DNA of 39,363 bases, from contig PGZD01000018.1 of NCBI GenBank assembly GCA_002843155.1, forward strand, positions 1-39,363. Reading direction: 5' to 3'. Position 1 is the first letter of the stretch; each line of letters starts with the position of its first letter. Made by a program: the position numbers and the translations under genes. This document shows positions 1 through 39,363 of this stretch, piece by piece. Source of the DNA: Gammaproteobacteria bacterium HGW-Gammaproteobacteria-3 (GTDB lineage Bacteria; Pseudomonadota; Gammaproteobacteria; Methylococcales; Methylomonadaceae). The notes beneath the pieces are model-generated. The model was not told where the DNA came from. It was given only the letters and a program-made list of their open reading frames with translations, and did not search any database.

Positions 1-99
1 ATCAACCATTTCGGCGAATCCGCCCCGGCCGGACAATTGTTCAAAGAGTTTGGCTTCACGGTTGAAAATGTCATTAAGCATGTAGAAGCTGTACTTTAA
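1..99 (+). CDS. tkt: Transketolase, C-terminal end (partial)
   Basis: The window opens in frame inside a gene whose last 32 codons read [14 protein letters not shown]... and end in VEAVL before TAA at 97-99. This is the conserved C-terminal tail of transketolase, the thiamine-diphosphate enzyme that moves two-carbon units in the non-oxidative pentose phosphate and Calvin cycles. The HFGESAP block is characteristic of the family. Everything upstream is missing, so catalytic residues cannot be checked. An IS66-like mini-element begins eight bases after the stop codon. Confidence 0.9.
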
Positions 100-106
100 A
101 ATAACC

Positions 107-198
107 GTAACTATTCAGTGTTTAATTCAGATGCCGTTCTATTTTTATTCTGTTGGGTGGAAAGCCAAGGGCATCCACCTTATGTGCTGAATAGTTAC
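107..198. mobile_element. 92-bp MITE-like element with IS66-type ends
   Basis: A perfect 12-bp terminal inverted repeat, GTAACTATTCAG at 107-118 and its complement at 187-198, encloses a structured interior. Inner arms pair GGTGGA (156-161) with TCCACC (174-179), and GATGCC (130-135) with GGCATC (170-175). The flanks read AAATAACC (99-106) and CAATAACC (199-206), an 8-bp direct repeat with one mismatch. IS66-family elements typically have ends beginning GTAA and make 8-bp target duplications, so I infer a non-autonomous IS66-mobilised element. It carries no ORF. It lies between the transketolase stop and the repeat-protein gene, so it may supply or disrupt regulatory sequence. Confidence 0.7.
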
Positions 199-241
199 CA
201 ATAACCAAACCCACTCAACGTCTAGCAGAGGTATTCAGCCG

Positions 242-1516
242 GTGAAAAAAAATAATTTAATAAGCGGTTTATTTGGAGAGTTGACACAACTGTTCGACAA
301 GCCGCCTGCCATCATTACGCCCGAAGTTCAGCACGAATCTTTGCCGGCTTCTACTGACAGCCGTGAACTTACAGGAGTGGCGAAATATATCAATACTTTG
401 CCGGTCATTACCGGCGTTGCCCGGTATTTGAAAAAACAGGATCCAAGCCCTGCAACCGGAGTATCGAAATACGTGGCCAAACGCGTTTTGCTGGCAGAAG
501 AAGTTGTGCCGGTTACAGGAGTAAGTCGCTATGTAGCCCATAAAGAGCAGGTTGCTAAAACCGGTCCTGCTATCACTAGCGTTTCAAAATACACGGCAAA
601 ACAAATTTTGACGCCAAGAAAAAGAACGGTCATTACCGGCGTCGGCAAATATCTGGCAAAACAGCAATTGGCTGCCAAGCAGGCGGAACCGGCCAGTGGC
701 GTCGCCAAATATTTACATGAACAGACGGTAGCAGCCAAAAAAGCGGCAGCCGCTGAAATAGTCGCGCGATTTATTGAAGCCGAAGCCCGCGCCTTGCAAG
801 AAAAAACGGTGGCGGACGCCATCAAAGCACAAGAATTAACGGCCAAACAGAGCGAAATCATGACCGAAACAGATACCGGCACAGGTGTATCCAGATATTT
901 ATCCCATCAGGCGGCATCGGGCAAAAGCCGCCCCGGCGTTACCGGTGTGGCAAAATATATTGTCAAGCAAATTCTGGCCGAACGGGCAAAACCCGTCCCG
1001 ACAAGCGTTGGCAAATATCTCGCCCGTCAAAATGCCGCCGAAAAACTGAAACCGGCAGCCTCTGGCGTGGAGCGCTATCTGGCCAAACAACGCATCCATC
1101 CAAGAATCGCAGCAGTGACAACGGGTGTCGATAAATATCTGAAAAAACAGGCGCTGGCCGCAAATGATCAACCGGCACCTAGCGGGGTTGCAAAATATAT
1201 TGCAAAACACGCCTTTACCACCCGAAAAATACCGGATTTGCCGAAGCCGGAAAAAAGTCTCGAAGGCGAATTCATATCGGCCCGCGATGCAGCCACAGCA
1301 CTTCCGATAGGCCAGGAAGAGACTCAAAACATCATTGCCACGGTCGAGCCGGTCACAGGTGTCGCCCGCTATCTGGCTAGAACCGTAGCACCTGAAAACA
1401 CGTCGGAAGCGGCCTCTTTGACCGGTGTCGAGAAGTACATTGTAAGCCTTGATGCAGCCCCCTCGGAACCGGTTGCGTTATCCGGCGTTGAGAAATATCT
1501 GCGCAAATACGGTTAA
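242..1516 (+). CDS. Sixteen-motif TGVxKY repeat protein, function unknown
   Basis: A 424-residue protein starting at GTG 242, with a Shine-Dalgarno-like CAGAGG at 226-231. I do not recognise its function. From residue 44 to the C-terminus it carries sixteen copies of [TS][GS]Vx[KR]Y, usually followed by [LIV]x[KR]Q. In the main blocks the motif recurs every 20 residues, so the DNA has a 60-bp period. Two longer spacers break the array, an Ala/Glu/Lys-rich probably helical stretch near residues 165-220 and another near 335-375. The first 43 residues (start MKKNNLISGLFGELTQLF) could be an amphipathic head. There is no signal peptide, membrane segment or enzyme motif. The regular basic short motif suggests a flexible multivalent scaffold or linker, which is inference. 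It sits downstream of transketolase but is separated from it by the mini-element. Confidence 0.85.
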   Translation: MKKNNLISGLFGELTQLFDKPPAIITPEVQHESLPASTDSRELTGVAKYINTLPVITGVARYLKKQDPSPATGVSKYVAKRVLLAEEVVPVTGVSRYVAHKEQVAKTGPAITSVSKYTAKQILTPRKRTVITGVGKYLAKQQLAAKQAEPASGVAKYLHEQTVAAKKAAAAEIVARFIEAEARALQEKTVADAIKAQELTAKQSEIMTETDTGTGVSRYLSHQAASGKSRPGVTGVAKYIVKQILAERAKPVPTSVGKYLARQNAAEKLKPAASGVERYLAKQRIHPRIAAVTTGVDKYLKKQALAANDQPAPSGVAKYIAKHAFTTRKIPDLPKPEKSLEGEFISARDAATALPIGQEETQNIIATVEPVTGVARYLARTVAPENTSEAASLTGVEKYIVSLDAAPSEPVALSGVEKYLRKYG

Positions 1517-1529
1517 AAAATCTAAACAA

Positions 1530-1639
1530 CCACCAGCTAAAGCTGGTGGGTTTGGTTTCGGCGGGCTAAACCGCCGACTAAAGGGAAGACGACTGAAAGT
1601 CGGTGATTTTAAACCACGGGCTACCGCACATTCGTGCGG
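1530..1639. repeat. Array of four small hairpins (REP/BIME-like)
   Basis: Just after the repeat-protein gene lie four short perfect hairpins: CCACCAGCT/AGCTGGTGG (1530-1549), GGCGG/CCGCC around GCTAAA (1560-1575), CGACT/AGTCG (1590-1602) and CCGCAC/GTGCGG (1624-1639). The loops and links repeatedly use GCTAAA or ACTGAAA. This resembles the intergenic palindrome clusters (REP/BIME type) scattered through many bacterial chromosomes. It may protect mRNA 3' ends or be propagated by a REP-associated transposase elsewhere in the genome. ORFs running through it look spurious. Confidence 0.55.
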
Positions 1640-1737
1640 GCTAAAGTCGCCTTCGGAACAAATAAAAGAAAACCGGGCGGTCGCGTTGGCAGAGTAACAA
1701 CCCAACTGACACCCTGCTTCGCGTAACACCCGCATTT

Positions 1738-1772
1738 ACTTTGCACGGCGACATTCGGTAGCCGTGCAAAGT
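1738..1772. repeat. Perfect 12-bp inverted repeat, 11-nt loop
   Basis: The arm ACTTTGCACGGC (1738-1749) is exactly complementary to 1761-1772. No T-run follows, so it is not a classical intrinsic terminator by itself. It may be a further member of the intergenic hairpin array or a small mobile-element remnant. Confidence 0.5.
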
Positions 1773-1814
1773 TTATCTATCAACTCGATAATCTCTCCGA
1801 CAAAAAATACTCTT

Positions 1815-1841
1815 TTACGGCCCGGCTGCCGTAATTTTTTT
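1815..1841 (+). terminator. Intrinsic terminator
   Basis: The stem TTACGGC (1815-1821) pairs with GCCGTAA (1828-1834) around a six-base loop and is followed at once by seven T residues (1835-1841). This is a good Rho-independent terminator for plus-strand transcripts coming through the repeat-protein gene. It lies just upstream of the aas promoter. Confidence 0.7.
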
Positions 1842-1860
1842 GGCAACCAATTCAAATAAA

Positions 1861-1889
1861 TTGAACGTTGATTAATTAACCGGTATAGT
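1861..1889 (+). promoter_or_regulatory. Sigma70-type promoter for aas-lplT
   Basis: TTGAAC (1861-1866) and TATAGT (1884-1889) are separated by exactly 17 bp, close to the sigma70 consensus. Transcription would begin near 1896, giving a leader of about 46 nt before the aas start. GGAGG at 1931-1935 is the ribosome-binding site. Confidence 0.65.
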
Positions 1890-1941
1890 AAATCTTTCTG
1901 TCTTTTCCACCGTCTGCTAAGATGCCCGCCGGAGGCATATC

Positions 1942-4089
1942 ATGTTAAAAAAATTTCTACGCTGGTTGCTGGTTTTGATCTATAAAGTCGAGATCAAAGG
2001 TCTTGGCAACTATTACCTGGCGGGCGAGCGCGTCCTGATCATTTCCAATCATACTTCTTTCCTCGATCCCTTATTATTGGGCGTATTTTTACCGAACGAG
2101 GTCACCTTCGCTATCAACACCCAAATATCCGAACGCTGGTGGTTGAAACCGTTTTTACGCTTATCCCGGGTATTTCCAATGGACCCGACCCATCCTATTT
2201 CGTTAAAGGAATTGATCAATCACTTAAAAAACGATACCAAAACAGTCATTTTTCCCGAAGGCCGCATTACCGTCACCGGCTCTTTAATGAAAATATACGA
2301 CGGCCCCGGCATGGTGGCCGACAAATCGGGGGCCACAATTTTGCCGATTCGCATCGATGGCGCGGAATATACGCATTTTTCCAGATTGCGCAATATCATT
2401 CGGCTGCGTTTATTTCCTAAAATAACCATTCAGATTCTGCCTCCCGCTCATATCAGCGCGCCACCTTCGCTGAAAGGCCGCACTCGCCGTAAATTCAGCG
2501 GTCATATTCTGGCCGACATGATGACGGAAATGATATTCGCCACCAGTCATTACCGGCAAACACTGTTCTCCGCCTTGCTTGAAGCGCGCAAGATACATGG
2601 CGGCAAGCATACCGTCGCCGAAGATCTCGAACGCAAGCCGCTATCTTATGATGCGTTGATCATTCGCACCCTGTGCATTGGCGCCGCGTTGAAACAAATG
2701 ACCGAAACGGGTGAGAATATCGGCGTGTTTTTGCCCAATTCCACCAAAACCCTGTGTGTCGTGCTGGGCTTGCAACTTTATGGCCGCACACCGGCCATGC
2801 TGAATTACTCGACCGGTTCACCAGGCATGTTGTCGGCCTGTAATACCGCAATGATAAAAACCGTGCTGACTTCACGCCGCTTTATTGCTTTGGGTAAACA
2901 GCAACAGGAAGCCGAGCAACTGGCGCAAAAAGTTAACCTGATCTATCTGGAAGACTTGGCGGGCACTATCGGCACTGCGGCGAAACTGAAAGGCTGGATT
3001 CAATGCAAAACCGCAAACTATTGGTATAAACATACCCAATACAGCCCCGACAGTGCCGCTGTGGTTCTGTTTACCTCCGGCTCCGAAGGAGCGCCCAAAG
3101 GCGTGGTGTTGTCTCACGCCAATATTCTGGCCAACCATAAACAAATTGAAGCGCGCATCAGCTTCAACGCTCAGGATATTGTGCTCAATTTTCTGCCGAT
3201 GTTTCATTCGTTCGGCTTCACCGTGGGCACAATGTTGCCCATCATGAGCGGCATGACGACTTTCTTTTACCCGTCGCCGCTGCACTATTCGGTCATCCCC
3301 GAAATTGCCTATGAAGTCAACGCGACCATCATGTTCGGCACCAATACGTTTCTGGCCGCTTACGCCAAAAAAGCGCATGCTTATGATTTTTACAGTATGC
3401 GTTATGTCGTGGCCGGCGCCGAGAAATTGCAGGACAGCACACGCCAGCTTTGGGCGGAAAAATTCGGCATCCGCATTCTGGAAGGTTACGGCGCTACCGA
3501 AACAGCCCCGGTCACTGCGGTCAATACCCCTATGGATTATAAAACCGGCAGTGTCGGACGCTTCATGCCGGATATGGATTATCACCTGGAACCGGTGCCG
3601 GGTATCGAAGATGCCGGGCAATTACACGTCAAGGGACCCAATATCATGCAGGGCTATTTGCTGCCGGATAATCCCGGCCAATTGATACCGCCCCAATCGA
3701 TTTACGGTAAAGGCTGGTACGACACCGGCGACATCGTTCATGTCGATGATGAGGGATTTATCAGTATTCGCGGCCGCAGCAAACGCTTCGCCAAAGTCAG
3801 CGGCGAAATGGTGTCGTTGACCACTATCGAGCAGATCGCCGCAAACGTCTGGCCCACAGCACTCCATGCCGCAGTGAGCCTGCCCGAGCCGAAAAAAGGC
3901 GAGCAGGTGATTTTGCTGACCACACAGAAACAGGCAACGCTTCAGGAACTGGAGGCGGCTTCCGGCGGTGTCGCCAGAATAGCCCTGCCACGCAAACTGT
4001 TTGTCGTGGACGCCATACCGCTTATGGCCACCGGCAAGATCGACTATGTTCAAGTCACTGCGGTCGCTACGCAAAAAATGCAGGCGTAA
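1942..4089 (+). CDS. aas: Aas: acylglycerophosphoethanolamine acyltransferase / acyl-ACP synthetase
   Basis: A 715-residue bifunctional enzyme close in length to E. coli Aas (about 719). The N-terminal domain (about 1-190) is a PlsC-type acyltransferase with the HX4D motif at H37-D42 (HTSFLD) and FPEGR at 104-108. The C-terminal two-thirds is an AMP-forming adenylate synthetase whose phosphate-binding loop, FTSGSEGAPKG, begins near residue 375. The GYGATE block and a C-terminal ATGKID lysine motif follow. The family loads fatty acid onto ACP and transfers it to the 2-position of lysophosphatidylethanolamine at the inner membrane. ATG 1942 has GGAGG six bases upstream. It is followed after 60 bp by the LplT transporter that supplies its substrate, an order reversed from E. 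coli (lplT-aas). Confidence 0.93.
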   Translation: MLKKFLRWLLVLIYKVEIKGLGNYYLAGERVLIISNHTSFLDPLLLGVFLPNEVTFAINTQISERWWLKPFLRLSRVFPMDPTHPISLKELINHLKNDTKTVIFPEGRITVTGSLMKIYDGPGMVADKSGATILPIRIDGAEYTHFSRLRNIIRLRLFPKITIQILPPAHISAPPSLKGRTRRKFSGHILADMMTEMIFATSHYRQTLFSALLEARKIHGGKHTVAEDLERKPLSYDALIIRTLCIGAALKQMTETGENIGVFLPNSTKTLCVVLGLQLYGRTPAMLNYSTGSPGMLSACNTAMIKTVLTSRRFIALGKQQQEAEQLAQKVNLIYLEDLAGTIGTAAKLKGWIQCKTANYWYKHTQYSPDSAAVVLFTSGSEGAPKGVVLSHANILANHKQIEARISFNAQDIVLNFLPMFHSFGFTVGTMLPIMSGMTTFFYPSPLHYSVIPEIAYEVNATIMFGTNTFLAAYAKKAHAYDFYSMRYVVAGAEKLQDSTRQLWAEKFGIRILEGYGATETAPVTAVNTPMDYKTGSVGRFMPDMDYHLEPVPGIEDAGQLHVKGPNIMQGYLLPDNPGQLIPPQSIYGKGWYDTGDIVHVDDEGFISIRGRSKRFAKVSGEMVSLTTIEQIAANVWPTALHAAVSLPEPKKGEQVILLTTQKQATLQELEAASGGVARIALPRKLFVVDAIPLMATGKIDYVQVTAVATQKMQA

Positions 4090-4149
4090 GCACTTCGCTT
4101 CATTTATTGCGCAGATGAAAAGTCATACTTCATACCGCCGGGACCTTCG

Positions 4150-5325
4150 ATGAACAAACAAATTTATCCGCTCCTGATCGCACAGTTTTTATCGGCTTTT
4201 GCCGACAATGCCATTTTATTTACCGTAATCGCCCTGGTACTGCAATCGAGCCAATTGGCAAGCTGGTATGTACCGGCCCTGCAAAGCGTTTTTCTGATTG
4301 CCTTTGTGCTGCTTGCGCCCTGGGTGGGCGGCTTCGCTGACAACCATGCCAAATCCCGGGTGTTGATCGTTGCCAATTTAATCAAAGCGGGCGGCGCCGG
4401 ATTGTTGTTGCTCGGCGTTGAACCTTTGATCGCTTATAGTTTGGTCGGTATGGGCGCTGCCATTTACAGTCCGGCCAAATACGGTATTCTGCCGGAACTG
4501 GCCGGACATGAATTTCTGGTCAAAGCTAACAGTTGGATCGAAGGCTCGACCATTCTGGCTATATTGTCAGGCATGGTAATCGGGGCCAAAGTAGCCGATC
4601 ACTCAATACAATGGGCTTTAATCGGAACCATTGTAATTTTTATCGCATCGGCTTTGATTACCTTGTTTCTGCCGGTCAATATCAGTAAAAAAAGAATTCC
4701 CGGCTCAAAAATCCTACAATTCGGCGGCCAGATCAGCGCTTTTTTCACGACCCCGCGTTCGCGCTTTGCCATATTAGGCGCTTCTTTATTCTGGGCGGCG
4801 GCGGCCACTTTACGCGTGATTCTTATCGCCTGGGCGCCACTGGTTTTACTGTCCAAAAATGCTTCTGAAATTGCCGAGCTGACTTTATTTCTGGCTATCG
4901 GCATCATTGCTGGATCGGCGCTGGTGCCGCGCATGATTCCTTTGGAACGGTTACGGCGCGCGCGTATCCCGGCTTATTTGATGGCTTTATTTATTTTTGG
5001 GCTGAGCTTGACGGAGGCGATCTGGCCGGCCCGTTTAGTGCTTTTTGTCATCGGTATGACGGGCGGCATGTTTATCGTACCGGTCAATGCCGCCCTTCAA
5101 GAGCTGGGCCAACACAGTATCGGCAGCGGCAGCGCCGTGGCTTTACAGGGCTTTTTTCAAAATGCCGCGATGCTGATTGCAGTCGGCTCGTATACTTACG
5201 CCGCCTCTAAAAATGTCGATCCGGTGCTGGCGATGCTGACATTGGGAGCGTTATTATTTTTAGCGACTTTCTGGGTGTCTTTGCATTTGCCGAAATATGT
5301 TTCGCAACCCACGCGCCCCCATTAA
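4150..5325 (+). CDS. lplT: LplT lysophospholipid transporter (MFS)
   Basis: A 391-residue polytopic membrane protein of the major facilitator superfamily. The opening AQFLSAFADNAILFTVIAL, and later ADNHAKSRVL and GAAIYSPAKYGILPEL, match the LplT family closely. LplT flips lysophospholipids from the outer to the inner leaflet of the inner membrane so that Aas can re-acylate them. Its position directly behind aas supports the assignment. The gene ends tail to tail with the minus-strand MFS gene, overlapping it by three bases, and there is no room for a terminator between them. Confidence 0.92.
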   Translation: MNKQIYPLLIAQFLSAFADNAILFTVIALVLQSSQLASWYVPALQSVFLIAFVLLAPWVGGFADNHAKSRVLIVANLIKAGGAGLLLLGVEPLIAYSLVGMGAAIYSPAKYGILPELAGHEFLVKANSWIEGSTILAILSGMVIGAKVADHSIQWALIGTIVIFIASALITLFLPVNISKKRIPGSKILQFGGQISAFFTTPRSRFAILGASLFWAAAATLRVILIAWAPLVLLSKNASEIAELTLFLAIGIIAGSALVPRMIPLERLRRARIPAYLMALFIFGLSLTEAIWPARLVLFVIGMTGGMFIVPVNAALQELGQHSIGSGSAVALQGFFQNAAMLIAVGSYTYAASKNVDPVLAMLTLGALLFLATFWVSLHLPKYVSQPTRPH

Positions 5326-6647
5326 CAATGCCGCGTCAGCGCCGCCTCTTTTCCCCGCTGCTCATTGACGCAGCGCAACAAAAACAGGCCAATCACAAAA
5401 AACGTCAGTGTCGATAACAAGGACAGGCGATGGTCGCCATGGCTCAGGTAATTGATAACACCATAACTCACAGGTCCGACTATCGCCGACAAACGATTGA
5501 CCAGTCCCCATAAACCCAAAAATTCGCCGGAACGGCCAACCGGCGTAAATTGCCCGACCAGGGCCCGCCCTATTGACTGACTGCCACCCATCGCCAGACC
5601 GATCATATTGCCGACCAGCCACATATGAATGGATTTGGTTGCAGCCAGAGCCGCCCCGATGGCCAAAATCCAGAATCCTAAGGTTAAGGCCAACGTTTTA
5701 ACCGAACCGATCCGATCCTGCCAATAGCCGCAGACAAAAGCACCGCCAGCCGCCGTGACGTTGACCACCATGATCAGCGCTATCAACTCCTTGGTTGCAA
5801 AGCCCATGACTTCCTGAGCATAAACCGCCGCCAACACAACCACCGTGCTGACCCCGGACTGATAGACTGCCAGGGTTATCAAAAACATCAATAAATCGCG
5901 AAAATGAACCGCTTGCCTGAGCGTTTGCCGCAATCGTCCGAAACTGACCGAAAGGTAAGACAAGCCCGAAGCCTGCGGCGTCGCTATCGCCCGCTCACGC
6001 AGCCAGAAAAAAGTCGGTGCCGCAGTCGTTGCGAAAATAGCCGCCGTAATCAGCAATGTCACCGGCACTGCGTCCGAATTTGACAGGCCTTGTTGCTCAG
6101 CCCGGACGATGTATGCCAGACACACAGCCAGCGTCAGCAGACCGCCGAAATAACCTAGGCTCCAACCGTAGCCGGACATTCGCCCCATTTGATCCTTGGG
6201 TACTATTTCCGGTAAAAAAGCCGCAATCAGGTTTTCGCCCACGGCAAACATGACCGCCGAAACAATGACCCATGTCATGCCCCAAACAAATTCGCCCGGA
6301 CCGACAGTCGCCAGCAATGCCGTCGATATAATGCACCCCAGCGAGGACAGTAATAAAAAGCGTTTTTTCCAGGCCCTGTAGTCAGCGATGGCGCCAACAA
6401 TGGGCGCGCAAATCATGACGATAAAATTGGCCAGGCCTATCGACAGCGACCACAAAAAAGTACCCTGGCCTGCCGCAGAACCAAAATCATCGACAACAAC
6501 CGCAACAAAATAGGCGCTGAAGACGGTTGTCTGCACCACGGTGGTATAACCGGAGTTGGCAAAATCATATAAAGCCCAGGCCAACAGTTCTTTACGCCCG
6601 GCATAAACGGTACGTTCAGGCTCCGACAAGGAATGATTTTCAGACAT
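5322..6647 (-). CDS. MFS transporter, UMF1/Atg22-like family
   Basis: A 441-residue protein with about twelve hydrophobic segments. The N-terminal ELLAWALYDFANSGYTT is the hallmark of the UMF1 (unknown major facilitator 1) branch, which also includes the fungal vacuolar effluxer Atg22. A typical MFS loop follows segment 2 (APIVGAIADYRAWKKRFL). The substrate is unknown for bacterial members; efflux of amino acids or small metabolites is only a guess from Atg22. It lies 17 bp downstream of a TetR-type regulator on the same strand, so the two are probably one operon under that repressor's control. The last codons overlap the end of lplT. Confidence 0.85.
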   Translation of the reverse strand: MSENHSLSEPERTVYAGRKELLAWALYDFANSGYTTVVQTTVFSAYFVAVVVDDFGSAAGQGTFLWSLSIGLANFIVMICAPIVGAIADYRAWKKRFLLLSSLGCIISTALLATVGPGEFVWGMTWVIVSAVMFAVGENLIAAFLPEIVPKDQMGRMSGYGWSLGYFGGLLTLAVCLAYIVRAEQQGLSNSDAVPVTLLITAAIFATTAAPTFFWLRERAIATPQASGLSYLSVSFGRLRQTLRQAVHFRDLLMFLITLAVYQSGVSTVVVLAAVYAQEVMGFATKELIALIMVVNVTAAGGAFVCGYWQDRIGSVKTLALTLGFWILAIGAALAATKSIHMWLVGNMIGLAMGGSQSIGRALVGQFTPVGRSGEFLGLWGLVNRLSAIVGPVSYGVINYLSHGDHRLSLLSTLTFFVIGLFLLRCVNEQRGKEAALTRHC

Positions 6648-6664
6648 TCCGATGCCGCTTTTAA

Positions 6665-7273
6665 TTACGAATCGGGCGCCGCCGACCAGCCGCGAAGAAA
6701 GCTTTCGACCAATAAAACAAGTGTATTCTCAACATCCTTAACCCCCACCGCATCGAGTTTTCCTGTTAGCGACAACCAGCAAACACCATGAATACCGCCC
6801 CACAAGGCCCTTGCTGCACGTTTGGCCTCTTCCCTTGGCAAAGACAGCGCCAACCGTGCAATCTGGACTTCGAGCACATTAAACAACGCATCGATTTTCT
6901 GTTGATACCAGCCCGGCAAAGGCGGATCATCGGCCGACCTCGGTTCAAAAATCATGCGCCACCGGTTGAAATGCCGACTGGCAAAGTTGACATAAGCACG
7001 CGCCAGCGCCAGGATGCAGTGCTCGGGCGGACCATTGGCGTCAACTGCGTTTAACTCTGCGGCAATATCATCGAGCGTCCTGCCCTTGACATGGGTAATC
7101 AGGTCGGCCATGTTATCGAAAACCATATAAATACTACCGACGGTGTAACCTATATCCAGCGCAATTTTGCGTACTTTCAACGCGCCGACGCCTTCTTCAA
7201 TTACCGTGCTTTGCGCCGCATCCAGTACCATTTCCTTGATTTCTTCCAAACTATGTTCGCTACGTCTTGCCAT
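6665..7273 (-). CDS. TetR/AcrR-family transcriptional regulator
   Basis: A 202-residue regulator. The N-terminal ~65 residues form a TetR helix-turn-helix (EMVLDAAQSTVIEEG..., then VRKIALDIGYTVGSIYMVFDNMADLI). The helical C-terminal half contains LWGGIHGVCWLSLTGKLD, resembling the WHG-type TetR ligand-binding domain. It should repress its own promoter and the following UMF1-type transporter, which starts 17 bp after its stop. An imperfect dyad CTAAT-TG-ATTAG at 7288-7299, immediately upstream, is a candidate operator. The ligand is unknown. The divergent neighbour is trkA, but its own promoter is more than 100 bp away from this dyad. Confidence 0.88.
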   Translation of the reverse strand: MARRSEHSLEEIKEMVLDAAQSTVIEEGVGALKVRKIALDIGYTVGSIYMVFDNMADLITHVKGRTLDDIAAELNAVDANGPPEHCILALARAYVNFASRHFNRWRMIFEPRSADDPPLPGWYQQKIDALFNVLEVQIARLALSLPREEAKRAARALWGGIHGVCWLSLTGKLDAVGVKDVENTLVLLVESFLRGWSAAPDS

Positions 7274-7287
7274 GATTTAATTATGTG

Positions 7288-7299
7288 CTAATTGATTAG
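7288..7299. promoter_or_regulatory. Possible operator dyad upstream of tetR
   Basis: The dyad CTAAT-TG-ATTAG lies 15 bases upstream of the regulator's start codon, next to a TAATAT-like minus-strand -10 (about 7306-7312). The placement suits autoregulation, but the half-sites are short and AT-rich, so this is weak evidence. Confidence 0.25.
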
Positions 7300-7402
7300 G
7301 GATAATATTACGATGATTCAGGAAAGTTTTGTTAAAACCCGCATTCATTCATCTTGTGTATTACTGTAAAAGGTTACGATACCGACAAAAAACAAGCGTT
7401 TA

Positions 7403-7432
7403 TTGGAAGTCTATCAAAAACATCTCTATAAT
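7403..7432 (+). promoter_or_regulatory. Sigma70-type promoter for trkA-trkH
   Basis: TTGGAA (7403-7408) and a perfect TATAAT (7427-7432) are separated by 18 bp. Transcription would start near 7439, about 44 nt before the trkA ATG. Confidence 0.6.
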
Positions 7433-7482
7433 CAGCGGTTTTTTACCACCCTTTAACATCTCGACAGGCCTTACATTATTTA

Positions 7483-8844
7483 ATGAAAATACTCATTCTG
7501 GGAGCGGGTGTCACCGGCTCATCGGTTGCCACCGCTCTGGCAAGCGAAGAAAATGATATTGTTGTTGTCGATACCAAATCACATTTACTGGCGGCGCTGA
7601 AAGAACGCTTGGACATTGCCACCATCACAGGTAATGCGGCTCACCCCAGTGTACTTGAGCAGGCCGGGGTGAGTAACACCAATATTGTCATCGCGGTAAC
7701 GGACAGCGATGAAACCAACATGCTGGCCTGCCAGATTATCAATACATTGTACAGCAAGCCCAAAACCATAGCCCGGGTGCGGGCAATTGATTATTTACTG
7801 CATCCGCAACTGTTTGGGCCCAATGGCATGGCCATCGATATCGTCATCAGCCCGGAGCAGATTGTCATGGAGGCCATTCACAATCTGATCAAATTTCCGG
7901 GCGTTCTGCATCTCTCCTCTTTCGCGGACGGCCTGGTACGGTTGTTTTCGATCAAGTCGGCCGCCGAAGGCTTCTTGACCGGCAAAAAAATCAAAGCTTT
8001 GAAAGAACGCCTGACCAGCGGCAAAATCCGGGTAGTCGCCATTTTCAGAAAAGGCGTGTCGATAGCGGTCGATGGCGAAGCCGTTATCGAAGAAGGCGAC
8101 GAAGTTTTTTTCGTCTCGCCCAGGGATAAAATCCGCAAAATACTAACCGAGCTGCATTCGCTGGAAGCTCCGATCAAAAGCGTCATGATCGCAGGCGGCG
8201 GCCATGTCGGCAAACGCCTGGCGATGGCGCTGGAAAATACCCATCATGTCAAAGTCATCGAGCAAGGTTTCGAACGCGTCAGAAAAATCGCCGGCGAACT
8301 GGATAAAACCGTGGTTCTGCAAGGCGACTGTACCGACGAAACGCTGTTGATCGATGAATTGATCGGTAAAACCGATTTATTTTGCGCCGTTACCAATAAT
8401 GACGGTGCCAATATCATCGCGGCGGCCCTAGCCAAAAAACTGGGCGTGAAAAAATCCATTTGCCTGCTCAATCATAGCGGTTACGTTAAGCTCCTGTCTG
8501 AAACCGATATCGATGTGGTCGTATTGCCCAATCAGGAAACCTTGGGCAGCATTCTGAAACATGTCCGCAAAGGCGATGTCGCCCGCGTCAGTTCTTTGTG
8601 CGGCGGCAGCGCCGAAGCCATCGAAGCGATAGCTCACAAAGACAACCGGGGGCTATCGGTGGTGGGTCTTCGGGTCGATCAGGTCAAGCTGCCTGAAGGC
8701 GTGGTACTCGGCGCCTTGATACGCCATGAAGAAGTCATTCCGATTCATCACGACAGCGTTTTTGCAGAGGACGATCACATTGTTATGTTCGCGCTGGATA
8801 AAAAGCTCGTTAAAAATATTGAAAGCTATTTTCAGCGCCTGTAA
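7483..8844 (+). CDS. trkA: TrkA, NAD-binding subunit of Trk potassium uptake
   Basis: A 453-residue cytoplasmic protein of two tandem RCK units, each an N-terminal Rossmann fold plus a C-terminal TrkA_C lobe. The first nucleotide-binding loop is GAGVTG at residues 7-12 (ILGAGVTGSSVA). The second begins near residue 235 (IAGGGHVGKRLA). Length and architecture match E. coli TrkA (458). TrkA gates the TrkH/TrkG potassium channel-like transporter in response to NAD(H) and ATP. The gene directly precedes trkH (17-bp gap), so the two subunits are co-transcribed. The ribosome-binding site is weak (GACAGG). Confidence 0.95.
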   Translation: MKILILGAGVTGSSVATALASEENDIVVVDTKSHLLAALKERLDIATITGNAAHPSVLEQAGVSNTNIVIAVTDSDETNMLACQIINTLYSKPKTIARVRAIDYLLHPQLFGPNGMAIDIVISPEQIVMEAIHNLIKFPGVLHLSSFADGLVRLFSIKSAAEGFLTGKKIKALKERLTSGKIRVVAIFRKGVSIAVDGEAVIEEGDEVFFVSPRDKIRKILTELHSLEAPIKSVMIAGGGHVGKRLAMALENTHHVKVIEQGFERVRKIAGELDKTVVLQGDCTDETLLIDELIGKTDLFCAVTNNDGANIIAAALAKKLGVKKSICLLNHSGYVKLLSETDIDVVVLPNQETLGSILKHVRKGDVARVSSLCGGSAEAIEAIAHKDNRGLSVVGLRVDQVKLPEGVVLGALIRHEEVIPIHHDSVFAEDDHIVMFALDKKLVKNIESYFQRL

Positions 8845-8861
8845 CAGATCATACGCTCCTT

Positions 8862-10316
8862 ATGCAAGCTAAAGTCGTACTTAAAAGTCTCGGTCTGTTA
8901 TTGCTGCTGTTCAGCACGACCATGTTTTCCCCCTTGCTGGTTTCCTTTATCTATCAGGATAATAACGAACATCTGTTCTGGCAGAGCTTCATCATCATCT
9001 TGCTGTTGGGCACCCTGTTATGGTTTCCTCTGCGCGGCGGAAACCATCAGCTCTGCCACCGCGACGGATTCTTGATTGTTGCCTTGTTCTGGATGACCCT
9101 GGGAACGGTAGGCGCGATACCGTTTATTTTGGCGGATACCCCAGCCATGTCCATCACCGATGCGGTGTTTGAATCGGTGTCAGGCTTCACCACCACCGGC
9201 GCAACCGTACTGGAAGGGCTGGACCAATTGCCGCCTTCCATTTTATTTTACCGGCAACAACTGCAATGGCTCGGCGGCATGGGCGTGATTGTACTGGCAT
9301 TGGCGGTGCTGCCCATTCTCGGCATCGGCGGTATGCAGCTATTCCGTGCGGAAGTACCGGGGCCGGTTAAAGACTCTAAATTGACGCCGCGCATAGCAGG
9401 AACCGCCAAAGCGTTGTGGGTCACTTACCTGGGGATCACCGTCATTTGCGTGTTGAGTTACAAGCTGGCGGGCATGAGCTGGTTCGATGCCATAGGACAT
9501 TCTTTTTCAACCGTCGCCAACGGCGGCTATTCCACGCATGACGCCAGTTTCAATTTCTTCAACAATCCCAAAGTCGAGCTGGTCGCTATTTTTTTCATGG
9601 TGGTATCGGGGCTGAATTTTGCCTTGCATTTTGTCGCACTGCAAAAAAAATCCATTAAAGTCTATTTCCTGGACAGTGAAGCGCTCTGCTACTTAAGCAT
9701 TTTATTACTGTGCGGCGCTTTGGTCGGCGCCCACCTTTTTTATCAAGGCACCGCTGGCTACACCTTACTTGAAGCGATGCGCCACGGCCTGTTTCAAGTC
9801 GTCTCGTTCATGACGACATCGGGATTTGCCACCACCGATTTTTACAACTGGCCCGGGGTCGTGCCGGTGCTGCTGGTTTTTGTCGGCTTTATCGGCGGCT
9901 GCGCAGGCTCTACGGCGGGCGGCCTTAAAGTCATCCGGGTGATGTTGCTTTACAAGCAAGGCGATCGAGAAATAAAACGCCTGATTCATCCCAATGCCCG
10001 CATTCCGGTCAAAATAGGCAAAGATGAACAGCCGGAAAACATTATCGATGCCGTATGGGGTTTTTTCGCGCTTTATGTCGTGGCTTTTGTCATTATCATG
10101 CTCTTGATGATGGAAGGCGGACTCGACCAAGTCAGCGCGTTTTCCGCCGTCGCGGCTTGTATCAATAATGTCGGCCCGGGCCTTGGCGATGTTGCGACCA
10201 GCTTCAAGACCGTCAGCGACTCAGTCAAATGGCTGGGCTGCTTCGCCATGTTATTGGGCCGACTGGAAATTTTTACCATTCTGGTATTGCTATCGCCCAG
10301 CTATTGGCGTTATTGA
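8862..10316 (+). CDS. trkH: TrkH potassium transporter membrane subunit
   Basis: A 484-residue integral membrane protein of the TrkH/TrkG/KtrB superfamily. All four pore loops are visible: SVSGFTTTGATV, STVANGGYSTHD, SFMTTSGFATTDF and AACINNVGPGLG, each with the selectivity-filter glycine. LQWLGGMGVIVLALAVLPILG is the conserved stretch after the first pore. It forms the inner-membrane potassium permeation path controlled by TrkA, encoded just upstream. No clear terminator follows, and the next gene starts 172 bp downstream. Confidence 0.95.
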   Translation: MQAKVVLKSLGLLLLLFSTTMFSPLLVSFIYQDNNEHLFWQSFIIILLLGTLLWFPLRGGNHQLCHRDGFLIVALFWMTLGTVGAIPFILADTPAMSITDAVFESVSGFTTTGATVLEGLDQLPPSILFYRQQLQWLGGMGVIVLALAVLPILGIGGMQLFRAEVPGPVKDSKLTPRIAGTAKALWVTYLGITVICVLSYKLAGMSWFDAIGHSFSTVANGGYSTHDASFNFFNNPKVELVAIFFMVVSGLNFALHFVALQKKSIKVYFLDSEALCYLSILLLCGALVGAHLFYQGTAGYTLLEAMRHGLFQVVSFMTTSGFATTDFYNWPGVVPVLLVFVGFIGGCAGSTAGGLKVIRVMLLYKQGDREIKRLIHPNARIPVKIGKDEQPENIIDAVWGFFALYVVAFVIIMLLMMEGGLDQVSAFSAVAACINNVGPGLGDVATSFKTVSDSVKWLGCFAMLLGRLEIFTILVLLSPSYWRY

Positions 10317-10465
10317 AACACGCTTTATGAGACCGGTTTTTTATGTACTGCCCCGCCACGCTTTTTTTGTAAGGATAAAAATTAACCTGCGACCAACCCA
10401 ATGTCAGCCTTTGGCAATGCGGCTGGCGCGAGTACAGTATTCCTCAACTTGCTAATAATTAAACT

Positions 10466-10471
10466 TATAAT
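10466..10471 (+). promoter_or_regulatory. Candidate -10 box for the hvfABC-like operon
   Basis: A perfect TATAAT lies 17 bases before the ATG of the Cys-rich peptide gene, followed by the ribosome-binding site CTGGAGA. No convincing -35 box is present at 16-18 bp, so another sigma factor or an activator may be involved. Confidence 0.3.
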
Positions 10472-10488
10472 TTCTGGAGATTGACGAC

Positions 10489-10788
10489 ATGAACAAAACT
10501 AAACTTATTGCTTCGTTAGGCGGCGCGGTCGCTGTTTCTTTGTTGGCCGCCCCTATGGCCCAAGCTACCGAAAATCCTTTTGCCATGCAAAAAGTAAGCA
10601 CCGCAACGCAACTGGCGGAAGCCGGAAGCAAAGGCAGCGAGGGCAAATGCAGCGACGGCAAATGCGGCGATAAAATGAAAGAAGGCGCTTGCAGCGGCAA
10701 AATGAAAGAGGGCGCTTGCAGCGGCAAAATGGAAGAAGGCGCTTGCAGCGGTAAAATGAAAGAAGGCGGCTGCAGCGGCGCCAAATAA
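10489..10788 (+). CDS. hvfA: Exported Cys-rich repeat peptide, HvfA/bufferin-like RiPP precursor
   Basis: A 99-residue protein with a clear Sec signal peptide (MNKTKLIASLGGAVAVSLLA..., likely cleaved after AQA at residue 26). The mature C-terminal half is low complexity with six cysteines in EGKC, DGKCG, EGAC (three times) and EGGC contexts. Four 9-residue units KMxEGxCSG are encoded by tandem 27-bp repeats at 10672-10779. Small exported EGKCG-type peptides next to DUF692 and DUF2063 genes are precursors of modified copper-binding RiPPs (HvfA, bufferins). In characterised members an MNIO enzyme converts the cysteines to oxazolone/thioamide or thiooxazole groups. The two downstream genes encode exactly those partners. 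A role in buffering metal in the periplasm is inferred. Confidence 0.85.
   Translation: MNKTKLIASLGGAVAVSLLAAPMAQATENPFAMQKVSTATQLAEAGSKGSEGKCSDGKCGDKMKEGACSGKMKEGACSGKMEEGACSGKMKEGGCSGAK
10672..10779 (+). repeat. Four tandem 27-bp repeats inside the peptide gene
   Basis: Units start at 10672, 10699, 10726 and 10753. They encode KMKEGACSG, KMKEGACSG, KMEEGACSG and KMKEGGCSG. The near identity at DNA level suggests recent expansion, and the number of modifiable cysteines could vary between strains by slippage. Confidence 0.85.
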
Positions 10789-10808
10789 CGTCAACAAAGG
10801 CTTCCGTC

Positions 10809-11657
10809 ATGAACAGACCGCAACTGGACGGAGCCGGACTGGGCCTTCGGCGGGAGCACATGCTTCCGTTGATGGCCGAAGTTCCGGACGCCATCGATTT
10901 TTTTGAAATATCACCGGAAAACTATATCGATCTGGGCGGTAAAAAAGCCCGCGATTTTCGCTGGTTTACCGAACGCTTCCCTTTTGTCGCGCACGGTCTG
11001 TCACTTTCCATCGGCGCTCCCGATCCGTTAGATGAAGCTTTTTTGCTGCGCATCAAAGATTTTATGACCGAACACCAAATCCGGCTTTATACCGAGCATT
11101 TAAGTTATTGCACGGGGCAAGGCCATTTGTACGATCTTTTTCCGATGCCTTTTACCGAAGAAGCAGTACACTATGTCGCCGCCCGCATCCGGCGCGCGCA
11201 GGACATCCTCGAACGCCATATCGCGATTGAAAACGCCTCATACTACGCCGCCTCACCCATCTCCGACCTCGACGAGCTGGATTTTATCCGCGCCGTCATC
11301 GAAGAAGCCGACTGCTGGCTGCATCTGGATGTCAATAACATCTATGTCAACAGTGTCAATCACCACTACGATGCCGAACAGTTTTTACGGGGCCTGCCGG
11401 GTGAGCGCATCGTTTATTGCCATGTCGCCGGTCACGATCATGACCGCCCCGATCTGATCATCGACAGTCACGGGCAGCCGGTTATCGATCCGGTCTGGCA
11501 GCTTTTGGAAACAGCCTATGAACAGTTCGGCCTGTTCCCGACGCTGCTGGAAAGGGATTTCAATATTCCGCCGTTGGCCGAGCTGGTTAAAGAAGTCGAG
11601 CATATTGCCGACCTACAAGAGCAATGGCTCGCCCGCAACCTGAAAAAAAGCGCTTAA
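10809..11657 (+). CDS. hvfB: MNIO-family (DUF692) peptide-modifying enzyme, HvfB/BufB-like
   Basis: A 282-residue TIM-barrel protein of the DUF692 family, now known as multinuclear non-heme iron-dependent oxidative (MNIO) enzymes. Family landmarks include GAGLGLRREHM, FFEISPENYI, the histidines of VAHGLSLSIG and EHLSYCTG, AIENASYY, LHLDVNNIYVNSVNH, YCHVAGHDHD and LLERDFNIPP, which supply the His/Asp/Asn/Glu iron ligands. MNIOs use oxygen and a mixed-valence iron centre to rearrange cysteines in RiPP precursors. The substrate is presumably the Cys-rich peptide encoded 20 bp upstream, with the DUF2063 partner 12 bp downstream. An AAAGG ribosome-binding site precedes ATG 10809. Length is typical. 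Confidence 0.93.
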   Translation: MNRPQLDGAGLGLRREHMLPLMAEVPDAIDFFEISPENYIDLGGKKARDFRWFTERFPFVAHGLSLSIGAPDPLDEAFLLRIKDFMTEHQIRLYTEHLSYCTGQGHLYDLFPMPFTEEAVHYVAARIRRAQDILERHIAIENASYYAASPISDLDELDFIRAVIEEADCWLHLDVNNIYVNSVNHHYDAEQFLRGLPGERIVYCHVAGHDHDRPDLIIDSHGQPVIDPVWQLLETAYEQFGLFPTLLERDFNIPPLAELVKEVEHIADLQEQWLARNLKKSA

Positions 11658-11669
11658 CGAGAGCCTCCC

Positions 11670-12488
11670 ATGTCCCAAGCCACAGCGACGCCGTCAGCCA
11701 ACGATCCCTTACCGGCCTTTCAGGCCTACCAGCAGCAATTTATCGATTATGTGCGCGACCCGGCGCACCATGCGGATGTGCCGGATACCTTGCCGCCTTC
11801 GATCGAGGTTTATGCCCGGCTTCTGCACAATAAAATCGACGCCAGCCTGCGCCTCTGTTTTCCGGTCAGCCATGAGCTATTGGGCGATACCTGCTGGCGG
11901 CAACTGGTGCAATCCTTCATCAAACATCATCACTGTCAATCGCCGCTATACCGGGAAATTCCGGACGAATTTATCGCTTATCTGCTACAGGGCCGCCCAC
12001 CGTTGACAGTGCCGGATTTTTTGACCGACCTGGCGCATTATGAATGGATGGAACTGGTTCTGGAAACGGCACTGCCCGCCTATTCCGATGAAATTTTGCC
12101 GATTCAAGACAATCTTTTGACCCGCATCCCGGCACCCAACCCGGTACTGCACCTTTTACGTTACCGTTATCCGGTATCCGACATCACACCTTCAGACGAC
12201 TACTGGAAATCCTGGCAAAACCCTACTGCCCCATACCCTCATGAAAGTATCATTCTGGCAGGACTTCGCGGCCTCGACGACCGCGCCCAGTTCATCCAGA
12301 TCAATACCGTAACCGCACGCCTAACCGAAATTCTGCAAGAGCGCTTACATACCGGCGAACAGGCATTGCTGCAATTGGCCGCTGAAATGCATTACAGCGA
12401 CCCTAAAACCATCCTGCCGTTCGGTTCCGATATTCTGGCGCAATTGGCGGCACAGCAGGTCATTATCGGTATATTGAAAGATTCCTGA
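11670..12488 (+). CDS. hvfC: DUF2063 peptide-recognition partner, HvfC/BufC-like
   Basis: A 272-residue protein. The N-terminal ~100 residues are the DUF2063 domain: FQAYQQQFIDYVRDP, then IEVYARLLHNKIDASLRLCFPVSHELLGD, with LPDFL-like and WMELVLETAL segments after it. In characterised systems this protein binds the precursor peptide and delivers it to the MNIO enzyme. It is the third gene of the operon. A DoxX-type fourth gene, often present in such clusters, is absent: the next gene is convergent. Confidence 0.9.
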   Translation: MSQATATPSANDPLPAFQAYQQQFIDYVRDPAHHADVPDTLPPSIEVYARLLHNKIDASLRLCFPVSHELLGDTCWRQLVQSFIKHHHCQSPLYREIPDEFIAYLLQGRPPLTVPDFLTDLAHYEWMELVLETALPAYSDEILPIQDNLLTRIPAPNPVLHLLRYRYPVSDITPSDDYWKSWQNPTAPYPHESIILAGLRGLDDRAQFIQINTVTARLTEILQERLHTGEQALLQLAAEMHYSDPKTILPFGSDILAQLAAQQVIIGILKDS

Positions 12489-12577
12489 CGGCGTCACTTT
12501 ATTTCGAGCAATGCCTTTTACATCAGAACTGTAAGGCGTTTTCGCAATAGCAAAACGCCAACACTCGTCAAAGTTAT

Positions 12578-12604
12578 GGCGGATTGCCTATCGGCGAATC
12601 CGCC
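12578..12604. terminator. Hairpin between convergent genes (possible bidirectional terminator)
   Basis: GGCGGATT (12578-12585) is perfectly complementary to 12597-12604, with an 11-nt loop. It sits between the end of the hvfC-like gene and the end of the minus-strand GGDEF-EAL gene. There is no T-tract. The form resembles dispersed intergenic REP palindromes as much as a terminator. Confidence 0.35.
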
Positions 12605-12611
12605 TTACGGG

Positions 12612-15110
12612 TTACTGTAACGGCTCTGGCCGGTCGTTTCCGAAACCTTGCGCATAATCTAATCCAAGCTTTTTCAAGAGGGACAAATCGTCGTCATTTT
12701 CGGCATGTTTTGCGATGGTTTTTTTGCCCATAACATGCGCAATGTCATTGATCGCTTTCACCACCACTCTATTCACGGCATCATCGGCGATATTTCTGAC
12801 AACAACGCCATCGATCTTCAAAAAATCCACCGGCAGACTTTTCAGGTAAGAAAATGAGGACAGACCGCCGCCGAAATCATCCAGCGCAAATCGGCAACCC
12901 AAGTCTTTTATTCGCTTGATGAATTCAGTCACCAAAGTCAGATTGGAAATGGCTACCGTTTCGTTGATTTCAAAACAGAACTTCTCTGTCGGCAAACCGC
13001 AACGCCCGAGTTCCTCGACAATAAAGCCTGCCATAGCGGCATCGGCGGCACTGGAAGCGGATAGATTGATAGCGCATAGCATCAAAGCATTGAGCCGTTC
13101 GGGGTTTTTAACATACCAGTCAAACACAGCATGAATAACCCATTGATCTATTTTAAGCGCCAGTTGATAGCGCTCCGCTGCCGGTAAAAAAACGCCCGGC
13201 ACAACGACCTCTCCCTGCTTGTCGATCATGCGCAAAAGTATCTCGTAATGTTCGCCCTTTTCAGCGGCAAACGGCATGATACTTTGTCTGTACAGCCTGA
13301 AACCATTGTTTTCCAGGGCTTCGTGGATTTTTATCGGCCAGCCCGCCTCACCTTTTTGCGGTGCGTGCGTGTTATCATCCAGAAAAACATGAGTTCGGTT
13401 CCGGCCCAGTTCCTTGGCCTTTAAACAGGCCATATCGGCCTGCTTAAGGAGCGTTTCAATACCGGCACTGTCGGCGTTAATGGCAACCAGTCCTATGCTG
13501 ACACCAATGCGGAAACTGTGATTTTCCCAGCGAAACTGAAACTGTTCGACCACTTTACGGATTTTTTCAGCCGTCTGCCGGGCTTGCTCCAGCGTGCAAT
13601 GCTCCATCAAAACGGCAAATTCATCACCGCCCAGCCTTGCCAATGTGTCCCGCTGCCTGATTTGCTGGGAAATCTGCCGACTGAGCTGGCGCAGCAATTC
13701 GTCGCCTGCGCTATGATTGCAAGTATCGTTGACTTTTTTGAACTGATCCAGATCCAGGTAACACAAGGCATGTTCGCTCTGCTCGGCACGCGCGCTTTGC
13801 GCGACCCGCTTCAGGCGGCGGTCAAATTCGCTGCGGTTGATCAAGTCGGTCAAGGGGTCGTGCGTCGCCTGATAAGCAATTTGCTCGGTCAGTTTTAAGG
13901 TTTCGGTGACATCTTCCTGAATGGCGACATAGTTGGAGATTGCGCCGTCCGCATCGCGCATCGGCGCAATCGATAGCCGGGACCAGTAGATTTCACCGTT
14001 TTTCTTTTTATTTTTCAGCTCGCCGCGCCAGACCTGCCCCGACGTGATGGTTTCCCACAACTGTTGATAGTCCTGCGCTGGCGTGTCACCGGACTGGAAC
14101 AGGCTGGGGTTGCGGCCAATGACTTCAGGTATGGTATAACCGGAAATTTCGGTTATTTTCTGATTGACATATTCTATAGTGCCGTTTTTATCGGTGATGA
14201 TGATCAGATTGGGGCTATTTTCCACTGCCAGATTTAATTTGCGCACGGTATTTTCAGACAATTTACGCTCGTTAATGTCCCTGATTACACCGTAGGTGCC
14301 GACAAACTCTTGCTGATCGTGTTTTTTCCTGTAAATGCCTTTTGAACTCAGCACGATAGTGATGCAGCACGTTTCGACATATTTTGGTTCCCCGCTGTTT
14401 TTACAACACAACCTCAGCTCGATGACTTTGGTCGAGCGCTCGCCGGTGCGGCGCTCGTTAAAAGCGTATTTAGCTTTTTCCAGATCCTCGGGGTAAATCA
14501 ACGTGGAATAATGTCGGCCCATCAGTTCCTTTTTGCTGTAGCCCAACACTGCTTTAAGCGCATGATTGAGAAAAACGAACTCGCCTTGTCCGTTCAACAT
14601 ATAAATGATGTCCGGCGAACTCTCAACGAAGAACCGGTGCATTTGTTCGGACTTTTTAAGGCGGGCTTGTACATTCCTATTTTCCACCTTGAGCCTGGCT
14701 TTTTCCAGGGCATTGTTGATGGAATGCAATAAGACTTCAATGGTATAGGGTTTTTTGATGAACTCCTGCACGAAGTTAAAACGCAGCACCCGTGTTGCCT
14801 GGGTAAAAGTGGCTTCGCCGCTGATAATCAGGGCGTGGACATCGACTTTATGGTGCGCGATATATTCCAGCAGGCTATGACCATCCTGAATCGGCATATT
14901 CAGGTCAAGCAAAACCAGTTGAAAGCGGCGTGTCGCCAAAAGCCTTATGGCCGAAGCGACATTATCGGCCTGCACCGGCTGGTAACCTGAAAGCTCAAGA
15001 ATTTCGGCGAGGCTCTGACGAACTTTAGGCTCATCATCAACGATCAGAATTTGCATTTCAGAATCCGGGTTCTTCTCGGAACCCGGGTTCTTCAGAGGGC
15101 ATGCACACAT
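12612..15110 (-). CDS. Response regulator with PAS-PAS-GGDEF-EAL output
   Basis: The protein has up to 832 residues. An N-terminal receiver domain starts at MQILIVDDEPKV, with phosphoacceptor Asp in LLDLNMP and Lys in IKKP. Two PAS domains follow (ESSPDIIYMLNG and ENSPNLIIITDK), then a GGDEF domain with intact LGGDEF and an RQRD inhibitory site five residues before it, then an EAL domain. EAL keeps EILLR, NLS, FEINET, ALDDFGGG, LKID and YAQG, but the usual AEGVE glutamate is Lys (IAKHAEN, codon 12708-12710). It is therefore probably an active diguanylate cyclase with an impaired or dead phosphodiesterase half. The true start may be ATG at 15056, just before the receiver domain; neither site has a strong ribosome-binding site. 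It lies 57 bp behind an HDOD-histidine kinase, its likely partner. Confidence 0.93.
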   Translation of the reverse strand: MCACPLKNPGSEKNPDSEMQILIVDDEPKVRQSLAEILELSGYQPVQADNVASAIRLLATRRFQLVLLDLNMPIQDGHSLLEYIAHHKVDVHALIISGEATFTQATRVLRFNFVQEFIKKPYTIEVLLHSINNALEKARLKVENRNVQARLKKSEQMHRFFVESSPDIIYMLNGQGEFVFLNHALKAVLGYSKKELMGRHYSTLIYPEDLEKAKYAFNERRTGERSTKVIELRLCCKNSGEPKYVETCCITIVLSSKGIYRKKHDQQEFVGTYGVIRDINERKLSENTVRKLNLAVENSPNLIIITDKNGTIEYVNQKITEISGYTIPEVIGRNPSLFQSGDTPAQDYQQLWETITSGQVWRGELKNKKKNGEIYWSRLSIAPMRDADGAISNYVAIQEDVTETLKLTEQIAYQATHDPLTDLINRSEFDRRLKRVAQSARAEQSEHALCYLDLDQFKKVNDTCNHSAGDELLRQLSRQISQQIRQRDTLARLGGDEFAVLMEHCTLEQARQTAEKIRKVVEQFQFRWENHSFRIGVSIGLVAINADSAGIETLLKQADMACLKAKELGRNRTHVFLDDNTHAPQKGEAGWPIKIHEALENNGFRLYRQSIMPFAAEKGEHYEILLRMIDKQGEVVVPGVFLPAAERYQLALKIDQWVIHAVFDWYVKNPERLNALMLCAINLSASSAADAAMAGFIVEELGRCGLPTEKFCFEINETVAISNLTLVTEFIKRIKDLGCRFALDDFGGGLSSFSYLKSLPVDFLKIDGVVVRNIADDAVNRVVVKAINDIAHVMGKKTIAKHAENDDDLSLLKKLGLDYAQGFGNDRPEPLQ

Positions 15111-15167
15111 GTAAACAGCCTGGAAGATAAACTCGATTGGGAGGCATAAAAACTGGATTTACCGGTC

Positions 15168-17294
15168 TTATACTTTTATGGTTCGCGGCAAAAAAACTCG
15201 AAAGGTAGTGCCTTCGCCTGGATTCGAGTCACAACCGAGGGTGCCTCCCAACTCATCGACCAGGGTTTTGACGATAGTGAGCCCCAACCCGGAATGACCT
15301 TCGCCTTTGCTGCTTGTGACAGGCTTGAACAAGTTATTTTTAATGTCATCGGAAAGCCCCGGCCCATCATCTGTTATGCGTATTTCGATGCAGCACTGGC
15401 TACCTAAATAAACGCGGTCCCTGGTTATCAGGGTTATATTACCACCATCAACCAAAGCTTCCGAGGCATTTTTCACCAGGTTGGTCAACACCTGTTTTAA
15501 TTTGGCCGAGTTGATTGCTATTAGCGGCAGCTTGTCATCAAGCTTTAATTGCACTTCGATGTTTCGGGCCGAAAACAGGCCGCCTTGAAATAAAGCCACA
15601 AGGTTTTGAACGAGCTGGTTGATATCGGCGCCATTGTCTTCGGAAGTGCTGTCTTCCGGCGCGTCCTGCAAGCGCAGAACGATAGCCCCGACGCGCTGAA
15701 TTTCCTCTTGAATCAGTTTGATTTCGGCAGGGCTCTGTTCACCCAGTTTCATGCCCAGCAAATACAGGTAGTTGTTGATGATACTTAAAGGATTATTGAT
15801 TTCGTGGCTTATTTTTTTGGCATGTAATTGAAAATCGGAACGGGTCGCGGCCATGCCGTCCTGAATACTTTGCGCCATACGCTTATGCATTGAAATGGCC
15901 GCCGCCGCTTGCCCCGCAAATAGATTGATCAGGCTTTGTTTGGTTTTTATTTTAGGGGCATCCTGGGCATTTAACGCAACCACGACAACCCCCAGACGAT
16001 CGGAACCCGACACCAAAGGGATAACCAACAAGCCTTGTGCAGCCAACAACTTTGCAAGCTGCCGGTCGATGATGGGCGCAGGGTCTTGCAGCGTGGCGCT
16101 GAAAGAATCCAGCATTTGGTTTTTCATCAAGGAGCTGGCCAGCAGACTGCGATTTTCCTGGACACTGATCGACAGCGTCGACAAAAGTTTTTCGGCTTCC
16201 TGTTCGCCGCACGAACAGGCTTCCAGCACATTGGTTTCAGGCTTATAGAGAAACACTACGGTTGCTTGAAAAGCGAACAGCACATTCATATCCCGCTGGA
16301 TCATCATAATGGTTTTGGCCAGTTTAACCGGCAATTCGTTGGCTTGGCTGATAGCGCCCAGCAGAGCGATACTTTTGACATGCTCGGCCAAGCGTTTTTG
16401 AATGACAGCCCTTTGTTCCTGCCGATTATATTTGCCGCCGCCCGCTTCAGGCTTGGCGCCGGCAAACCCCAAGCCAGTTGCCGTGGTTTCAACCTCGATT
16501 TTAATGTCGGACAGCAGGGTTTCGATCAAGGCTTGATTCAAACCGAACAGTGCGTGCGCGCGCGCAAATTGCTGTTGCTCGTTTTTGGCATCAATACGAC
16601 TGAGTTGGGCGGCCAGATTGATCAATTTAACTAACGGTGGGCTATCTAAAATAGCCTGGGCCGGTTGGTTTTGATAAAACACCGCAGCGCCCATAAATGA
16701 CCGGATATTCCAGGTTTCGATCAAATAGGCCGCTATTTCATTATGCGAAGCGCCCAAGGCTTTGACTTCCAGCGAGACGCCAATATCTTCTGAATGTTCG
16801 TTTAACAGTGCCGGGTATTCCTTTGGCAAGCAATGCAACAAAACCAATTGCCCAAGCCGGTGCAAAAGCCCTGCCAGATAGGCCTCGTCGGGCGCATCAT
16901 AGCCGGCCAACCTGGCCAGTCGGCGGGCGATATGGGCGCAGCTCAAAGACCGGTGCCAGATGACATCGAGCAACGCTTGCTGAGAGACAGAAATCTGGCT
17001 GAAAAAATGCTGCACCACGCTGGCCATGGCAATGGTTTTCAGCGTATTCAGCCCCAACACCACCAGGACGCGGTTCAAGTCTTTTAATTCCCCCCATTGC
17101 CGGTAAAAAGACGAGTTGGCCGCCGCCAATACTTTTGCACTGAGGCTGGCATCCTGGCCGATAATGTCGGCAAGGCCGTCGAAACTTAAATCCGGCTTCT
17201 GAAAAGCTTCGATCAAATCCACCAACACCAGCGGTATGGACGGAAGATTGTTGGCATCGGCGCGGGCCAGAATTTTTACTATTGCAGCGTCCAT
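15168..17294 (-). CDS. HDOD-GAF-histidine kinase
   Basis: A 708-residue soluble sensor. An HDOD domain (about 10-270; LPSIPLVLVDLIEAF, IIGQDASLSAKVLAAANSS) is followed by a GAF-like region (about 320-470). The kinase core has the phosphoacceptor H497 in HEINNPLS, N-box LTNLVKNASEAL, G1 box ITDDGPGLSDD and G2 box GEGHSGLGLTIVKTL. HDOD replaces the usual membrane sensor, so it should detect an intracellular signal. The REC-PAS-PAS-GGDEF-EAL protein encoded directly downstream is the obvious phosphotransfer target, linking this kinase to cyclic-di-GMP. A minus-strand TATAAT at 17431-17436 may be its promoter. Confidence 0.92.
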   Translation of the reverse strand: MDAAIVKILARADANNLPSIPLVLVDLIEAFQKPDLSFDGLADIIGQDASLSAKVLAAANSSFYRQWGELKDLNRVLVVLGLNTLKTIAMASVVQHFFSQISVSQQALLDVIWHRSLSCAHIARRLARLAGYDAPDEAYLAGLLHRLGQLVLLHCLPKEYPALLNEHSEDIGVSLEVKALGASHNEIAAYLIETWNIRSFMGAAVFYQNQPAQAILDSPPLVKLINLAAQLSRIDAKNEQQQFARAHALFGLNQALIETLLSDIKIEVETTATGLGFAGAKPEAGGGKYNRQEQRAVIQKRLAEHVKSIALLGAISQANELPVKLAKTIMMIQRDMNVLFAFQATVVFLYKPETNVLEACSCGEQEAEKLLSTLSISVQENRSLLASSLMKNQMLDSFSATLQDPAPIIDRQLAKLLAAQGLLVIPLVSGSDRLGVVVVALNAQDAPKIKTKQSLINLFAGQAAAAISMHKRMAQSIQDGMAATRSDFQLHAKKISHEINNPLSIINNYLYLLGMKLGEQSPAEIKLIQEEIQRVGAIVLRLQDAPEDSTSEDNGADINQLVQNLVALFQGGLFSARNIEVQLKLDDKLPLIAINSAKLKQVLTNLVKNASEALVDGGNITLITRDRVYLGSQCCIEIRITDDGPGLSDDIKNNLFKPVTSSKGEGHSGLGLTIVKTLVDELGGTLGCDSNPGEGTTFRVFLPRTIKV

Positions 17295-17430
17295 CGAGCG
17301 GCATCCTTGGAAGTTTGTCGGACAATAAAATTCTCAGCCTGACTTCTGTTTTGGAAGGTACATAAGAACGCTTATCCACTCTACGAAATGAGCGTATAGC
17401 GACATCAGGGTTAAAGACTGAATGGTTACA

Positions 17431-17436
17431 ATTATA
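17431..17436 (-). promoter_or_regulatory. Candidate -10 box for the HDOD kinase operon
   Basis: On the minus strand TATAAT occurs with a poor -35 (TTTCCC) 17 bp upstream. It would give a leader of roughly 130 nt before the kinase start at 17294. Confidence 0.3.
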
Positions 17437-17503
17437 GTACATTGCCAGTATTCGGGAAAAACATCGGTATACTTGCGTATAAACATGCAAAAACGCACAT
17501 TTT

Positions 17504-18115
17504 TTAAAGCCCGGTTAAATAGTCGAAGTCATCCGGAGTATCGATATCGAGCTCGGCTTCAGGCAAGGAAATTTTGATTACTTTTGCAGCGTATTCCTTC
17601 AATAGCCGTTTGGCGCCCTGATCACCTTCCAGTTTTCGCAGCGCCGGAAAAAATTCAGCCGGAAACAAAGCCGGAACGCCGACGCTCATGGAATATTCGC
17701 TGGCGACTATGCGGTCGGATTCATTTTGCCAGGCGGCCAATAAAGTTTGCAACTGTGCGACACTGATCAAAGGCTGGTCGCACAACAGAATCAGTACCGC
17801 CGAAGCTGATGGCGGCAATGTTTCGATACCGGCACGGAGCGATGACGCCACGCCTTGCCGCCAGTCGTTATTGACAACGGTCGTGACCGCATCCAATGCA
17901 ACGGCCGCCTGTATCGTTACCGCATGGGCACCCAGTACAACGATGACGCGTTCAGCTAGTAGAGACCGCAGTTTTTGCAGCGCATGCTCCAGCAAGGTCT
18001 GATTTTTCCATCGCGCTAATTGTTTAAGGGTACCTAAACGCTTTGATGCTCCGGCGGCAAGCACAATAGCGTAGACATTATCGGTAGTGGTAGCCGGAGA
18101 GAGCCTGGATAACAT
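17504..18115 (-). CDS. MobA/MocA-like nucleotidyltransferase
   Basis: A protein of about 203 residues with the MobA-like NTP-transferase fold. The nucleotide-binding loop is VLAAGASKRLG, followed by the lysine in TLKQLARW and the metal-binding block LILLCDQPLIS. MALIPALFP-like substrate residues appear as SVGVPALFPAEFF, and it ends ELDIDTPDDF. This pattern matches molybdenum cofactor cytidylyl/guanylyltransferases (MocA/MobA relatives), which transfer a nucleotide to molybdopterin for molybdenum hydroxylases. No such hydroxylase is encoded nearby, so the exact acceptor is unknown. I chose ATG 18115; an in-frame TTG at 18139 would add eight residues. The next minus-strand gene upstream, VTT, ends about 66 bp away. 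Confidence 0.85.
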   Translation of the reverse strand: MLSRLSPATTTDNVYAIVLAAGASKRLGTLKQLARWKNQTLLEHALQKLRSLLAERVIVVLGAHAVTIQAAVALDAVTTVVNNDWRQGVASSLRAGIETLPPSASAVLILLCDQPLISVAQLQTLLAAWQNESDRIVASEYSMSVGVPALFPAEFFPALRKLEGDQGAKRLLKEYAAKVIKISLPEAELDIDTPDDFDYLTGL

Positions 18116-18181
18116 ATGGGTTTCAATGCTTGTAAACAACGGGTTTTATTTTATAGGCATGATTTTATGGATAAAATTGCT

Positions 18182-18859
18182 TTAGTATTTGGTCTGATGG
18201 TATTTTTTTATAACTAATGGAGACAAGGCGAGCGTGGCAATTAATGCCAATGCAATAATAATATCAGGGCTGTATAATTCAGCAATTGAATTGATTTGTT
18301 CCAGCTTATTACCGCCGTTTGCATAAACCAGGGATGCCGGTATAACGCCTAACGCGGTACTGAATAAATATTTTTTGAATGAAATTCTGGAAATACCCGC
18401 CAGTATATTGATTAAAAAATACGGCACAACCATAATCAATCGCAGCGTTAAAAAATAATAAAAACCATTTTTTTCAACTTCATATTCAATTTTCTTGATT
18501 CGTTCATAAAAAATCTCCTCAAAGGTGTCTTTAAAAGCATATCTGCTGACTGAAAATCCCACTAAACAGGCTAGAATTGTGGCAGCAATATTGTAAATGG
18601 CGCCTAAATAAAAACCAAAGAAAAAACCGCTGAGCATTTTTATAATCGCTGCAAAAGGAACCGGTGAATTAATTAAAACAATACAAGATACGAAAAAGAA
18701 AAATACCGATAAGCTGTAGTTTTTTGTTATAAATTCATTTATAAATAACTTATTGCTCTTGAATGACTCTAGTGTCATAGAGTCGAAAAAAAACAGAGAC
18801 ATCACCAGCACTAAAAAAAGCATAAAAGCCAGTTTATTTTTCTGCTTTAAGGCTAGCAT
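18182..18859 (-). CDS. TVP38/TMEM64-family (VTT domain) membrane protein
   Basis: A 225-residue protein with about six hydrophobic segments. The VTT/SNARE-associated signature is clear: MLSGFFFGFYLGAIYNIAATILACLVGFSVSRY, then LTLRLIMVVPYFLINILAGISRISFKKYLFSTALGVIPASLVYANGG. The family belongs to the DedA superfamily, whose members scramble or flip lipids across the inner membrane. The specific role here is unknown. The gene is conspicuously AT-rich, with many Lys, Ile, Phe and Asn codons, unlike its roughly 50% GC neighbours, and a gene-poor repeat-bearing stretch lies directly upstream. Both suggest recent acquisition. Confidence 0.88.
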   Translation of the reverse strand: MLALKQKNKLAFMLFLVLVMSLFFFDSMTLESFKSNKLFINEFITKNYSLSVFFFFVSCIVLINSPVPFAAIIKMLSGFFFGFYLGAIYNIAATILACLVGFSVSRYAFKDTFEEIFYERIKKIEYEVEKNGFYYFLTLRLIMVVPYFLINILAGISRISFKKYLFSTALGVIPASLVYANGGNKLEQINSIAELYSPDIIIALALIATLALSPLVIKKYHQTKY

Positions 18860-19480
18860 ATTGATTTTTTCTAATGTATGTGAAAGATAGGTTTACAGTT
18901 GCATCATCACAAGCATAAATGCTCCTGATCTTTAAATTTTCTTCATCTTGCCTGACAGGGCACCGAGTAAAATTTGACCCGGTTATCTGCTTGTTCTTAA
19001 GCCATAAACTAATAGCATAAAAGTATGAATTTAATGTGACGGCCGTCGATAAGTTAAATAACTTTCAGCATTTTCATACCCATTCAATCAGCAAACCAAA
19101 TCAATTAGGTCTACCCAGCACCTGAATTAGCTATGATTTTGAATTACAGCTAATGACCTGCGGAATTTAACTGCTGGGCGTGACGCGGATTTTCATCGCA
19201 TCCAAACCTTGACACGTAACGACTGTTTGCTTCCTTGGATCAACCGGGCGTTTCCCTGTTTGAAGGTTTGGTCTTCGTTTATCGCTTAGGTTTACCTAAG
19301 TTCCTACAACGGCACGCAATTTGCGGAAACCCGATTCATCGGTCGAACAACGTCTGTTTGCGCGGAACTTATTCGACCTAATAATTGCATGGCTTTTGCT
19401 CAACATCCAGGACACAAGTACCTTTGAATGCACAGATACGGGCAAAAACAGGAAGTTGCTGTCGGCTGACGGAAGCACCC
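18860..19480. other. Gene-free interval (621 bp)
   Basis: I find no convincing gene here. The short ORFs on both strands lack ribosome-binding sites and family resemblance. It contains a 65-bp palindromic repeat (19114-19178) and a 9-bp inverted repeat, CCAAACCTT at 19202-19210 against 19263-19271. It may be a degraded insertion beside the AT-rich VTT gene. Confidence 0.5.
19114..19178. repeat. 65-bp palindromic element, copy 1
   Basis: The ends CCCAGCACCTGAATT and AATTTAACTGCTGGG form imperfect inverted repeats around a nested inner hairpin (GCTATGATT-TTG-AATTACAGC). It aligns without gaps to 29492-29556, with 56 of 65 bases identical. Both copies are followed by CGTGAC. I infer a dispersed MITE or REP-like element. 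Confidence 0.75.
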
Positions 19481-22400
19481 TCAGAAAACGACTTCCTGAT
19501 CAAAAATACCTTTCAAATAACTCATGCCGTTAGGTTTTTTAGCCATTTGCAGTTGTGCTTTGATGCGTTTTTGCACGGCTTCGACATGAGAAATCACACC
19601 GACTTTTTTACCTTGACTGTGCAGGGCTTCCAGGGTCGAGATCACCACATACAAGGTTTCGGCATCAAGGCTGCCAAAACCTTCATCGAGAAATAACGAG
19701 TCCACCGACTGGCCGTTACTGGCCAGTTCCGAAAGCGCCAGCGCCAGCGCCAGGCTCACGACAAAGCTCTCGCCACCTGATAGCGTCTTGGGCAGGCGCC
19801 GGGTATTGTGCTGAAAAGTATCTTCAATTTCCAGCGCCAGCCCCTGATCACTGGGCATTTGTCTCAAGTAATAGCGACCGCTGATTTTTTCCAGCGTCTG
19901 ATTGGCTTTAGCCAATAATTTATCGGCCATTTTGACTTGTACCCGGCGGCGAAATACGGCTCCGTGTTCTGCATCCAATTGTTGTACTTCGCCCAGGCAT
20001 TCTTGCAGAATTTCCTGTTGTGCGATCTGTTTACTGGTTAGTGTTTCGTATTTTTGCCGCAGCAATTCCTGTTGTCCGAGCAGCCGTTCGAGGCGCTGAA
20101 TCTCATGTCCGGCAATGTCAGTTTTTTCGGCCAGGACTTTTAATTCAAAGCTGATATCGGCATCTGAAGCATCCGTTGATAGTTGCGCCTGTTGATTGGC
20201 CAGTCGGGCCTGCTCTTGCTGAAGCTCCGCCGTCACGCTTTCGAGTTCGCCGGTCAATTTCAGTAATTGCTGTTCCAGTTCGGGTTTGCGCTCGACTAAA
20301 TGAAGCAAGCCGATCAATTCATTCACGTCAGCCAATCCGCTATGCTGGATTTTTTGTTGCAAGGTTTCACGTAATAAAGCCTCGTCATGGTCTTGCTGTC
20401 CCAACACACGCTCTTTTTCGGCTATCAGTTTCTGCTTTTCAATCAAGGCCAGATGTAACCCGGCCTGCTCTTCCTGCTGCAATAGATTTCCGGCAATTTC
20501 GAGCTTTTGCTTGAGTTCGGCCAGAATGGTTTGGCTGGCGGCTATTTTTTCATCCAGCGCGGCCAACTCGGAAACCAGGTTTTTACGGCGCAAAGCATAG
20601 CTTTGATAATCCTGGCGGCGCAGGTTCATGCGTTCGAAAAAAGCATCCTCCTTGCCTTTGGCCGGCATTTTTTCATTCATTTGCGCCAATTGTTCAGTCA
20701 CTTTGAGCGTCAGTTCTTTTTCATCCTGCTGGAGCTGCGCCAGAGTTTGCGCTTGTTTTTCCAATTCATCGGGGCGTCCCTGGCGCTGGCTTTCAAGCGT
20801 CTCTGCGGTGTTTTTGGAGGAAAGTACCAAGGCTTCGTGCCGAGCGATCAATTGCTTTATTTTTTCGATATTTTTTTGTTTCAAGCGGTATTTTTTAGCC
20901 AACAGCGTGATATTTTTCAGCTCGCTTTGCTGCGTTTTCAGCAGCTTTTTCATCTTCCGGCTGTTATTGATGTCCAGATCTTCGCTGACCGCATTCAGCC
21001 TGTTGCACAAGGTCAGCCACTGGGAAAGTAATTGCGCGGTGCGTTGCTGATTGGCCTGATTGATCTCACTTTGCCGCTGCGCTGATCTGATCTCAAGACC
21101 AACCCGTTCGATACCGGCGGCAAGGGCTTGTACTTTAGCGCGCTGGTCCGCCAGTGCTCGTTTTGAGTCGGTTGCTTTCGGCGGCTTTTGGACATAAGGA
21201 TGCGTCAGCGAACCACACAACGGGCACGGTTTGCCTTCTATCAGATGCTGCCTGTCCGCCGCCATTTTAGCCAACAGGTTTTCATTGACAATAGCTTTCT
21301 CCAAGGCTTTTCTGATGTTGTCTTCACGCCTTAAATCGTCTTTCAGGCGCGTCAACCCAGTCTGCAATTGTGCTGTGGACTGCTCTTCGCGTTCACGGCG
21401 CAAGCCGAACAATCCCAATCGGCGGCGCGTCAGTCGCGCATGGGCGCGGCTGAGTTGATACAATTCCTGAAAGTCGGCAATGCGTTCTTGCTGGTCACGC
21501 AGCAGCTCATTTATTTGCCCGGCATCTCTCCCTAAAGCCAGTCCTTCCAGTTTTTGCTCGTCAATCTGTAATTTGAGTTTCAGCCGGGCTATTTTCCGGG
21601 TCGATTTTTGGAGTGTCGCGGTATTTTTATCGAAGGCGGAACGGTTGTCTTGCAGCCATTTCGCAGCCGATTTTTGGGTTGCGGTCAAGGTGGCTATTTG
21701 CGTTCTCAGATTTTTCAATTTTCCGGTTTCAGGAAAATTTTCCAGTAAATTTTTATCGATGACATGCGCTTCAAGCCAGGCATCAACGGTCGTCAAAGCC
21801 GCCTGCTTTTCATTGCGCTGTTTTTCGGAAGAATGCAACAGGTGGGTTTCCGATTGTTTCTCCAGCGTGTACAGCGCAACTTTTTCCTTTTCAGCGGCTA
21901 TCGCCGCTTGTTGTTCGGCCACGGATTTAACCGACGCCTGAGTTTCAGGCGCGGCGCTGCCGTCTGAGACCGCCAGCTTGTCCTGGATCTGTCGGCATTC
22001 ATTGCGGTAGGCGGCAAGCGTTACCCTGGTTTCTTCAATGTCCTGTTTGCTGCGTTCCAGTTGGGCGCAATCTTCCTGATAAGCCAAAGCGCCTTGTCCT
22101 GCGGCAATTTTATCGCATTGGTCCTGCTCGACTTTGAGCTGTAACTGAAGGTTTTGTTGTTTATCCGTTAATGCGGCAATACGTTGCTCGATAGCGGCAA
22201 TCTGCCGACACTGGCTGTGCTGTTGTTCCAGTGTTGTCTGCTGCTGTTTGAATTCGACCAACTGTTCGTTAAAATCCACCAGATCTTGTTCGGATGCCGC
22301 CAGTTGTTCAGGTTCGAGTAATTCCAGAGACGACAATTCTTCGTTCAACAAATCCAGTACAGCCTGTGCTTCATCGGTTTTGGCGATAACAGCGTTTTTA

Positions 22401-22948
22401 TAATCGCTGTAAACGTCGGTGCTGATAATTTTTTCCAGTATATCCAGGCGCTCGTTATCCAGCGCATTCAGAAAAGCGGCAAAATCGCCCTGCGCCAACA
22501 TAATCGAGCGGGTAAAATTACGGAAATTCATGCCGGTAATTTCGCTGATACGCTGGCACACGGTTTCGGCTGTTTCGGCTAAAATTTCATCTTCACCGGT
22601 GATGCGCATCAATTTCATTTTGGGCGCGAGTAAGCGCCCGGTCGGCTCGTTTTTTTCACGCTGCACCGACCAGTTTGCCTGATAAATATCCTCACCCGTC
22701 GCAAATTCGACTTGCGCATACGACTCGGTGGTATTGCGGGTCATCACATGCTGCGCGGGCCGATCAAAACGATAGGTTTCACCATACAGACCCAAGGTAA
22801 GCGCGTCGAGAATGGATGATTTACCGGAACCGTTAGGGCCTGTTATCGCGAACACGCCGGTATCGGCAAACGGGGGCTGCCTGAAGTCGATATGATTTTC
22901 GCCTTCCACCGAATTGATATTTTTAAAATGAAGCGAGAGTATTTTCAT
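19481..22948 (-). CDS. sbcC: SbcC, ATPase/SMC subunit of the SbcCD nuclease
   Basis: A 1155-residue Rad50-type protein, somewhat longer than E. coli SbcC (1048). The N-terminus has MKILSLHFKNINSVEGENHIDF and Walker A GPNGSGKSS. Long heptad-rich coiled coils flank a zinc hook CPLC at C575-C578, almost exactly mid-protein. The C-terminus has the ABC signature LSGGESF, Walker B DSLFLDEGFGSLD and an ISHVEAV H-loop. With SbcD it forms the ATP-dependent nuclease that cleaves DNA hairpins and palindromes and processes blocked ends. The usual upstream partner gene sbcD is not in this window; the upstream gene is an MlaC homologue separated by a MITE-like element. Complete and apparently intact. Confidence 0.95.
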   Translation of the reverse strand: MKILSLHFKNINSVEGENHIDFRQPPFADTGVFAITGPNGSGKSSILDALTLGLYGETYRFDRPAQHVMTRNTTESYAQVEFATGEDIYQANWSVQREKNEPTGRLLAPKMKLMRITGEDEILAETAETVCQRISEITGMNFRNFTRSIMLAQGDFAAFLNALDNERLDILEKIISTDVYSDYKNAVIAKTDEAQAVLDLLNEELSSLELLEPEQLAASEQDLVDFNEQLVEFKQQQTTLEQQHSQCRQIAAIEQRIAALTDKQQNLQLQLKVEQDQCDKIAAGQGALAYQEDCAQLERSKQDIEETRVTLAAYRNECRQIQDKLAVSDGSAAPETQASVKSVAEQQAAIAAEKEKVALYTLEKQSETHLLHSSEKQRNEKQAALTTVDAWLEAHVIDKNLLENFPETGKLKNLRTQIATLTATQKSAAKWLQDNRSAFDKNTATLQKSTRKIARLKLKLQIDEQKLEGLALGRDAGQINELLRDQQERIADFQELYQLSRAHARLTRRRLGLFGLRREREEQSTAQLQTGLTRLKDDLRREDNIRKALEKAIVNENLLAKMAADRQHLIEGKPCPLCGSLTHPYVQKPPKATDSKRALADQRAKVQALAAGIERVGLEIRSAQRQSEINQANQQRTAQLLSQWLTLCNRLNAVSEDLDINNSRKMKKLLKTQQSELKNITLLAKKYRLKQKNIEKIKQLIARHEALVLSSKNTAETLESQRQGRPDELEKQAQTLAQLQQDEKELTLKVTEQLAQMNEKMPAKGKEDAFFERMNLRRQDYQSYALRRKNLVSELAALDEKIAASQTILAELKQKLEIAGNLLQQEEQAGLHLALIEKQKLIAEKERVLGQQDHDEALLRETLQQKIQHSGLADVNELIGLLHLVERKPELEQQLLKLTGELESVTAELQQEQARLANQQAQLSTDASDADISFELKVLAEKTDIAGHEIQRLERLLGQQELLRQKYETLTSKQIAQQEILQECLGEVQQLDAEHGAVFRRRVQVKMADKLLAKANQTLEKISGRYYLRQMPSDQGLALEIEDTFQHNTRRLPKTLSGGESFVVSLALALALSELASNGQSVDSLFLDEGFGSLDAETLYVVISTLEALHSQGKKVGVISHVEAVQKRIKAQLQMAKKPNGMSYLKGIFDQEVVF

Positions 22949-22968
22949 TGACTGACTGTGGTACCGGC

Positions 22969-23077
22969 TAGTACAGCACCTTTTTTATATTGACGGGCAA
23001 ATATCCAAAAAACCACCTGACGATTCATGCATTTGTTAGAGACAACAACTCTCATAAGAAAAATGGATGCTGTACTA
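22969..23077. mobile_element. 109-bp MITE-like element upstream of sbcC
   Basis: A perfect 10-bp terminal inverted repeat, TAGTACAGCA at 22969-22978 and TGCTGTACTA at 23068-23077, bounds a non-coding AT-rich interior. Weaker similarity continues inward (15 of the first 20 positions match). TA at each outer end would fit a TA target duplication, as made by IS630/mariner-type transposases, but that family assignment is a guess. It ends 21 bp before the sbcC start and so lies in its promoter region. Confidence 0.5.
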
Positions 23078-23146
23078 AAGCTTAGCTTTTCTATTTGAAC
23101 CGGCTTATTAAGGCTCCATTGCCTGCAAAACAATAAAGCTTTTATT

Positions 23147-23770
23147 TTAAAGCCTGGTTTTGGTGTTTTTATCGATCAGCGTTTGAATGACACCTTCAAT
23201 CGAGCCGGTTTGGGCTATATCCTGATTGAATGAAGAGCGATAATTGGTCACCAGGCTGATACCTTCAATGATGATGTCGTAAACTTTCCATTCGCCGTTT
23301 TTATTGAGCAACATGCGATAGCTGATATTGACCGGTTGCTGCCCCGGCTGATGCACCAGGGTTTTTACGAGAGTTTTCCGGTCATTTTGCTCATCGTTGT
23401 AAGGGCTGAAAGTGACGCTCCAGTTTTTGTATTCGACGAAGGCTTTAGTATAGGTGCGCACCAGTAAAATTTTAAATTCCTTCATAAAACGCTGCCTTTG
23501 TTCCGGCGTGGTTTTACGGATGTTTTTGCCCAAAACCAGCATCGACACCCGGGGCATGTCGACAAATTGAGTGACAATGCCGTCAACGAATTGAGTCGCT
23601 TTGCCAAAGTCGTTTTGATACTCCGGTTGTTTCAGCGTTTGCTTGATTTGTTCGGAACTTGTTTCGATGACTTGTTGCGCTTTGGCCGTGTCTTCAGCGG
23701 CAAAGCTTAGCCCGGACACGGCGGTAAAGCTGAAAAAGGCCATGAGTAACAACAAAGGTCTGGTGAACAT
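23147..23770 (-). CDS. MlaC/Ttg2D-family periplasmic phospholipid-binding protein
   Basis: A protein of about 207 residues with a Sec signal peptide (MFTRPLLLLMAFFSFTAVSGLSFA). The MlaC/toluene-tolerance fold is recognisable from FVDGIVTQFVDMPRVSMLVLGKNIRKTTPEQRQRFMKEFKILLVRTYTKAFVEY and the later NGEWKVYDIIIEGISLVTNYRSSF. The family carries phospholipids through the periplasm for the Mla pathway; related HpnM proteins occur in hopanoid clusters. No MlaFEDB or hopanoid genes are adjacent, so it is an orphan here. I chose ATG 23770 because GGAG lies seven bases upstream; an upstream TTG at 23782 contains that Shine-Dalgarno and is unlikely. Confidence 0.88.
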   Translation of the reverse strand: MFTRPLLLLMAFFSFTAVSGLSFAAEDTAKAQQVIETSSEQIKQTLKQPEYQNDFGKATQFVDGIVTQFVDMPRVSMLVLGKNIRKTTPEQRQRFMKEFKILLVRTYTKAFVEYKNWSVTFSPYNDEQNDRKTLVKTLVHQPGQQPVNISYRMLLNKNGEWKVYDIIIEGISLVTNYRSSFNQDIAQTGSIEGVIQTLIDKNTKTRL

Positions 23771-23842
23771 ATCAATCTCCAAAAAGGTAAAAAAACAATA
23801 GCCTAGTATGACCTAGAGCCATGACACTAGTCTATCGATAAT

Positions 23843-25174
23843 TCATTCAAATTCACAATCTTGGAGCGGTTTTGCGGCCACCTGCGGCAATTTTTTAAAA
23901 CTGTAGCCAAAATGAGCCTGGACATTTTTTATGTCTATTTGCGCGATGCCAGAAGAAAACCCAAACCACACATAAAGCCCGTTCAAATCTTTAAACATCG
24001 GGGGTAAATATTGCGGCGGCGCAATCAGGCCGTCCAGAAAATATTCATAGAGCGTGGGGACATCATCCAGCGTGACCTTGCCTACGAATAACAGCGGCAG
24101 TATTTCCGGTATGCCTTCAAGGGTTGCGCTTCTGATGAAATTAACCAGTTCGATAAAGCCCCGGGCATAGGATAAGTCTTTGGTGAAGCAAGCCCCGCCT
24201 TCGACCCGGCCACCTCTGAACACGCGTTGCGCGATGGTATAGCTGTCGTGTGGGCTGGTGCCGCGAGCGACGAAGTGACGATAGACTTCGATAAAGTCCG
24301 CGCCCTGTTCGGCCATATCGATAGCGATAACCCGGTCGCTGATGCGCCTTGCCCGGTCGGGAAAAGAGCTGAATGTCAGTGTTTCGATGAGTACCGCCAG
24401 ACCTTCCTGGGTTGCGGTAATGCGCGGTGAACCGACGCTAAGCCAGGTGGCCCAGGTTTGTTTGCGGCCATTCAGCGTCGTGCCGACGTGCACCCAACCT
24501 TCGTGAACTTCCAGAACCTGAAGGTCGAGTTCCGAAAACCGCGCTTTTTTGTTGATTTTGATTTTATCGCCTCCCGCAGCCGCATCCGATACGATGCCGT
24601 CATCGAGCGCCACGCTCAATGCGCCTTGGCCAAAATAATCGCCAAGCCGCTGCGACAAACGCGCAACCGCTTCCTCGGCGCTGAAAATTTTAGGGTAGGG
24701 CTGGCTCAGATGCCGGGCGCCGGGCAGCGAGAAAATGGCGCACAGACGCTCGCCCAATGCCAGCAAACTTTTGTTGTCGCCGCGCAAATGGTCGCGCGCC
24801 GAGCCGTACAGGGCCTGGCTGTGGGTTAAAAAGTCAGGCGTACCGCGTGTGCGTAGCAAATCGATGACACGCAGGTATTGCAGTGTGGTATCTTCAAGAA
24901 TCAACCCCAGCGCGTCCGTTTTACCCAGATGTTTGGCAATATCGGCGCGCAAATCCTGTAACGCCCGATAAACATCGTTGACATTGAAGGCCGGTGTCTG
25001 CGCCTGATAATACGCGTGATCGATGGCCGGCAAAACCTGAGCGCCTTGAGCGAAAAAAGTATCCCGACATGAAGACGGCCATTTAATGGCATCCAGTATC
25101 TGAATAGGTTTCTGGATTGCAATCAGTCGATCTGAAAGCGTGCGCAAACGCTCCCGGTAAGTGTCGGGCATCAT
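23843..25174 (-). CDS. DUF1704/QEGLA-motif putative zinc metallopeptidase
   Basis: A 443-residue protein of the DUF1704 family, often annotated 'flavohemoglobin expression-modulating QEGLA motif protein'. It contains an HExxxH zinc motif at H224-H229 (HEGWVH) and the QEGLA signature at 256-260, whose Glu 257 is a plausible third zinc ligand. RVFRGG near residue 310 and GLIAPPQYLPP near 400 are further family blocks. The human relative KIAA0895L/MATCAP is a zinc carboxypeptidase acting on tubulin tails, so a C-terminal peptide-trimming activity is a reasonable inference, but no bacterial substrate is established. No signal peptide is visible. It stands between mlaC and epsI without tight spacing to either. 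Confidence 0.85.
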   Translation of the reverse strand: MMPDTYRERLRTLSDRLIAIQKPIQILDAIKWPSSCRDTFFAQGAQVLPAIDHAYYQAQTPAFNVNDVYRALQDLRADIAKHLGKTDALGLILEDTTLQYLRVIDLLRTRGTPDFLTHSQALYGSARDHLRGDNKSLLALGERLCAIFSLPGARHLSQPYPKIFSAEEAVARLSQRLGDYFGQGALSVALDDGIVSDAAAGGDKIKINKKARFSELDLQVLEVHEGWVHVGTTLNGRKQTWATWLSVGSPRITATQEGLAVLIETLTFSSFPDRARRISDRVIAIDMAEQGADFIEVYRHFVARGTSPHDSYTIAQRVFRGGRVEGGACFTKDLSYARGFIELVNFIRSATLEGIPEILPLLFVGKVTLDDVPTLYEYFLDGLIAPPQYLPPMFKDLNGLYVWFGFSSGIAQIDIKNVQAHFGYSFKKLPQVAAKPLQDCEFE

Positions 25175-25270
25175 GGATAAGATAATTCCAGCCTGTTAAA
25201 CCGACAAGCTTACTCAGGTTTAACCAAAGGCGCAAAATATTAACGCGGAGGCTAAGGATAGCATGAAAAA

Positions 25271-25891
25271 TTAATCTGTCTGCTTTCTGAATTCTGCGAT
25301 AGCTTGTCGAAGAGTACGGGCGGCCAGGGTTTGATCGAAGCTTGTCGCTTGATCGACATTGGCTTGGGCGACATAAAACAGCGTAAGCGCCTGGCGCGGC
25401 TTTATCAATGCCTTGAGCGAACTTTTGATTTGATGGCGGATGGGGTCGTCGATAAATTGATCTTCGGACAACAACGCGTAGGCGGCTATTCCGGGTTTTG
25501 CCTTGTGGCTCAATAATTTGAGCGGTATTTCCGGCGAACCGGCCAATAAAACCCGCTGTTTCAGATTGAAATCGTTACCATAAGACAAAGTGAGTTCGGG
25601 GTGATGATAAAGGCTTTTATGATCGTAGGAACGGCCGACAAACAGGCGCGCCGCATTGCCTTGCGGGTCATGGTAAATGCGCTCAAACCAGTCGAAACAA
25701 TTAAAAGTATCTTCCCCCCAGTTGCTGCTGCGTTGGGTAGCTCTCGCGTGTGCGCCGACCAGTTCGGTCGGGATGTTTTTGACCTGCCTGCCATCTGCCG
25801 CTACCAGCCCCAGGTAACTGTGGATGACGGTGGGTATGAGCGCCAGAATGAGAACAAGGGTCACTAAAGGCGCATAACGAAAAGTTATCAT
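25271..25891 (-). CDS. Exosortase-associated EpsI-like protein
   Basis: A 206-residue protein with one N-terminal membrane segment (RYAPLVTLVLILALIPTVIHSYLGL) and a presumably periplasmic domain. It resembles the EpsI/DUF3485 proteins encoded next to or fused to exosortases, with the expected Trp-rich block (SSNWGEDTFNCFDWFERIY). Its ATG overlaps the exosortase stop by four bases (ATGA), so the two are translationally coupled. EpsI-type proteins assist exosortase processing of PEP-CTERM substrates or exopolysaccharide export. Similarity is moderate and the exact subtype is uncertain. Confidence 0.7.
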   Translation of the reverse strand: MITFRYAPLVTLVLILALIPTVIHSYLGLVAADGRQVKNIPTELVGAHARATQRSSNWGEDTFNCFDWFERIYHDPQGNAARLFVGRSYDHKSLYHHPELTLSYGNDFNLKQRVLLAGSPEIPLKLLSHKAKPGIAAYALLSEDQFIDDPIRHQIKSSLKALIKPRQALTLFYVAQANVDQATSFDQTLAARTLRQAIAEFRKQTD

Positions 25892-26766
25892 TTGATGTTT
25901 TTTTGATTATCCGGCACCGCCGCAGGCTCTTGTCCCAAAAGAAAGATAATGGGCAAGGCAATCATGAAAGTGACCAGTCCTGAAATCTCATGAGCCGAGG
26001 TTGCCAGCACATCCAGCCCGAACCATTTAACCAGTAAAGTCAGGACGAACACCCGGACAATATTGATCGAAATCGCCAACGGTACGGCAATGATCAAGAC
26101 CAGTGACCTTCTGAGCAGGTTACGGCATAAATAAGCCGTCAGCAAGGCGACAGTCACCGTGGCATAGAGGGTGGCAAAGCCGCTGCACGCATCGGCGACC
26201 TGCAAGGTGCCGTTTTCAATCTGAATTGTCGTGCCATGTGTATAAACCGGAATATTGAAAAGCCGTAACAGCCAGGCCACGCTGTGCGTGGCGATGTGGC
26301 GCAGCAGCAAATGGATGGATTCGGTGAAGCTCAGCGGGATAGGAATGGTGAGAAACAAGGTCAGCAATGGAAAAATAATGGCCAGAGTTCTTTTTTTGCC
26401 CAAAAAAAGCAGGGAGAAACCCGGCAGACTGGCAATTAACGCGAAAGCGGACAGTAATTGCGAGTGAATGCCGGTATCGAGCATGTGCAATAATACGGAC
26501 GGAATCAGGATAATGAATCCCAGCGGCGTCGGGTCAGCAGGTAAATGCCGGTAACGTTTTAATTCTCCAGCGATCAAATAAGCGACCACCAAAGTCACCA
26601 CAATGCCATGTCCGTTACTCCAGACGCTTAAGGTCCATCTCTCCCATAACCAGGACAGAGTTGGCGCAAACAGCGCCATGAACAGTAAGCCAAGCAGCCA
26701 GGGCCACCACCTTTGCGCAGGACTTGAAGGGTTTGAATGATTCTCGCTAAGAGTTTGGGACGTCAT
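25888..26766 (-). CDS. Exosortase (EpsH family) membrane cysteine protease/transpeptidase
   Basis: A 292-residue protein with about eight membrane segments. The exosortase catalytic residues are all present: C194 in DACSGFATL, R238 in SINIVRVF and H259 in ATSAHEISGL. Exosortases cleave the C-terminal PEP-CTERM sorting signal of exported proteins, analogous to sortases, typically in biofilm- or exopolysaccharide-producing Gram-negatives. Only the EpsI-like partner accompanies it. No PEP-CTERM protein and no polysaccharide gene is visible in the window, so its substrates lie elsewhere. Confidence 0.9.
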   Translation of the reverse strand: MTSQTLSENHSNPSSPAQRWWPWLLGLLFMALFAPTLSWLWERWTLSVWSNGHGIVVTLVVAYLIAGELKRYRHLPADPTPLGFIILIPSVLLHMLDTGIHSQLLSAFALIASLPGFSLLFLGKKRTLAIIFPLLTLFLTIPIPLSFTESIHLLLRHIATHSVAWLLRLFNIPVYTHGTTIQIENGTLQVADACSGFATLYATVTVALLTAYLCRNLLRRSLVLIIAVPLAISINIVRVFVLTLLVKWFGLDVLATSAHEISGLVTFMIALPIIFLLGQEPAAVPDNQKNIK

Positions 26767-26887
26767 CGTTTTATGCTCGGTTGATTGGGTAACATTGCCG
26801 GAAAACGGTAATTAGACCACCTCGTCCAAGTAAATATCCGCGTAATGGCAACAATCGCTGAGACTATACTCGCGTTAAAAGATACCT

Positions 26888-27457
26888 CTAATTCCGGTAA
26901 AGCGCCAAAACCTGTTGTACATAATTTCGGGTTTCAGGATAGGGCGGAATGGAATTGTTATATTTTTTTACCGCATTCTCCCCGGCATTGTAAGCGGCCA
27001 CGGCCAGCTTCAGATTGGAGTTGAACATTTTCAGCAGATCTTTTAAATAACGGGTGCCGCCATTGATATTCTCGACCGGGTCGGAACGGTTGGTTACGCC
27101 ATAACGCTTGGCTGTACCCGGCATCAATTGCATCAAACCCACGGCGCCGGCAGAAGAAACCGCATCGGACTGGTAAGCAGACTCCGTTTGAATTACGGCG
27201 TGTAACAGTTTTTCATCAACTTGATGTTTGAAGGCCGCCTGGGCAATAATTTCATTGTATCTGGACTTGTTTTGCTTCACATGCGACAGGGCTTTGGTAT
27301 AACTTTGCGGCTTGGTACGGATAATGCGCTTGTAATAACGGTGTTCAGGTTGATCGGTATAGTAAACGCTACCATCCGGTGCGGTATATTTGTAAATATC
27401 GGCAAATGCAGCACTGGATGTCGTGAGGCATAAAACTAAAACAAAGACTATTCGCAT
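26888..27457 (-). CDS. Lytic transglycosylase with DUF4124 N-terminal domain
   Basis: A 189-residue exported protein. A signal peptide (MRIVFVLVLCLTTSSAAFA) is followed by a DUF4124 segment (DIYKYTAPDGSVYYTDQPEH). The SLT/goose-lysozyme-like domain from about residue 70 has catalytic E92 in QTESAY, then SSAGAVGLMQLMPGTAKRYGV, GGTRYLKDLL and AAYNAGENAV. It should cleave the MurNAc-GlcNAc bond of peptidoglycan in the periplasm, forming anhydro ends. DUF4124 plus SLT is common in gammaproteobacteria. It is monocistronic, with spacers of about 95-120 bp on both sides. Confidence 0.93.
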   Translation of the reverse strand: MRIVFVLVLCLTTSSAAFADIYKYTAPDGSVYYTDQPEHRYYKRIIRTKPQSYTKALSHVKQNKSRYNEIIAQAAFKHQVDEKLLHAVIQTESAYQSDAVSSAGAVGLMQLMPGTAKRYGVTNRSDPVENINGGTRYLKDLLKMFNSNLKLAVAAYNAGENAVKKYNNSIPPYPETRNYVQQVLALYRN

Positions 27458-27551
27458 AAGTTTTTTCTTGGTTTAAGGCTACAGACGGCCTTATGGGGTT
27501 TTTCAGGACGTATAGCGGGTCTGAATGATGTGGAATTAAGTATAGGATAGT

Positions 27552-29156
27552 TCAGCTTCCTTGCCCGGAATCGGCGAGATATTTATCGATATCTTCTTTG
27601 GAAAAACCGATTTTTTTAGCCACCCGGTCGGCGTGACTGACTCTTGAAATGCCTTTGATCAGACGATAGGTCGGCTCCCCCTTGGCGAACTCGACCTGTA
27701 ATGCCAGCCCCCGGCCCTTGGCGACAAAATTATCCACCAACTGATGATTATGGGTAATCAGAATGGTGCTGTTGCCTTTACGGTAAAAGCCGTCCAGCAC
27801 ATTCGATGACGACTCGATTTTTTCTTCAAAAGTCGTACCTTCCGACAATTCATCAAGCACCACCAGGCTTTTGGCGCTGGTTGCCAGAAAAATATCCCGG
27901 GTGCGTTTTAATTCGGTGCCAAAGCGCCCTTCGCCATCATCCAAATGGCTGATTTCGGGCGCCTGATAAAAAATCCGGTCGGCCACCGTCAAGGTAGCCG
28001 CTTGGGCCGGGACATAGCAGCCGATTTGCGCCAGTAACTGAATTTGTGTAATGGTTTTGCAAAATGCCGTTTTGCCGCCGCTGTTGGGGCCTGTCACCAA
28101 AACCAGCTTGTCTTCATCCAGCTTGAAATCATTCGCGACATAAGCGGCATTTTGCTTGGCGAGCACGGGATTTCTGGCCGCTACCAGATTGATTCGGTGA
28201 TGGTCGGCCCGGATTAACTTCGGCAATACCATGTCGCCGCCAAAAGCATCGGCAAATTTCACGAAGGTAAGCAATTCATCCAGTTGCCCCAGAGCATCCA
28301 GGGTTTCGCCAACATCCAGGGAATTTTTGTATTCGTTGCGCAAAGGGATAATGCAATTGTCGCGGTCAAATCCGCCGACAATGGGTAAATAAGCCAGCAA
28401 CAACGGCACAAAAAAAATCATTGCCACAGGAATCGATTCAACGGAAATGTTGAACATATCGGTAGGAAAGAAATGCGCCAGCGCCCAAATCACAGCCACG
28501 AACAACGTGATGAGCAACGGCTTGAACAGTGTCGGTCTGAAAATGAGGAACGGCGAAAAAGAGCCTTTGCGCTCTTGTTTGCATTGAATACCGGTTTCGG
28601 TGATATAGGCAGGCCCTTGCATCAGCGAATAGGCGCGGGTATCGGCAAAATTTTTGATTCGGGTCAGAATATCCTTCAGATAAGGATTGTCGATGGGGTC
28701 TAAAGCCTCAACCTGGGCGACCAGTTCGAGCATGAAGCGAACCCCGCGCTGGTAATGCAGATAACCGTAACCTTCGATTTCATTGTCTTTACGGGCCGTG
28801 CCGAAAGACCCCAGAAACTCGCCAAACAGTAACAGATAAAAATTCTTTTCATTTTGCGTAGCGTTTGTCACGATGCGCTCAAGCTCGTCCCTCAATCCGG
28901 CATTGCCTCGAAGGGCTTCAACGGCTTGCTGCCTGGCTTCAATAATGGCCAAAGCATCCGGCGGTTGCGTCAGGGAACGGTATAAAACAGATTGTCCGAC
29001 CATTGTTTCGGCGTGATTTAACGCGGCAAATACCTCGTCTATCTCAATAGCGTTAAATGCGCCCTGATCGATGACGCCGGTACCGGTCGGCAGAGGTTGG
29101 GACGATTTGATCAGAGGCCCGGTTTCCGGCCAGCTTTGGAAAATTGTCTGCGTCAT
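27552..29156 (-). CDS. Membrane-anchored MutS-like ATPase
   Basis: A protein of about 534 residues with the MutS ATPase domain at its C-terminus: Walker A VTGPNSGGKTAF, ISHLDDGEGRFGTEL, and Walker B SLVVLDELSEGTTFEE, then ILITHNHQLV. It lacks the N-terminal mismatch-binding domain of MutS. Two hydrophobic stretches near the middle (LITLFVAVIWALAHFF and VAMIFFVPLLLAYLPIV) should anchor it in the membrane. Related 'MutS-related' proteins have no established function in bacteria, and mismatch repair is unlikely. ATG 29156 gives the natural N-terminus MTQTIFQSW; an in-frame start at 29195 would overlap the preceding gene. The small CPVC membrane protein gene ends four bases upstream. Confidence 0.8.
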   Translation of the reverse strand: MTQTIFQSWPETGPLIKSSQPLPTGTGVIDQGAFNAIEIDEVFAALNHAETMVGQSVLYRSLTQPPDALAIIEARQQAVEALRGNAGLRDELERIVTNATQNEKNFYLLLFGEFLGSFGTARKDNEIEGYGYLHYQRGVRFMLELVAQVEALDPIDNPYLKDILTRIKNFADTRAYSLMQGPAYITETGIQCKQERKGSFSPFLIFRPTLFKPLLITLFVAVIWALAHFFPTDMFNISVESIPVAMIFFVPLLLAYLPIVGGFDRDNCIIPLRNEYKNSLDVGETLDALGQLDELLTFVKFADAFGGDMVLPKLIRADHHRINLVAARNPVLAKQNAAYVANDFKLDEDKLVLVTGPNSGGKTAFCKTITQIQLLAQIGCYVPAQAATLTVADRIFYQAPEISHLDDGEGRFGTELKRTRDIFLATSAKSLVVLDELSEGTTFEEKIESSSNVLDGFYRKGNSTILITHNHQLVDNFVAKGRGLALQVEFAKGEPTYRLIKGISRVSHADRVAKKIGFSKEDIDKYLADSGQGS

Positions 29157-29160
29157 GATG

Positions 29161-29349
29161 CTAGTTCTTTTTTTTACCAACAATACCAAAAACAAGGATA
29201 GCGGCCGTCACGATGCCGGACAGCATAATATTTTCCCGGCTTGCGCCCAGCAAATAGGCGACGCCTCCACCGAGACCCATGCCAAGTCCAGTGAAGGCCA
29301 AACTGCGCATCAAACGGCACACGGGACAGTTTCTATCGTAATTTCTCAT
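29161..29349 (-). CDS. Small CPVC-containing membrane protein
   Basis: A 62-residue protein with an N-terminal CPVC pair (C8, C11 in NCPVCRLMRS), then two hydrophobic helices (AFTGLGMGLGGGVAYLLG and ENIMLSGIVTAAILVFGIVG) and a Lys-rich tail, KKKN. I know no function. The composition is that of a genuine small membrane protein, and its stop lies four bases before the start of the MutS-like ATPase, which also has membrane segments. The two are probably translationally coupled and may act together. The ribosome-binding site is not obvious. Confidence 0.6.
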   Translation of the reverse strand: MRNYDRNCPVCRLMRSLAFTGLGMGLGGGVAYLLGASRENIMLSGIVTAAILVFGIVGKKKN

Positions 29350-29491
29350 GGTTGGCGTCAGTTGCCAAAGTTATAAAATGCACGTTCCTTCGTAAACCCG
29401 TTCATACCTTTTCAGCGAGAATAGCATTTTTAGCCAACAATCACTATCCCGGCAATTCCCGGCAGGGCGTAAGCGCTTCATTCCGGGCATG

Positions 29492-29556
29492 CCCAGCACC
29501 TAAATTAGCTATAATTTTGAATTATAGCCAATCATCTGTGGAATTTAGGTGCTGGG
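29492..29556. repeat. 65-bp palindromic element, copy 2
   Basis: A perfect 15-bp terminal inverted repeat, CCCAGCACCTAAATT / AATTTAGGTGCTGGG, surrounds a perfect 9-bp inner hairpin GCTATAATT-TTG-AATTATAGC. It is 56/65 identical to 19114-19178 with no gaps. This copy has better base pairing than copy 1 and may be the younger one. Confidence 0.8.
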
Positions 29557-29776
29557 CGTGACCCATGATACAAGGTCGAATGTTTCAAATTCAAGGTTTG
29601 CGGCTTCAGGTAATGACCGTGGTCGGAAGGATATGCTGTATGACTCGTGGCCAGGAAAAAAAAATCATTCCCGAAGTGATCATCGACAGTCAGCGTGATA
29701 AAAAAAACGCTTAGTCGACGATGCCGTTCGCGTGCGTACGTAATAGTTTATTGAATTTCGTGCCCGCACATTTGAC

Positions 29777-29854
29777 TATACCCATCGTAGATCAAATTTC
29801 GGCCCCTCACCTAACGCTAGGTGAGGGGCCGAAATTTGAAATGCGAAAGGTATA
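29777..29854. repeat. 78-bp palindrome with perfect 22-bp inner arms
   Basis: The arms 29792-29813 and 29818-29839 are perfectly complementary over 22 bp, with loop ACGC. Symmetry continues outward after a partly matching 9-base zone to TATACC (29777-29782) against GGTATA (29849-29854), all on one axis. There is no T-run, so it is not a normal terminator. It could be a cruciform, a fused pair of mobile-element ends, or a structured RNA hairpin. Confidence 0.85.
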
Positions 29855-30208
29855 TCACTACCGCCATCGTACAATTTTTTGTTGTATCCTATATAGATAG
29901 GAAACTTTTATCCAACCGCTGCAAAAGCGCCATTTCAGCGGGTAATTCCAGGTTGATGGTTTTGTTGAGCCAAGTTAGAGGACTTACCCGCCGCGAAGTC
30001 TTTTTTTTCACATTTCGGTCAATGGTTCTCAGAACAATGGGGCTGAATGGAATAAGTTGTATTTATCGGCAGATTTTAGATTTTATAATGCGGTCAGAAT
30101 GCATAAATTCCGGCTTAATGTTCACACTTGCAATTCCGGTTAATTTATTGTCATCAGCACCTCGAAACAGATACTTTACTGTCCTCCGGCAACTTCAAAA
30201 TCGAAAAA

Positions 30209-32209
30209 ATGGATACTGAGATTTCAATACCCAAACAAGAAATACCGGTCAATTTCGAAACGATTGCCAAAGCCGCGCGCGCCGCTCTAAAAAAAGAAGT
30301 CAAACATTTGCAGCTTATTCCGGCTGCCGCCGTCAAGTTATTGCAACTGACCAACGATGACAACACCAAAGTGAAAGACCTGTCGAGAGTCATTGAAACG
30401 GAACCCGCGCTGGCCGCCAAGGTATTGAGAATCGTCAATTCCGCCGCTTTTTGCCTGCCGAAGAAAATAGTTTCGATCAAACACGCCGTCAATATGCTGG
30501 GTTTTTCGCAAGTGCGCCAGACAGCGCTGGACCAGTTGTTTTACAATCGCCTGATACGCCACAAAACCAAGCAACAATTCGATCAACTGTTTTTCTGGCA
30601 ACATTGCCTGTTTGTGGCGACGCTCAGCCGAAGCATAGCGGTAGCCTTGAAACATCCCGATCCTGATATGGTCTATACCGGCGGCCTGCTGCATGATATT
30701 GGCAAAGTGGTATTTGAAAGTTATGGCCGGGTGACCTACAGCGATTTTTTAGTGTCGCTGGGCACAAGCGATAGCTCACTGATTGATAACGAAGGCGTTT
30801 TTTTTGGCTTGACCCACACCGAAATGGGTTGCGTTTTTGCCATGACATGGAATTTGCCGCCCGCCATTACCGCCATGATCGCATGTCATCACGAACTGCC
30901 GAAAGCATCATCGCCTTATGCCGAATTTTCGGCCGAAATCGCCATCGTCTCTTTCGCCAATTATATCGCCTGGGTTCAAGGCGTCGGTTCCATCAGCGCT
31001 TTTTCCGCGCCGAGGCTGCCGGAACAGGTATTGAAAACCCTCGACACCCGTAAGCTCGATCTGGAAGACCTGCTCCGGCAAGTCGATCGGGACATGGCCA
31101 ATACCCGCGAATTTTACGGCATTCAATTTCCCGACATCGCGGTTTTAAGGGCAACTTCGGTGCAAACGGCCATCAAGTTGGGCGATAAACCCGACGCGAA
31201 AACGCGGGCAGCTAAAACCACCAGCCTGACCATTCCACATCGCAGTCTCGATCCCGACGAATTCATCCCCTTGACACTTGAAGCCATACACAACGACTTT
31301 GGTCTTGACCGGGTCGTGATGCTGACCATCGATCCTAAACGCCGAGGTCTGGTAGCGCGCCACGGCTGGCCCCGGCTGGTTTTGGAAGATATACTCAATA
31401 GTTTCCAGATTCCTATCGAATCGATTACCGGGGATTTGCTGGAATGTCTGCGTCACCGGAAACCGGTCATAATCAAAACTGCCGACAACCGCGATCGGGC
31501 CATCCTTAAACGCTTGCAGACCGATGAATTCATTGCCATGCCGATACTCCGGCATAATCGTTTGGCCGGACTCATTTATGCCGATAACGCGCTGACCCGA
31601 ACCAGTCTGGATGAAACTTTATTGTTCAGGCTGATTCCTATCGTCAATGAACTGGGTATCGCCTTGCTGAATGCAGGGCAGTATGACATGGCGCGCAAAC
31701 AAGCGCAGATAGACCCTTTGACCAAGCTCTTCAATAAACGTGTGATCAATGAGTTTCTGACGCGGCTTTTTCAAAGCGAAGCCGAGATTCTGGCAAAAAC
31801 CGCCGTCGGCTTTATCGATATCGACAAATTCAAGTCGTTTAATGATGTTTGCGGGCATCAGGCGGGTGACGACGTGCTTAAAATAGTCGCGGACATCCTG
31901 CGCAGCCTGACCCGGCCGGGCGATTTAATCGGGCGTTACGGAGGGGAAGAATTTTTGTTTGTACTGCGTGATACCGATAAAGTCGGCGCATTGGGCTATG
32001 CCGAACGTATCCGGCAGGAAATCGAGCGGCGCGGCAAAATTCTCAGCGACAGGTTCCAGGGCCATGCGTTGACGGTCAGCGTCGGTTTGACGCTGTATAG
32101 CCCGCGTTACGAAAGCTATCACAATTTTATCGAAACGGCTGACCAGGCCATGTATCAGGCCAAGCAACAAGGCCGCAACCGTGTCGTCGTATTGACCGGC
32201 GAGGCTTGA
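30209..32209 (+). CDS. HDOD-GAF-GGDEF diguanylate cyclase
   Basis: A protein of about 666 residues. The N-terminal HDOD domain (about 25-280; LQLIPAAAVKLLQLTNDD, VIETEPALAAKVLRIVNSAAF, GGLLHDIGKVVFE) retains HD-like residues. A GAF-type region follows (about 350-500; VVMLTIDPKRRGLVARHGWP, FIAMPILRHNRLAGLIYADN). The GGDEF domain begins at QIDPLTKLFNKRVINEFL and carries the active GRYGGEEF motif with an RPGD inhibitory site five residues upstream, so it should synthesise cyclic-di-GMP with product inhibition. I chose ATG 30209 (MDTEISIPKQ) because the upstream in-frame TTG at 30128 adds 27 residues unlike the family; neither start has a strong ribosome-binding site. Confidence 0.9.
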   Translation: MDTEISIPKQEIPVNFETIAKAARAALKKEVKHLQLIPAAAVKLLQLTNDDNTKVKDLSRVIETEPALAAKVLRIVNSAAFCLPKKIVSIKHAVNMLGFSQVRQTALDQLFYNRLIRHKTKQQFDQLFFWQHCLFVATLSRSIAVALKHPDPDMVYTGGLLHDIGKVVFESYGRVTYSDFLVSLGTSDSSLIDNEGVFFGLTHTEMGCVFAMTWNLPPAITAMIACHHELPKASSPYAEFSAEIAIVSFANYIAWVQGVGSISAFSAPRLPEQVLKTLDTRKLDLEDLLRQVDRDMANTREFYGIQFPDIAVLRATSVQTAIKLGDKPDAKTRAAKTTSLTIPHRSLDPDEFIPLTLEAIHNDFGLDRVVMLTIDPKRRGLVARHGWPRLVLEDILNSFQIPIESITGDLLECLRHRKPVIIKTADNRDRAILKRLQTDEFIAMPILRHNRLAGLIYADNALTRTSLDETLLFRLIPIVNELGIALLNAGQYDMARKQAQIDPLTKLFNKRVINEFLTRLFQSEAEILAKTAVGFIDIDKFKSFNDVCGHQAGDDVLKIVADILRSLTRPGDLIGRYGGEEFLFVLRDTDKVGALGYAERIRQEIERRGKILSDRFQGHALTVSVGLTLYSPRYESYHNFIETADQAMYQAKQQGRNRVVVLTGEA

Positions 32210-32210
32210 A

Positions 32211-32240
32211 CGTGTTGGCGGCAAACCTGCCGCCAACACG
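32211..32240. terminator. Hairpin between convergent genes
   Basis: CGTGTTGGCGGCA (32211-32223) pairs perfectly with 32228-32240 across the loop AACC. It starts directly after the HDOD-GGDEF stop and faces the end of btuM. The strong 13-bp GC-rich stem suits a bidirectional terminator, though no good T-tract follows on either strand. Confidence 0.5.
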
Positions 32241-32257
32241 CAATTGAAAAAATTATT

Positions 32258-32833
32258 CTAAGCCGCGTTATGTTTGAAATAAATTCCGGGCAGCAGGCTC
32301 AGCAGTTTTACCCCGGCGAAAATAATTACCACATAAAACGCGGTGTCGGCAAAATAGGCGGGGAAATACGTTACGGCGCCGTCGAAAAAAGCTTCTCCTG
32401 TAATGGCCGAATAGCGGCCGGACAAGACATTGAAACTGCCGTTGGAAATCAGAAAAGCGGCGGCGATGGACAGCGTCAACCGCGAAATCTGAGACATCAA
32501 TGTGATCACTGTCAGCGTTTTAAAGTATGCGCAGCTTTTGCCGCCAAACCACAACGCGGCATAAGTGGGCAGCAAAAATACATAGGCCGGAGAAATGCAA
32601 AAATCACTGACGTTAAATTGGCTGACAGCCACATAATCGATCAGCCCGGCTTCCAGTAATAGCACGGCGAACACACCCAAGCCGCCAAACCACAAACCGC
32701 CAAGAAAAAACACGGCCAATGACGCATCGGCTAACGCGAATGGCGTGCCGACATGATGAAAACGGGTGGCCGCCATTAATATCATCAGAGCGATGACACC
32801 GGGCTGGAAATGGGTTTTATTGAGGGTTAGCAT
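32258..32833 (-). CDS. btuM: BtuM-like solitary cobalamin ECF S-component
   Basis: A 191-residue protein with about six membrane helices. TRFHHVGTPFALADASLAVFFLGGLW near the N-terminus is the signature of BtuM. The conserved cysteine that coordinates the cobalt of cobalamin (Cys80 in the Thiobacillus protein) corresponds well to C79 here (SDFCISPAYVFLLP). BtuM transports vitamin B12 across the inner membrane; no ECF ATPase or T-component is encoded nearby. It follows btuB by 14 bp, with a strong AGGAG ribosome-binding site, and shares the cobalamin riboswitch. The pair therefore forms a complete outer-plus-inner-membrane B12 uptake route without BtuCDF in this window. Confidence 0.82.
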   Translation of the reverse strand: MLTLNKTHFQPGVIALMILMAATRFHHVGTPFALADASLAVFFLGGLWFGGLGVFAVLLLEAGLIDYVAVSQFNVSDFCISPAYVFLLPTYAALWFGGKSCAYFKTLTVITLMSQISRLTLSIAAAFLISNGSFNVLSGRYSAITGEAFFDGAVTYFPAYFADTAFYVVIIFAGVKLLSLLPGIYFKHNAA

Positions 32834-32847
32834 GAAAGTCTCCTGAA

Positions 32848-34674
32848 TTATAATTCGGGATTATAACGCACGGTAAAAAAGAAATTAAGGTCATCGGTGT
32901 TAAAGCCTGCGACCGTTTGGTATTGCTTGTTCAATATGTTATTGACTTTGGCCTGTAACAGCAAGGTTTTATGTAGCTGCACCTCAGTACGCAAATCCAA
33001 CGTGACAAAGCCGCCCAGCCTTTGGGTATTGGCCTGATCGTCGAACCGACGGCCTTCTGCAATCACGGTCGAGCCAAAACCAAAGACGCCGAAACGCCGG
33101 TCCACATCCAGTCGAAAGGTTTTTTCGGCGCGGCGCGGAAGGACATTGCCTCTGTTGGCTCCCGAGTCGCGGTTTTCAGGATCCAGAAAAGATAACTGCG
33201 CCGAAATGTCGGTATCGTACACGCGGGTGGCCGCTGTCGCTTCAATACCGATGATATGCGACTTGCTGATATTCTGCGGAATAAAAGCGCTGTCGAGCAC
33301 AATGGCATTTTCAACCTGCGTCAAATAACCGTTAAGCGCCCAGTCCACGCCCAGATGCTGCCCGGCAACGCCCAGTTCATAACTGCGGGAGCGTTCCGGC
33401 GCCAAGTCGGGGTTGCTTGAAAAGGGAAAATATAACTCGTTGAACGTCGGGGCTTTAAAACCCTTGCCAACCGATGCCGACACCTGCACATCCGTGTCGA
33501 AAGCATAGCCCCAGGCCGCGTTCCAGGTATTATTGCTGCCGAACTGTTCATTGTGATCGTTTCTGAATCCCAGAATGATCTGATGTCGGCCAATATCGGC
33601 CTGGTATTGCGTGAACACACCGTGGTTATCGCGGGAAGACTCCTTAAACTCGGTCGAGCTGTCAACGCTGTCGTGCAGGTAATCATAGCCCAGCGACAGA
33701 ACATGGCCTTCAAGCAGGTAGAAATCATTTTGCGCCGAGGCCGAAACTCTTGAGGTATTGAAAATACCCGTGTCCTCGCCGTTAAAATTGCTGTCGGAAC
33801 GATCCTTGCTTTCGCCCGCTTTCAGCGTCAGCCCCCAGAAATCAACGGCGCGCAATTTGGCCTGGCCGCCGACGACTTGCTGGATGAAATCCACGTCGTT
33901 GCCGGAAAACACACTGCCGTCGAATTCGTTTTTGCCACTGGCGTAAAGCGCATTACCTTCCAGGGATAATATATCGCCGAATTTATGGCCTAAGCGCATC
34001 GAGCCGGATTCATTACGAAAACCGTCATCATCCGGCTCCACGGTAAAACAGCCAAAATTAAAGCCGCTGGAGCAGGCATTGAAGCCGTTGCTTTGGTCAT
34101 GGCTGATATTCAGATTGTACCAGCTATCGGCAATCGCGCCGGATACGCCGCCGCTGACGGTGTAGCGGTCATGGCTGCCGGCGCCGGCGCTGAAACGCGG
34201 CTTAATCGCTCGATCGGCGCCGCGACGGGTATGGATATGAATAATACCGCCCAAAGCTTCGGTGCCGTACAAGCTGGAGCGGGGGCCTTTGATCACTTCG
34301 ATATGATCGATTTCGGCAATCGGCATAAACTCGAAAGCCGCGCTGCCGGTGGTGACGGAGCCTATGCGTACGCCGTCAACCATGACCAGGATGTGATCGG
34401 ATTCGGTGCCGCGCAGAAAAATCGAGGTGCTCTTGCCAGGCCCCCCGGTATTGGCGATATTGATGCCGGCCATGCCGCGCAAGGCTTCTTCGACCGACCG
34501 GATCTGGCGTGTTTCGATTTGTTCGCGGCTGATCACAAGGGTTGAGGCCAGCCGGGTGGAGTGTTCGGTGCGGGTTGCCGTGACAGTTAATGGGTCCAGG
34601 GTTTGAGTGTCCTGAGCCTGTACCGAAGCACCGAGCCCCAGCCATAAGAATGGAGCCACTATAATTTTTTGCAT
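32848..34674 (-). CDS. btuB: BtuB TonB-dependent cobalamin receptor
   Basis: A 608-residue outer-membrane receptor, the typical BtuB length. A signal peptide (MQKIIVAPFLWLGLGASVQAQ) precedes a TonB box DPLTVTATR. The plug domain has VISREQIETRQIRSVEEALRGMAGINI, FLRGTESDHILVMVDGVRIG and IEVIKGPRSSLYGTEALGGIIHI, followed by a ~22-strand barrel ending FFTVRYNPEL. BtuB imports cobalamins with TonB energy. A canonical cobalamin riboswitch lies in its leader, which makes the substrate assignment firm. AGAGGA precedes the ATG. It is co-transcribed with btuM. Confidence 0.95.
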   Translation of the reverse strand: MQKIIVAPFLWLGLGASVQAQDTQTLDPLTVTATRTEHSTRLASTLVISREQIETRQIRSVEEALRGMAGINIANTGGPGKSTSIFLRGTESDHILVMVDGVRIGSVTTGSAAFEFMPIAEIDHIEVIKGPRSSLYGTEALGGIIHIHTRRGADRAIKPRFSAGAGSHDRYTVSGGVSGAIADSWYNLNISHDQSNGFNACSSGFNFGCFTVEPDDDGFRNESGSMRLGHKFGDILSLEGNALYASGKNEFDGSVFSGNDVDFIQQVVGGQAKLRAVDFWGLTLKAGESKDRSDSNFNGEDTGIFNTSRVSASAQNDFYLLEGHVLSLGYDYLHDSVDSSTEFKESSRDNHGVFTQYQADIGRHQIILGFRNDHNEQFGSNNTWNAAWGYAFDTDVQVSASVGKGFKAPTFNELYFPFSSNPDLAPERSRSYELGVAGQHLGVDWALNGYLTQVENAIVLDSAFIPQNISKSHIIGIEATAATRVYDTDISAQLSFLDPENRDSGANRGNVLPRRAEKTFRLDVDRRFGVFGFGSTVIAEGRRFDDQANTQRLGGFVTLDLRTEVQLHKTLLLQAKVNNILNKQYQTVAGFNTDDLNFFFTVRYNPEL

Positions 34675-34795
34675 AAAATCCTCTGCGCCGCCCGCGCAAT
34701 CAGGTTATGAAAATCACAGAGGAGAATGCGGCGACGGAAAAGACAGAGGAGACGAAAGCCTTTTCGTTGACAGCCCTCCGCTGTATCGAATTGAC

Positions 34796-34981
34796 TTCCA
34801 GGCCGGTCTCCGGGCTCATAAGGGGCGTAGCGCCTGACAAGCGACCTTCCCATGCAATAAGCACAGTGGTATGAAAAACTTGCCTTTACTTATCTACCGT
34901 TGCGGGGGCAGCGTCGGCTTTGGCTCGCACCTGACCGACTTCCCGTTTAACCCGGTAACTGTCATGTTACCGGGCACCTGA
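34796..34981 (-). promoter_or_regulatory. Cobalamin (AdoCbl) riboswitch
   Basis: Read on the minus strand, the leader begins GGTGCCCGG, then GGGTTAAACGGGAAGTCGGT, then GCTGCCCCCGCAACGGT and the B12-box region CATACCACTGTGC, followed by a CATGGGAAGG block and GAGCCCGGAGACCGGCC. These are the ordered conserved parts of class-I cobalamin riboswitches. It should shut down btuB (and btuM) expression when cobalamin is plentiful, probably by hiding the btuB ribosome-binding site. Confidence 0.93.
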
Positions 34982-34994
34982 AAGCAGGTCGAAG

Positions 34995-35022
34995 ATTATA
35001 AAGGCCCTTGAATTTAAAGCAA
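34995..35022 (-). promoter_or_regulatory. Sigma70-type promoter for btuB-btuM
   Basis: On the minus strand TTGCTT (35017-35022) and a perfect TATAAT (34995-35000) are spaced by 16 bp. Initiation near 34988 would place the riboswitch at the very 5' end of the transcript, as expected. Confidence 0.65.
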
Positions 35023-35063
35023 GTCAAATATACGGACGCTGCATCGCTTCAGGCGGATGACGG

Positions 35064-35912
35064 TTACCCACTTTTTGCCACCGGACGGTTCTTGTTCCGA
35101 ATCCATTCGCTCCAGGAACCGGCATAAAGCCTGGAACCTTTCAAACCGGCGATTTCCATCGCCAATACATTGTGACAGGCGGTCACGCCCGAACCGCACA
35201 TATGCGCGATGCGTTGCGGCTCTGTGGTACCCAGCAAGCTGGAAAATTCGCCGCGCAATAGTTCAGCGGATTTGAACTGACCGGTAAGGTCGAGATTGCA
35301 CTGAAAAGCCCGATTCAAAGCGCCGGGAACACGGCCTGCCACCGGATCGACAGGTTCTTGCTCGCCCCGGTAGCGCACCGGTGTCCTGGCATCGACCAGT
35401 TTGAGAGTGTTGCGGGCCAGGCCGTTTTGTACGGCTAACGCATCCAGCCAAAAGCTCTTATCGAGATAAGCCCTGAATGCGGCGGCTTTAGGGGTTGGTA
35501 GCGTCGTAGTCACAGGATAACCTTGTTGCAACCATTGCCGGATACCGCCGTCGAGCACGGCCACCCGGCTGTGCCCCAAACAGCGCAGCAACCACCACAT
35601 CCGGCCGGCAATGGCGCCACCGGCATCGTCGTAAACGATGACCTGACTGGCATTGTCAACACCCCATCGCCCCAGTTTTTGCGACAACAGTTTAAAATCG
35701 GGCAAAGGATGGCGGCCGCTGAAATCATTGACCGCCGATGACAAGTCCCGGTCTAAATGGGCATAACGCGCGTTTGCGATATGGCCGAAACGATAGGCTT
35801 TTGCGCCCGCCTCGGTATCGGCCAGATCGAAGCGGCAATCAAAAATAACCCAGTCGCTGTCGTTAAGGTGTCGCGCCAGGGTTTCGGCGGACAGGATCGT
35901 AGTGTAGGTCAT
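35064..35912 (-). CDS. sseA: 3-mercaptopyruvate sulfurtransferase
   Basis: A 282-residue tandem rhodanese protein, the length of E. coli SseA (281). The inactive N-terminal rhodanese domain has VIFDCRFDLADTEAGAKAY and GHIANARYAHLDRDLS. The C-terminal domain has LVDARTPVRYRG and the catalytic loop CGSGVTA with Cys at residue 239. CGSGVTA is typical of mercaptopyruvate sulfurtransferases rather than thiosulfate rhodaneses. It moves sulfur from 3-mercaptopyruvate to thiols or cyanide in the cytoplasm. It follows the quinone oxidoreductase gene by five bases, so it is part of the DUF5062-qor-sseA operon. Confidence 0.93.
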   Translation of the reverse strand: MTYTTILSAETLARHLNDSDWVIFDCRFDLADTEAGAKAYRFGHIANARYAHLDRDLSSAVNDFSGRHPLPDFKLLSQKLGRWGVDNASQVIVYDDAGGAIAGRMWWLLRCLGHSRVAVLDGGIRQWLQQGYPVTTTLPTPKAAAFRAYLDKSFWLDALAVQNGLARNTLKLVDARTPVRYRGEQEPVDPVAGRVPGALNRAFQCNLDLTGQFKSAELLRGEFSSLLGTTEPQRIAHMCGSGVTACHNVLAMEIAGLKGSRLYAGSWSEWIRNKNRPVAKSG

Positions 35913-35917
35913 GATTC

Positions 35918-36922
35918 TTATACCGTTAAAATGATTTTACCGAGATGCTGACTGCTTTCCATCAAGGCATGGGCTTTTCCCGCTTCAACCAGCGGAAAAG
36001 TGGCGTGAACGACAGGTTTTACTTGACCCGATACCAGCAAGGGCCAGACTTCCCGGTGTAATTTCCGGGCAATGTCGGCTTTAAACGCGGCGTCCCGAGC
36101 GCGTAACGTCGAACCGGTAATGGTCAGGCGTTTTAACAACAGAGGCAGCAGATTCAATTCGGTTTTGGCGCCCTTTTGCACGGCAATTTGCACCAGCCGG
36201 GCGTCAAAACCCATACATTTGATATTACGCGGAAAATACGTGCCGCCGATCATGTCGAGAATGACATCAACGCCGCGCCCGTCGGTGAGCCGCAGGACTT
36301 CCTCGACAAAATCCAGGCTTCGGTAATTGATCGCGGCGCGCGCTCCCAATTGCGTGCAAAACCGGCATTTATCGTCCGTTCCCGCCGTCACCAATACCGC
36401 CGCCCCGAATGCTTTGGCCAACTGTATGGCCGTCGTGCCGATGCCGCTGCCGCCGCCGTGCACCAGCAACGTTTCCCCGGCAATAAGACCTGCGCGATCA
36501 AAGATATTGCTCCAAACGGTAAAAAAAGTTTCCGGCAATGCGGCCGCCTGTACCGGTGAAAACCCGCTTGGAAACGGCAGGCATAACTCGGCGTCAGCCA
36601 AACAATACTCGGCATAGCCGCCGCCGGTGACGAGTGCGCAGACCGCGCCGCCGACATTTAAAGAGCGGACTTTGGCACCCAGCGCAACCACGGTTCCGGC
36701 CACTTCAAGTCCCGGAATGTCGGATGCGCCCGGCGGCGGCGGATAAAGCCCTCGGCGTTGCATAATGTCGGGCCGGTTGACACCGGCGGCGGCTACTTTA
36801 ATCAACACTTCGCCTGCGGCCGGTGCCGGTGTCGGCCTCGATACCGGTTTTAATACAGCGGCGGCGCCGAGGTCAAAAATTTCGATAGCCTGCATCTGCG
36901 CGGGAGCCGTCATAAAACTCAT
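35918..36922 (-). CDS. NAD(P)H quinone oxidoreductase, zinc-free MDR family (PIG3-like)
   Basis: A protein of about 334 residues of the medium-chain dehydrogenase/reductase superfamily without zinc ligands. Landmarks are GEVLIKVAAAGVNRPDIMQRRGLYPPPPGASDIPGLEVAG and the Rossmann loop VHGGGSGIGTTAIQLAKAFGA. DVILDMIGGTYFPRN and the C-terminal HLGKIILTV follow. These match the PIG3/TP53I3-type NADPH quinone oxidoreductases. I chose ATG 36922, which overlaps the TGA stop of the DUF5062 gene (ATGA, four bases), a standard coupled start; the longer frame starting at 36964 would run 46 bases into that gene. It is followed closely by sseA. Confidence 0.9.
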   Translation of the reverse strand: MSFMTAPAQMQAIEIFDLGAAAVLKPVSRPTPAPAAGEVLIKVAAAGVNRPDIMQRRGLYPPPPGASDIPGLEVAGTVVALGAKVRSLNVGGAVCALVTGGGYAEYCLADAELCLPFPSGFSPVQAAALPETFFTVWSNIFDRAGLIAGETLLVHGGGSGIGTTAIQLAKAFGAAVLVTAGTDDKCRFCTQLGARAAINYRSLDFVEEVLRLTDGRGVDVILDMIGGTYFPRNIKCMGFDARLVQIAVQKGAKTELNLLPLLLKRLTITGSTLRARDAAFKADIARKLHREVWPLLVSGQVKPVVHATFPLVEAGKAHALMESSQHLGKIILTV

Positions 36923-37179
36923 TTCAATAAAGGATGGTCTGCCGGTAATTGCCTCGTTATCCACAGCGCCAGCTTATGCTTCATCTGCACGGCATTTTCC
37001 TGGTCAATGGCCAAAGGCTGAATGAGGCGGTCTTGAACCAGCAAACGGTAAATACATTCAATTTTTTCCTGGGCGGAATGGGTCGGGGCAAATTCTGCAT
37101 AGCCTCTGTTTTTTGCATATTTTACCGCCACTTCCAAGGCTTTTTTTACCAGTTGGCTTTCGTTTTTTAACTTGGTCAT
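36919..37179 (-). CDS. DUF5062 family protein
   Basis: An 86-residue soluble, mostly helical protein: KLKNESQLVKKALEVAVKYAKNRGYAEF, then EKIECIYRLLVQDRLIQPL and MKHKLALWITRQLPADHPL. This matches the small DUF5062 family of gammaproteobacteria, for which no function is known to me. Its stop codon overlaps the start of the quinone oxidoreductase gene, so it is the first gene of an operon with qor and sseA. The promoter must lie in the 194-bp divergent spacer shared with tpx. Confidence 0.8.
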   Translation of the reverse strand: MTKLKNESQLVKKALEVAVKYAKNRGYAEFAPTHSAQEKIECIYRLLVQDRLIQPLAIDQENAVQMKHKLALWITRQLPADHPLLK

Positions 37180-37373
37180 GAGGGCTTTTTCCTTATCATC
37201 AAATACAGACCGGTTTAATAACCGATAAGGCGGTCACGGGCAACTGTTATTTGCATCAGAACTTAAAGTACCCATCAAGTCGGTGTCTGATCGTAAGTGC
37301 ACTCTTTTAGCCCTTCCTAAATCACCGATAATGCAATACAGTAAGATAACTCAACTTCAGCAACAGGACGACC

Positions 37374-37880
37374 ATGGCCACTCTTAAATTTCAAGGTAAA
37401 ACTATCCATACCTGCGGAGAATTACCGAAAATCGGTTCTCACGCGCCGGATTTCAGTCTGGTTAACGGAAAATTAGCCATTGAGACACTGGGAACTTATT
37501 CCGGCGCAAAAAAATTACTAAACATCGTGCCCAGTCTCGACACCCCAACCTGCGCCGCTTCCGCGCGTAAATTCAACCAAAAGGCGGCGGGGCTGGAAAA
37601 CAGCGTCGTGCTGGTGATTTCCGCCGACCTGCCTTTCGCGCAGGCACGTTTTTGCCAGACCGAGGGCATTAAAAATGTAGTGCCGTTATCGACTTTCCGC
37701 TCCAGCTTTGCCCGGGATTACGGTGTTGAATTGAGCGACAGCGTGTTGATTGGCTTGACCGCGCGCGCCATTGTCGTGATCGATGCCCATGACCGTGTCG
37801 TTTATACCGAGCTGGTGGAGGATCTGACCGACGAGCCGGATTACGAATCGGCGCTGGCCGCGCTTGCGGAAATAGATTGA
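37374..37880 (+). CDS. tpx: Thiol peroxidase Tpx
   Basis: A 168-residue atypical 2-Cys peroxiredoxin, the same length as E. coli Tpx. The peroxidatic C60 lies in PSLDTPTCAAS and the resolving C94 in ARFCQTEGI, the standard spacing. FQGKTIHTCGELPKIGSHAPDFSLVN is the N-terminal family block. It reduces hydrogen and alkyl peroxides using thioredoxin. It diverges from the DUF5062-qor-sseA operon, which also has redox and sulfur functions. A lipoprotein hydrolase gene follows 52 bp later. Confidence 0.95.
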   Translation: MATLKFQGKTIHTCGELPKIGSHAPDFSLVNGKLAIETLGTYSGAKKLLNIVPSLDTPTCAASARKFNQKAAGLENSVVLVISADLPFAQARFCQTEGIKNVVPLSTFRSSFARDYGVELSDSVLIGLTARAIVVIDAHDRVVYTELVEDLTDEPDYESALAALAEID

Positions 37881-37932
37881 TGACGATGACCGGATATTGT
37901 TTGGCCTATTAAAAACTGATTTCAGAAAAACA

Positions 37933-39222
37933 ATGAAAATGATTTTTAGCGCCCGCAAAAAAATTACTGCAACTGTTTTTGTTTTTATTCAGGCTATGCT
38001 TTTGTCGGCTTGCGGCTCGACCTATCAATTGGTCGATACGCCGAACCTCTATACCGATACCCAACCCTATCCCTCTGAGAATGTCGCGCCTGTCAATAAA
38101 ACGTCAGCGGCCGAACTTTTCTTTGTCACCGACAGGCAGCAGGAACCGTCCAAAGACAATGCCTTATCTTATGGTAGCAAGCGCTCAAATTCGATGGTTT
38201 TTGGCAGCGCCATGATCGAATTCGGTCGGAATTTGTCCTGGGATAAACTGGTCGAAGCAAGCAGTACGGCGGCACGCGACGAGGCTATTCCACTGGTTCC
38301 GGCAAACAGGCATGAAATTGTGCGCTTTCCTGATACGCCGTTGCCTTTTTCGGTTCAGCATGGCGTGATTCAACCTTTACCAGAAGCCGGAGCCGCCTAT
38401 AATCAGGCTCGTCAAACCCTTCAAGCCACGCTGCAGCAACGCCTTGCCGAAGTGAAAATCAAGGACATCATTCTCTTTGTGCATGGCTTTAATACGGATT
38501 TCACCACGGCATCTCTCAATTTGACTGACATCTGGCACTTTAGCGGGCGTATCGGCGTACCGCTGTTTTATACCTGGCCAGCCGCCAGCGGCGGCCTGTT
38601 CGGTTATTTTACCGACCGTGAATCCGGCGAATTCAGTATCTACCATCTTAAAGAAACGATACGGATTCTGGCCGCCTTACCGAATCTGGAACGCATTCAC
38701 ATCATCGCGCATAGCCGGGGCACCGACATCACGACCACCGCCCTGCGTGAATTGGTGATCGAGAGCCGGGCCGCAGGTAAAAACCCACGCACGAGCCTGA
38801 AAATAGAAAACCTCATTCTGGCCGCTCCGGATCTGGATTTCGGTGTGGTCAGACAGCGTCTGATGGCGGAAAAATTCGGCCCGGCTTTTGGTCAGGTTAC
38901 GGTTTATATGAATTCGGCGGATGAGGCTTTGGGTATTTCTCAATACATGATGTCCGGCTTGCGTTTCGGCAAACTGGTTCACGACGATCTGGATGAGAAT
39001 GACAAGAAAATTTTTGCACGTATGAAAAATGTAAATTTCATTGAAGTCGAGGGCGTCAACAGTTTCATCGGCCACAGCTATTACCACCAACATCCCGGGG
39101 TTTTATCCGATATCGCCATTTTGCTTACGAATTGCCTGAAACCGGGGGAACCCGGTCGCCCGCTCATCCACAATGAGATCAATTTCTGGACCTTGCCGGC
39201 AACTTATCCCATTCAACAATAG
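37933..39222 (+). CDS. Lipoprotein alpha/beta hydrolase (DUF900 family)
   Basis: A protein of about 429 residues. The N-terminal signal ends in a lipobox (AMLLSACGS), so it should be a lipid-anchored envelope protein. The hydrolase region has DIILFVHGFNTDF (oxyanion strand), the nucleophile elbow AHSRG in HIIAHSRGTDI, and APDLDF with a late Ser/His region (INFIGHSYYHQHPG). DUF900 proteins are predicted esterases or lipases of unknown substrate. I chose ATG 37933, which places the signal peptide correctly; a TTG at 37897 would add twelve residues before it. The gene ends 14 bp before an IS5-like element, which does not interrupt it. Confidence 0.85.
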   Translation: MKMIFSARKKITATVFVFIQAMLLSACGSTYQLVDTPNLYTDTQPYPSENVAPVNKTSAAELFFVTDRQQEPSKDNALSYGSKRSNSMVFGSAMIEFGRNLSWDKLVEASSTAARDEAIPLVPANRHEIVRFPDTPLPFSVQHGVIQPLPEAGAAYNQARQTLQATLQQRLAEVKIKDIILFVHGFNTDFTTASLNLTDIWHFSGRIGVPLFYTWPAASGGLFGYFTDRESGEFSIYHLKETIRILAALPNLERIHIIAHSRGTDITTTALRELVIESRAAGKNPRTSLKIENLILAAPDLDFGVVRQRLMAEKFGPAFGQVTVYMNSADEALGISQYMMSGLRFGKLVHDDLDENDKKIFARMKNVNFIEVEGVNSFIGHSYYHQHPGVLSDIAILLTNCLKPGEPGRPLIHNEINFWTLPATYPIQQ

Positions 39223-39236
39223 AAAAAAGGTAACTA

Positions 39237-39363
39237 GGGGCTGTTGCCATTTTGTAGTTACCCCTTGAATTTCAATACCTCTGCCTCAAAGATTATTAAT
39301 TTTGAGTCAAAAACGAGCAAACCATGCCGCGACAACTGTTTACGGATGAACTCTGGAGTAAAT
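39237..39363 (+). mobile_element. IS5-family insertion sequence, left end (partial)
   Basis: Directly after CTA (39234-39236) the sequence begins GGGGCTGTTGCC, which is the kind of terminus found in many IS5-family elements; CTAG/TA-type targets are also typical. A transposase reading frame starts 87 bases inside it. The right end is beyond the window, so length and integrity are unknown. GGTAACT just outside and AGTTACC inside (39254-39260) form a small inverted repeat of unknown meaning. Confidence 0.7.
39324..39363 (+). CDS. IS5-family transposase, N-terminus (partial)
   Basis: Thirteen codons are visible, reading MPRQLFTDELWSK. This is the usual start of IS5-family (DUF4096-type) transposases, which begin with a Leu/Thr-Asp-Glu-x-Trp block. 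The gene runs off the window, so the DDE residues cannot be checked. Confidence 0.75.
   Translation, partial: MPRQLFTDELWSK

Follow-up and report, generated by a model that had tools for sequence, protein, structure and literature searches.

The window, by which we mean the whole stretch of 39,363 nucleotides analyzed here, is the start of a contig (C76) of Gammaproteobacteria bacterium HGW-Gammaproteobacteria-3. It opens with the end of a transketolase gene followed by a gene, here called B, that encodes many copies of one short motif. The features of this region are given below.

1 to 99, forward strand: 3' end of a transketolase gene, comprising its final 32 codons and the stop; the contig starts here, and the segment matches the C-terminus of the transketolase of relatives.
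242 to 1516, forward strand: gene B, putative repeat scaffold; GTG start, 424 amino acids, 16 motifs, pI 9.7, homologues found.
254 to 286, forward strand: predicted N-terminal amphipathic helix of B, residues 5-15, a putative membrane anchor (AlphaFold2 at low confidence, hydrophobic moment).
371 to 712, forward strand: motif block 1, seven motifs, residues 44-157 (motif scan).
701 to 865, forward strand: long predicted helix, residues 154-208, which begins in motif 7 and heads toward block 2 (AlphaFold2).
881 to 1198, forward strand: motif block 2, six motifs at an exact 20-residue spacing, residues 214-319 (motif scan).
1259 to 1282, forward strand: single-copy LEGEFISA segment, residues 340-347; the consensus of aligned homologues is LEGEFIPA, and some rows lack it.
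1355 to 1498, forward strand: motif block 3, three motifs, residues 372-419, the last one near the C-terminus (motif scan).

The motif, [TS][GS]Vx[KR]Y, occurs 16 times in B, as the first-pass annotation had claimed and our scan confirmed, at residues 44, 57, 72, 92, 112, 132, 152, 214, 234, 254, 274, 294, 314, 372, 394, and 414. In 20,000 shuffles of the same composition, the mean count was 0.0036 and never exceeded one. The valine and tyrosine are constant in all 16 copies, the first position is threonine (12) or serine (4), and the residue following the tyrosine is leucine (9), isoleucine (4), valine (2), or threonine (1). Successive motifs are 13, 15, 20 (four times), 62, 20 (five times), 58, 22, and 20 residues apart, which groups them into the three blocks of seven, six, and three.

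No Pfam-A or NCBIfam model reached its cut-off with B, in agreement with the earlier view that it holds no known enzyme domain or family. A match between the motif and a known structural repeat had been named as counting against the proposed scaffold; no structural repeat of Pfam (TPR, ankyrin, HEAT, and others) matched over its cut-off, the six Pfam families listed at E values up to 10 all falling below. The best match among PDB sequences had an E value of 1, and no related solved structure was found. On the Pfam, NCBIfam, and PDB results, a known repeat family or enzyme was rejected for B, and Pfam matches to U1snRNP70_N, Zein, and DPC2 were dismissed as composition-driven and below cut-off. 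Directly 3' of B, positions 1517-1700 contain short inverted repeats seen by eye (for example at about 1530-1549), perhaps REP elements or terminators. Further along the window, 10489-12488 encodes a small, secreted-looking protein of Cys/Lys/Gly repeats and then two further genes, which we take to resemble the DUF2282/DUF692 "bufferin" metal-storage type.

An AlphaFold2 model of B, built from a 19-row alignment, has low confidence and no compact fold (mean pLDDT 62, pTM 0.23). Besides a helix at residues 5-15, it has one for each of the 16 motifs (17 in all), and each predicted motif helix begins one or two residues inside its motif with the threonine or serine as N-cap. The long helix at residues 154-208 reaches 10-residue block means of up to pLDDT 95 and holds a degenerate motif (IVARF). 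The predicted model would fit a string of short, sticky helices. At the N-terminus, NLISGLFGELTQLF, the hydrophobic moment is high (0.64) and the helical prediction is of low confidence, and some relatives are strongly hydrophobic there, for example GLFFPAVAGLFFFMKRP. The earlier statement that B has no membrane segment holds for a classical transmembrane helix but is too broad, given this predicted amphipathic helix and its strongly hydrophobic counterparts.

A genome-wide search found matches to B in 42 of 61 genomes (its own and 60 relatives of the order), at 32-49% identity for the main matches and 30-39% for the 18 relatives aligned with the window protein. Because relatives with open frames occur across the same family, B is a real gene. 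In the 19-row alignment, the valine and tyrosine of most motifs are invariant and the linkers have diverged, and the other conserved element is the LEGEFIPA-like segment, found in most rows. The 75 named-record B proteins, from the best 80 of 189 loci, carry 6 to 18 motifs each; among their 673 spacings, 20 is the commonest (117), with 16 (87) and 15 (66) also frequent. The 20-residue period described earlier is exact in block 2 of the window and commonest in relatives, but as a strict period it is not general, and a strict 20-residue lattice was rejected on the spacing distribution of these 75 proteins. The first-pass annotation had raised the coating of a filament and had itself named inconstant motif number and spacing as telling against its proposal; such variation disfavors a regular filament-coating lattice, and does not disfavor a flexible multivalent linker. 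Its broader suggestion, a multivalent scaffold in which each motif docks a partner, may stand, as it is consistent with the kept motif among diverged linkers, the one predicted helix per motif, and the portability of the motif, which is also present in three other kinds of protein described below (A, C-type proteins, and a ChpA-type kinase).

In relatives, B lies in an operon of the order hps-phi-tkt-A-B-tal-(fba), that is, the genes of ribulose-monophosphate (RuMP) formaldehyde assimilation. At one such locus (L026, genome G027), NCBIfam identified 3-hexulose-6-phosphate synthase (HPS; TIGR03128, 247.7 bits, cut-off 200) and 6-phospho-3-hexuloisomerase (PHI; TIGR03127, 198.4 bits, cut-off 160), and, also over cut-off, transketolase (TIGR00232) before A-B and then transaldolase and class II fructose-bisphosphate aldolase. 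We read the neighbors of A in 80 named-record loci, the best 80 of 189, which were chosen for encoding A and not for what lies beside it. Upstream were hps (67), phi (67), and tkt (75); downstream were B (75), tal (77), and fba (56). Eight of these best 80 of 189 loci lack tkt or tal, each being interrupted there by a contig end, and B is absent from L117, L121, L136 (contig end), L156, and L164. The transketolase neighbor, once thought perhaps coincidental, is upstream in 75 of these best 80 of 189 loci, and in the other five a contig end comes first, which argues against coincidence. The named loci in this set, again the best 80 of 189, are from Methylobacter, Methylovulum, Methylomicrobium, Crenothrix, Methyloglobulus, Methyloprofundus, Methylomonas, Methylocucumis, and Methylicorpusculum, and the others are from MAGs labeled Methylococcaceae, Methylococcales, Gammaproteobacteria, or bacterium.

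Gene A, of about 220 codons, precedes B in most loci read. Among 75 named-record pairs (best 80 of 189 loci), the gap between them is 3 bp in 60, 2 bp in seven, 4 bp in three, and 5 bp in one, with 0, 0, -4, and 7 bp in the other four; with a gap of so few bases, A and B are probably translated together. A 23-row alignment of A contains a signal peptide, usually two YPAADFxPKVxYxDxxY repeats, a Ser/Thr-rich stretch, one hydrophobic span, and a basic tail; the signal peptide, the span, and the topology, with periplasmic repeats and a cytoplasmic tail, were judged by eye. The tail carries four motifs in 79 and three in one of the 80 named-record loci (best 80 of 189). Neither A nor B has a known domain over cut-off in Pfam and NCBIfam scans. 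A and B are a real, conserved, and unnamed two-protein system of RuMP operons, with a putative scaffold role that the genomic context supports.

Proteins akin to A, or to its repeats, that lack the motif also occur. A-like membrane proteins with an acidic-rich tail that lacks the motif are encoded in G041 (L187, 8030-8653), G055 (L188, 7849-8469), and G044 (L189, 1004-1648), all on the reverse strand. Secreted-looking proteins of 80-105 amino acids consist of A's YPAxxFxPKVIYxD repeats alone and adjoin ABC transporter genes at six loci; the transporter scanned at L178 has an ATPase, a permease, and an NMT1-like binding protein. The window's own genome encodes one as well (L176, 7901-8218, reverse strand), with no transporter seen alongside.

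L178, 8910-9155, reverse strand: small A-repeat protein.
L179, 7426-7668, reverse strand: small A-repeat protein.
L180, 7565-7879, reverse strand: small A-repeat protein.
L181, 8185-8439, reverse strand: small A-repeat protein.
L182, 8075-8353, reverse strand: small A-repeat protein.
L183, 8875-9180, reverse strand: small A-repeat protein.

A and B might instead be regulatory or stabilizing accessories of the RuMP operon. They could act as a chaperone, as an inhibitor that formaldehyde releases from an enzyme, or as a sensor whose ligand is read by A's periplasmic repeats. The trans-membrane appearance of A, its conserved periplasmic repeats, and the recurrence of these repeats in small secreted proteins, at several loci beside an ABC transporter, would suit such a role. 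The lack of a known domain over cut-off in either protein speaks against it, and 6-18 motif copies fit multivalency better than allosteric control; we regard an accessory role as very improbable.

A and B stand apart in the window's own assembly. Another contig, C81, opens with a transketolase segment identical to the window's first 99 bp, followed by A (223 amino acids, four motifs) and transaldolase. The identical 99 bp on both contigs suggest that the transketolase region is probably duplicated in this genome, with B after one copy and A-tal after the other, and that the assembly broke in the duplicate. The same pattern appears in G010, where three hps-phi-tkt copies are followed by B, B, and A, respectively. 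The sole HPS over cut-off in the window's assembly is an HPS-PHI fusion on C130, and the operon hps is absent from the assembly. In Methylococcus capsulatus, RuMP genes around transaldolase are reported to form an identical direct repeat (PMC517821).

The distribution of the motif follows that of HPS. Among 369 gammaproteobacterial genomes, the A/motif profile (E up to 1e-6) was found in six and HPS over cut-off in the same six (G000, G010, G039, G062, G219, and G421), that is, in 6/6 HPS genomes against 0/363 others (Fisher 3e-13, phylogeny ignored); at most seven candidates for the motif profile and eight for HPS were scored per genome, so that weak matches may be missed. A seventh genome, G310, has an HPS-like match below cut-off and no motif. 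In this draw, HPS over cut-off is confined to families f1, f4, and f10. Within the order (61 genomes, the window's own and 60 others), HPS is over cut-off in 49, and motif proteins, scored from the B search, the A profile, and a DNA pattern, are present in 44 of these and in 2 of the 12 without HPS. One positive (G004) was scored through a C-type protein only, and the motif genes of G039 are broken by frameshifts. The two with a motif but no HPS over cut-off are G007 and G029, the other ten of the 12 having no motif; HPS pieces at contig ends in G029, and an A that ends at a contig end in G007, indicate that hps was probably lost in assembly.

Conversely, HPS can work without the motif, as 5 of 49 HPS genomes are motif-less: G041, G047, G055, G058, and G057, with 0, 0, 0, 2 (unrelated-looking single), and 0 DNA-pattern matches, respectively. 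The A profile alone matches 51 of 61 genomes of the order, a count raised by the A-like proteins with motif-less tails that it also finds; such tails were read in the sequences of G041, G055, and G044. The G058 match covers positions 4-156 of 228, and that in G047 is weaker. In an HPS tree of 63 rows, from which one partial match of 163 amino acids was dropped, the motif-less f6 copies form one clade (100/99), the f10 copies another (100/98), and 37 Methylococcales rows a third (91/93), with the fusion and the G057 copy unplaced. The tree does not separate co-evolution from shared descent. The association between HPS and the motif is not phylogenetically independent and could go back to one ancient event in which the entire locus was inherited or transferred.

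Three of the six class-level genomes with HPS and the motif belong to f10, a family outside the order that is probably Methylophagaceae, as inferred from its class and RuMP genes. Its motif protein, whose profile matches 54 of 57 f10 genomes, is 97-187 amino acids long. Its N-terminus is amphipathic (GFFSSICGLLKGIF is an example), and its four to seven motifs are spaced by about 17 residues, with glutamine sometimes in the K/R position. The RuMP cluster reads hps1-[motif protein]-tal-hps2-phi; of ten clusters read, nine have the motif gene between hps and tal, and the remaining one (G479, L241) differs in gene order and has no more than a 60-amino-acid frame with a motif match. Flanking genes of the f10 cluster for DhaK, a HAD-IIA phosphatase, and a DhaL-like protein are also found in 14, 14, and 12 of the 41 first-read Methylococcales loci (DhaK and the phosphatase were identified by a scan of a Methylococcales locus). 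The shared neighbors suggest a locus passed on as one unit, by inheritance or by transfer, and hence not two independent inventions.

The two families together help to narrow the choice of partner. At L028, B and A have pI values of 9.7 and 9.2 against 5.0-5.9 for their five enzymes, and at the f10 locus L236 the motif protein has 9.2 against 4.5-5.0, such that, by pI at one locus per family, the charge of the scaffold is opposite to that of the candidate client enzymes. The window genome is similar on the scaffold side (B 9.7, own A 9.6). Transketolase was not chosen as a single obvious partner, being unseen in the ten f10 clusters read, nor was fructose-bisphosphate aldolase, which was not found in 24 of the 80 named-record loci (best 80 of 189; partly contig ends). 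These two absences leave HPS, or else PHI or transaldolase, as the first candidate. HPS and PHI are common to nearly all arrangements, which narrows the choice of partner and does not prove it.

The motif helices may also bind one another. By this alternative, which we find quite improbable, A and B would form a membrane-lining polymer that shapes or stabilizes internal membranes, with the enzyme genes adjacent for co-expression only. A and B have one motif in common, both have membrane-directed parts (A by eye), and the predicted short helices could pair. The model has no packed fold (that pTM of 0.23), though a single-chain model cannot exclude pairing, and the second family, whose identity is inferred and which presumably has no internal membranes, retains the gene in its RuMP cluster. 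Gene order bears on this too. Four f6 genomes without the motif have hps-phi with no tkt or tal within 18 kb, and G057 has hps alone; that the four with hps-phi away from tkt and tal have no motif speaks against an independent membrane role. G060 speaks for it, as A there precedes hps-phi with no tkt or tal nearby. In G046, hps-phi-tkt-tal stand together with a short A-like gene of two motifs between tkt and tal. Some motif genes stand isolated: G046 has a second A of this kind, G060 encodes a small B-like protein (L058), and the C-type genes belong here too.

The motif is concentrated in the A-B system without being confined to it. A degenerate DNA pattern for the motif plus a hydrophobic residue is restrictive, catching 5 of B's 16 motifs and missing 11. 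Of its 95 matches across ten genomes, 82 fall within A, B, or broken copies of them, 10 within C-type genes, and 2 within the small B-like gene of G060, which leaves 1 elsewhere. In the window's genome, 9/9 matches lie within A (4) or B (5). With the pattern reversed as a control, the ten genomes yielded 39 matches; G010 accounts for 27, so the control is not clean for that genome.

The C-type proteins begin in most cases with an MA(K)NLL-like N-terminus, carry several motifs, and end in a metal-binding-looking CQAxTxKGTQC...C..H stretch. Four were scanned, with no Pfam match over cut-off (PF25195, DPC2, gave 16.7 and 17.7 bits with two of them, cut-off 70), and no RuMP genes were seen adjoining them at the loci read. 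A structure prediction of low confidence (mean pLDDT 51) has the same motif helices and a small beta element. A Methylococcales transaldolase (L022, 1297-2283) begins with MAKNLLEQL, resembling the C-type N-termini MAKNLLERF and MANLLEKL (L059, L247), possibly by chance.

L068, 1095-1895, reverse strand: C-type protein.
L063, 1381-2154: C-type protein.
L047, 9441-10268: C-type protein.
L059, 9147-10484, reverse strand: C-type protein.
L247, 2734-3519, reverse strand: C-type protein.

A further group of motif proteins is found in f10, where open frames of at least 700 amino acids hold motif matches in 34 of 57 genomes (counted among the matches listed). The one complete example scanned, from L232, has three Hpt stretches, HATPase_c, CheW, and a receiver and is thus a ChpA-type kinase; its six motif copies, at residues 819-930, come after an Hpt domain (629-718) and before the HATPase domain. 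Four ChpA-type loci are preceded by receiver, CheW-like, and MCP-like genes (MCP-like scanned in L232, CheW-like and receiver in L233). These f10 proteins carry three to eight TGV/TSVxRYI-like motifs, L232 and part of L209 having been scanned for domains.

L232, 3789-9803: ChpA-type motif protein.
L233, 4741-10458: ChpA-type motif protein.
L234, 4476-10175: ChpA-type motif protein.
L235, 2600-8206: ChpA-type motif protein.
L209, 1-2549: Hpt-containing motif protein of this type.

The ChpA motif is the strongest reason to consider a different common partner. As ChpA-type kinases, C-type proteins, and the B-like protein of G060 carry it, the motif is not confined to RuMP loci, and its partner may be something else. 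It might bind a general positioning or hub protein, such as a polar or membrane landmark, with A, B, the C-type proteins, and ChpA as cargo adaptors; the RuMP operon would then use the hub merely to place its enzymes or couple them to chemosensing. The large f10 frames, with their scanned ChpA-type kinase, and the chemosensory-type genes ahead of the four loci fit such a hub. The concentration of pattern matches in A and B (82 of 95 overall and all nine in the window's genome) does not, no such protein was identified, and motif presence tracks HPS, and we therefore regard a hub as unlikely.

On balance, and with modest confidence, we favor B as a flexible, basic, multivalent, and membrane-tethered scaffold for RuMP enzymes that works with A as a membrane-spanning adaptor. 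Each motif would be a short N-capped helix, with the threonine or serine as the cap and the valine and Tyr-Leu on one face. Each such helix may dock at a single site on one of the operon's enzymes, most probably HPS or a different one that nearly all arrangements have in common (PHI or transaldolase). With its many motifs per chain, B would cross-link these enzymes, which are oligomeric and acidic, so that they form a cluster or condensate. The multivalency and basic charge of the chain, the oligomeric and acidic nature of the enzymes, their common operon, and the membrane anchors all suggest an enzyme cluster tethered to the membrane, and A and the N-terminal helix of B may hold it on the cytoplasmic face. 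Formaldehyde, made from methanol on the opposite, periplasmic side, might then be trapped before it spreads. Several observations weigh against this reading: the phylogenetic dependence of the HPS association, the five HPS genomes that lack the motif, the uneven motif number and spacing, the motif copies outside RuMP loci, the restrictive DNA pattern with its unclean control, and, in the window's assembly, the separation of A from B and the HPS-PHI fusion as the sole HPS over cut-off.

A bolder version, possible though doubtful, is that RuMP methanotrophs, and probably Methylophaga, build a membrane-bound condensate for formaldehyde assimilation, a "RuMP pyrenoid", in which A bridges the membrane and the motif plugs a Pil-Chp kinase into the assembly. 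The periplasmic YPAxDFxPKVxYxD repeats of A would meet the methanol-oxidizing side, its TGVxKYL tail would meet an HPS cluster built by B, and formaldehyde would be handed over at its point of entry. In Methylophaga-like bacteria, a Pil-Chp chemosensory kinase joined through the motif might link movement to C1 metabolism.

To our knowledge, methylotrophy research has yet to explain how periplasmic formaldehyde gets to cytoplasmic HPS while sparing the cell its toxicity, and a dedicated scaffold, if real, would make this transfer testable. Synthetic methylotrophy has, as far as we know, transplanted HPS and PHI without such a scaffold partner, for which A and B might serve as a natural module. 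One report gives free formaldehyde as the presumed HPS substrate (PMC517821). No description of the A/B motif system was found in the open-access PMC literature. Methylomonas sp. DH-1 is reported to express hps and phi very highly, along with 85 very highly expressed hypothetical genes, and the portion of that report at hand does not name A or B (PMC6373157). RuMP enzymes and many hypothetical proteins are likewise reported for Methylophaga thiooxydans, with the motif protein not named in the portion available (PMC6548844).

Several copies of a short conserved motif among variable linkers are a feature of multivalent enzyme-linker scaffolds, B has 16 such copies, and we infer a mode of action for B similar to that of the Rubisco linkers EPYC1, CsoS2, and PYCO1. 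No homology to these emerged through the Pfam, NCBIfam, and PDB libraries (as distinct from pairwise comparison with each named protein); together with the other pathway and the trans-membrane partner, this means that membership in the Rubisco-linker families is not shown. CsoS2 is encoded together with its pathway. It is the disordered linker of the alpha-carboxysome in bacterial carbon assimilation, in the account available to us (PMC10484944). A and B differ from it in lacking a Pfam or NCBIfam match over cut-off, in the lack of a shell-protein gene among the ten proteins scanned at one RuMP locus, and in having the trans-membrane adaptor A. The encapsulation peptides of bacterial microcompartments, short helical domains on disordered linkers, are reported, in the part of the source available, to drive condensation (PMC12339742). 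B differs from these in its many copies per chain, and no fusion to an operon enzyme was noticed at the loci read, nor a shell gene among the ten scanned. Also close in mode of action may be the disordered linkers that condense Rubisco, of the EPYC1, CsLinker, and PYCO1 kind, as described in the portions of the papers at hand (PMC11570498, PMC6265248, PMC10288592). Like EPYC1, Chlorella CsLinker, and diatom PYCO1, B has repeated short motifs, putative stickers on a chain predicted to be flexible, and would serve one carbon-assimilation enzyme system; unlike them, it is bacterial, its putative clients are RuMP enzymes instead of Rubisco, and its trans-membrane partner bears the same motif. If our reading is true, Rubisco-style linkers would extend to a second, unrelated carbon-assimilation pathway.
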